Source: Nymphaea colorata
Lineage: Eukaryota > Streptophyta > Magnoliopsida > Nymphaeales > Nymphaeaceae
DNA: 64,000 bases
Assembly (NCBI RefSeq): GCF_008831285.2
Contig: NC_045151.1
Span: 10,280,571-10,344,570, forward strand
Reading direction: 5' to 3'
Position 1 is the first letter of the stretch; each line of letters begins with the position of its first letter. The translations under genes and the position numbers were made by a program. A model generated the notes under the pieces. The model did no database searches. It had not been told where the DNA came from and was given only the letters and a program-made list of their open reading frames with translations. Positions 1 through 64,000 of the stretch are shown here, in pieces.

Positions 1-156
1 GGACCAACATGTAGCTACTTAGCAATGGCTTCTCTATTGGCCACGCTTTTGGTCTCCCTAGAGTATTATGCATGCATTCTTTCTAGTTGGCATGTACTGT
101 TGCATTTAAGTTTCAGTTGTACTGCATTATTTATTAACTATATATACTCTTGTTAG

Positions 157-268
157 GTGATCAATCTTGCAAATGCTCCATCAATTGTTGGCAAGCAGAC
201 GATGAGTGTCCTGAAGATTTCATCAAAGGCCTTATTCTCTTTGTTTCTTTTTTTCATGTTGAGAAGAG
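157..268 (+). pseudogene. CHC: Clathrin heavy chain exon fragment, unit A
   Basis: This is an isolated exon-like piece bounded by a TTAG acceptor and a GAAGAG|GT donor. In the intact copies it reads [18 protein letters not shown] then IKGLIL, which matches the heavy-chain repeat region of plant clathrin (family pattern [24 protein letters not shown]). Clathrin heavy chain forms the triskelion legs of coated vesicles. No neighbouring clathrin exon is visible on either side. Unit A has lost four bases after GGCAAGCA, so the frame breaks before DDECPED. It is a dead fragment carried along with the array. Confidence 0.85.
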
Positions 269-273
269 GTAAT

Positions 274-277
<4 letters not shown>

Positions 278-328
<51 letters not shown>
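278..328 (+). repeat. (TC)n microsatellite
   Basis: A run of about 25 TC dinucleotides lies just after the clathrin exon donor. The same tract is shorter in units B (10481-10505), C (12921-12958), D (26927-26941) and E (38719-38736), so its length varies freely between copies. Confidence 0.9.
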
Positions 329-332
<4 letters not shown>

Positions 333-342
333 AATATTTCAT

Positions 343-536
343 TTGAAGGAAGCTTGTTGTTGTAGCTCAGAGACACAGAGACTACAGAATGTAGACGAAG
401 TGGACGAGCAGGGAGAGACTTCAGACCCTCCTCTCATTCACGCTTCCTTTTATCATCCCCTCCAGGATTCTGTCGTTCACCTTGTCACCAGGTCTACGAC
501 TTCACTTTATCCTACCTCCCATCTGGACCATCCCTG
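343..536 (+). other. Conserved leader-like block, unit A (possible 5' UTR exon)
   Basis: A block of about 195 bp is conserved in all five units just after the TC tract. It stays open in one frame for 65 codons in A, B and D, but that frame has no ATG (it opens with TTG), so I do not call it coding. In units B, C, D and E it ends in CTG|GTAAA, a good splice donor; in unit A the donor reads CTGCTAAAG and is lost. It may be a non-coding first exon of the ancestral gene. This is an inference from conservation and the donor alone. Confidence 0.4.
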
Positions 537-1507
537 CTAAAGCGTGTTTGTTAATCTATATTAGCATGCCGGTACTTTGTTATGGCTGTTAACACTTTTG
601 TATTGTTTTAATTTTTTAACGCTTTTGTATTGTTTTAATTTACCAGATTATAGAGAATTTCCTGTTATTTAAGGTTTGGATTGAGATCATGAGAAACCAT
701 ATCCAAGGTCCGACTTTAAGCAATAGTTTATTATGTTTTCAAAAATACAGATTCCAATCTCACAGGTTTGAGTGCATATATTATACTATATAGTTAGTTC
801 AACGTATGTCATTTATGAAAAATTATTTTAATTTTTTTCATCTGATTTTTGTTTTCAAATTTCTTTTTTATTTTTCATAATCAAATTTTTAGGTTTTACT
901 TGAAGTGTTCTGAGGTAGAAACCAATAACCTGTCTATTCTCAGCACGACTTCAACGGCTTTACGATTATTCGCCTGGGACGTAACCCGTTGAGGTCATGC
1001 TTGTGACTGATCGGTCACTAATTTCTAATTATTTAGGTCATTAATTAGTGATTAATTAATAAATATGTGCAGTTGGGAACTAACTATTGCAGTTTATCTT
1101 TTTATTATGAATTCAGGTATTAGGACCCAAAGTTTGGCATATGAAAGTCTTCATACAAGACTGGCCGTTTCCAGGCAACCAGCCAACAACGTTAACGTGA
1201 TGGTGGCAGCCTCAAGTTGGGCATTTTCTGAACCCGGCAGCTAACTAGCCTCTTGTATTTTAATGGGTAACTTATGGGCTCAATTGTTGACATGGCGGAT
1301 CGATCATTTTTTTGAAGAGGTACGAATTTTCAAAATAAGAACCGAAATATCATTTTCAAAATTAGACAAGTGTTTTTTTTTATTTCTATGTAATTTTTTT
1401 ATTATTTTTTATTTTTAAGTGGGGCCAAGGTCCTTGTTGCCTTCGCTCTGCCCCTGAACACTCTAATAATGATGAGCATCTTCTTCTCATTGTTCTTGGA
1501 AGTGCAG

Positions 1508-2736
<1,229 letters not shown>

Positions 2737-3278
2737 TAGCATTGGATACAAAGCAGATGAAACTAATCCAACTTAGTGATTCACAACTGAAAATAGCAGA
2801 AAATTATACATGTATTACTTTGCTCACCAAGTTCCAACACTTAATCTATAATTTTTAACTTTTTATCCTCATGCATTAAATTTTTTTCATGATGTAACAT
2901 TTGAATTTAAAATGAAAAACGCCAAGAAAAGTCATCAACCTCCCCATTTTTGCTGTCTTATAATTTTTGGGATTGATAATGGTTTCCAGTGTTAGTAGTA
3001 ACTGACATGAGAGGGGATGGATTAACTGTACAGGCGGACGTCTTATGAAAAAGATAATTTTAAAAATTATTGTCCTCAAATTTTAAGGCTTATACGGTTT
3101 ATTTTTTAGGATTCCTCGTACTATTGCTTGTGTTAGATCCTCATTTGTCATACCACCAACTAGGCCATTTGACCTGTTGAGTAGCTGGCCTGCTTGGTGC
3201 TTTGTTGACTAGGCCTGAAAGTCATAGGGCTTAATTGGTCTTCTAGTGCATGGGCGCCCTCTTTTTTATATTTATATG

Positions 3279-3932
3279 CAGTGTTATTTGTATCGTATGA
3301 TATAGAGCCGTATTGTATAATACATGTCATATAGGGCAGCAAAACCTATGCGATACCCTTACGATGCACATGATTTGCATGTGCATTGTAGGTGCATCGG
3401 AATGATATGGCTGCTGTATCATACGATAAGACTGATACAGTCCATATCTTACAATACGGAGCTATTTTTAAGAAAGTGGCATGGTGTCCCTTTTGATCGT
3501 TTTCTATTTTAAAACCGTTTTCCTTCATTTCTAACACTTCTAAGAACTTTGGGAAGGGGGAGTTTTTGCTGGTTTTGGAGAGCAATTTCCAAATAAATTG
3601 ACGGAGAAACTGCCGGTTTGAAGGCAAATTTACTCGTTGGAAATCCATTTGTATTTGTTAAAAAGAGGGCTTTTGTGTTTCTCAATTTAGTGGTTTACAT
3701 AAATTTTCATTATTTTCTAAAGTTTATGAAGATATTTGTTTAATGTGTTCTTAACATATTATGACTTATGAATGATGAATCATGAATGTTCATTATAGAA
3801 CATGTTTTTCATGATTTTTTCTGAATTTTCTCTATCTTTCTGATTGTTCTTTTTTATGAATTTAAAAAAATAATGTTACGATACATTATGATATGGCATA
3901 TAGGTCGTACAGTGCGCCTTTTACAAACATTG
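3279..3932. mobile_element. hAT-like MITE of the CGTATCG-palindrome family, unit A copy
   Basis: This non-autonomous element of 654 bp lies in CDKC intron 8. It starts CAGTGTTATTTGTATCGTATG and ends CGCCTTTTACAAACATTG, so its ends are related inverted repeats (CARTGTT...). It is flanked on both sides by the perfect 8-bp duplication TTTATATG (3271-3278 and 3933-3940). Near both ends it carries degraded copies of the self-complementary motif GTATCGTACGATAC. The middle is AT-rich with no transposase frame. CA...TG ends plus 8-bp duplications are typical of the hAT superfamily. Its orientation is opposite to the copies at 54924 and 62837. Confidence 0.85.
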
Positions 3933-4187
3933 TTTATATGTATGTGTGTGTGTGTATTATGTGATGTTACATTCAGTGGGTGAATGTGGTGTACTTGGCT
4001 TGCAACAATATGTTATGTTTGTTACTACCTTTGTCACTTTAAATTTCTGTTTTTTTGACTTAATGATTTTACTTTTAGTCAGCTGACTTGTACTATCTTT
4101 TTGAGGGCCCAACATGTGTCTACTTCTGAGTTTGACAGTAGGTTCCTGGTTGTCAAAATGGAGACTGGTGAGAACTAAGTCTAGACA

Positions 4188-7100
4188 TAGTAAAACTGAT
4201 CCTGGATGGGCGACTTGGGGGTTGGAAGATAGTCAGGTTAAGGTTTGGATTATTAGATCTGTTTCTGTTGATATTCAACCCCTTATTTTGTGAAAGTTGA
4301 CTGCATATGACATGTGGACTGTGCTTGCGATGATGTATGGCCGTAAAAAGTGAGTCCTGCGTACATATCAGATTAAACGTAGCATCTACTCTCTTAAACA
4401 GGGTGACTTGTCTGTGGCATCTTTCTATCCAGCCTGAAGACTAAATGGGAGGAACTGGATTATCATGTGAATGATGACTAGAAGTGCGGTTCTGATCATG
4501 AAATGTATTGGCAGAAAGAGTGGATGGACCGTACGTTTATTTTTCTGGGAGGTCTGCGTGATGAGTTTGAATCCATTAGGAGTCAAATTCTCAATTGTGA
4601 TGAGATCCCTGGAATTGAGGACGTGTATGCCCGGGTGGAATCTGAGGAACAACGCCGTCAAGTGATGCATATTGATGACTCTAATCAGGGTAGTTCTCCC
4701 TCTGCGTTTGTTAGCCGTGCTCCAGGGTTTGGGCAGCGTACTACTCGGCGATGTAGTCATTGTAACAAGTTGGGCCACTCTGTTGATTTTTGTTGGGATC
4801 TTCATCCTGAGAAGAGGCTCACCCGTGGTCGTCCTCCCTCTGGTAGAAGGGGTCCTCCTATGCCTGACACTAGCTCTCTCGGTGCTGAAAAACCGAAGCT
4901 TTCCGCTGACCAAATCAAAGAGTTACAAGCTTACATCAGCCGATTATCTACTACGAAGGAGGAAGCCTCCACGTTTGAGGGAGCTCAGTTAGCCCAAGCT
5001 CTTGTTGCGACTAGTGATCAAGGTAATTCCTTACTTGGAGATTGGGTAGTGGACAGTGGAGCCACTCATCATATGACAGGGAACCTTAAGATGTTTCAAG
5101 AGTACAAATTGTCTTCAGGGCAGCAACGTGTTTCTATGGCTGATGGGTCCTCGATCTCTGTGGCTGGAAAAGGGAGTTTGTCCTTATTAAATAAATATCT
5201 TCTGCATAATGCTCTTCATGTTCCCAATATTCCTGTGAATTTGTTATCTGTCAGTAGTATCACCAAAGAACTCAACTGCAATCTAATTTTCTCTGCTGAT
5301 CATTGTACCCTGCAGGACTTGGTGACGGGGAAGAAGATTGGGATTGGTTCGGTTATTGATGGCCTCTACAGACTGCCCGTACAGGTTGCCTCTGCTCTCA
5401 TTTCAGCCACAACCAGACAGTTCACGGGCGTGGAGGATAGGTCTAGCATTATGAGATGGCACGAGCGTCTTGGACATCTCCCATTCCAGCTGATTAAGAA
5501 GTTGTTTCCTAGGTTGTTTACTTCTGTTTCCATGGACTCCTTCACATGTGAAATGTGTCAGCTTGCTAAGCATGTCAGGGCTTCGTACTCTATTTCTATC
5601 AATAAAACCACTCGTCCTTTTGCCTTGGTTCACTCTGATGTTTGGGGTCCTTCGGGAGTACCCACTTGTCGTGGTTTTCATTACTTTATGACTCTGATTG
5701 ATGACTACTCCCGTTTTACGTTCGTGTACTTGTTGAAAGAACGTAGTGAGGTTCCTGTCATTGTAAAAAATTTTGTTGCCTTTGTCGAAAATCAATTTCA
5801 GACCTCTGTTTAGACTCTCCGTACTGATAATGCCAGGGAGTATGTCTCCCAATCCTTGGATGACTTCCTGCAGGGCAAGGGTATTGTTCATGAGACGTCC
5901 TGCAGTTATACTCCTCCTCAAAATGGCGTGGCCGAACGGAAAAATCGCCATTTATTAGATGTCACCTGAGCTATTATGTTCCACAGGCATGTTCCTAAGC
6001 GCTACTGGGGCGATGCTCTCCTCACTAGTGGTATGCCCACCTCATCAACCGTATGCCCACTCGTGTGTTGAATGGTCGTACTCCTTACTCTGTCCCACTC
6101 ATAACCCATGGCCTCTTACTCCTCGGGTGTTTGGGTGTGTTTGCTTTGTTCATAACCATAGTCCCACCATCAAGAAACTTGACCCTCGGTCTGTCAAAGC
6201 TGTCTTCTTGGGGTATTCCTCCACTCAGAAGGGATATAAATGTATTGACCCCACTACCTCCAAAATCTATGTCTCTCGGGATGTTACCTTTCATGAACAT
6301 GAGGCGTATTTTCCTACGAATCCTCTTCAGGGAGAGTGTATAGGGGACAGTGTGGAAGAGTATTCTCCAACTCAGTTTATTCAGTTTACGGACTTCTTGG
6401 ACTACAAACTTAGTCACAGTGTGGAAGATACATGCAGAAATGATACAGACACCCATGTGAAAGGGGGCCCTGTGGTTTATCAGCCCACATCCCGTGATCA
6501 TTTGTTTGGGCAGGTTTATACTAGAAAGAAGAAAGATGTGGTTGAGACTGTTGATGTAACCAATCCCAATCCTGTCAGTTCCCCGGATGAACCAAGTCAA
6601 ATGAATGAAGAGCTTCCCATAGCCCTGCGCAAGGGGACCAGGTCATGTACTTCTCACCCTATTAAGAGATTTGTCTCGTATTCAAAACTCAGTAAAGAAT
6701 ACAAATGCTTTATTACTACTCTGTCTATGTCTGTGATTCCCAGGGGTGTGGAAGATGCTAGAGAGGATCCTAAATGGCTTCAGGCTATGACAGAGGAGAT
6801 GGATGTCTTGACAAAGAACAACACGTGGGAAGTGGTAGATATTCCCAAGGGGACTCACTTAGTTGGTTTCAAGTGGGTGTTTAGTGTGAAGTATAAACCT
6901 GATGGCACTGTGGAACGGTATAATGCTCGTCTGGTTGCTAAGGGGTTCAACCAAAAGTACGGAATTGACTATCTTGAAACCTTTGCTCCTGTTGTGAAAC
7001 TGAAGACTATGAGGGTCATTTTGGCACTTGCAGTGCAAAATAAGTGGGCCATGGACCAACTTGATGTCAAGAACGCCTTCTTGAACGGTCATCTAGAAGA

Positions 7101-8282
7101 GGAGGTCTATATGAACATGCCTCCAGGATATGCTCAAAGTGGAAAATGCTGTCATCTCAAGAAGGCCCTGTACGGCCTGAAGCAGTCTCCTAGAGCGTGG
7201 TTTGAAAGACTGAGGGTGGTAATGAAGACAATGGGTACAAACAAGGAAACGGTGATCATACTTTGTTCGTTAAGCAGAGAAGCGGTCTGGTGAGCATCCT
7301 TCTTGTGTATGTTGATGATATGATTGTCACAGGCGATGATGAAGAAGATAAAAGGAAGATGAAGGAGAGGTTAGCTGCTGAATTTGACCTTAAAGATCTG
7401 GGAAAATTAAGGTACTTTCTGGGAATAGAGATTGCACGATCAGAGACAGGGCTTGTTATGAGCCAAAGGAAGTACACTCTGGACCTCCTGAAAGAGACAG
7501 GTAAACTAGGATGCAGGCCCTTTCTAACTCCAATGGAGTCAGGTACGAAGATAAGTATCAAAACTTGTAACATCCTGGATGAGGAATGAAAAGGACGGTA
7601 TCATAGGCTAGTTAGTAAGCTTATTTATCTTACTCTTACTCGCCCTGATATTACTTATGCTGTAAATGTGTTGAGTCAGTTTATGCATGCTCCTACGGAT
7701 TGTCACTGGAAGAGTGCAGAAAGAGTGTTGGGGTACCTGAAGAATAACCCAGGTAAAGGGTTACTGTATACACGGCAGGACAAACTTGATATTGAAGGAT
7801 ACTCGGACGCCGATTGGGCTGGTTGCACGGATACCAGAAGGTCTACCACAGGGTACTGCATCTTTCTAGAGGGTAACCTGGTGGTATGGAGGAGTAAAAG
7901 ACAGGAGGTCTGTTCTAGATCCAGTGCTGAGGCTGAATACAGGGCAGTTGCTATGGGAGTTACAGAGATGTTATGGCTAAAGATTCTTCTAGCAGATATC
8001 GGAATTGAAATTGATGAGAAAATGAAAATATATTGTGACAATAAGTCTGCTATTAACCTGACAAATAATCCCGTCCTGCATGACAGAACCGAACATGTGG
8101 AGATAGATCGCCACTTCATACGTGAGCGCATAGATTCGAAGGAGTTGATTCTTCCTTATATGAAGTCTGAAGATCAAATTGCAGATGTTCTAACTAAGGC
8201 CTTATGTACATCTCAATTTGAAAAGAATGTTAGCAAGCTTGGCATGTTTGACATGTATGCCAAGCTTGAGGGGGAGTGTTAG
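4188..8282 (+). pseudogene. Copia gag-pol remnant of element 1
   Basis: The polyprotein is broken. Gag has several stops before 4500 and then a CCHC zinc knuckle (CSHCNKLGHSVDFC, near 4754). The protease active site DSGA follows near 5052. The pre-integrase zinc region (HERLGH...CEMCQLAKH) lies at 5460-5580. The integrase core shows DVWGP, TDNA and NGVAERKN, so the D-D-E residues are in place, but stops occur near 5811 and 5967 and a frameshift near 6040. The reverse transcriptase has [13 protein letters not shown] and, after a frameshift near 7260, VYVDDMIVTGDD. A stop at 7587 precedes the RNase H part (7668-8282; YSDADWAG, SSAEAEYRA, CDNKSA). It cannot make protein. Confidence 0.9.
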
Positions 8283-8538
8283 AATTCAGTGTTATAGGGA
8301 ACCGAGGACGGGCTCGGTTCCCTAGGCGGGCCTCTCTTCCTCCCTCTACATAACTCTCACTTATTGTAATTGTTGATTAAGTGAATGAAGTTTTCCTCTC
8401 TCCTAGGGTTGCGGTTTTGCCCCTAGGTTAGAGCTTCCCCGTGGTTTTTCACCTCTTTTTGAGGTTTTCCACGTAAACTTTGTGTTGGCTCTTCTTTCTC
8501 TCCTTTCGCTGTGAGTTTCTACAATTACTTTATCTACA
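8277..8538 (+). repeat. 3' LTR of copia element 1
   Basis: The LTR begins TGTTAGAATTC right after the polypurine tract and ends ...TTATCTACA, where it meets unit A sequence. A closely spaced alternative end is TTTCTACA at 8523. No second LTR remains in the window, so insertion age cannot be estimated from LTR divergence. Confidence 0.75.
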
Positions 8539-10147
8539 TTTTTGGGAAATTTAAAGGCTTTCCCTCTAGAGATTCAACAACATTGATGCGAAATGAATCC
8601 CGATGTTTGTACGATATTGAGGGTAAATGAAGGGCATATCATTTGCACAACACGAGCACTTTCTGCTTATGATTTAAATTGATGATTTATAAACTATTTA
8701 AAAGTAAACACTTGACATCTCTTGTAATGTTTCCTGACTTCATGGGCATATGAGGAACTCCCAGCCCCTCTCTGTTTTTGAAAAATGTTGTCCTTTTTAT
8801 TACCAAACCGCTAGTCCATTCATAGAATAGATGAAACCCCTCAAACATATTCCACTCATGCTGAGTGTAATGAATTTTCCATCTTCCCCTTTCCATGTTT
8901 CCATCACAATTTGTTTTCTTGTGAAGGCTAGGCAGTATTTTTGTTGATTTCTCTTTTAAGGTTTGCTTAGGAAAGGGTTTGAAAGAGTCGTTAGCCTTTT
9001 ATTTTTTTATCATTTTTTTTTTTTTTACAATGTCCGTGTCTACTGATGCATGTAGCTGATGTCGAAGTTTAAAGCTCAACTCATCAGTGTTCTTGTGGAT
9101 GTACAGTGGTTTTTGAAAAGCCGATTCACGTTGCATGAGGGTTTGATCTTGTACTTCAAAATCAAGTTTTTATTTGAGTTCCCAACAAAGTTGTGGCATC
9201 CAATTTGATGTGGCATCCTACAATTGCGGAGATTGCTGCAGAATTCTATTCCAAAGCTGTGGATGTTTGGGTGACTTTAACATTTGATGATTGATTTGTT
9301 TTGCTTCCCAAGACTTATCCCTTGGTTTTAGTTTATTTTATTGTAGGGAATCTGATCCGACCCTGTGGTTGCAAAGTTGATGTCGAAAACAGTGAATTTT
9401 TGAAAGAGAAATTTACATATATGTGCAGAAATTAGATTGCTTGCAGAAACCAAACAAGTTTCAACTTTCAATTGGTATGTCTTTTACCTGAATTGAGTTA
9501 GGATTTTGGGTGTGATATGACAGCTTAAGTCAGAATCGTGTAGGCTTCTTTCACGGTCTTTCAAATTTGCATATATTTAGGTCCAGTTAATTTAGAGAAC
9601 ATAGATTTCAAATAAGGATTTTGGTTATTTTCTATTTCATGTATATCGTTTTAAAGTGTTTATTAGTTGAGCTTAGAGTTCTTGCTCGTGAGTGGGTCTA
9701 AGTTGTAGGTTTATGCCCTTGTTTTTCTTTGTTCTCATTTTTTTTCAAGTTCGTCATTGCAGCCGCAGGCACTTTTGGATAAATGTAAGGGCGGATGCAT
9801 TCAGTGGAGGAGTTGGAGCACAAGTCAAAGATCTAAATTGACACAGGGTTGCCCTTTCAAGCAACCACACTTTAGGAATTGTTTATTTTTCAACTTCTGT
9901 AATTAAATTAGTAGCATCACTCTTGAAGAACCTTTTGACTTGTTTATATATGAGGTAGTAAATGTGCATTTTTTGGTCTAACATAATATCCATTTGTTCC
10001 ATGTGTTCGATCTTCACTTCCCACTTACTGGACTCTTATTTTCCTCAAACTGCACAAAACTGCTAGTTCCACCCGCGATTTTGCAGAGGTTAGGGACCGA
10101 CTTGGTGCAGGAACTCAGAATTTCCAAATTTTATCTTTCTGCTCGCC
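8539..10147 (+). other. Non-coding downstream part of unit A
   Basis: This stretch aligns with 24670-26600 of unit C and 35940-37700 of unit D, with small deletions. It lacks about 200 bp present in unit C at 25360-25558, and about 110 bp at the A/B joint (the GACTT sequence near 10100 is fused directly to GGTGCAGGAACTC). I see no gene in it. Confidence 0.7.
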
Positions 10148-10356
10148 AAATTGGAGCTCTATAGATGAGGTTGTTGTCAAGCTTGAATGTTCCAATGAAT
10201 GGACCAACATGTAGCGACTTAGCAATGGCTTGTCTATTGGCCACACTTTTGGTCTCCCTAGAGTATTATGCATGCATTCTTTCTAGTTGGCATGTACTGT
10301 TGCATTTAAGTTTCAGTTGTGCTGTATTATTTATTAACTATATATACTCTTGTTAG

Positions 10357-10472
10357 GTGATCAATCTTGCAATTTCTCCATCAATTGCTGGCAAGCATTT
10401 AGACGATGAGTGTCCTGAAGATTTCATCAAAGGCCTTATTCTCTTTGTTTCTTTTTTTCATGTTGAGAAGAG
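10357..10472 (+). pseudogene. CHC: Clathrin heavy chain exon fragment, unit B
   Basis: This is the same 116-bp exon-like fragment with acceptor TTAG and donor GAAGAG|GT. The [15 protein letters not shown] core is intact. ANAP reads ISP because AAATGCTCC became ATTTCTCC. It encodes one exon's worth of the clathrin leg repeat and nothing adjacent. Confidence 0.85.
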
Positions 10473-10518
10473 GTAATTCTTCTTTCTCTCTCTCTCTCTC
10501 TCTCTATAAATATTTCAT

Positions 10519-10712
10519 TTGAAGGAAGCTTGTTGCTGTAGCTCAGAGAGACGGAGACTACAAAATGTAGACGAAGAGGACGAGCAGGGAGAGACTTCAA
10601 ACCCTCCTCTCCTTCATGCTTCCTTTTATCATCCCCTCCAGGATTCTGTCGTTCACCTTGTCACCAGCTCTACCACTTCACTTTATCCTACCTCCCATCT
10701 GGACCATCCCTG
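10519..10712 (+). other. Conserved leader-like block, unit B
   Basis: This copy of the leader block ends at CTG|GTAAAG, so the donor is intact. The 65-codon frame is open but has no ATG. Confidence 0.4.
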
Positions 10713-11511
10713 GTAAAGCATGTTTGTTAATCTATATTAGCATGTCGGTACTTTCTTATGACTGTTAACACTTTTGTATTGTTTTAATTTTTTAACGCTT
10801 TTGTATTGTTTTAATTTTATCAGATTATAGAGAATTTCCGGTTATTTAAGGTTTGGATTCAGATCATGAGAAACCATATCCTAGGTCCGACTTTAAGCAA
10901 TAGTTTATTATGTTTACAAAAAGACAGATTCCAATCTCACATGTTTGAATGCGTATATTGTACTATATAATTAGTTCAACGTATGTCATTTATGATAAAT
11001 GATTTTAATTTTTTTCATCTGATTTTTGTTTTCAAATTTCTTGTTTATTTTTCATAATCAAATTTTTAAGTTTTACTTGAAGTGTTCTGAGGTAGAAATC
11101 AATAACCTCTCTATTCTCAGCATGACTTCAACGGCTTTACGATTATTTGCCTGTGGCTTAACCCGTTGAGGTCATGCTTATGACTGATCGGTCACTAATT
11201 TCTAATTAATAATGTCATTAATTTGCGATTAATTAATAAATATGTGCAGTGGGCAACTAACTATTGCAGTTTATCATTTTATTATGAATTCCTGTATTAG
11301 GATCCAAAGTTTGGCATATAAAAGTCTTCATACAGGACTGGCCGTTTCCAGGCAACCAGCCAACAACGTTAAGGTGATGGTGGCAGCCCCAAGTTGGGCA
11401 TTTGCTGAACCCGGCAGCTAACTAGCAGCCTCTTGTATTTTAATGGCTAACTTATAGGCTCAATTGTTGACGTGGTGGATCGATCACCGTGTTCTTTCGC
11501 CACGACACCAA

Positions 11512-11682
11512 AGGGTGGAGCCAGAAATTTTTTCTTGAAGAGGTACGAATTATTCAAAATATGAACCGAAATATCATTTTTGAAAACAAGACAAGTGTTT
11601 TCTATTTAATTTATATGTAAATTTTTTATTATTTTTTGTTTTTAAGTGAGGCCAAGGTCCTTGTTGCCTTGGCTCTGCCCCT
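11512..11682. mobile_element. Candidate small MITE in intron 1, unit B
   Basis: The left end AGGGTGGAGCCAGAA and the right end GGCTCTGCCCCT are imperfect inverted repeats about 171 bp apart, with an AT-rich middle. Ends of the AGGGGCGGAGCCA type are common on plant DNA-transposon derivatives. No clean target duplication is visible. Units A, C and E keep the right part but have lost the left end. Confidence 0.45.
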
Positions 11683-11734
11683 GAACACTCTAATAATGAT
11701 GAGCATCTTCTTCTCATTGTTCTTGGAAGTGCAG

Positions 11735-12206
11735 TCAAGTGTACATGGCCAGGGAGATCAAATTTTTGTGCACATGGCAATAAATGCAAGGGAAGCATTT
11801 ATATGGTATTTTAATACATGGACCATGACTTGACTGGGTTTTCAGATAGACCTGGAATGCGGTTTACAGTTCCCCAGATAAAGGCTAACTTCTCTTTAGG
11901 TTAAGAAATTCATTTTAACACACTTAATTGTGGTCAGTATCTCAATTGAATATATTCTTATTTATATGAATTTTTCTATGTATATCTCAGTGTTACATGA
12001 GGCAGCTGTTAACGGGGCTTCACTATTGCCATGTTAATCAAGTTCTTCATCGTGATATTAAAGGTCACTGGACAGCATTGTTGTTGTTTTCACCCCATAG
12101 AATATACTGCAATGCCTTCTGGGCTTGTTTGTTTCCCTTCTAACTGCTTTGGCGTCTTGCTTTCTCTCCTGTGCAGGTTCCGATCTTCTAATTGACAATG
12201 AAGGGC
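11735..12206 (+). pseudogene. CDKC: CDKC pseudogene fragment, unit B (parts of exons 2, 5, 6, 7)
   Basis: Exon 2 starts at 11735 (QVYMAREI) and stops after 26 bases. A deletion joins it at 11760 to the last bases of intron 4, removing exons 3 and 4. Exon 5 (11774-11883) follows, with its acceptor changed from GTGCAG to GTGCAC. Exon 6 (11991-12063, containing HRDIK) is intact. Exon 7 starts at 12177 after a good GTGCAG acceptor but breaks off at 12206, just after GACAATGAAGGGCA and before the DFG motif. This is the most damaged kinase copy in the array. Confidence 0.9.
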
Positions 12207-12561
12207 AAAGCATGGACTGGAACTTACATGTGTGAACGAGAGGGTGATTTTGCCTTTGTCATGGTGAGCATTTTTTGATCTTGTGTAGATTTCATGGGGA
12301 TAGGGAGAGAGTGTGTTTTTCTTATTTTTTCTTTACTTGATCTTTTTATTTCAATGAAACCACTACAAGCTTGTTTTCAGTAAATGTGTCCCTTGGGGAA
12401 CATAAGATGAGGTTATCCTCCAAGAGTTTACTAGATTTGGTTGTTGACAGGGTTGAGAGCAAGATTTAGAGGAATCTCCTTATTGTGGGTTCTGATTGTC
12501 AAATGTCTTATTTTGCCTAATCATAAACCATTGGCATTTTGGATGTACGTGAAGTTCATCC
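12207..12561 (+). other. Linker of unknown origin between units B and C
   Basis: About 355 bp replaces the rest of the kinase gene. It opens with an exon-like stretch that could read TGTYMCEREGDFAFVM and ends in a possible donor (ATG|GTGAGC near 12262). I do not recognise this sequence. The remainder is AT-rich and non-coding. The last part (GGATGTACGTGAAGTTCATC, from about 12540) also precedes unit E at 38264 but not units B or D, so two kinds of upstream flank exist in the array. Confidence 0.5.
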
Positions 12562-12794
12562 AACTCTTTGTAGGCACTGGGGGCCAAATTGGAGCCCTAT
12601 AGATGAGGTTGTCATCAAGCTTGAATGTTCCAATGAATGGACCAACATGTAGCTACTTAGCAATGGCTTCTCTATTGGCCACGCTTTTGGTCTCCTTAGA
12701 GTATTATGCATGCATTCCTTCTAGTTGGCATGTACTGTTGCATTTAAGTTTCAGTTGTGCTGTATTATTTATTAACTATATATATTCTTGATAG

Positions 12795-12910
12795 GTGATC
12801 AATCTTGCAAATGCTCCATCAATTGTTGGCAAGCATTTAGACGATGTGTGTCCTGAAGATTTCATCAAAGGCCTTATTCTCTTTGTTTCTTTTTTTCATG
12901 TTGAGAAGAG
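12795..12910 (+). pseudogene. CHC: Clathrin heavy chain exon fragment, unit C
   Basis: This is the same fragment with a GATAG acceptor and GAAGAG|GT donor. It is in frame throughout, but the first acidic pair of DDECPED reads DDVCPED (GAG to GTG). No other clathrin exon is present nearby. Confidence 0.85.
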
Positions 12911-12970
12911 GTAATTCTTCTTTCTCTCTCTCTCTTTCTCTCTTTCTCTCTCTCTCTCTAAATATTTCAT

Positions 12971-13164
12971 TTGAAGGAAGCTTGTTGCTGTAGCTCATAA
13001 AGACAAAGACTACAGAATGTAGACGAAGAGGACGAGCAGGGAGAGACTTCAGACCCTGCTCTCCTTCACGCTTCCTTTTATCATCCCCCCCAGGATTCTG
13101 TCGTTCACCTTGTCACCAGCTCTACCACTTCACTTTATCCTACCTCCCATCTGGACCATCCCTG
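12971..13164 (+). other. Conserved leader-like block, unit C
   Basis: This copy has an intact CTG|GTAAAG donor. The reading frame seen in A, B and D is interrupted here (GCTCATAAAGAC region), which supports a non-coding role. The copia element starts 22 bp downstream. Confidence 0.4.
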
Positions 13165-13186
13165 GTAAAGCATGTTTGTTAATCTA

Positions 13187-13394
13187 TGTTGAATATTGGA
13201 GCAAGAAGGGGACGAGAGAGAGAGAGAGAGAGAGAGAGGAAAACACTTTCTTGCTTATTCACGTGACCCTAATCTCATCTTAAAAGAGATTAGGGTTGGC
13301 AACATAACAATTACAAAATCAATCCACTAAATATAAGAAAATATTTAAAGAACTACTATTCAACTTTCTAATATTGCAGAAACACTCTTTAACA
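13187..13394 (-). repeat. 3' LTR of copia element 2
   Basis: This 208-bp LTR is followed at 13395 by CTCCCCCTCAAGC, the complement of the polypurine tract. Compared with the other LTR it shows four substitutions, a longer GA tract and one 2-bp indel, so the insertion is older than copia element 3. Confidence 0.88.
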
Positions 13395-13404
13395 CTCCCC
13401 CTCA

Positions 13405-15666
13405 AGCTGGAGCATAGATATCAATCATGCTCAGCTTGTTACAACCTCTCAGGAAATCGCCTATGGGAAGAGCCTTGGTAAACATATCAGCTGCCTGATC
13501 TTCAGAGGAGACATGAATAGTGCTAATAATTCATTCTTGAACTAAATCCCGAACATAGTGGCAATCCACTTCAATATGTTTTGTCTTTTCATGAAAAACA
13601 GGATTGTTAGCAATATAGGTAGCCGCCTTGTTGTCACAATACATCTTCATTGGGAGATTCACTGAAACACCCAACTCTAAAAGTAATGATCTGACCCATG
13701 ACATTTCAGCTGCAGTTTGAGCCATAGCCCTATATTCCGACTCAGTACTAGATCAAGCCACTACATTCTGCTTCTTGCTCCTCCAAGAAATAAGTACCTC
13801 CCACAAAGACACAAAAACCTGTGGTAGACTTCCTGTCATCTATAGATCCTGCATAATCAGCATCACTATACGCTTCGATGTCAACACCTTCTCCCTTTTT
13901 AAACCATAACCCCTTTCTGGGGGCTGATTTCAAGTATCTGACAATCATTAGAGCAGCATCCCAATGAACCTTTCGAGGCTTTTCCATGAATTGACAAGTA
14001 TGCTTCTTGCTTTTCCATGTAGTTTATTCACAACAAAGCTAATGTCGGGGTGAGTGACCGTCAAATACAGCAGTTTCCCTATAAGAGTTCTGTAAGATCT
14101 AGAGTCAAAAGGCTTTGATTCATCATCATGTATATGAATTCGGGGATTCATGGGAAGTGTGGTAGGTTTAGCTCCCAATAAACATGTTTCTTGCAGAAGA
14201 TCAAGAGCATATTTTCGTTGAGACACTATAATTCATTTACTACTACGAGCCACCTCATTACCAAGAAAATAACGGAGTTGTCCAAGGTCTTTTGTGACAA
14301 AGTTTTGTTGTAAAAACTCCTTTATCTGAGCTATTTCTTGATTACTTTCTCTAGTGAGAACAATATCATCCACATATACAATCAATATCACTATACTAGA
14401 TGTGCCTCGCTTGATAAACAATGAATGATCAAGCTGGGATCGTTGAAATCCACACTTAGATAAAACCTCAGTTAGCTTATGGAACCATGCACGAGGACTT
14501 TGTTTAAGTCCATAAATAGCCTTCTTTAATTTGCATACCTTGGAACACTCCCCTTGTCGCTCAAAACCAGGTGGTTGTTGCATATAGACGGTTTCAGACA
14601 GGTCTCCATACAGAAAAGCATTTTTCACATCCAGCTGAAATAGCGGCCACTCTCGCTGGACAACAAGAGATATAATCAGTCGAATAGTGCCCAACTGAGC
14701 CACGGGCGAAAAAGTCTCGAAAAAGTCAACGCCATAAGTCTGTGTATATCCTTTAGCAACAAGACGTGCCTTGAACCGTTCAACTGAACCATCAGAATGA
14801 TACTTGATGGTGAACACCCATTTGGAGCCAACCACATTACAGTGCATTGGTGGATCCACCAAATCCCAAGTCTCCCAAGAGATAAGAGCATCCATTTCCT
14901 CCTGCATGGCTTGCCGCCACCTTGAATCTAACAAGGCTTGATGGTGAAAAGACGGGATGATGTGGTTAGACAAAGCTCGATCAAACTGCACCAAACTTGT
15001 ACTCAAATGGTCAGTAGAGACAGAATTAGAAATCGGATGTAGTGTGCACTGTCGCTTGCCCTTGTGAATAGCAATGGGGAGATCATCTGCAGTGTGATCA
15101 TCATTTAAACCTGAGTCAGTCTTATCAGTGGAGCTTACCTCTTGAGAAGACACTGGTGGGCGGTTGAGAGAGGGACCCAAACAACGAGTATAAACTAATG
15201 GAGGATCAATGAATCGTTCACATGACATAGATTGAGATGGAAGGATCGACTCAAGTGACACTGGTGGAATAGGAAGAGGAACCGGTATAGGCATCTCAGA
15301 CGGAGGACTCGAAGGAGAAAAATAAGGACGAGACTCAAAGAATGTAACATCCGCACTGATAATCTCTTTCTTGGTCTGGGGATCAAAGCACTTATATCCT
15401 TTTTTATTTGCAGAGTATCCAATAAATACACATTTGATGGCTTGGGCAGCAAGTTTGTTTTTGTCTGGGCCTAGGATGTGTGCAAAGCAAGTGCATCCGA
15501 ATACTTTGGGAGGTATTGGAACCCTCAGACACATTACCATCAGCCATAGTAAAATTCCAACCAGAATTGTACTCACAATATGTATGTATAAGGTGCAGTA
15601 GTTCACTTCAACCAAGGCACGACAGCATAGAAGAATCTGGAACACACTTATGGCTCTAATCATCAA
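13405..15666 (-). pseudogene. Copia pol remnant of element 2
   Basis: Read from high to low coordinates: the post-core integrase region ([16 protein letters not shown], then [14 protein letters not shown]) at about 15500-15370; a variable Pro/Ser-rich linker; the reverse transcriptase from about 14900 ([43 protein letters not shown]); and RNase H from about 13980 ([26 protein letters not shown]). Stops lie near 14230 and 13742 and there is a frame change near 13985, so the chain is broken. RNase H is close to that of copia element 3, marking the two as related families. Confidence 0.88.
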
Positions 15667-16584
15667 CTCAGAAATTCACTAAAACAGGCAGCAACATAGG
15701 CACAAACTTAGGCAGCAACTCAACAAAATAATTTCAGCCGATGGCAGCAACACAAGCAGGAACTTTACGATTAGCAGCAATCCACAACTAATGAGACCTC
15801 AACTTATAGATTTCATATCCACGATCTGTAGATCATTCTACTTCTCACATCAAATTATATCCACAAGCAATAGATTGACTCTGCCCCACACGGTCAACAT
15901 AAAAATCTGATTACAGCAACAATAACCTCCACGAGATCCACTTAAGGATCAGGTTGAACACAAACACAAAGCAAATTGGCGGACTGTTTTCAGACGTGGA
16001 TAGCAGGCAGCACTTTCAGATGTCGATAATAGGTAGCAAACAAGCACAAGTTTGACAGTAGAGAAAACCTGTCTCACTTCAACGATGCAGAGAGAAAACA
16101 GAAATCTGCCTACTCCATACAATTTCAAACTTGTCTCACTTCAACGATGCAGGAAAAAGACTGAACCTGCCCACACGACATACCTTTGCCTGTGAGAATC
16201 CACCAGGCACCACACGGCTAAACAAATCAGACTGCCCTAGCAGATCCGACATTCTTTGGCCTGAACATCTTCCATGGCTGCACTTGAGTTAGATTTGATT
16301 TTGCAGCAAAGTCTAATCTGATTCACCATTTCAGCTACGTGATAAGCTTCAACGGCAGCAGCTTTCAGCAACTTCACGACAGCAGCAGCAACACAAGGGT
16401 GCTAATCACGTTTTCACATGTTAAAAACGTGATTAGCCCCTATCCAACCAACCAATCAACTTGCTTGTTTTGTAAACAACAAGAACCCTAGGTGTGAAAC
16501 CCTAGTTTGGCGGAAGAGATGAGAGATGAGAGGAGAAGGGAACCCTAGCCGTGAAACCCTAGATCACACAGCCCTAGGTCTAAA
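15667..16584 (-). other. Untranslated leader of copia element 2
   Basis: Roughly 0.9 kb lies between the primer-binding site and the first recognisable pol sequence. It is rich in AGCAGCAA-type repeats on the plus strand and has no gag or protease motif. Confidence 0.6.
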
Positions 16585-16596
16585 GCTCTGATACCA
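16585..16596 (-). other. Primer-binding site of copia element 2
   Basis: The minus strand reads TGGTATCAGAGC directly next to the 5' LTR. This is the standard initiator-methionine tRNA primer site of plant copia elements. Confidence 0.92.
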
Positions 16597-16796
16597 TGTT
16601 GAATATTGGAGGAAGAAGGGAACGAGAGAGAGAGAGAGAGAGGAAAACACTTTCTTGCTTATTCACGTGACCCTAATCTCATTAAAAGAGATTAGGGTTG
16701 GCAACATAACAATTACAAAATCAGTCCACTAAATATAAAAAAATATTTAAAGAACTACTATTCAACTTTCTAATATTGCAGAAACACTCTTTAACA
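16597..16796 (-). repeat. 5' LTR of copia element 2
   Basis: This 200-bp LTR matches 13187-13394, with a shorter GA tract. It ends TTTAACA at the junction with unit C sequence (ACTATATTAGC). Confidence 0.88.
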
Positions 16797-18697
16797 ACTA
16801 TATTAGCATGTCGGTACTTTGTTATGACTTTTAATACTTTTGTATTGTTTTAATTTTTTAACACTTTTGTATTGTTTTAATTTACCAGATTATAGAGAAT
16901 TTCCTGTTATTTAAGGTTTGGATTCAGATCATGAGAAACCATATACAAGGTCCGACTTTAAGCAATAGTTTATTATGTTTTCAAAAAGACAGATTCCAAT
17001 CTCACAGGTTTGAATGCGTATATTATACTATATAATTAGTTCAACGTATGTCATTTATGAAAAATTATTTTAATTTTTTTCATCTGATTTTTGTTTTCAA
17101 ATTTCTTGTTTATTTTTCATAATCAAATTTTTAGGTTTTACTTGAAGTGTTCTGAGGTAGAAATCAATAACCTGTCTATTCTCAGCACGACTTCAACGGC
17201 TTTACGATTATTCGCCTGGGACGTAACCCATTCAGGTCATGCTTGTGACTGATCGGTCACTAATTTCTAATTAATAAGGTCAATAATTATCGATTAATTA
17301 ATAAATATGTGCAGTGGGGAACTAACTATTGCAGTTTATCATTTTATTATGAATTCCTGTATTAGGATCCAAAGTTTGGCATATGAAAGTCTTCATACAA
17401 GACTGGCCATTTCCAGGCAACCAGCCAACAACGTTAACGTGATGGTGGCAGCCCCAAGTTGGGCATTTTCTGAACCCGGCAGCTAACTAGCAGCCTCTTG
17501 TATTTTAATGGCTAACTTATAGGCTCAATTGTTGACATGGCGGATCGATCATTTTTTTGAAGAGGTACGAATTATTCAAAATAAGAACCGAAATATCATT
17601 TTTCAAAATTCGACAAGTGTTTTTTTTTATTTGTATGTAATTTTTTTATTATTTTTTATTTTTAAGTGGGGCCAAGTTCCTTGTTGCCTTCGCTCTGCCC
17701 CTGAACACTCCAATAATGATGAGCATCTTCTTCTCATTGCTCTTGGAAGTGCAGTCAAGTGTACATGGCCAGGGAGATCAAAACAGGCGAGATTGTTGCT
17801 TTGAAAAAGATACGCATGGACAATGAGAGAGGAGTATGCCAATTAGCTACTTTACTATCTAATAGGACATTTTTTTATGATGGATACATTTTGTTTAGTT
17901 TTGACTTTTTTTTGTTACAATTGCAGTTTGCTATAACCAATATACGTGAAATCAAAATTTTAAAGAAACTTCATCATGAGAACATCATTCAGTTAAAAGA
18001 GATTGTGACATATCCAGGTTCTATTTCCTCAACAAGGTATTCTTCAATTGTGATGACTTTAGTTGGTCATTGATCTTATATTCTCTATATCTAATTCGCA
18101 AGACCTGAAAAAGATGAACACGGAAGGCCAGGTATTTCTTTGTGCATTTAAAATTCCGTTATCATATTTTTTCCTTTATCTATTACATTTTGAGACATTA
18201 ATTTTTGTGCAGATGGCAATAAATACAAGGGAAGCATTTATATGGTATTTGAATACATGGACCATGATTTGAGTGGGTTATCAGATAGACCTGGAATGCG
18301 GTTTACAGTTCCCCAGATGAAGGCAAACTTCTCTTTAGCTTAAGAAATTCATTTTAACACACTTAATTGTGGTCAGTACCTCAATTGAATATATTCTTAT
18401 TTATATGAATTTTTCTATGTATATCTCAGTGTTACATGAGGCAGCTGTTAACGGGACTTCACTATTTCCATGTTAATCAAGTTCTTCATCGTGATATTAA
18501 AGGTCACTGGACAGCATTGTTGTTGTTTTCACCCCATAGAATATACTGCAATGTCTTCTGGACTTGTTTGTTTCCCTTCTAACTACTTTGGCGTCTTGCT
18601 TTCTCTCCTGTGCAGGTTCCAATCTTCTAATTGACAATGAAGGGCATTTAAAGCTTGCAGATTTTGGCTTGGCTAGATCTTTGTCTTGTGACCATAA

Positions 18698-18979
<282 letters not shown>

Positions 18980-19440
18980 TAGCATTGGATACAAAGCAGA
19001 TGAAACTAATCCAACTTAGTGATTCACAACTGAAAATAGCCGAAAAATTATACATGTATTACTTTGCTCACCAAGTTCCAACACTTAATCTATAATTTTT
19101 AACTTTTTATCCTCATGCATTAAATTTTTTTCATGATGTAACATTTGAATTTAAAATGAAAAACGCCAAGAAAAGTCATCAACCTCCCCTTTTTTGCTGT
19201 CTTATAATTTTTGGGATTGATAATGGTTTCCAGAGTTAGTAGTAACTGACATGAGAGGGGATGGATTAACTGTACAGGCAGACGTCTTATGAAAAAGATA
19301 ATTTTAAAAATTATTGTCCTCAAATGCCATTTGACCTGTTGAGTAGCTGGCCTGCTTGGTGCTTTGTTGACTAGGCCTGAAAGTCATAGGGCTTAATTGG
19401 TCTTCTAGTGCATGGGCGCCCTCTTTTTTATATTTATATG

Positions 19441-20057
19441 CAGTGTTATTTGTATCGTATGATATAGAGCCGTATTGTATAATACATGTCATATAGGGCA
19501 GCAAAACCTATGTGATACACTTATGATGCACATGATTTGCATGTGTATTGTAGGTGTATCGGAATGATATGGCTGCTGTATCATACGATAAGACTGATAC
19601 AGTCAATATCTTACAATACGGAGCTATTTTTAAGAAAGGGGCACGGTGTCCCTTTTGATCGTTTTCTAAGAACTTTGGGAAGGGGGAGTTTTTGCTGGTT
19701 TTGGAGAGCAATTTCCAAATAAATTGACGGAGAAACTGCCGGTTTGAAGGCAAATTTACTCGTTGGAAATCCATTTGTATTTGTTAAAAAGAGGGCTTTT
19801 GTGTTTCTCAATTTAGTGGTTTACATAAATTTTCATTATTTTCTAAAGTTTATGAAGATATTTGTTTAATGTGTTCTTAACATATTATGACTTATGAATG
19901 ATGAATCATGAATGTTCATTATAGAACATGTTTTTCATGATTTTTTCTGAATTTTCTCTATCTTTCTGATTGTTCTTTTTTATGAATTTAAAAAAATAAT
20001 GTTACGATACATTACGATATGGCATATAGGTCGTACAGTGCGCCTTTTACAACATTG
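19441..20057. mobile_element. hAT-like MITE of the CGTATCG-palindrome family, unit C copy
   Basis: This is the same insertion as in unit A, 617 bp long here, with the identical flanking duplication TTTATATG at 19433-19440 and 20058-20065. The right end is CGCCTTTTACAACATTG. Indels relative to the unit A copy (for example a deletion near 19668) arose after the unit was duplicated. Confidence 0.85.
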
Positions 20058-20313
20058 TTTATATGTATGTGTGTGTGTGTATTATGTGATCTTACATTCA
20101 GTGGGTGAATGTGGTGTACTTGGCTTGCAACAATATGTTATGTTTGTTACTACCTTTGTCACTTTAAATTTCTGTTTTTTTTACTTAATGATTTTATTTT
20201 TAGTCAACTGACTTGTACTATCTTTTTGAGGGCCCAACATGTGTCTACTTCTGAGTTTGACAGTAGGTTCCTCGTTGTGAAAATGGAGACTGGTGAGAAC
20301 TAAGTCTAGACAG

Positions 20314-20669
20314 GTCAGTTTCAGTTGATCAACGTCGCCTGCAAAAATAAAATCAATAAGGAGGTGTAAAACAAATCCATATATTCGCCTTCCCCACTCC
20401 ACCCACCCCCCCAAAACACATACACGAGTACAGACCCCATCCATACTGTTTTCATTATATATTCTATGTTGGTCCTCCTCTTCTTCTCTATGAGATCATT
20501 CTGAGTTGGTCAAAGTGGTCTGACTAAAACAAACTCAATAAGGAGGTGTAAAACAAATCCCTATGTTCCCCTCACATACGCACCCCCCCCCCCCCCCCCG
20601 CCCTAGAGAAACCACCCATGATGTTTCCATTTTATATTCTATGTTGGTCCTCCTCTTCTTCTATATGAT
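20314..20669 (+). repeat. Tandem duplication in CDKC intron 8 with poly-C tract
   Basis: A block running from the GGTCAGTTTCAGTTGATCAA region to TTCTATGTTGGTCCTCCTC occurs twice in a row (about 20314-20490 and 20500-20665). Each copy contains AATAAGGAGGTGTAAAACAA followed by a C-rich stretch. The second copy expands it to a run of about 18 C (20583-20600). Unit D has a similar arrangement with its own C-run at 30528-30542. Confidence 0.75.
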
Positions 20670-21656
20670 TGAAACTTTCCTTTTCCTGATAATTCTAGCC
20701 AGAGCAGTTGAATAAAATATTTGAACTGTGCGGATCAACTGATGAGGTTAACCGGCCGGGAGTTTCAAAGATTCCTTGGTCCAATAATTTCAAGCCTTCA
20801 AGACCAATGAAGAGGCATCTTAGAGATGTTTTTAAGCAGTAAGCACAAAACATATGAATCAGGTTTACAATGATTTGTAGTGAGAATTTGTCTTGAGGAG
20901 TTCTTTTTTTCACATTTTTTTTTATTTTGTGTTTGTTTAGTTTTGCGGTTTATCAGTGCTTTACCATCTTATTATTGTTATTGTTTTCATTTTACTTAGA
21001 AGTAAATGTGCACCTGAGATGCAGTTATTTTTGCTTTCAGCTTCGATCGATAGGCTTTGGAGTTGTTGGAGCGGATGCTAACTCTTGACCCATCTCAGGT
21101 ATCACCTTGCTATTTTCTCATAGTTTTGGAGGTTTGAACTTTTTGTGACAAATGATTTAGTGTATGGATCTGAGTTCTGGCAAGTGGGAGTAGCAAACCT
21201 ACTCCTTGAATTCTTATAATTATTAAGTGGTGAATCCTGCTCCAGATCTGAACGTCCTTGCAAAACGAATGACACTATGCAAATAACATTGCAAGTTTGG
21301 CCTTGGGTGTCCTTAGCAGTTTTACTGTTAGATTTATTATAGACTTGTCAAGTTCGTAAGTTTCTAACTTTGGGCTCCCATAGCAGTTAATCTCTTTCTT
21401 GTTTTGACAGTGAGCTCGGTAGTTTCCCTACGTCTGGAGAACGAGTCTCTACTTCTTATTTGTTAAGTAGCTCTGTGCATGTAAATGTCTTTATTTCTAG
21501 ATAGGGCATGATCTCTTATTTGTGGATTCTAATGATAGAGAAATCACAAACTCCAAAATCAAATGAACTGTGTACTAGTATTTCCTTGGATTTCCTTTTG
21601 CAGCAAAAAGTGATGAAGGTTTTAGTTTATTGTTTGGTTACTCTTGCAACAGCCTC

Positions 21657-21702
21657 TCCCTCTCTCTCTCTCTCTCTCTCCGCGCGTGTGTGTGTGTGTG
21701 CG
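21657..21702 (+). repeat. (TC)n/(TG)n microsatellite in CDKC intron 10
   Basis: A TC run followed by CGCG and a TG run. Unit D has a TC-rich but different tract at the matching place (31620-31648). Confidence 0.85.
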
Positions 21703-22194
21703 TGGTGCTGAAAAGGAAAGACCTCCTATAAACATGAATAATAACCTTTACAAGATTTTTCCAAGTTGAAGTTTTTTGAGTGAATATTTATTGTTCTAAT
21801 TTCTTTTCTGCAAAAATCATACATGATACATGGCCATTGTATTGTCAAGTCATATAAATATTCCTATTGTTGGCCTCCAAGCTTCGTTTGTTCGGTACCA
21901 TGTCTTTTTTGCAAGCCACTTGTGGTGATGAGAGTAATATAAGAAAAATCTCCCGCAGTTATGTAGTTCTCTGCCCATTCTCATTGTCGAGTTACTATTT
22001 CAGTCTGCATTTGTGAACAGGGTGTCAAGAGGTGAGGTTGTGGCACTAAAGCATTTTGTGACTACTTCACTTGATTCTAAACGTCTTGCTGCTAGTGCTT
22101 TTGATAGCTTTCTGGAAAATTATGAATTTCCCAACTAGCGTCTTTTAATCTACCAAAATGAAATAACTGCGATGTTTGGTTAGTATTTGACATG

Positions 22195-22409
22195 AACTAT
22201 TCACTAGCTGGACATCATAGCAAGCATTTGGCTGGTCGGATTGTGGTCTGTTTTTTAACTTGTCGTTGTCCCGTGGGATGTCATTGGAAGAATGTTGCCA
22301 GCAATTATTCAGCATTCAGTGTTGTCATTTCTTGTTTCTGGAACAAGCTGGAGTTAAGGACCTAAGGTTTAAAACGATGCTTGCTATGATGTCCAGCTAG
22401 TGAATAGTT
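22195..22409. repeat. 33-bp perfect inverted repeat in CDKC intron 10, unit C
   Basis: The arm at 22195-22227 (AACTATTCACTAGCTGGACA and 13 further bases) is the exact reverse complement of 22377-22409, with a 149-bp loop. Unit D has only the second arm (near 32410), so the first arm was added in unit C after duplication. Confidence 0.85.
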
Positions 22410-23565
22410 AATCCGACTAGCCAACTAATCAGTTCCCTGCTAAGTCACATTCGAATGAGGGTATGGTCCCTGTACTCCCCATACCACAGATGCAGCACTG
22501 CAATTACAGGGACATATCTGGATTCGGCTTTTTTTTTTTAACATTGTTTTTGGTTAAAATTGAAAAAGAAAGGGCAGCAAGGGAGGGTTTTTAGGAGAAA
22601 AGAGAGAGAGAGAAGGAGTACACAATGAAAATCTTTTTGCTTGAACAGTTTTTTTTTTTTTTTGGTTGGGTGGGGGTAGGGGAGAGACAGAGAGTTGGGG
22701 AACTACAGCAGCATCCCCTTTTTTTCTTATAACTTTCTAAAATTTCTCTTTGAATTTTGTCAGGAAGAATTCTATTATTGTACATATTGAAATACTAAGA
22801 CTGCATGTTCTGTTTCAATTTGCATTCTGTGTCTCGTTATTTCTATTTACAAGGGGTTCTCCAGCTGCTTTGAAGTCAAAACTAGAGACTAGAGTTTAGA
22901 TGTGTTGGTACAACACCTTCCTCCTAGCTATGATATTTATCTTGTTGAGATAATATGTATTCTTCCTTGATGTTCTTGCATTTCTCCAGTTTTTTTCTTT
23001 TCTGTTGATATTAACCTTTTTTTCTCCTTGCATCCTCTGCTGTTTGTGTTTGTCCATTAATGGTTTCATTTTCTTCTTTTCAGAGGATATCTGCAAAAGA
23101 TGCACTTGATGCTGAGTATTTCTGGTGTGATCCGTTGCCATGTGACCCTAAAAGGTACAAAATCTTTTGTTTATACAAAGTGTCACAATTGATGGCCTTT
23201 TGATAGCCAATTCTGGCCTTCCTCTTAGCTTGCCCAAATACGAGTCATCTAATGAGTTCCAGACCAAGAAGAAAAGACAACAGCAATGGCAGTACAAAGA
23301 AACAGCCAAGAGGCAGAAATTAAAGCATCCTCAACAGCATCAAGCTGGTGGATATGCTACTGGACCTTATCGACCTCAAGGCCGAGGTCCTGGTTATGCT
23401 GGAACTAGTATGCCAGGAGGTGGCCCTCCTAGAGCTGGAGCTGGTGCCTATGGCGTCGGGGCTACAAATTATCCCCAATCAGGTCCTTATGGCAATTCAG
23501 GTACTGGTCGGGCACCCAACATGATGGGTGGTAATCGGAATCCACAATATGGTTGGCCACAGTAG

Positions 23566-25141
23566 TCTGGAAGCAAACTGAAGTATGATCTGTTCAATAT
23601 ATCTGTGCACTTGACTGGTGATCCTACGTTCTGAAGAGAAGGGCTCTGCAAGGAAGGAGTGATTAGATAGGTGGGGATAGAGTAATAATAGATGATTTGT
23701 ATTTGATTTTTGAATTCGATAGTTCGATTTTTGAATTGGATAGTTTGATCTTCCCTACTTCTATAGGAGAGCATATGAAGTTCTTCTTCTACCCAACAAA
23801 TCATTCTGGTTTCATAAAAACTTCTCTTTTGGTATAAGAGAGTTCCTACTTGCAGGTGATATGCCATTTGATGTCAAGTACTTTTTTGAAAGAGAAAATT
23901 TTTTATTGTGCCTAAAAACATTTTAAAAGTGTCTTATCATGCAATGATATGCCTTCGTTTTGTTCTTACTACCTGCCCAAGTAAAAGGAAACTTTCAAGT
24001 TTTTTTTGTTGTCAATCATTAGAAGAGGAAATCTATAAAAATCCTATGAAACTGAGAAAGTCAAGTCTAGGAGATGCTATTGACTCTAGCGATCAAGTGT
24101 CTGTAAGGGTTTAGCAGGAAAATATCCTAAGAGAGAAGCCATAATGCCTTATAAAATATTGGCAGGTAGCAAAATAAGAGTTGAGAGATGGGCTCGGGGC
24201 TTGTGTAGTTGTTCCTCTAGGTTAATAATCAAGAGTACCGGGTAGACATATAGGTGATTTATGTCTATGCCGCGAAGATAATGACTTATGAACTTTTGGC
24301 ATGTTGAAAACCCACAAGGTGAAACGGGTTGATATGTGACAAAACTACACATGACGACCAAAGTGGTGGAGCTTCGTAATAGCCTTTGGGGTGGTGAGGT
24401 ATTCCCTCAAAGGTGAAGGTCGGCCTGAAAAAGAAAATCAAAAGCAAGAAAAAATGAAAAGGCAAACAGCCAAATGCGGAAAAAAAAGGAAGAAAAAGAA
24501 GCAAAATCAAGAAAAACAAAAAAGGTGCCTGTCAAGAGATAAATGGCATGAAGGCTGAACTCGAAGGAATTGAAATGCGACAATCTTTCATGGATGTGCG
24601 ATCCTTGGGTCAATATTTGCTCTTCCTTTTGATTTCCTAAGACGTTGAGGATGATTACTGTATGTTCATTTTTGGGAAATTTAAAGGCTTCCCCTCTAGA
24701 GATTCAACAACATTGATGCGAAATGAATCCCGATGCTTGTACGGTATTGAAGGTAAATGAAGGGCATATCATTTGCACAACACGAACACTTTCTGCTTAT
24801 GATTTAAATTGATGATTTATAAACTATTTAAAAGTAAACACTTGACATCTCTTGTAATGTTTCCTGACTTCATGGGCATATGAGGAACTCCCAGCCCCTC
24901 TCTGTTTTTGAAAAATGTTGTCCTTTTTATTACCAAACCGCTAGTTCATTCATAGAATAGATGAAACCCTTCAAACATATTCCACTCATGCTGAGTGTAA
25001 TGAATTTCCATCTTCCCCTTTCCATGTTTCCATCACAATTTGTTTTCTGGTGAAGGCTAGGTAGTATTTTTGTTGATTTCTCTTTTAAGGTTTGCTTAGG
25101 AAAGGGTTTGAAAGAGTCGTTAGCCTTTTACTTTTTTTATC

Positions 25142-25172
<31 letters not shown>

Positions 25173-26588
25173 TATATTGTCTGTGTCTTCTGATGCATGT
25201 AGCTGATGTCGAAGTTTAAAGCTCAACTCATCAGTGTTCTTGTGGGTGTACAGTGGTTTTGGAAAAGCCGATTCATGTTGCACGAGAGTTTGATCTTGTA
25301 CTTCAAAATCAAGTTTTTATTTGAGTTCCCAACAAAGTTGTGGAATCCAATTTGATTTGAGTGAGTTTACATAAATTTTTGGCTGAAACAGAAACTAATG
25401 GTGGCTGCAAAAGTTTGCACAAAGGCGGGCAAATCCTGTCCTTGTTTGTTTGTGTTTTTTGTTCGTTAGCTTGTCATAATTGGTAGGAGTAGGAAGCCAA
25501 GTGTTATGCATGTACATTGCCCGAGAGCTCGAAACCACACCCTCTACACCGGAAATCTCCTACAATTGCAGAGATTGCTGCAGAATTCTATTCCAAAGCT
25601 GTGGATGTTTGGGTGACTTTAACATTTGATGATTGATTTGTTTTGCTTCCCAAGACTTATCCCTTGGTTTTAGTTTATTTTATTGTAGGGAATCTGATCT
25701 GACCCTGTGGTTGCAAAGTTGATGTCGAAAACAGAGAATTTTTGGTAGAGAAATTTACATATATGTGCAGAAATTAGATTGTTTGCAGAAGCCAAACAAG
25801 TTTCAACTTTCAATTGGTCTCTCTTTTACCTGAATTGAGTTAGGATTTTGGGTGTGATATGACAGCTTAAGTCAGAATCGTGTAGGCTTCTTTCACGGTC
25901 TTTCAAATTTGCTTATATTTAGGTCCAATTAATTTAGAGAACATAGATTTCAAGTAAGGATTTTGGCTATTTTCTGTTTCATGTATATCGTTTTAAAGTG
26001 TTTATTAGTTGAGCTTAGAGTTCTTGCTCGTGAGTGGGTCTAAGCTGTAGGTTTATGCCCTTGTTTTTCTTTGTTCTCATTTTTTTCCAAGTTCGACATT
26101 GCAGCCGCAGGCACTTCTGGATAAATGTAAGGGCGGATGCATTCAGTGGAGGAGTTGGATCACAAGTCAAAGATCTAAATTGACACAGGGTTGCCCTTTC
26201 AAGCAACCACACTTTAGGAATTGTTTATTTTTCAACTTCTGTAATTAAACTAGTAGCATCACTCTTGAAGAACCTTTTGACTTGTTTATATATGAGGTAG
26301 TAAATGTGCATTTTTTGGTCTAACTTAATATCCGTTTGTTACATGTGTTCGATCTTCACTTCCCACTTACTGGACTCTTATTTTCCTCAAACTGCACAAA
26401 ACTGCTAGTTCCACCCGTGATTTTGCAGAGGTTAGGGACCGACTTTTGTATGGTTTTTGGGTCAAAGTTGGGTATTGAACTTGACACTCTCAAAATTTTA
26501 GAATTTTTGGACCGAAGTTATAAAATTCTTACTAAATTGTTTCCTGTTAACTTGGTGCAGGAACTCAAAATTTCCAAATTTTACCTTT
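23566..26588 (+). other. Non-coding downstream part of unit C
   Basis: This holds the presumed 3' UTR remnant and a conserved downstream block. About 1.1 kb present in unit D (33877-35007) is missing here at position 23650. The segment 24120-24620 contains an A/G-rich stretch shared with unit D but absent from A. A (TTAT)n tract lies at 25144-25171. No gene is seen. Confidence 0.65.
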
Positions 26589-26800
26589 CTGCTCTCCAAA
26601 TTGGAGCTCTATGGTTGTTGTCAAGCTTGAATGTTCCAATGAATGGACCAACATGTAGCTACTTAGCAATGTCTTGTCTATTGGCCACGCTTTTGGTCTC
26701 CCTAGAGTATTATTTATGCATTCTTTCTAGTTGGCATGTACTGTTGCATTTAAGTTTCAGTTGTGTTGTATTATTTATTGACTATATATACTCTTGTTAG

Positions 26801-26916
26801 GTGATCAATCTTGCAAATGCTCCATCAATTGTTGGCAAGCATTTAGACGATGAGTGTCCTGAAGATTTCATCAAGGGCCTTATTCTCTTTGTTTCTTTTT
26901 TTCATGTTGAGAAGAG
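26801..26916 (+). pseudogene. CHC: Clathrin heavy chain exon fragment, unit D
   Basis: This is the best copy of the fragment, in frame from [20 protein letters not shown] to the GAAGAG|GT donor with no stop. After IKGLIL the clathrin consensus SVRSLLPVEPLVEECEKR is replaced by the shorter [10 protein letters not shown], so even this copy has lost several codons relative to real clathrin. Confidence 0.87.
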
Positions 26917-26954
26917 GTAATTCTTCTTTCTCTCTCTCTCTATAAATATTTCAT

Positions 26955-27148
26955 TTGAAGGAAGCTTGTTGCCGTAGCTTAGAGAGACAGAGACTACAGA
27001 ATGTAGACGAAGAGGACGAGCAGGGAGAGACTTCAGACCCTCCTCTGCTTCACGCTTCCTTTTATCATCCCCTCCAGGATTCTGTTGTTCACCTTGTCAC
27101 CAGCTCTACCACTTCACTGTATCCTACCTCCCATCTGGACCATCCCTG
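26955..27148 (+). other. Conserved leader-like block, unit D
   Basis: This copy has an intact CTG|GTAAAG donor. It is open for 65 codons, again without an ATG. Confidence 0.4.
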
Positions 27149-27907
27149 GTAAAGCATGTTTGTTAATCTATATTAGCATGTCGGTACTTTGTTATGACTG
27201 TTAACACTTTTGTATTGTTTTAATTTTTTAATGCTTTTGTATTGTTTTAATTTACCAGATTATAGAGAATTTCCTGTTATTTAAGGTTTGGATTCAGATC
27301 ATGAGAAACCATATCCAAGGTCCGACTTTAAGCAATAGTTTATTATGTTTTCAAAAAGACAGATTCCAATCTCACAGGTTTGAATGCATATATTATACTA
27401 TATAATTAGTTCAACGCATGTCATTTATGATAAATTATTTTAATTTTTTTCATCTGATTTTTGTTTTCAAATTTCTTGCTTATTGAGGTAGAAATCAATA
27501 ACCTGTCTATTCTCAGCAAGACTTCAACGGCTTTACGATTATTCGCCTGTGATGTAACCCGTTGAGGTCATGCTTATGACTGATCGGTCACTAATTTCTA
27601 ATTAATATGGTCATTAATTAGCGATTAATTAATAAGTATGTGCAGTGGGGAACTAACTATTGTAGTTTATCATTTTATTATGAATTCCTGTAATAGGATC
27701 CAAAGTTTGGCATATAAAAGTCTTCATACAAGACTGGCTGTTTCCAGGCAACCAGCCAACAACGTTAAGGTGATGGTGGCAGCCCCAAGTTGGGCATTTG
27801 CTGAACCCGGCAGCTAACTAGCAGCCTCTTGTATTTTAATGGCGAACTTATAGGCTCAATTGTTGACATGGCGGATCGATCACCGTGTTCTTTCACCACG
27901 GCACCTA

Positions 27908-28077
27908 AGGGTGGAGTCAGAAATTTTTTCTTGAAGAGGTACGAATTATTCAAAATATGAACCGAAATATCATTTTTGAAAACAAGACAAGTGTTTTTTT
28001 TTTAATTTATATGTAATTTTTTTATTATTTTTTTATTTTAAGTGGGGCCAAGGTCCTTGTTTGCTTGGCTCTGCCCC
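27908..28077. mobile_element. Candidate small MITE in intron 1, unit D
   Basis: This is the same element as in unit B, with left end AGGGTGGAGTCAGAA and right end GGCTCTGCCCC, ending about 50 bp before CDKC exon 2. Confidence 0.45.
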
Positions 28078-28125
28078 ACTCTAATAATGATGAGCATCTT
28101 CTTCTCATTGTTCTTGGAAGTGCAG

Positions 28126-33793
<5,668 letters not shown>

Positions 33794-36700
33794 TCTGGAA
33801 GCAAACTGAAGCATGATCTGTTCAATATATTTGTGCACTTGACTGGTGATCCTACATTCTGAAGAGAAGGGCTCTGCCAGGGACTTCCGCTTTCATCTCA
33901 AGTGGGTCGATGGGAATTGGTTTAATGCACCAGAGGTATTCCTACAAACCAGTGTTGGATATTTAAGAATATCCCTTGACCTAGATTTAATTCATGCACT
34001 TGTTTTTAGTTTTATATGGAGAAAGAGGAGATGGTTTGGTATTTCATTACTACGCTGCTCCTTTGTCCTGCAGACAAAAACAAGAATGTGTGATTTTCTC
34101 TTCGATGTTTATCATAGCTTGACTGGCGATGATGAACTTGTCAGTATATGGATGGGTTATGTGGGTTTTGTCTTGTGACTAGAATCTTCGTAGTAGCTAT
34201 GCAGTCCAATTTCATTTTTGCATAGGAATGGTTGGGTTGTTTGTATGGTGTAGTGGTTCTGAAGTTCTTTCACCAGCTGCTTCACGTCAAAGGCTGAAAT
34301 GACTTGAACATGGGAATGCCTCTTTGTTTGCATACAGGAAGATCAAGGAATCAGTGGACCTGGGGAGCCCTTTAGAAGGGCGAACTAATCTTCGACTATC
34401 ACTAATTCTTTTTTTTTTAAAAAAAAAATCTCAGGTTTGGTGCTTTTCTGTTCATTCGTCTAGAATTAGCCCTGGATGTGCTTTGTGCTCCAAATTACCA
34501 AGCCGGGTGCCCCTTGTGCGAAGGGGAGATGGCCTAAGGTTCTGGAGAACATTGAACTTTTATTTGTACAATCGTTTTTGAAGTAGACTAGGAATTGTAG
34601 CTATTGTCCTGTGTTTCTGATAGAATTTTCACCAAATTAAAAATCGTTTTTAAATATAAAAACGACCTTCAAATTTTTTTTTTTTTTTTGTATCTAAAAC
34701 TTCTTTGGCATATGTAAAATGACCACCAGTTTTCAGTTGGACCAATTAGGTTGGATTTGCAACATTATTTAGTAGTCTTCATTTTTTTTAGAATTTTGGA
34801 TCTTTAGTCATTAACCTCACACGACATTGATGGAAAGGTTTGCTTTGTTGTTTTCATTTTTTTTTTGAGTGAAATTTTATATCTTATAGTTGGTAAGGGT
34901 TCAACTTACTAAATATAGGTTCACTTCTTCGTTTTTAGGACGTGTTTATGTTCCTATAAACTGTTTTATTTTTTTTTATTGAACTCTTGATTTATTTAGC
35001 ATAAGGTGCATGAGTGATTAGATAGGCAGGGATAGAGTAGAATAGATGATTTGTATTTGACTTTTGAATTCGATAGTTTGATTTTTGAATTGGATAGTTT
35101 GATCTTCCCTACTTCTATAGGAGAGCATATGAACTTCTTCTTCTAACCAACAAATCAGTCTGGTTTCATAAAACCTTCTCTTTTGGTAGAAAAGAGTTCT
35201 TACTTCCAGGTGATATGTCATTTGATGTCAAGTACTTTTTTGAAAGATAAAATTTTTTATTGTGCCTAAAACCATTTTAAAAGTGTCTTATCATGCAATG
35301 ATATGCCTGCCCAAGTAAAAGGAAACTTTCAAGTTTTTTTTGTTGTCAATCATTAGAAGAGGAAATGTGGAAAAATCGTATGAAGCTGAGAAAGTCAAGA
35401 CTAGGAGATGTTATTTGCTCTAGTGATCAAGTGTTTGTACGGGTTTAGCTGGAAAATATCTTAAGAGAAAAGCCATAATGCCTTATAAAATATTGGCAGG
35501 TAGCAAAATAAGAGTTCAGAGATGGGCTCGGGGCTTGTGTAGTTGTTCCTCTAGGTTAATAATCAAGAGTACCGGGTAGACATATAGGTGATTTAAGTCT
35601 ATGCAGCGAAGATAATGACTTATGAACTTTTGGCATGTTAAAAACCCGCAAGGTGAAACGGGTTGATATGTGACAAAACTACACATGACCACCAAAGCGG
35701 TGGATCTTCGTAGTAGCCTTTGGGGTGGTGAGGTATTCCCTCAAAGGTGAAGGTCGGCCTGAAAAAGAAAATCAAAAGCAAGAAAAAATGAAAAGGCAAA
35801 AAGCCAAATGCAGAAAAAAAGGGAAGAAAAAGAAGCAAAACCAAGAAAAACAAAAAAGTTGTCTGTCAAGAGATAAATGGCATGAAGGCTGAACTCGAAG
35901 GAATTGAAATGCGACAATCTTTCATGGATGTGCGAAGCTTGGAAAATTTAAAGGCTTCCCCTCTAGAGATTCAACAACATTGATGCGAAATGAATCCCGA
36001 TGCTTGTACGGTATTGAGGGTAAATGAAGGGCATATCATTTGCACAACACGAGCACTTTCTGCGTATGATTTAAATTGATGATTTATAAACTATTTAAAA
36101 GTAAACATTTGACATCTCTTGTAATGTTTCCTGACTTCATGGGCATATGAGGAACTCCCAACCCCTCTCTATTTTTGAAAAATGTTGTCCTTTTTATTAC
36201 CAAACCGCTAATCCATTCAAAGAATAGATGAAACCCCTCAAACATATTCCACTCATGCTGAGTGTAATGAATTTTCCATCTTCCCCTTTCCATGTTCCCA
36301 TCACAATTTGTTTTATTGTGAAGGCTAGGCAGTATTTTTGTTGATTTCTCTTTTAAGGTTTGCTTAGGAAAGGGTTTGAAAGAGTCGTTAGCTTTTTAAC
36401 TTTTTTATCATTATTATTATTATTATTATTTTACATTGTCAGTGTCTTTTGATTCATGCAGCTGATGTCGAAGTTTAAAGTCCAATTCATCAGTGTTCTT
36501 GTGGATGTACAAGGGTTTTAGAAAAGCCTATTCATGTTGCACGAAAGTTTTATCTTGTACTTTAAAATCAAGTTTTTATTTGAGTTCCCAACAAAGTTGT
36601 GGCGTCCAATTTGATTTGAGTGAGTTTACATAAATTTTTGGCTGAAACAGAAAGTAACTAATCCTGGTTGCAAAAGTTTGCACAAAGACAGGCAAATCCT

Positions 36701-37725
36701 GTCATTGTTTGTTTGTGTTTTTTGTTTGTTAGCTTGTCATAATTGGTAGGAAGTCAAGTGTTATGCATGTACATTGCCTGAGAGCTCGAAACCACACCCT
36801 CTACGTCGGAAATCTCCTACAATTGCAGAGATTGCTGCAGAATTCTATTCCAAAGTTGTGGATGTTTGGGTGACTTTAACATTTGATGATTGATTTGTTT
36901 TGCTTGCCAAGACTTATCCCTTGGGTTTAGTTTATTTTGTTGTAGGGAATCTGATCTGACCCAGTGGTTGCAAAGTTGATGTCGAAAACAGAGAATTTTT
37001 GTTAGAGAAATTTACATATATGTGCTGAAATTAGATTGCTTGCAGAAACCAAACAAGTTTCAATTGGTCTATATTTTACCTGAGTTGAGTTAGGATTTTG
37101 TGTGTGATATGACAGCTGAAGTCAGAATCGTGTAGGCTTCTTTCACGGTCTTTCAAATTTGCTTATATTTAGGTCCAATTAATTTAGAGAACATAGATTT
37201 CAAGTAAGGATTTTGGCTATTTTCTGTTTCATGTATATCGTTTTAAAGTGTTTATTAGTTGAGCTTAGAGTTCTTGCTCGTGAGTGGGTCTAAGCTGTAG
37301 GTTTATGCCCTTGTTTTTCTTTGTTCTCATTTTTTTCCAAGTTCGTCATTGCAGCCGCAGGCACTTCTGGATAAATGTAAGGGCGGATGCATTCAGTGGA
37401 GGAGTTGGATCACAAGTCAAAGATCTAAATTGACACAGGGTTGCCCTTTCAAGCAACCACACTTTAGGAATTGTTTATTATTCAACTTCTGTAATTAAAC
37501 TAGTAGCGTCACTCTTGAAGAACCTTTTGACTTGTTTCTATTTGAGGTAGTAAATGTGCATTTTTTTGTCTAACTTAATATCCGTTTGTTCCCTTTGTTC
37601 GATCTGTACTTCTCACTTATTGGACTCTTAGTTTCCTCAAACCGCACAAAACTGCTAGTTCCACCAGTGATTTTGCAGAGGTTAGGGACCGACTTTTGTA
37701 TGGTTTTGGGGTCAAAGTTGGGTAC
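33794..37725 (+). other. Non-coding downstream part of unit D
   Basis: This includes a probable 3' UTR remnant of the kinase gene at 33794-35010 (most of it deleted in unit C). A block at 35470-35930 is shared with unit C, and 35940-37725 is shared with units A and C. An (ATT)n tract lies at 36408-36432. No coding sequence is supported. Confidence 0.65.
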
Positions 37726-37885
37726 TGTTTTGTTATGGATATATGTTGATACATCAATTTAGTTGATTCTTGGTTTTACTGTTCAATTTGATAGAAGCTT
37801 TTCCAAGAATTGGTTGTTTTAGACTGAAACACAGAGGGATTGGTCTCACTCTGAAAGGACCAGGATTAGATCTGGACCCATGAAG
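37726..37885 (+). repeat. 160-bp dispersed direct repeat, copy 1
   Basis: Sequence from TTTTGTTATGGATATATG to GGACCCATGAAGAT recurs almost unchanged at 39482-39640. This copy marks the end of unit D. Confidence 0.8.
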
Positions 37886-38264
37886 ATTACAGACACGCTG
37901 TTGAAGCAATTACCACCTAAAACCAGCTCGCCTGCTCATCTTGTTAACAGTTAACTAGTGTTTTTGCAGTATGCTTACAACATTACACAGAAAATCAAAG
38001 ATACTACTTGCACACAAAATGGTCAAACATAGAACTATATCTGCTTCCAGTTTACAGCAAAATACTTGGATTGGATTTTGGTGTGCTATGCATGATCTAC
38101 AGGTTTGAAAAGTAGAAACCATACTGAAATGTTGTATTTATTGTAATTCACTTATATTCGTATCTCAGTTGGGTAATGCTCGACATTTCGTTGTCATTTC
38201 AGTACGCAGAATGTGTAAGCATAGTATGTAAAAGCAAAAAACTTTTACTGAGTTATTGGATGTA
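37886..38264 (+). other. Unassigned spacer before unit E
   Basis: AT-rich sequence without similarity to the other unit flanks and without a recognisable gene. Confidence 0.5.
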
Positions 38265-38333
38265 CCTGAAGTTCATCCAACTCTTTGTAGGCACTGGGGG
38301 CCAAATTGGAGCTCTATAGACGAGGTCGTTGTC

Positions 38334-38459
38334 AAGCTTGAATGTTCCAATGAATGGACCAACATGTAGCTACTTAAGCTTGAATGTTCCAATGAATCGA
38401 CCAACATGTAGCTACTTAAGCTTGAATGTTCCAATGAATGGACCAACATGTAGCTACTT
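38334..38459 (+). repeat. Three tandem 42-bp repeats
   Basis: Three copies of AAGCTTGAATGTTCCAATGA plus 22 further bases start at 38334, 38376 and 38418. The second differs by GAATCGA for GAATGGA. The other units have a single copy. The HindIII-like AAGCTT at each joint follows from CTACTT fusing to AAGCTT. Confidence 0.92.
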
Positions 38460-38595
38460 AGCAATGGCTTGTCTATTGGCCATGCTTTTGGTCTCCATAG
38501 AGTATTATGCATGCATTCTTTCTAGTTGGCATGTGCTGTTGCATTTAAGTTTCAGTTGTGTTGTATTATTTATTAACTATATATATTCTTGATAG

Positions 38596-38707
38596 GTGAT
38601 CAATCTTGCAAATGCTCCATCAGTTGTTGGCAAGCATTTAGACGTCCTGAAGATTTCATCAAAGGCCTTATTCTCTTTGTTTCTTCTTTTTTTCATCTTG
38701 AGAAGAG
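38596..38707 (+). pseudogene. CHC: Clathrin heavy chain exon fragment, unit E
   Basis: This is the same fragment with a GATAG acceptor and GAAGAG|GT donor. The bases coding DDEC are lost (TTTAGACGTCCTGAAG), which breaks the frame. Confidence 0.82.
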
Positions 38708-38749
38708 GTAATTCATCTTTCTCTCTCTCTCTCTCTAAATATTTCAATG

Positions 38750-40872
38750 TTTGCTTTTGCAAGATCCCATATGTTCTTGACCTTAAAGTATAAGACAAAC
38801 TTCTGATGAAAAAAATTGAGAAAATAAACATAATGGCAAAAATGAGAATGAAGAAGTCAATAAAAATGAGAAATAGGGCCAAAGATAGTGATCGCAATTG
38901 AGTCTAGCAGCAATCTGCTGCTACATGGTTGAGTTATGTACACATATATCATGTTAGTTAGCCAACTCTTTTGGCTTACCTTTTTCGGAAAAATTATGGC
39001 ATTACAAATTATCTTGTGTTTGAATGTGCTACCACATTGATATTGCATTAGCTAATGATTGGACACTTTGGCCCACTTAGTTACTTTCCATGGTATGGGT
39101 CATGGCCAAAATCTTATTTGTTGTAGTGATCAATCATTTTCTTACATGTAGATTTGCAGAGCTGCTGGATGCAAGCCCATCCGTGCTGTATCTGATCTTC
39201 TTTAACTCAGGCAAATTCTTGCCTCTTTTTTATGAAGCCGCTCACATGGCCTAGGTAACAAAGTCATTATATTGGGTGATATTTGAGGGAGAGAAATTCT
39301 TTCATGTTTTTGATGGACGTTTGGAAAATGAAATCATGCAGGAAGTGGTGTTTGAAGTATGCAAAAGTTGCAAGGAGATGGTGTTGAAGGAGTCCTTGCA
39401 TATGCACATGGTTATGTGGGCAGTTCTCCATTGAAGTGTTCCAGTATATTTATTTTATCTATAAGCTTTCTTTTTTATTCTGTTTTGTTATGGATATATG
39501 TTGATACATCAATTTAGTTGATTCTTGGTTTTGTTGTTCAATTTGATAGAAGTTTTTTCAAGAATTGATTGTTTGAGACTGAAACACAGGGATTGGTCTC
39601 ACTCTGAAAGGACCATGGTTAGATCGGGACCCATGAAGATGACCAAGGCAAAATAGAATATGAATTCAGAAAATGTGCTTACGTCTTATTTCTTTCATGC
39701 TTCTCTCGTCCTCGTCCTCGTCCTCGTCGTCTCCCTCGCACTCTCACTCTCCTGCTCCAGCCACTCGCCCTCATCTCTCTCTCGCTGCCTCCCCTGACTC
39801 CCTCCCTCACTGTGTCTGCTCTCTCGCTCCCTCCCGAGTCCCTCCCTGACTCCCTCCCTGCGTCTGGGGCCTCTGGATGATCGATGACTTTGACAACGGC
39901 GGCACCGTCTTTGATTCATGTACGACCCTGAGCTTCTTCCTCGAGGGGTGGTGTGACTGGTGTTGCTGGACGCCTGGACCTGTGCGTGAACACCAGTGCC
40001 GAGTGCCGACGAGGGAACCGCGAGGCACGAGAGCGAGGCTGCCGGCTGCTGAGCTCCCTCCAGTTGAAGCCCACGGTCCACCTGCCGGCTTCCGCCGCTC
40101 GATTTCAATTTGCAGATTTAACTACGAAACACCCACCCGCTGCTCGATTGCAATTTGTAGACCATCACGGTCAGTCCCCCTTCTTTAGTTCTTTCCCCTT
40201 TTCTTCCACTCTGTTTTTCGCCTTTCTATTGGTTTCTTTAAGCATCTCTGTGCCTCCGGCATGGCATGTTGCAGTAGTAATGTTTTTTCATCGATTTTAT
40301 TTCCCCTTAAAATCATATGAATTTGTGTTGTTGTGGAAGGCGATTTCTTCAGTTCATTTGAGGAAATTGATTTTTCCTTTTACAGGAACCGATTCTGGCT
40401 TCCGACCGCATTTTCTGTTCAATTATATTTCTTCTCTGTTCCTCTTGTTATATGCTTATGGGGGCTGGTTTTGTTTTCTACGAACTAATCTGGCTCTGAG
40501 GTGATGATTACATTTATTTGAAAGCCTGCTTACTGGAAGCTGATTTGGTGATGTTGGTTTTATGCCTGGTAGATGAATCAAAATGACAAATGGAGCCTAT
40601 GGCTGTTATTAGTAGGTGAACTAGCATTATGAGGATGGTCTCTTCATTGGTCAACTGAATCAGAAACATTCGGAAAGAGAAGCTTCTCTGATAACTGGAA
40701 AATATGCTACTTGCATCCGCAAACATGGTAAATGGATATAAAATGAGAATCGGAAAGATTTTTCTCATTCATTTTTTCCAAAAAATATATTTCTATATTT
40801 TCAATTCGAGATTTTCAGGCCATCAAACGGCCCCATGTAAAGTTTGTCAATGCATGCAAATCTTCCCTTTAG
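38750..40872 (+). other. Foreign segment in unit E, upstream of the flippase exons
   Basis: This contains unrecognised sequence (38750-39478), the second 160-bp repeat (39482-39640), and a C/T-rich block (39700-39870, CTCGTCCTCGTCCTCG then CTCCCTC runs) that turns GC-rich to about 40150. The C/T- and GC-rich part resembles a promoter or 5' UTR in composition and could belong to the captured gene fragment. I see no reliable coding frame in it. Confidence 0.4.
39482..39640 (+). repeat. 160-bp dispersed direct repeat, copy 2
   Basis: Matches 37726-37885 with few changes. The two copies bracket the start of unit E. Confidence 0.8.
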
Positions 40873-41125
40873 TGGAGAAGTGAACAGAGTCTTGAGGTTC
40901 TTGGAGTTGCTGCAATAGAAAAAAGGTGATTCTCTTTTTCCTTCTTTGGGGGGCATTGTTTACTTAAGTAGATTGCGTTCGTCTTCTTTTGGATGCCATT
41001 GCAGGAAGGTGTTCCTGGAACAATCGATCTACTTCGGAAGGCTGGAATCAACTTTTGGATGCTTTTTGGTGATAAACAAAATACAGCCAATCAGATAGCA
41101 CTTTCTTGCAACCTAATTTCTCCTG
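40873..41125 (+). pseudogene. P4-type ATPase (phospholipid flippase, ALA-like) gene fragment
   Basis: Two exons with an intron remain. Exon 40873-40925 reads SLEVLGVAAIEKR (family: DLEVLGVTAIEDRLQ), with donor AG|GTGATT. Exon 41005-41125 reads [20 protein letters not shown] followed by [20 protein letters not shown], with acceptor TTGCAG and donor CTG|GTTAGT. This is the cytoplasmic hinge of P4-ATPases, which move phospholipids between membrane leaflets. The conserved TGDKQ hinge motif reads FGDKQ. The intron is retained, so the piece was copied as DNA and not through mRNA. It ends in a CT tract (41185-41197) that abuts the unit's leader block. The best family match I know is the ALA2 subgroup. 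Confidence 0.85.
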
Positions 41126-41204
41126 GTTAGTCATGCTTCATTTTCTTTTTTGACCAGCCCAGGTGACTTCTTTCTCTTGCAACTCTCTCTCTCTCTGAGA
41201 TAAG

Positions 41205-41371
41205 TTTGAAGGAAGCTTGTTGTTGTAGCTCAGAGAGACAAGAATGTAGACTAAGAGGATGAGCAGGGAGAGACTTCAGAACCTCCTCTTCCTTCACGCT
41301 TCCTTTTATCATCCCCTCCAGGATTCTATCGTTCACCTTGTCACCAGCTCTTACCTCCCATCTGGACCCTG
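41205..41371 (+). other. Conserved leader-like block, unit E
   Basis: A shortened copy with internal deletions that keeps the CTG|GTAAAA donor. It directly follows the flippase fragment and its CT tract. Confidence 0.4.
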
Positions 41372-41377
41372 GTAAAA

Positions 41378-41888
41378 CACTGTTTTGAAATTGCTATCTT
41401 TCAACAAATAAATTTTATACATAACATGACATTAATCGGCTCATATATATATATAAATAAATCATATATTTATTTATTTAATCTGATATGTGCGTAGAAT
41501 ATTTGGCAATTGCAAAAACAAGAGAATAAGTCCTCAGAATTGATTTAATGAATAGTCGTTGAGAACAAATGCTCATAATTGGCTTATTAATTAATTGTAT
41601 TAGCAGAGACCCACTTCTCAGTTTTGAGCAAGACAGGGACCAGGTTGGGACCAGGTTGAGATCCCGGCTAACATTATCTGGTCTGATTTAAACTGTTCAT
41701 TCTCGTTAGCTTTCATTTACATATGTTCAACTAGTTCAGCCAACTAGGGTTGGACTCGAACTCATCCATGCAAGTTCAACTTGTTAATGAACGAGTCTAA
41801 TTTGAGTTTGATTTGCTCGGTCGTCTCAACTTGTTTAATAAAAGGAGTCGAATTTGAGTTTGATTTACACGAGTTCGACTCGTCGTAT
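41378..41888. repeat. Inserted AT-rich segment with GAGTTCGACTCG-type repeats
   Basis: About 0.5 kb interrupts unit E between the leader donor and TGCATGTTTGTTAATC. Its right part has repeated words of the form ACTCGAACTC, GAGTCGAATTTGAG and GAGTTCGACTCG. Similar words occur at 44160-44530, so both may belong to one dispersed family that I cannot name. Confidence 0.45.
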
Positions 41889-42051
41889 TGCATGTTTGTT
41901 AATCTATATTAGCATGTCTATGACTTTTAACACTTTTGTATTCTTTTAATTTTTTAACGCTTTTGTATTGTTTTAATTTGCCAGATTGTAGAGAATTTTT
42001 TCCTATTATTTAAGGTTTGGGTTCAGATCATGAGAAACCATATCCAAGGTC

Positions 42052-42140
42052 CGAAACCTCACTGCTTGGATTCGGTACCCAAGCCTTTCGGCATGTCGTG
42101 TCAGAATTGAGCACAATTAACATGTTTATTTATTGTTTTG

Positions 42141-42185
<45 letters not shown>

Positions 42186-42424
42186 TGAAAACCAATACAA
42201 AAGTCAGACTTATTAAGATTAATTATTATTTTTTATGTAATCTAACCTTATAAATATATGAGATTAAAAGTGATTTGATGAGAAACATATGTTAAGTTAG
42301 TTGTTTTTAAATTGTTTTAATTAAAAAAATAAACAGTTCTTATACCATCAAAGTTTGTATAGTAGAAAAATCTTTTTTTTTTACAAAAATTCTTAAACTA
42401 AAACATGATTTATATTAAAGTAAT
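42052..42424. repeat. Insertion in unit E with (TA)n microsatellite
   Basis: About 370 bp replaces CTTTAAGCAATAGTTT of the other units. It contains a (TA)n run of about 20 repeats at 42142-42182. No inverted ends or duplication were found. Confidence 0.6.
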
Positions 42425-43150
42425 ATTATGTTTTCAAAAAGACAGATTCCAATCTCACAGGTTTTAATGCATATACTATATAATTAGTTCCACGTATGTC
42501 ATTTATGTTAAATTAATTTAATTTTTTTCATCTCATTTTTGTTTTCAAATTTCTTGTTTATTTTTCATAATCAAATTTTTAAGTTTTACTTGAAGTATGA
42601 GGTAAAAATCAATAACCTGGCTATTCTCAGCACGACTTCAATGGCTTAGGTCTACGATTATTCGCCTGTGACGTAACCCGTTGAGGTCACGCTTGTGACT
42701 GGTCGGTCACTAATTTCTAATTAATAAGGTCATTAATTAGCAATTAATTAATAATTTTTTTTCGTGGGGAACTAACTATTGCAGTTTATCATTTTATTAT
42801 GAATTCCTGTATTAGGATCAGAAGTTAACATATAAAAGTTTTCATACAAGACTGGCCGTTTTCAGGCAACCAGCCAACAAGGTTAACGTGATGGTGGCAG
42901 CCCCAAGTTGGGCATTTGCTTAAAGGTCTTCGCCTGAACCCGGCAGCTAACTAGCAGCCTCTTGTATTTTAATGGCTAACTTATAGGCTCAATTGTTGGC
43001 ATGGCGGATCACATCACGGTTATACTTTTAAATTTAAATTTTGATATGAACCGTCATTTTTCAAAATTAGACAAGTGTTTTTTTTATTTATATGTATTTT
43101 TTTATTTTTTATTTTTAAGTGGGGCCCCTGAACACTCTAATAATGATGAC

Positions 43151-45654
43151 CATCTGGCTAAGCCTCGGCACCTGGGCCGGTCCGTAGAAATCGGGCTCAG
43201 ACACCCAAAAACCCAGGCTTGAGTGTGGCCGATTAAATTATAATATTATCATGCCCACCTGAGACGGCTCGGTGCCTTTTTTTCTGAACCTGAGTTGGAT
43301 TTTTTTCTGAACCCGAGTCGGATCGGGTATTGAGTGCCTGCGGGCGGCCTGGCCGGGTGCCCAGACTTACATCTGGCCACATGGTTTGGGGCTTCATGTT
43401 GGCTACAACCTAATGAGCTTTTACTTGGCCGATTTAACGTGTATGCTATTGAATGATGGCTTGACTGCAATATTTAGAGCTTCCTCATAATAATAATGAT
43501 GATGATAACAACAATTTTAATAATATCTTGTTTGATGTTAAATGTTTGAGATCTCAATAGAATCTCAATCGGCAAGAAAGACATAGAGATCTTTGTGATG
43601 CAGATAAGCAGATCCTAAGTTGCACCACTGTCAATTAAGACAAGGAACCGCTGCTTAGTTTCCTTCTACATATAGGTTTTGGATTCCACGTTCCGAATGA
43701 AAGCTCCTTCCTTCCCCTTTATCTCTGAGTCTCAAGCTGTCAGCCTCATCCTTCAATTTGCTTGTAGAACCCACTCCTTTTTTGTTGGTACAGAAGCATA
43801 GTCTTTCCACCCACCCATTTGAGTTATACCCCTTAGTGTTACATAAAGGTTTGAAAATGTATTTTCCTTATAAAGCTCTGCTGATACAACCTCCTAGAAG
43901 AATCTGTTAAAAAAAAAGACTCAGTTCTTCAAAATAAAACTAGAATGGGATTGATATGGTCCAGGGTTTTTGTTCGAGATGAACATGAAACAAGCACACA
44001 GAAAACAAGAGAGTCCACGGAGGGAGTAATTATAGAGTTCAGTTAGGCTCCATTTATCTGCTTCATGTTAACCTTCCAGTGCTTTATAGATTGCATGGTG
44101 GCTGGCAAACGGGAATGAAGTTGTACAATTATTATAAGTCTATAACGGTGACATTCGTCACCCGTATTTCTTGACTACAAGCATGTCAAGATCGGCTCAA
44201 ACTCAACTCATCTATACTCGTTTATTTTATGACAAAATTTGCATACTTCAGCCAGCAAAAAAACTCGTTTAAGTGGGATCGGCTTCTCTATGGTTTTGAT
44301 TCTTCGGGTCCCATTTCTTCACTTTTTGAAAGGTGGAAGGGCTTTGCCGGATGTCACTGGGTCTTGAGTTGAAACGAATCGAGTTACATAAACTTGAACT
44401 ATGGACTCATTAAAAAGCTTGACCTTAAAGTGGAGCTCTAATTGATCAACTTGTTAATAAATTAGTCCAGTTCGAGTTGAGTTTTGTAGAACCAGTCTGA
44501 GTCCAACTCGAATTGGCTCAACTAATAAAACAATCCTTGGTGCATAAAAACAACGTCACTAATTTCTGTATGATTCATAAATGCGACTATTGAATCCGGC
44601 CCACTACCTTAAAAATTGCGTCAATATTAATACCCATCTCCTTTGATGCGTGCACACTTCGTGGATCTTTGTCTGTGGTAAACAAGCGCCCCCTAATAAA
44701 CATCTTGACCTAATCTCTCATCCTAATGTTTTTTCAACCCCAGCTGTACTTGACATCAGTCTTCTTGAACCAAAATCCTTGTGCTCGAACCCAAGTCATA
44801 TGGGTAAGGGTGCGGGTTCAGTACAAGAAGCACGAGGAGACGGGTACATAGATATTATATATAATGTTCATAAAAATTCTCGAAATTAAAGAAAAATAAG
44901 AGGAAGATATATAATCTAGATGGAAAAAAAGAAACAGAAAAAATCAAAATTAAAACAAAAATTAAGATGGAAAAACAGAAAGAAACTATCAAAATTAAAA
45001 CAAAAATTAAGTTTTAAAACCCAGCTGTATCCGCGTACTTGTGTGTTACTGTACCTACATACTGACACAGATATACGCGTACCACTTAGCATAGAACCGT
45101 CACCAGTCATAGAACTATCACCATCGTTCAAATCAGAGCCAAATTTGACACTTTCAATTGGTCATATAACAGTCTGCTTCCTCAAACATAGATAGTTTCT
45201 AAGACTCTAATTAAGGAAGAAACGGGAATGGATTAAAAATTCTTGACAAGGGAAAGATGAATCCTGAAGCTTGCCAGTAAGGTAAGGAGAAAACTCCAAA
45301 ATTTACAGATCACTATGCTATTGCTATTCAGCCCACGACACAGTCCCTCTTCATTATCTTGCCTATACCTTATTGACATCCTCATGTTTTTTATGTTCTT
45401 ATCGGTTGTGACACTTATATACAAGCTCAGTTCACGCTCTTTACTGAATCGTTGATAGTTTAAATGCTGCAGGGACGATGAACAATTAAATGTTAAATTT
45501 ACTTCAGAGCTGTCCAATCTCAAAAACTAGTAAAGAAGCCATATGTAATAGAAGAAATGACTGAACTACTGATTAATCTAAATTTACATGGAATTACAAT
45601 AAAAGGATTCGAATACGTTCGTGGACTAATTTTACATAATGGACTCGCCTAGTC
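43151..45654. other. Intergenic region with degenerate repeats
   Basis: There is a GC-rich stretch at 43160-43380 with repeated GAACCCGAGTCGGATCGGG-like words, an (ATA/ATG)n stretch near 43490, the ACTCGA-word repeats at 44160-44530, and an A-rich direct repeat of AAAATTAAAACAAAAATTAA around 44940-45010. No gene or splice-consistent exon is recognised between unit E and the methyltransferase gene. Confidence 0.55.
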
Positions 45655-45785
45655 TTAGAACAATTTCACGACCTTGGCAATAAATAGCCCACTTGTTCGG
45701 GATGTGCAGGGATCAAATCTTATTGTCCTTGGAATCCTTCCACTCCTGCAAGGCCAACCCTTTGCAGCACGAATATCTTGCAGCT
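45655..45785 (-). CDS. Methyltransferase last exon
   Basis: Encodes [20 protein letters not shown], then [20 protein letters not shown] and KLF with a TAA stop at 45655-45657. The acceptor is AATTAG. The SGLFIAK ending is the family's usual C-terminal strand. Confidence 0.9.
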
Positions 45786-48700
45786 CTAATTAAGTCAAAA
45801 CAGAGAAAAATAAAAGAAATCAGTTACAGTATCTCTTTGAACAACAATTAGCATCTGGATTCTTCTGACCAGATTTCAGGACATACATGATAATAAAAAG
45901 GCAAGCAGAAAATTTTCCAGTAAATTTTTTCCTCCGTTGCCCATCGCATTCCTCTATATGACTTTTCTTTTTCTGCCAAAGTGCCAGCAGGATCTACAGT
46001 ACTAAAGTGCAAGTAGCGTTGGTGTGAAAGCATAGCATTTCAATTTGAATCCACCCAACCCAATTGAGAAGAACCGAACTTAACAGACACTTTCCTTTGG
46101 TGGGAATGCACTCCAAGTAATGGGTACCTTGCGGGGACCCCAACCCACCTACTCAGGTCTTGTGTGGATATACATGAGGAAGGGGTGCTCCTAGGTATGC
46201 AAGGGGTGAATTTGTAGCAAAAATGCATTCCTCATCAAGTCTTTTGGGAGTTGCAGACATGCTTGTACAAATTAGGTGACAGCTACAAGGAAAAGAGAAA
46301 GAAAGGAAACTGTGCCCAACCATTATGCTGCTCAATTTCTAACATCATTCCCACCTTAACTAAAACTAAATTGCAACTACATGTGCGCCAACTTTTTTTT
46401 TAACAGTTGCAAATTATGATCAGATTTGCAGTTGGCTATTATCGTACAAAAATCTAGACTATAAAGTATTTTAACCATTGTCACATATATAGTGGATGGG
46501 TATTATAGGGCGAGGAATTTCTCGGGTATAATATGGTAAAGTTGTATATCTCGGGGATATCTTGGCAAAGTTTTAAAAAAGTTAAAACTTTTAAAAAATC
46601 CTGAAAATTGTAAAAAAAATAAAATTAATATGAAATTAATAAAAATACGAACGCAAAAAAAACGTATAATACGCATTTTTCATGTTTTTTTATATTCTAG
46701 CTTTTAAAAAAAAGGCGCGTGTTATTGCCGTTTTATACGGCTGACTTATTTTTCGTGTATTTAACACGTCTTTTTTTATTTTAACTTCACTCTTCCTTGT
46801 GACAAATGCACGACTTATATTGCTTGACAATTCTAATTATGATGCTTTAATTAGTTACAATTGTTCAGTGTCATACTATGTTTTATTTTGCACTCGATAT
46901 TTCCTTGCTGTGTAACCTTTTCAACAATAATTTTTCAATTTTCAGGTTTTCTATATTTTTCTCTGAACGTTTTATCTTTTCTAAAATTGTGAAAAAGTAA
47001 ATTATGTTTTTACACGGTATACTCTTCCATGGTAGGTATCACTTGAAAAACAAACAGGTATTACAGAAATATTCATCAAAGAACTAAAGAACTGCAACTA
47101 AGATTTCCTAAAGGATATCTTGGATAGCGTTATTACCAGCAGAAGGATTGTTTGAAAGAAACTGCTCAACCACATCTTCATTTTGAGCAACAGTCAAGCT
47201 GTTCAAGGCAGCAGTCGTCAACTACTATAGGATTAAATTCCCCACAAAAGGCCTATAACATGAAATTAAAAAAAAAATGCATTGATGTCCCAAGTCCTAA
47301 ATATAGATATTTACCTGCATGTGCTATACACAAGTGACCCTCCAACTTTAAGCAATCTGAAACCATTAGTAAGAAGCTGTAACTGCACAGAGTTTTAAGA
47401 AAAATCATTCATGTAGCATTTAGATCAAATAGATCTGCGGAAAGGTTGAAGCAACCAGAAAAGAGAGAAAAAGGAGAATAAAATGATGCAATGAGAAAAG
47501 GATTAACAACTTCAACCAAAAAATAGGAAGAACAATAACCAAAACAGAAAAACTAAAATTTTAAAGAGTGTTCCTTTTCCTGAAAGGCAAGTATCTAAAA
47601 ATCAAGTCAAGTTTCATAACGTCTAAAAATAATCAGCTCTTGTTAGACATCTAAATACAGATGCACAGAAAATGGTGTGGTGCTCCATGCTTCCTGATTT
47701 TAACCTTTTAGGAGAAGACATTGATCTACAGTAAAATGTCTTCATAATCCTGATTACTACCACGTTGCTCCTAGTGGCTTGATACGAAAAACAGTTTGAA
47801 GCACTTTTCGTAGAAGTGCCTCCTAGCTGTTGTACTTCCTATTTTACCAGGTCATATAACGGATTATAGCCTTGCTGCCCAGAATCGTACCCAAGAGAAT
47901 AACTCTTCCATTTTCGGTCATGGTCATACAAGTATAAACATCCACTACATTATTTCTTTAGAGTTTAAACTTTAAACTAATCGAAGTTGACAATTACATT
48001 TTAAAAAAGGAAACTTCAAATAATTAAAATGCAAAATGGATAGCACCGCAAGTTCATATTTCTCTTTTCTGTACTGACAGGCAAGGGCCACGCAAACTCG
48101 TGAAGAGGGTTGGATTTGCCAATCAGATCAGTAACAAATGGGAACCAATATCTCCTCATAACTCAGGAATCCCTAGTGGGGCTGTTCTTAAGGCTCACGT
48201 GTCTTTTCTAAAGCACTTCAGCATCAGTAATTTGAAAACATAAATAAGGATCATAGGAATGTTAATTCAGCAGGTGAAAACCTGTAACTAAAATATGATC
48301 AATTTAAAATCTCTAGATAGATACGGCTAGGGATTCAACATATTTTGCCTGGAGTCGAGTCAATGAACCAATTCTTTCTGCATCCAACAGTCTTCTTTGA
48401 AGAGTGTCCCATCCCCAATCTTCAAACTTGAGGATGTGCTTAACAGACCCATCATGTGTACACTCAGCATCAACCAAGACCTAACAAATGAATAGAAACA
48501 CACATAAAAAATAAATACGTACAATGATGATAAAGGACAGAGATAGAAGAACAGAGAACATAAGTCACCTAAAATTCTTCATTCTAGCAACCGTGATAAG
48601 GCAACTCACAGCTAGCCTAAAGGTATAAGGCTGCTGCTATGTTGCAAGAATAGAAAGACAAGTACTAAATTACACAAACACCACAAAATACTAGTCCAAC

Positions 48701-51700
48701 AGAGGTAGCAAAGCTATTCTTGTCCCTCTAGAGAATTAACAGCATCGATTCAAAGCATTATTGCACCCCTGAAGTAAATGTTCATGAACTTCATGCATTA
48801 TTCAACAAAACAACTGTTCACCCTGAATATACAGACACCCAGATCTTTTTCAACTTATGAAAGTAGATTTCAAACAAAATCCTAATTTTCATATGATGGC
48901 CATAGCCCATAGGGATGTCAATATGTCATCCAAGCCTGCATCGTGCAACAGAAACACATAATTTCAGGTTCAATCAATAGTGAAAATTCAATTAAAGCCA
49001 AAAATCAATCTGAGAACCACTGAATGCAACTTAGTTGGTAACGGGCTTGGTGAATGTGTCAGAACAAACATACAGCAGCACTTTTGCATTGCTTTTAGTA
49101 TCCAAATCTAAATCAGGCTGAACCTCAATACCTACAATGTATATCCAATAAAGCAAGTACCTAATAAAATAACACAAACATAAGCCCCCATTGAACGTGA
49201 GAAGCTGCTACTGAGTTCCTTAGGCTTAAACTAATAAAAGGAACTTCTAATTTTCATCCGAAATGGATTCAGGGTGCAGGTGACACTTCTTGAGAAAGCT
49301 TGGGTGTAGGTGCAGCAATGATATGTTTGTGCATGTGTTTTTGTGTGTGTGTGAGAGAGAGGGAGAGAGTTAAAAGCAAAAAGAAGCTTTTTGAAAATTG
49401 TAAAATCATCCTCTTCATGTAAATTGTAATAAAAAGATAACTTCAAAAGTAAAAGCATAAAATGTCAAAAAGAAACTTTTCATAAACTGTAAAATGATTC
49501 ACTTTTTGGATCTTTTCTTTGTGTCTCCCTCCACTGATGGTCGAACCATGCAGCCACTACTCCTGCTGCAGATGGGTTCCCTTCTTCTTCCTTTTTCTCC
49601 TTCTCCTTCCTCCTTACTACTCCACTTTCTCCTTTCTCCACTACGTTAACACTGTACTTCTTTATATGGTTGGCTATGAACTTTTCCATGTTGACACTAT
49701 AGCCACAAATATCTTTCTCGGGCTTTTTCAACTTTTCCATGTAGGATTTTTTAAAAAAAATAAAAAATCAAAATGTTCAGTAAAATACAAGAAATGAAAA
49801 ACTAATAAATATTGTATTGCATTTAGGAGGTCATGTTAAATACTTAAAACAAGAGGAAATAACACAATGAAACAAAAGTTGAAAAAAATAAAAAACAGAA
49901 AGTGAAAGAAAAAAATAAATGCAAAAATCGTGAAAAAATCGTGATAAATTGTTATAAAATTATGTTTAACCTTTTTTCAAAAAATCGCAATATTTCCCCT
50001 TTTTTATCCTTTCTTTTGCTTTTTTTGTTAATATCGCGAAATTTTCGAAAATATCGCAATATTTGTGGGCATTACTTGACACTCCACATGGTGTCATTCT
50101 GGAATTCTATTTTTTGGAAGTTCTCTCAAAAGTGAGATATCTTTAAAGCTTTTAGTTCACCAGTTTATAGGAAACATGCTGCCAAATCAGTGGAGATCTT
50201 GAATACAAAAAGATGCATTTTCCTTAGAAAGGGAAAAGAATCATGCATGGCAACTTGTTTTACCTGTTCTACATAAGGTGGGTATTTTATTAATATCAGA
50301 GGCATCTTAAGTGCTTCATCTAAACAATTGACAATTGAGTGAACTGTGAAGCGAGAGGGATACAAAAAACCGATACCGAAATGACATGGTATTTCCAGAT
50401 GACCATGGAAGATAGCATACCTTGTCATATCCACCACTATTAGCCTCTTCTTTTCCAGTTTGAAACAGCTGCTCCTTTCTTAGTCCAATTACTCCAGAAT
50501 GCTTTCCGTAGAAGATCAATTCACATGTATTTGCTTTCGATATTCTATTAGTGTGCTTAGACTTTCTTCTTTCACTCCAAGGTACTCTAGATGACCATTC
50601 CTGATAAACATCTTTCTTTCCTCTATAATCACCATTTTCTGACTCCTAGACATAGTAAGTTAACATGTAAAGGGAAAGACATATACAGCAAAGGCACGAT
50701 ATCTTTAGCTGAATGCGTATTAAACCCTTGCTGCAAAGAAAAGTATCAAGTTAGCATGTGCTACAATTTTTCTCCTTTACCATCACTGGTTGGTTCTCTG
50801 TGCAAGTTCCCAAAGGCAAGAGGGAAAAGGTTGTTCCATCTGCCACAAAAAGCCTACAACGACCCCCCAATGCATATTTTTGCAACATTGTCCTGCATGC
50901 AGCCAGACGGCTTTTTGCAATGTCTACTCCAGTTAGCGAACCTGAGCTGCCAAGAAGTTCGGCAAGCATGCATAACTTTGCACCTGATATAGAGAAAATA
51001 TGGCAATCAGATGCTGGCCTGGAGCTCAAGCAAAAAATGTAAAAAACATGCCTTCAACGGTTTGATCATGGTTAATTATGCAGATTTAAATGGATGAATG
51101 TCAATGCAAGTTACAAAAATGTGCAACGTAGTTGAGAGAAATTCTGCTAAACACAATGCAGATGGTGTCTGGAGAAAGTTAGCGATAACACACTTCATAT
51201 GCAAAGAAAACAGCTTAAGATATTGTCCAAGTCCATGTAATAGACTCTTTAAGAAGGTTATCACACCCATGTACCACTTCCACCAGGTTCTGGTGTGGAT
51301 GTAGGTGCAGAAAATTCAGTGGTCAAGAGATTTCAGGCTCAATCAACTATAGATACATATGAGACTCAACTTTGACACAAGTATAGTGTAGTCATTTGAG
51401 TCATAACTCCATAGGTTCATTAATTTGTTCTGATACACAGTCTATATGTTATCTTTTGCTATATATTAGTCCTCATTTTGCTCTCAATGTTAAAACCTTT
51501 AGTACTATAATTCTTTCTTTGATTTTCTAATGAATTGATAATTTCATGCTTACAACTGGTGTCCCGATTGAAGTAATCTAATCATGCTTGTACTCATTGT
51601 TACTGAACAACAACTATTACTTTATTTTGCACTATAGCTTATGAGCATAATTCTTCTTATTTAGTTAGTTTGTGGGGCTTTCTTCGAAGTACAGTTCACC

Positions 51701-54700
51701 AAAACAAAGGTAAGGGAACGTAGTTGCAAGCTTGATAATGACCAACCATTAGTTACTATGGTAGATCAGAAAATTTGCAACTCATGTCTTCCTATTTTCC
51801 ACGTGATTGAACTGCTGCTCATTTTGTTTCCCTTAAAGTTGCCAGTTTCCTTTCTCTTCAATGTCAACCACAATTAGACATCAATATGTTAATTTGGCTT
51901 TTGGCATATATCTTTCATGGTGCCAGTAGAGCTTCCACATGCAGATGAACCTTGAACAGGTCTGAAAGTCATAACTGCTTAAGCTTTGAGCTTGCACTGG
52001 CTGTGCATTGAAGAACTTAAAGTATAGTTTTTATTGACAAGTTGCTTTGGCCTTTAGAATCCACCATGCACTACGTGATCACATTTCAGTAATCCACTTT
52101 GATCCATGTTTACGCCAACAAATAACAATACGTTTAAGATGAAAAATATGACAAATTTCTCACCCTTCCATTAATGTATGACCAAAGCTGATGAAAAATA
52201 GCCAGATATAATTAGCTCTTTTAACTCGTCTAAAAGAGAACCAATAATTTTAGAAAGGCCAATGCACTTTGTTTTTTTAGGGTTCTTTTCATAGTAAAAT
52301 TCTTTGAGGAACAAGAAACTATATACTTTTACAAGTTACAACTATACCAGACATCCTACAGTGCATTTGTTTTCATTTGAAGTCTGCAGCACGGAATAAC
52401 ATTGATCTGATATTAGCTTCCTGCATCACTTTAGACAAACAATTTTTGTTTACCAATTATCATGTATTGATACTTCTTATGATTCGTGGACTTGTGTGGT
52501 TAAGAAAGCCTTGTTATTGCCAGGCAGGCCTTTTTTTCAGATCTTTGATGCCATCGATAGATTAAAACTGTAACTGCTATAAAAATGCAATAAATCAATC
52601 ACTAAACAATTATAAGAAAATAAAGTACATCAAATTATTAGTTGTTCTAATTCACAATTGCATAAAAGATTTGATGTTGTTATACACTATAATAGTTTTA
52701 TCAAATCTTACATAATATATGAACTTTCTCTCATCATGCCAAATTTCCAGCTATTTTCAATGAGGATTGTTGAAATTAGGAAATTTATATTTAAGTGTGG
52801 TAGTTTTCTGATTATTTAAAAGTTAGAGTCTTCTTGAGTCATTTATATCTTTTTGTGTCTCTCTTGTGTAAAGACACTAGCCGACCCCTATTCTCTCTTT
52901 AAATAAGAGATTAGGGTTAGCAATGAACGTACGTTTTGTTTGTTCTCACTCTCTCTCTCTCCCTCTCGTTCTCTTCTCTTGTGTTCCCTCTCTTTTCTCC
53001 ATCTTTTGCAACATGGTATCAGAGCTGGTTATCTCAATCCTTCTCCGGTGACGGCTGATGTGATTTTCCGGCGATCTCTTCTCCTATTCTATCTCTTCCT
53101 ATTTCTTTCCTTTTCTATCTCTACCCTTCCTTTCTCTCTTCTCTCTGCTGATCGAGAAATAGTGGACAGTGTGGAAGGGGAACCTAATCACACGTGAGAG
53201 GTATGTGTGATTAGGTCCCTAACATGGATGTAGTGCAGCATAAGCAACTACGTGGAAGTTGCGGGTGGGAGTTGCTGTGGAACAGTTTTTCTTTTTCTCT
53301 CTGATCTGGAATGTGGAAGACTGAAAAGGGTTGTATCAGAAGCTTCTTAGTTGCTGCTGTTGAAGAAGAAACTCAGGCCAGATCACATTGGTCGTTGTTG
53401 TGTGGGAGACGACAAGATCAGCCTGAAATGTGGATCATATCAGATCTGATAAATATATATATATATCAATCTCTGGACGTGGATACATTGAAGCTGTGGA
53501 CATCAACAGAAATTTATATGCACAGCTGTGAGGGAGTCTACATTGGTTAATGTCTTAAGGACATTTCTCTCTCAAGACTGTTGGCTGTAACATGAACATT
53601 TGGGGACCTACACAATCTATTGGTACTTCCTTCCTACTCTCTCACCTCTGATTTTCTACGGCAGACTTCTGTGAGCAAGTCTGCTCACATCTTGGGCAGA
53701 TTTGTTTGCTCAAGTTAGGGTTTCTTAAAACCCTAAGTCGATCCATTCTTGAATTCGTGTGGAGGAAACCAATGTCGTGCAGGCAATTCTGATTGTTTTT
53801 GTAGAAGTCGTGGAATGACGCACAACACTGTTTTCTTATGTCGTTGAAGTTTGAGGTCACGTTGGAAGGTCTGAAGTTGTCTGAAAATAAGTTTTTTTTT
53901 GTTGGTTGTCGTTAGAAGATGTTGGCATAATCATCATTGTGACATTAGTGGCATGTGGCAGTGGTGCTGCGCGTGATATTGTTGATTTCTACTTTGCTGA
54001 TCAGCCCCTTGACATGTGACAGTGGTGCTGCGACTGCGAGTGATATTGTTGAGTTCTGTGTTGTTGATCAGCCCCTTACATGACTGATTAATTATAAGTT
54101 GGATGTTCTTTTGTGTGTTCAAACTGCTGCAAAATTGTTTTGGTGCTCCCTGCTGTGTTTAATATGGCTGAGATTAGCAAACCAAATGGTGGGAATGATT
54201 ATAAAGGAACTGGGAATTCCTCCTTTTTTGGATCTACAGTCACAGTTAGCATTGACAGATCTGAGTATGAGCAGTTTTTGGCACACATAGTCTCACAGGC
54301 TTCAACTTCCACTGTTTTGATTGATCGAGCTCTCTCTACGGGTACATCCACGCCTGATTCAAGTATCTCTTGGATTATTGACTCGGGAGCATCGAGACAT
54401 TTCTGCAGTAGACCTGGTTTGTTCACTGTTTTGCATAGATTCTCTCAGCCACGTCATGTTAAAATTGCAGATGGCAGAATGTCACCTATATTGGGTTATG
54501 GAGATGTGAAACTTTCTCAGTCTATGACCATTCCACATGTCTTATACGCTTCTGAGTTTCCTTCCAATTTGCTCTTTGTTATACAGTTAACTATTGATTT
54601 ACACTGTCGCATTATTTTTGACCCTGGTGCATGCTCATTTCAGGACTTACAAACTGGGAAGATTATTGGTGGTGGCTATGAAAAAGGGGGCGTCTACATC

Positions 54701-57700
54701 CTGTCAGTCCCTATGGGCCTTGCTGCTACCTCTTCTACATCAGATTCTACACCCTTTCAGTGGCATCTCAGACTTGGCCATCCTTCGGGGTCCAAGCTTC
54801 GTTCCATCCTACCTCACATTTCAGTCTCAGAGTCATTTCCATGTGAGGCCTGTCAACTTGGCAAGCATACTCGTAGTAGTTTTCCTTCGAGTCTTAGTCC
54901 ATCAAGTCAAGGGTTGTTTGATCCAATGTTATAAAAGGCGTAGCGTATCGCGTATCGGTCGAGCTGACCTATACGCTGTATCGTAACGTATCGCAAACGT
55001 AGCGTATCGTATCGTAAAATTAATTTTTTAATTTTAAAAAATATTTAAAAATCATAAAAAATAGAGAAAAATTATTAAAAATCTAAAAAAATAAACAAAA
55101 AATCAGAAATCAAGAAAAATATATTCAAATATAAAAAAGATCATCATACATAAGGAACATTCATGTGTGTCAACAACGCATTCAAAAATTAAAAATTAGA
55201 TATTCAAAATAACATAATAAGCATCCATGACAATTTTAAACTTAAAATTTTATAGAATCTTAAAACTTAGAGTCTTAGGACTTTGAGTTTTAGGACTTAT
55301 ATTACATCACAATTTTATAAGTTCAAAACATATAGTTATCAACTTATCATCTTTCATGATTTAACGATAATATTTTCCAAATCGATGAATCCTTGGTTAT
55401 TTTTTATGAAAATGTGCAAAATCTCTCCCTCCTACGTCTCTTGGAGTCTTTAAATACAAGAAGAGAGAGAGGGAGGAGTGTTTAAACTTTAAAAAATAAA
55501 AAATTTTGTGTTTTAACCCGTATCGTACGATACGGGGGTGTATCGCCCGTATCGTACGATACGGCCCCCGTATCGCACGTATCGTGCGATACGTGTACGA
55601 TATAGATGCGTATCGTCTTTAAACAGCGTATCGTATAGGTTTTCTTAACCTATACGATACGTATCGTACGATACGCGTCTGTATCGTACGATACGGATAA
55701 CATTGGTTTGATCTTCTTCATGTTGATGTGTGGGGTCCTAGCAGGGTTGCTAGCCGATCTAAGATTAGGTATTTTCTGGTTGTTGTTGATGATTACTCTC
55801 GAGTTAGTTGGGTATTTCTTTTGAAAGAAAGGTCTGAAGTAGTACATATCCTCAAAAACTTGATTATTGAAATAAAAACTCAGTTTGGTTCTCTGGTTAA
55901 GTGTATTCGCACTGATAATGCTCTTGAGTTCAAATCTTCTATCTTAATGACCTTTTATGCTGAAAATTGTATCTCTCCCCAATTTACATGTCCCCACACC
56001 TCACAACAGAATGGAGTTGCGGAAAGAAAACATAGACAACTTCTAACTGTTGCTCATACCCTAATGCTTCATAATCATGTACCTGCATACTTATGGGGTG
56101 ATGCCATACTCATGGCTTATTACCTAACAAATCGTTTACCATCATCCTCCATTGACAACAAAGTACCGATTAAACTTGTTTATCCCAATCGAAGCTTATT
56201 TCCTGTTGCACCTAAAGTATTTGGTTGTACTTGTTTTGTTCACATTCTTGGGCCCAAACATGATAAACTTACTGCTCAAGCCATTAAGTGTGTTTTCATT
56301 GGCTATCCTCGAAACCAAAAAGGGTACAAGTGTTTTGATCCGGTAACTCACAAAGAGTATATCAGTGCGGATGTAACTTTCTTCGAGTCTCAATCCTACT
56401 TCAGTCCTACTTTTGTGTCATCTGAGATGCCATGTCTTATTCCTCTACCTATCCCTCTAGTCCCATTGCAGTCTTTTCCCTCTCCTACTCCGACAATGAA
56501 TAGGTTCCAGGACCCTCCATTGGTATACACGCGTCGGCAGGATCCCTCTCATGGTCGACCATCAGAATCTTCTCAGGATATGAGCTCCATTGAAGTAAGT
56601 ATACCTGACATTGATCCTTCTCAGGACTTGCCTATAGCCCTACGCAACGGCAAGAGACAGTGTACTATGCATCCAATCTCACAATTTGTTTCCACTGATC
56701 ACCTTGATGACAACTTACAGCAGTTTCTTCATGCTATGACAGTTCATACTGTTCCAACTAGTCATCAACAAGCACTACTAGACTGTAAATGGCGAAAAGC
56801 CATGCAAGATGAGATGGATGCTCTCTTACAGCGTGGTACTTGGGAATTGGTTGATCCTCCTTCAAATTGTGATATTGTTGGCTCTAAATGGGTCTTTACA
56901 ATCAAGTACCATTCAGATGGGTCTTAGAGAGATATAAGGCTCGATTAGTGGCTAAGGGTTATACCCAGACGTATGGAGTTGACTTCTTTGAGACTTTCTC
57001 TCCTGTGGCCAGGTTATGTACTATTCGGCTCATTATCTCTGTTGCGGTATACTCCAATTGGCCTATGTATCAGCTGGATGTAAAGAATGTCTTTCTCTAT
57101 GGTGATCTTGAAGAGACTGTATATATGTAGCAGCCCCCAGGGTTCGAGCGACAGAGGGAGTGTAGAAAAGTGTGTCATTTGAAGAAGGCAATTTATGGAC
57201 TTAAACAAAGTCCTAGAGCGTGGTTTCACAAATTATCTGAGGTCGTTTCACATTGTGGATTTGAAAGATCTCCTTTGGACCATTCTCTATTCATCAAGAA
57301 GACCTCCAAAGGTATAGTTGTAATGGTAGTTTATGTTGATGACATTATCCTGACAGGTGATTGTGATCAAGAAATTTCGATCACAAAGACTTTCCTTCAG
57401 AAGCACTTTGTCACGAAAGATCTTGGTCACTTGCGATATTTTCTTGGCATTGAGATTGCTCATAACTCAGAGGAAATATGTACTTGACCTACTGCAGGAT
57501 ACAGGGATGTTAGGAGCCAAGCCGGCTAATCTTCCGATGAATCCACGTCTTCATCTTCATGATGATCAATCAGAGCTAGTAGATTCACGATCTTACAGGT
57601 CTCTTATTGGCAAGCTTCTGTATGTCATTGTGACTAGACCAGATATTAGCTTTGTTGTTGAGAAACTAAGTCAGTTTATGAAAAAACCTAGAAAAGTCCA

Positions 57701-60700
57701 TTGGGATGCTGCATTGATGGTTTTGAAATATCTAAAGTCATCTTCGGGCAGGGGCCTTTTTTTCAAGAAAGGTGAATCTCTAGAAATTGTTGCTTACAGT
57801 GATGCTGACTATGCAGGGTCTATTGAAGATAGAAAATCCACCACAGGCTTTTGTATCTTTGTTGGGGGCAACCTAATATCATGGAGAAGCAAGAAACAGA
57901 ATGTAGTTTCGAGATCAACTGCAGAATCTGAATATAGAGCAATGGCTCAAACGGCTACTGAGATGACTTGAGTTAAGTCTATGCTAACAAATATGGGTAT
58001 TGAAGTTTCTCTTCCTATGAGAATGTGCTGTGATAACAAGGCTGCCACTTACATTGCAAATAATCCAGTATTTCATGAGAGAACAAAGCACATAGAGGTC
58101 GATTGTCATTATATTCAGGATCTTATACAAGGAGGTGTTGTGTCTACAGTTCATGTAGCTTCTGAAGATCAGGCGGCAGATATGTTTACTAAGGCTCTTC
58201 CTATTGGTGATTTCTCTAGATGCTGTAACAAGCTGAGCATGATTGATATCTATGCTCCAGCTTGAGGGGGAGTGTTGAAATTAGGAAGTTTATATTTAAG
58301 TGTGGTAGTTTTCTGATTATTTAAAAGTTAGAGTCTTCTTGAGTCATTTATATCTTTTTGTGTCTCTCTTGTGTAAAGACACTAGCTGACCCCTATTCTC
58401 TCTTTAAATAAGAGATTAGGGTTAGCAATGAACGTACGTTTTGTTTGTTCTCACTCTCTCTCTCTCCCTCTCGTTCTCTTCTCTTGTGTTCCCTCTCTTT
58501 TCTCCATCTTTTGCAACAAGGATGATCCATCTTCATCTCACGATGGATGACTTCTGGCAATATTTTGTGCAATTAATCTAGTATGAGTTTGTGCCTTTCT
58601 TTTATTATCTTCTACAGAGCATTACATAATAGTTGATGGGATAACACAGTTAGACCTTAAACTAAAACTTAATATCATGAGGAAAGAATAATGTATCACA
58701 TTAAGTACTTGTGTATTAGAAGTTGCTACAGATTTATTATTTGTAGCTTTTTTGTTAGAACTTATTTGGGCTAGCTTCATGGATGCAAATTTCATTTGGT
58801 TTACATGCAAAACAATTCATAATCCTGTTCCTCTTTGTTAGATATGCACTTTAACATGATTATGATGTTCAAACCATTGTCGCAATTTTTTTTTTTGGTG
58901 AAATATTTCTCAGGCAGGAAAATTCAGAGAATTTAAAAATTAAAAGTAAAAACTAAAAAGTAAAAACCAGTAATAGAACTACCAAAATCAGAATTTTGTA
59001 TTCTTACAAAAAACATGATAAAAATCCAAAACAGGTAATGTTAAGACAAACTACGAAAAGATTAAGATATATTAAAAAAAATATTATTGAAAAAACAATA
59101 AATTTGAATTTTTGCTCCTTTTTCTCAAAATCATTTAAATTTTGTAGGTTATTTATAACATGGACAGATGCACTCTTTAGATTGTCAAGTTTTAAACTTA
59201 ATTTAATTAACTGCAGGTCCTCATAGCATATATTTTCAATTACTGTGCCTTCTCATATCTAATGTCTTTTACTCTAGCAAATGTTTTTCAACAATTAACT
59301 TTTTACTGAATTTTTATATTTTTTATCCTTTTTAAAATTTTCAAAGAAAAAAATGTTTTTTTACCACATATTACATTCTGTTATAATCTTCCTTTGCACT
59401 GAACACGTATAACTTATTACACTTTGTAACATATTGTGAAAATCAGCTAAATTGCAGAAATTGAAAAAGGAGAATTGTTGGGGAGCAACAAATTTTGAAG
59501 AAACATAAAAATAGTAGAATGGAATCGTCATATAACAAAATAAATTACCTGGAGCAGCACAAAGATCAAGAATGTGATCCCCTGGCAAAACATTTAATGC
59601 CGTGACAGCAGCTCCAGATGCAGCATCAATTCCATATATCTAAATTGAATCAACAAAATCTACTTAGTAACATATATTAAAAAAAAGAAATATTAAAATC
59701 AATATGGTAAATCCAGTAGTTATAATATAAATATGTGTGAGTGTTTGTGTTTGTGTTTGTGTACGTGTGTGTTTTTTAACCACGGTATGGGACAACACAA
59801 GACACGCCCCTGAAAGTAGATTACACTCTTTATATTGCAATGTAATTATACATTACATGGTACCTTATGCTCTTGGCGCACTTCAAAAGTTGCCAAATGT
59901 TATACTCTTTAGTCTTTAGTTTCTTAAATGATTATGGCTCAGCCTCTACCCGTTTTTATGAGTATTACATGAGAAGCACCTGCATTTTAGAGGGAAAAAC
60001 ATCCATCCGGGGACAATTTGGTGTTGAAACTAGAGGGACATCATGCATGCCATAAATAGGCAAAAGTAGACCAAGAAGTTGACATGTGTGGCTTTTCTAA
60101 CTGAATTCTTGTGCATTTGATGGTTTATTACTTTATGCAATTCAATGTTTCTTGATACCCATATTATTATTTCATTTTTAGCTAGTATGATTTTTCCACC
60201 ATTAACTTCTTTAGTATTTTCTGATTTTGTTATCTTGGGATTTTGAAATCCTTTTATTTTTTAAAAGTTCACATTTTTTACAATATGTTACAACTTACGA
60301 TGTGTTCTTTAACATATCTTAATTTGAGCAGAATCAGTACAAACTATAATACATTTTTTACAACATTACTCCAAACTTATAACACCATTTTTCATGATAA
60401 TATTGTGATGTTATTAAGAAAAATTCATTTTGGTGACAAAATCTCATAATATTATTTCCAGTAAAAAAGTCTTTTTGCAATAAAAACAAAGAAACATGTG
60501 AGGCCTTAGGTTTATAGTTGTTTCAATTGAATGAAGACTTGTAAAAGATGTCAAGGCCACGACAAGTCCTGTTCAAAATGATGTTTTTCGAAAACAAGAA
60601 GAGAGATAAACATGTTCATTCAGCATAGTGAGGGTATTAGAATCGGTAGATAGAGAAGGAGCTACTATGGGTGTATTTGTTTAAGGATCTTGATAGAGCC

Positions 60701-61568
60701 AAAGAATCTATACAAGCTCCTAGCAAATATTAAAATATATATATATATATATATATGTCATATCAATATAATGGATAGAAGATGGAACCATAATGCTTTA
60801 GCTTTGTGGTTTTCGTCACAATACAAATAAATGCCCGTAATGCTTTCTACTGCAGTCATTTAGATGTGTATGCCACATTTTTTCATATGTTGATAAGCAT
60901 AAATATTGAAGTACCAAAGCTTAGATATTTTTTTTTTTATTAGGTAGACCACAGTAACCAAATCTAAAAATTTGATCAACAAAATACTCAATCAATATAA
61001 TGATAACTATGGGAGCAGAATAAACTGGAATATTCATATTTGATCTACATCATTTTGTGAGAATTATGAGCTCTTCAGTTCTTCAACTCTTTTGAATCAG
61101 ATAAAGTTTTTAAATTTTTTCATTAATCTTTCTCTAAAGACTCCTTTATCATTGTCCAATCCATTGAAGACATGTTGGCATATCTCAAAAAAAGAATAGG
61201 CTTAGATACACACTGACTCAAAGAACCCAGCACGATTGCAGCTGGACTAAATCACTCAACCCTATCCAAAAGAAAAAGATTGAAAATGCCTTGCTGAAAA
61301 GCTTTCTAATCTCTTTCATACTTGTGAAATATATACATAAAAAAAGCAGAAGATTGAGACCTTAGTCTTTATAGCAAGTTTCTACGTGAGCTAAAATCAT
61401 GTCCAAGAAGATCACAATGTTACCTTTCCTTCACAATAGACCTTAGACCTTGCAATTTGAATTTGTGATGCAATTGCAAAGAAACCTGGGAGCCAGTTGA
61501 CGTTTTCAAGCTTACAACCAAGCTCAGCTTCCACATCTGCAAGTAGAGTCTCAGAACCTGGTTTAAGC
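45655..61568 (-). CDS. NSUN/NOP2-family RNA cytosine-5 methyltransferase, 5' part not identified
   Basis: Enzymes of this family put a methyl group from S-adenosylmethionine on C5 of cytosine in rRNA or tRNA. Eight exons join in frame to 351 codons plus the stop: 61424-61568, 59549-59639, 50781-50983, 50421-50645, 48349-48480, 47315-47382, 47137-47198, 45655-45785. Motifs in order: SAM site DLCAAPG with AKLC across the splice; [17 protein letters not shown]; motif IV VLVDAEC; motif [16 protein letters not shown] with the catalytic Cys; C-terminal [13 protein letters not shown]. Motif IV has Glu-Cys instead of the usual Pro-Cys. A hydrophilic insert (exon 50421-50645) separates motifs III and IV. 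Intron 48348-47383 starts with GC. No stop or frameshift is seen. The N-terminus is not found and may lie in unrecognised exons above 61568 or past the window end. Copia element 3 sits in the large intron. Confidence 0.88.
45786..47136 (-). other. Last intron of the methyltransferase gene
   Basis: About 1.35 kb, AT-rich. The part at 46470-47030 has repetitive TATCTCGGGGATATC and AATACG words and may be an old mobile-element remnant. No inverted ends could be matched. Confidence 0.55.
47137..47198 (-). CDS. Methyltransferase exon, end of motif VI
   Basis: Encodes [20 protein letters not shown] and A, with acceptor GAACAG and donor CTG|GTAATA. If the donor were skipped, a stop would follow ten codons later; the downstream exon fits the donor exactly. 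Confidence 0.88.
47315..47382 (-). CDS. Methyltransferase exon, start of motif VI
   Basis: Encodes [20 protein letters not shown] and then TC, with acceptor GTGCAG and donor CAG|GTAAAT. The Cys of YSTC is the family's nucleophile. Confidence 0.9.
48349..48480 (-). CDS. Methyltransferase exon with motif IV
   Basis: Encodes [20 protein letters not shown], then [20 protein letters not shown] and RLQ. The acceptor is TTGTTAG and the donor is CAG|GCAAAA, a GC donor. The Cys of DAEC is the motif IV cysteine needed for product release in the family. Confidence 0.9.
48481..50420 (-). other. Intron of the methyltransferase gene between 50421 and 48480
   Basis: About 1.9 kb of AT-rich intron. It includes a (TG)n/(AG)n stretch at 49342-49369 and an A/T-rich region at 49745-50060 with repeated ATCGCAATATT words. 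No other gene is seen. Confidence 0.6.
50421..50645 (-). CDS. Methyltransferase exon, charged insert
   Basis: Encodes a hydrophilic Lys/Arg/Glu/Ser-rich stretch ([14 protein letters not shown], then [19 protein letters not shown]) and ends GGYDK|GTATGC in phase with the next exon. The acceptor may be 3 bases further in. Confidence 0.75.
50781..50983 (-). CDS. Methyltransferase exon with motifs II and III
   Basis: Encodes [20 protein letters not shown] followed by [13 protein letters not shown] and [16 protein letters not shown]. The acceptor is TATCAG; I place the donor at ATG|GTAAAG because it keeps the phase of the next exon. In most relatives the position after CAAPG reads GKT; here it is AKL. 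Confidence 0.87.
50984..52762 (-). other. Rest of the large methyltransferase intron, downstream side of copia element 3
   Basis: About 1.8 kb of ordinary AT-rich intron. Together with 58524-59548 it gives a pre-insertion intron of about 2.8 kb. Confidence 0.65.
52768..53013 (+). repeat. 5' LTR of copia element 3
   Basis: Begins TGTTGAAATTAGG and ends CTTTTGCAACA. A CT-rich stretch occupies its last 70 bases. Confidence 0.93.
53014..53025 (+). other. Primer-binding site of copia element 3
   Basis: TGGTATCAGAGC lies directly after the LTR and is complementary to the 3' end of initiator-methionine tRNA. Confidence 0.93.
53026..54163 (+). other. Leader of copia element 3
   Basis: About 1.1 kb of untranslated sequence between primer site and the first usable ATG. 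A near-duplicate of about 65 bp (GTGGCAGTGGTGCTGCG and onward) occurs around 53950 and 54015. No gag motif is seen. Confidence 0.65.
54164..58265 (+). pseudogene. Copia pol of element 3, interrupted by a MITE
   Basis: From ATG 54164 the chain reads through a short Ser/Thr-rich part into protease (DSGAS, near 54381) and the pre-integrase zinc region ([18 protein letters not shown]). At 54923 the MITE begins. Integrase resumes at 55714 (HVDVWGP), then TDNA and NGVAERKH. The MITE plus one duplication account exactly for the break in frame. Reverse transcriptase ([14 protein letters not shown]) is followed by a frameshift near 56920, a TAG at 57128 and another frameshift near 57470, with [10 protein letters not shown] between them. 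RNase H ([17 protein letters not shown]) has a TGA at 57969 before [15 protein letters not shown]. No active polyprotein can be made. Confidence 0.9.
54924..55705. mobile_element. hAT-like MITE of the CGTATCG-palindrome family, inside copia element 3
   Basis: This 782-bp element is flanked by the perfect 8-bp duplication GTTTGATC (54916-54923 and 55706-55713). Its ends are CAATGTTATAAAAGGCG and GATACGGATAACATTG. The right 200 bp are a string of overlapping palindromes (CGTATCGTACGATACG and variants), and shorter repeats lie at the left. The AT-rich middle shares words with the copies at 3279 and 62837 (for example CTCTCCCTCCT and ATAAAAAATAGAGAAAA). No transposase is encoded. It is the freshest copy in the window, since its host copia is itself young. 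Confidence 0.92.
58273..58518 (+). repeat. 3' LTR of copia element 3
   Basis: Equal in length to the 5' LTR. The two differences seen are A/G near base 16 (GGAAGTTT) and C/T in CTAGCTGACC. Confidence 0.93.
58524..59548 (-). other. Rest of the large methyltransferase intron, upstream side of copia element 3
   Basis: AT-rich intron sequence. The part from 58860 to 59350 has long A/T tracts but no inverted ends that I could match. No exon is recognised. Confidence 0.6.
59549..59639 (-). CDS. Methyltransferase exon with SAM motif I
   Basis: Encodes [20 protein letters not shown] followed by [11 protein letters not shown], with acceptor TTTAG and donor CCAG|GTAATT. DLCAAPG is the hallmark motif I of RsmB/NSUN enzymes. 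Confidence 0.92.
59640..61423 (-). other. Methyltransferase intron before the motif I exon
   Basis: About 1.8 kb, AT-rich, with a (TG)n-like stretch at 59732-59772 and a (TA)n run at 60736-60757. No other coding sequence. Confidence 0.6.
61424..61568 (-). CDS. Methyltransferase exon, N-terminal-most one recognised
   Basis: Encodes [20 protein letters not shown], then [16 protein letters not shown] and YCEGK, ending K|GTAACA. The acceptor is TTTCAAG. The wording is typical of the region before the SAM-binding fold in NSUN proteins. Confidence 0.82.
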
Positions 61569-62099
61569 CTTGAAAGCAAAAACAGTTACTTAAAATATGC
61601 ACAATTCAAAACTAACGGGGAAAAAGACCATAATAAAAATTTTACATAATGCTGATATAAAAAACAAGAAGCACAATCAAGAAAGGTTTCTGTTATAGGC
61701 AATAGATCAAAGAGGTGTTGATAGGTGTATCATGTGGGATCAATATGCCTCTTATGCCAACTGGGCCAAACAACTATTCGCATGTGGTAAGCCATAAAAT
61801 ATCATGATGGCTGTACTTTGTAAGTAAAGAAAGGAGTGCAGAAAAGCCAAACTATCAGAAAAGTGTCTTTTTGTGAGATAGGAGAAGCAGCTTTTACACC
61901 ACAGTAGACATTCGCTATGTCTTTAAGAGATAAACATTATGATAAGCTACATTAAGCGTGCCATTGTGAAGTATTTACCTATTATAAGATGCACAATTAA
62001 TAAAAAACAAAGTGATTTTTCCAACTTCAGGTCCAAGTTTACTCCTCAATGGTTGCTACTATAATGAGACTCCTCCTCCATTTGTATATGACTCTGGAA
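61569..62099 (-). other. Upstream sequence of the methyltransferase gene
   Basis: No exon could be recognised here. It is probably intron if the N-terminal exons lie beyond the transposon at 62100 or outside the window. Confidence 0.45.
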
Positions 62100-63843
62100 C
62101 TTAGTTGTTAAGGTGTCGTCTAAGCGACGCTTAGTCGTGGACTAGGCATGAGTCCACAGCCCTCGCCTAAGTCATGGACTTAGGCGAGGGGTTTGGTCTT
62201 GGCGCCAAGGCCAACCAAGGCTGGACTAGGCGCCAGCATGCCTAGTCCATGGAAGGTGACTTTTCACCTTCAAATTGTTTTCTGTTCAAAGTGTTTGTTT
62301 TGTGTTCTCAAAGTGTTTCCTGTGTGTATTATGTATTTCAAAGTGTTCAAAGTGTTTTTCTGTGTGTTCTACCAGTATTTATATATGAGTTTTGTATTTG
62401 TTTGTGTATATATTATAACTTGTTACATCAGTCAAAGTCAATGTCAAATCTTTTATGGTAACTGGTTGTTTCTTCTTCTAACTCTCCATACCCTGAATGC
62501 AATCCTAACAATTTTGGAAACTGATTTCTTCTTCTATCTCTCCATACGTTGAATGCAATCCTATCTCTATTGTTAATTGTTATGAGGAACTAATCTCCAT
62601 ACACAGAAAATTGTTGAAAGCCTAGCATTTGACCAGAGCCAACTATAGCCTGGCATTTCACTATTTGTCAAATACAACTTGAAAAACCTAAAGCTATTTG
62701 CCAATGCATTTGACCACAACCAACTATAGCCTAGCATTTCACTATTTGTCAATGCATTAAACATTTTATTTTGCTGTTTTATAAGTTGATTTTGACTAAT
62801 CCTAACTCGCTAACATGCTAACTTAACACATAAAACCAATGTTGCAAAATGTGTATCGTAAGCCGTATCAATCTGCCCAATAGATACGCTATATCGTAAA
62901 GTGTCGTAATCTATCGCATGTGTATTGTAAATTTATTTTTTTAATTCAAAAAAATAAAAAATAAAGAAAATTAGATAAATCAATAAAAATAAAAAATTTG
63001 TTTTTTTAAATGAAAAAACATGTTATACCTAATAGCAGGCTTATTATAGGTATAAAGTTACTTCACAAACATTAATAAGTAGTTATAATATCATATAGTA
63101 ACACAGCATGATCTAAGGCATCAGGAAACATAATTTATAAGATGATCCACATAATAACTCATAAGTAAGTCATAACATCCATAACACATCAAAAACCAAG
63201 TTTTACGTACATTATACATCACATCACAAGACAAAATTGTTCAATGTTAATGCAAATAACAAATGAAAACAGCTTCCTTCATAATCTTTATCATCTCATT
63301 CTCATTCTCATCTTTTATAGAAGGTAATAAACCTTCTTTATCTAAACAAGAATCAATCATCCATGCATAAATCTGACCTCAAATCGATGATTTCATGGTG
63401 AAACTGATTATTCCTTTTGAAAATTGCCACAATCTCCCCCTCCTTCAACTATTAGATATGTTCAGAAATGAAGAGGGACGCAAGTTTTAAAAATTAGTTT
63501 GAAAAGTTTTAACCCTATATTTTTCAAAATAGACATGTATCATGCGATACGCGGTGTATCGTGCGATACGCGGTGCATCGCCCTGTATTGTATGATACAG
63601 GCTGTGTACCATATTGTTAATTTAAAAGTACACCCCGTATTGCACGATACAGGCTGTGTATCATATCACAAATTAAAAAGCGACGATATGTATCGTACAA
63701 GACGGCCTCGTATCATACAATACATGCAGCACTGCATAAAACATAAAAGCCAGCATTTTAGAATTTAAAATAACTAAGCAAAATTGCAACGACTTTTGGA
63801 TGCCTTTTTAGGCTAGTCGCGCCTAGCGGCCTTGACAACTAAG
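62100..63843. mobile_element. Small DNA transposon (TTAGTTGTTAAGG-ended), host of a nested MITE
   Basis: The left end CTTAGTTGTTAAGGTG and right end CCTTGACAACTAAG are inverted repeats, flanked by the duplication CTCTGGAA (62092-62099 and 63844-63851). A ninth base can be assigned either way, so hAT (8 bp) and Mutator-like (9 bp) origins are both possible. The left subterminal part is packed with GGCG/CGCC palindromes (TAAGCGACGCTTA, CTTGGCGCCAAG). Without the nested element and its duplication it is about 840 bp. It encodes no transposase. Confidence 0.8.
62837..63734. mobile_element. hAT-like MITE of the CGTATCG-palindrome family, nested copy
   Basis: This 898-bp element begins CAATGTTGCAAAATGTG and ends CATGCAGCACTG. 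It is flanked by the perfect 8-bp duplication CATAAAAC (62829-62836 and 63735-63742). The palindromes near the right end are decayed (GCGATACGCGGTGTATCGTG, TGTATTGTATGATACA), so it is older than the 54924 copy. It has the same orientation as that copy. Confidence 0.88.
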
Positions 63844-63851
63844 CTCTGGAA

Positions 63852-64000
63852 CATCAAAACCTTGTGCATTAGGTACATGTATTGTTGCAGTCACAAACCA
63901 CTTTTAAGCTTATCAACTGTTTGAAAATTCACTGAACTCATTTCAGTTTCTGTCTTCTCCCCAGTACAGTGGCATTAGAGTTCTTACTTACAAACAAGGC
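63852..64000. other. Window end, unassigned
   Basis: About 150 bp after the transposon's target duplication. No exon or motif can be supported here. Confidence 0.5.

What the first reader, a model, noticed from the sequence alone, without database searches (positions are those of the whole stretch)
54924..55705. A hAT-like MITE family made of CGTATCGTACGATACG palindromes, defined by three perfect target duplications
Complete copies at 3279-3932 (duplicated at 19441-20057), 54924-55705 and 62837-63734 share CARTGTT-type ends, palindrome-rich subterminal regions and an AT-rich core. Their flanks are perfect, different 8-bp duplications (TTTATATG, GTTTGATC, CATAAAAC), so both ends of each copy are fixed exactly. 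Subterminal palindrome arrays of this density are unusual and could be transposase-binding repeats or could form hairpins. The family may be undescribed in this genome.
Basis: partly seen in the sequence, partly recalled or inferred. Interest (0 to 1): 0.75.

Follow-up and report, generated by a model that had tools for sequence, protein, structure and literature searches.

The report
Recently active hAT-type MITE family
A short jumping-DNA family scattered over a plant genome carries mirror-image DNA words at fixed distances from one end, and longer relatives with the same end carry a gene for the enzyme that probably moves it.

Summary
Three independent copies (E1, E2, E3) have CARTG ends and exact, different 8-bp target duplications. 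The exact 16-mer palindrome occurs only in E2; E1 and E3 carry decayed forms.

The host assembly (408 Mb, unnamed) was searchable. Of 40 E2-like copies 31 have perfect 8-bp duplications, as do 11 of 13 copies chosen by left tip alone; targets favour nTnnnnAn. Two copies on different contigs are identical over 784 bp. A palindrome lies at bp 12-25 from the right tip in 49 of 50 elements, where Hermes transposase binds a quasi-palindrome with two BED domains.

A likely partner was found: 24 of 100 listed right tips have a BED-zinc-finger ORF about 0.5 kb inside, always reading inward. Eleven paired elements (ten of 3,428-3,500 bp, one of 2,236 bp) all carry BED plus DUF659 in that orientation; five have open frames of 650 codons or more. 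So this is an ordinary kind of system with an unusually regular paired-site array. No hATC domain was detected beside the BED ORFs, the partner's duplications were not read, and no repeat library was available.

The parts
54924..55705 (+). E2: 782-bp non-autonomous element, intact tips
   Evidence: 40 scored genome copies including itself at 90-100% identity
54916..54923 (.). E2 left target duplication GTTTGATC
55706..55713 (.). E2 right target duplication GTTTGATC
54924..54932 (.). E2 left terminal inverted repeat CAATGTTAT
55697..55705 (.). E2 right terminal inverted repeat ATAACATTG
54945..55014 (+). E2 left subterminal array: six GTATCG half-sites, all on the + strand
   Evidence: 177 forward and 0 reverse in the first 130 bp of 37 copies
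55520..55533 (.). palindrome GTATCGTACGATAC, from bp 173 counted from right tip
55549..55562 (.). palindrome, from bp 144 counted from right tip
55579..55592 (.). palindrome with one change, from bp 114
55661..55674 (.). palindrome, bp 32-45 from right tip
55681..55694 (.). palindrome, bp 12-25 from right tip (present, within 1 bp and 3 mismatches, in 49 of 50 elements)
3279..3932 (-). E1: 654-bp element, opposite orientation (palindrome end at 3279)
3271..3278 (.). E1 target duplication TTTATATG (other copy 3933-3940)
19441..20057 (-). E1b: segmental duplicate of E1 with the same flanks
29955..30392 (-). E1c: more diverged partial segmental duplicate of E1
62837..63734 (+). E3: 898-bp divergent element
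62829..62836 (.). E3 target duplication CATAAAAC (other copy 63735-63742)
52764..58518 (+). Ty1/copia-type element that E2 interrupts; direct repeats 52764-53013 and 58269-58518, taken as its LTRs, are 98.8% identical

Best explanation
E1, E2 and E3 are non-autonomous cut-and-paste transposons (MITEs) of one hAT-type group in a plant genome. E2's subfamily is young and was probably moved by the transposase of longer (about 3.45-3.5 kb) elements that share its 9-bp inverted repeats and its right end. That transposase has an N-terminal BED zinc finger and a DUF659 domain and reads from the palindrome end inward. Shown: ends, duplications, empty site, copy number, fixed register of palindromes, shared tips, and the gene inside longer elements. 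Inferred: the half-site GTATCGTA is bound by one BED domain, so each GTATCGTACGATAC palindrome holds a pair; the pair at bp 12-25 loads the transposase beside the cleavage site and the further sites (bp 32; about 114-173) recruit more protomers, while the other end offers same-direction half-sites, making the two ends unlike. Because the palindromes lie upstream of the transposase start codon, about 0.5 kb from it at the tip, binding there may also repress the gene (inferred).
For: Perfect 8-bp duplications in 30 of 39 fetched copies plus E2 and in 11 of 13 copies chosen only by left tip. nTnnnnAn in 15 of 27 duplications, 10% expected, p about 6e-9; Hermes prefers the same pattern (PMC10368747, passages seen). 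Joining 60 bp on each side of E2 less one duplication gives an uninterrupted copia reading frame. Left tip 226 genome matches and right tip 374, backwards-read controls 0. Of the 100 listed left and 100 listed right tips, 37 pair on one strand and 34 of these are 664-811 bp apart. L022 and L023 are identical over 784 bp with different duplications. Palindrome at bp 12 in 49 of 50 elements, and at 12 and 32 in E1, E2 and E3. Of 100 listed right tips 24 have the BED ORF inside (25 matches, two at one tip), at 404-533 bp, all inward, none on the other strand or outside. Of 100 listed second-type left tips 35 face the ORF, none on the wrong strand. Eleven elements with second-type left tip and right tip, ten of 3428-3500 bp and one of 2236 bp, all hold BED and DUF659 on the expected strand. 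BED: Pfam E 1.5e-6. The BED-bearing copy at C6 has palindromes at 12, 32 and 52 bp and a right end homologous to the MITE (E 2.4e-53). Hermes BED domains bind a quasi-palindrome at bp 11-27 of the left end, cooperatively, two at a time (PMC10368747, sections 8 and 13 read; passages).
Against: No hATC dimerisation domain (PF05699) was seen by the BED ORFs: 0 of 150 listed hits lie within 4 kb of the 150 listed BED hits. Only 150 of 1113 candidates were scored, so absence is not shown, but a strong hATC in the near-identical copies might have been expected among them. Six of the 11 paired elements have frames of only 366-445 codons. Target duplications of the long elements were not read; the one pair of flanks that I read at C6 differs (GTTGAAAC and GATGTAAC, 6 of 8), though its left tip probably belongs to something else. 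The left ends of E2 and of the long elements agree in the first 9 bp and then only loosely. In 50 genome elements only 39 of 96 palindrome changes are CpG-type (37 of the 96 are one recurring A-to-G change), against 15 of 22 in E1-E3. No binding or movement was tested.
Confidence: 0.83

Rival explanations
1. The palindromes matter as DNA or RNA hairpins (cruciforms or small-RNA precursors), not as paired protein sites.
For: The last 195 bp of E2 fold far better than shuffles as DNA (z -12.3) and as RNA (z -11.5); E3 and E1 palindrome ends also, as DNA (z -4.1 and -4.7).
Against: Perfect palindromes fold by definition. In E1-E3 only 1 symmetric double change was seen against 1.25 expected; in 50 genome elements 2 symmetric doubles among 96 changes (no null run). 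The other end has half-sites in one direction only.
Confidence: 0.1
2. The palindromes are mainly operator sites for the transposase gene, and the MITE merely kept them because they lie at the gene's 5' end.
For: The BED ORF starts about 0.5 kb inside the palindrome end and reads inward at all 24 of the 100 listed right tips that have it.
Against: The palindrome nearest the tip keeps its place at bp 12 in 49 of 50 MITEs read, while inner ones shift or vary in number; a pure operator would not need a fixed distance from the cleavage point, and the MITEs have no gene.
Confidence: 0.12
3. The array is a by-product of tandem duplication of a 20-30 bp unit and has no function beyond the first site.
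For: Unit number varies: 3 to 7 sites within 2 mismatches over 37 copies; copies with one tip unit fewer (L034, L035, L042) or extra units (L031) still have perfect duplications. Within the young copies the palindromes are only one to two percentage points better conserved than their neighbours. Some Ds1 elements lacking AAACGG still move (PMC3260210 passages).
Against: The sites at 12 and 32 are kept in all three anciently separated elements of the window, and terminal stretches of 100-200 bp are reported as needed in Ac, Tag1 and Tol2 (PMC10368747 passages).
Confidence: 0.15
4. The family is a Mutator-like element with an 8-bp instead of 9-bp duplication.
For: None specific; 8 bp is near the MULE range (recalled).
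Against: Perfect matches stop at 8 bp, nTnnnnAn target, CARTG tips, BED-DUF659 gene in the long relatives.
Confidence: 0.02

Closest known systems
Hermes (hAT, house fly)
   Same: 8-bp duplications with nTnnnnAn; BED zinc finger; paired BED sites at bp 11-27 of one end; unlike ends with direction-biased sites (PMC10368747, sections 8 and 13 and passages)
   Different: Hermes motif is AAG(T/C), with only two palindromic pairs on its left end; here most sites at one end are 14-bp palindromes and the motif is GTATCGTA. The partner protein is BED-DUF659; no hATC seen.
Ac/Ds (maize)
   Same: Short non-autonomous elements sharing tips and subterminal hexamers with an autonomous source; AAACGG sites within 200 bp bound cooperatively; 8-bp duplications (PMC3260210 passages)
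   Different: Different tip (C/TAGGGATGAAA) and motif; the Ac motif is a hexamer that is not a palindrome.
Plant hAT MITEs, such as the 786-bp MITE in the citrus S2-RNase promoter
   Same: hAT assignment and similar length (PMC11022811 passages)
Plant BED-DUF659 transposases
   Same: BED followed by DUF659, often in one open frame
   Different: No difference established; that this architecture is counted as hAT is recalled, not from a call.

Membership tests
MITE | short, multi-copy, uniform length | tested here: met
   34 of 37 paired tips 664-811 bp apart; 226 left tips genome-wide
MITE | no coding capacity | tested here: met
   longest stop-to-stop frames 103, 73 and 87 codons in E1, E2, E3
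MITE | terminal inverted repeats and target duplications | tested here: met
hAT superfamily | 8-bp target duplication | tested here: met
   31 of 40 E2-like copies perfect, 11 of 13 tip-selected
hAT superfamily | nTnnnnAn target preference (reported for Hermes) | tested here: met
   15 of 27, expected 10%; weaker in a second set of 15: T at position 2 in 9, A at position 7 in 7
hAT superfamily | short terminal repeats of the form YARNG (rule recalled) | tested here: met
   CAATG/CAGTG tips
hAT superfamily | transposase with BED zinc finger | tested here: met
   in long relatives with the same right tip
hAT superfamily | C-terminal hATC dimerisation domain | tested here: inconclusive
   0 of 150 listed PF05699 hits within 4 kb of 150 listed BED hits, but 150 of 1113 candidates scored
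hAT superfamily | 8-bp duplications around the transposase-bearing elements | not tested
Mutator-like | 9-11 bp duplication (range recalled) | tested here: not met
   match stops at 8 bp

The most novel reading that the evidence does not exclude
The right end is a regular ladder of head-to-head BED-pair sites at 12, 32 and sometimes 52 bp (pitch 20 bp, about two helical turns) plus an inner group, set against a left end of same-direction single sites, so that a BED-DUF659 transposase tells the ends apart by site geometry rather than by motif. The same ladder sits at the 5' end of the transposase gene and could switch it off when occupied.
Probability: 0.35. Interest if true: 0.6.

Novelty: new member of a known kind. 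Interest (0 to 1): 0.42.

Why it matters
It joins a young MITE family to a likely transposase source in the same genome, with identical copies and open frames of 650 codons and more, so cross-mobilisation can be tested directly. The palindromes make the half-site unusually easy to read. Site geometry at hAT ends is, as far as I know, worked out in detail for only a handful of elements (Hermes, Ac and Herves among those I looked at), and the plant BED-DUF659 group could serve as another test case.

Tried and rejected
C5:13337901, a right tip near a PF05699 hit, looked like an autonomous element; reading 1 kb showed a 672-bp MITE (TSD ATTGCTAA) just downstream of a hAT gene's C-terminal domain. 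A 5,627-bp pairing of tips at C6:10869429-10875055 looked like the autonomous element; its flanks agree in only 6 of 8 bp and the size class with BED and DUF659 inside, with a different left tip, is 3.43-3.50 kb, so I withdraw the pairing; its right end and BED ORF stand. The 5,396-bp pair at C1 is explained by neighbour L021; the 2,264-bp pair at C5:25384383 was not read, but a second-type left tip lies inside it at 25385898. The 30 best PF05699 loci with 1.5-kb flanks hold no motif cluster. One of 100 left tips lies within 15 kb of one of 150 PF05699 hits; 1.1 expected. PF14372 was asked for but did not complete. The palindrome in viral contigs: 3 stretches, one site each, not followed. BED peptide against solved structures: one weak hit, E 0.12.

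Full report
Observation. The coordinates, tips and three 8-bp duplications are exact. Flank matches of lengths 5 to 13 were counted and only 8 gives full identity in each. E1 at 3279-3932 and its copy at 19441-20057 share their flanks and are 98.5% identical, so they are one insertion carried by segmental duplication; a third partial copy lies at 29955-30392. There are therefore three independent insertions. The exact 16-mer is found only in E2. E1 and E3 hold variants: of 22 changes in 15 sites of E1, E2 and E3, 15 are C-to-T or G-to-A at CpG positions, which fits decay of methylated CpG. In a larger set of 50 genome elements the share is 39 of 96, because one recurring A-to-G change makes up 37. 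CpG observed/expected is 2.49 in E2, 1.13 in E3, 0.88 in E1 and 0.46 in the window, so E2 is the least decayed.

The empty site. E2 lies in a Ty1/copia-type element between its gag-pre-integrase and integrase domains. Joining the flanks with one duplication removed gives an uninterrupted frame through the insertion point. The direct repeats taken as its LTRs are 98.8% identical over 250 bp, so E2 arrived after what looks like a recent retrotransposon insertion.

Genome copies. The window lies in an unnamed 408-Mb assembly. A search with E2 scored 40 of 1454 first-look candidates, all 40 matching at 90-100%. I fetched the 39 others with 300-bp flanks. Thirty-two reach both tips by the search table: 26 have perfect 8-bp duplications, four have 7 of 8, one 5 and one 2. 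Of the remaining seven, four have a shifted tip through an altered number of palindrome units and perfect duplications; three (L016, L037, L049) show none at the places tested and were left out of the later anatomy counts. With E2 that is 31 of 40. Duplications favour nTnnnnAn, 15 of 27 against 10% expected. In a second set (those 11 plus four others) T is at position 2 in 9 of 15 and A at position 7 in 7 of 15, a weaker form of the same trend. L022 and L023 on different contigs are identical over 784 bp with different duplications; L039 matches both except for 15 gap positions. The family has been active very recently.

Anatomy. Positions are counted from the right tip. The palindrome GTATCGTACGATAC begins at bp 12 (within 1 bp and 3 mismatches) in 49 of 50 elements, 37 E2-like and 13 tip-selected, and sites within 3 mismatches lie at 12 and 32 in E1, E2 and E3, which differ at 36-48% of aligned positions. 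A second group lies at about 114-173 in E2. Site number varies from 3 to 7 over 37 copies. The first 130 bp of the left end hold GTATCG in one direction only: 177 to 0 in 37 copies, and none reversed in the 13 others. Within the young copies palindrome positions were more conserved than their neighbours by only one to two percentage points, so selection on them cannot be read from those copies. The palindrome ends fold well, but in E1-E3 compensatory changes are at chance.

The partner. A 27-bp left tip occurs 226 times (up to 2 mismatches), a 25-bp right tip 374 times (up to 1), and their backwards-read controls 0 times. Only 100 places per search are listed. Reading inward from one right tip (C6:10869429) I found a BED zinc finger ORF. 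Searching with its 163 residues gave at least 150 genome matches; among the best are eight with 99% identity and a 650-codon open frame. Of the 100 listed right tips 24 have this ORF 404-533 bp inside, all inward; no listed tip has it on the other strand or outside. A second left-tip type, taken from MITEs in L086 and L094, gave 164 matches, control 0; 35 of the 100 listed face the BED ORF, 33 of them at 2.8-3.6 kb, none on the wrong strand. Pairing these left tips with the listed right tips gives 27 elements: 16 between 672 and 1537 bp, one of 2236 bp and ten of 3428-3500 bp. All 11 of the last two groups hold BED and DUF659 on the expected strand; the DUF659 frames are 650 codons in three, 671 and 741 in two, and 366-445 in six. 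The right end of the C6 copy has palindromes at 12, 32 and 52 and is homologous to the MITE's right half. So E2-like MITEs look like internal-deletion derivatives that kept the palindrome end and 5' leader of such elements, with a left end of a related but different type.

Mechanism. Hermes transposase binds a quasi-palindrome at bp 11-27 of its left end with two BED domains, cooperatively (PMC10368747, sections 8 and 13 read; other passages). Here the nearest palindrome covers bp 12-25. I infer the same use, with half-site GTATCGTA. Ac transposase binds several AAACGG sites within 200 bp cooperatively, though some Ds1 elements without them still move (PMC3260210 passages), and Herves transposase binds its two ends unequally (PMC3143072 passages), so arrays and unequal ends are usual in hAT elements; what is unusual, by comparison with these, is that most sites at one end are palindromes.

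Limits. No hATC domain was found by the BED ORFs among 150 listed PF05699 hits of 1113 candidates. Duplications of the long elements were not read. No repeat library and no species name were available. Text searches of open papers for the motif and the tips (20 of 138 listed) gave no relevant title, which does not show that the family is undescribed.

Noticed in passing
window 1-43126: Much of this stretch matches other parts of itself in pieces of about 0.1-2.5 kb at 82-99% identity, with CDKC-kinase-like gene pieces (Pkinase match below Pfam's cut-off; the CDKC name is recalled).
   Followed up: partly
window 52764-58518: Ty1/copia-type element with 250-bp direct repeats 98.8% identical, interrupted by E2; further copia coding pieces at 4482-8282 and 14233-15675.
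   Followed up: partly
L094 1-314: A MITE of this group (TSD ATTGCTAA) sits just downstream of the C-terminal domain of another hAT gene.
   Followed up: yes
L086 and L088: Second MITEs close by with their own 8-bp duplications (CTGTCACC, GTAAGCAC, read by eye); the one in L086 has the other left-tip type.
   Followed up: partly
G000 genome: 150 scored hATC hits of 1113 candidates and 150 scored DUF659 hits of 1131: the genome looks rich in hAT-type genes; a second BED-DUF659 group (about 47% identity, 640-codon frames) is also present.
   Followed up: no
L031, L034, L035, L042: Copies differing in the number of palindrome units at the tip still carry perfect duplications.
   Followed up: partly
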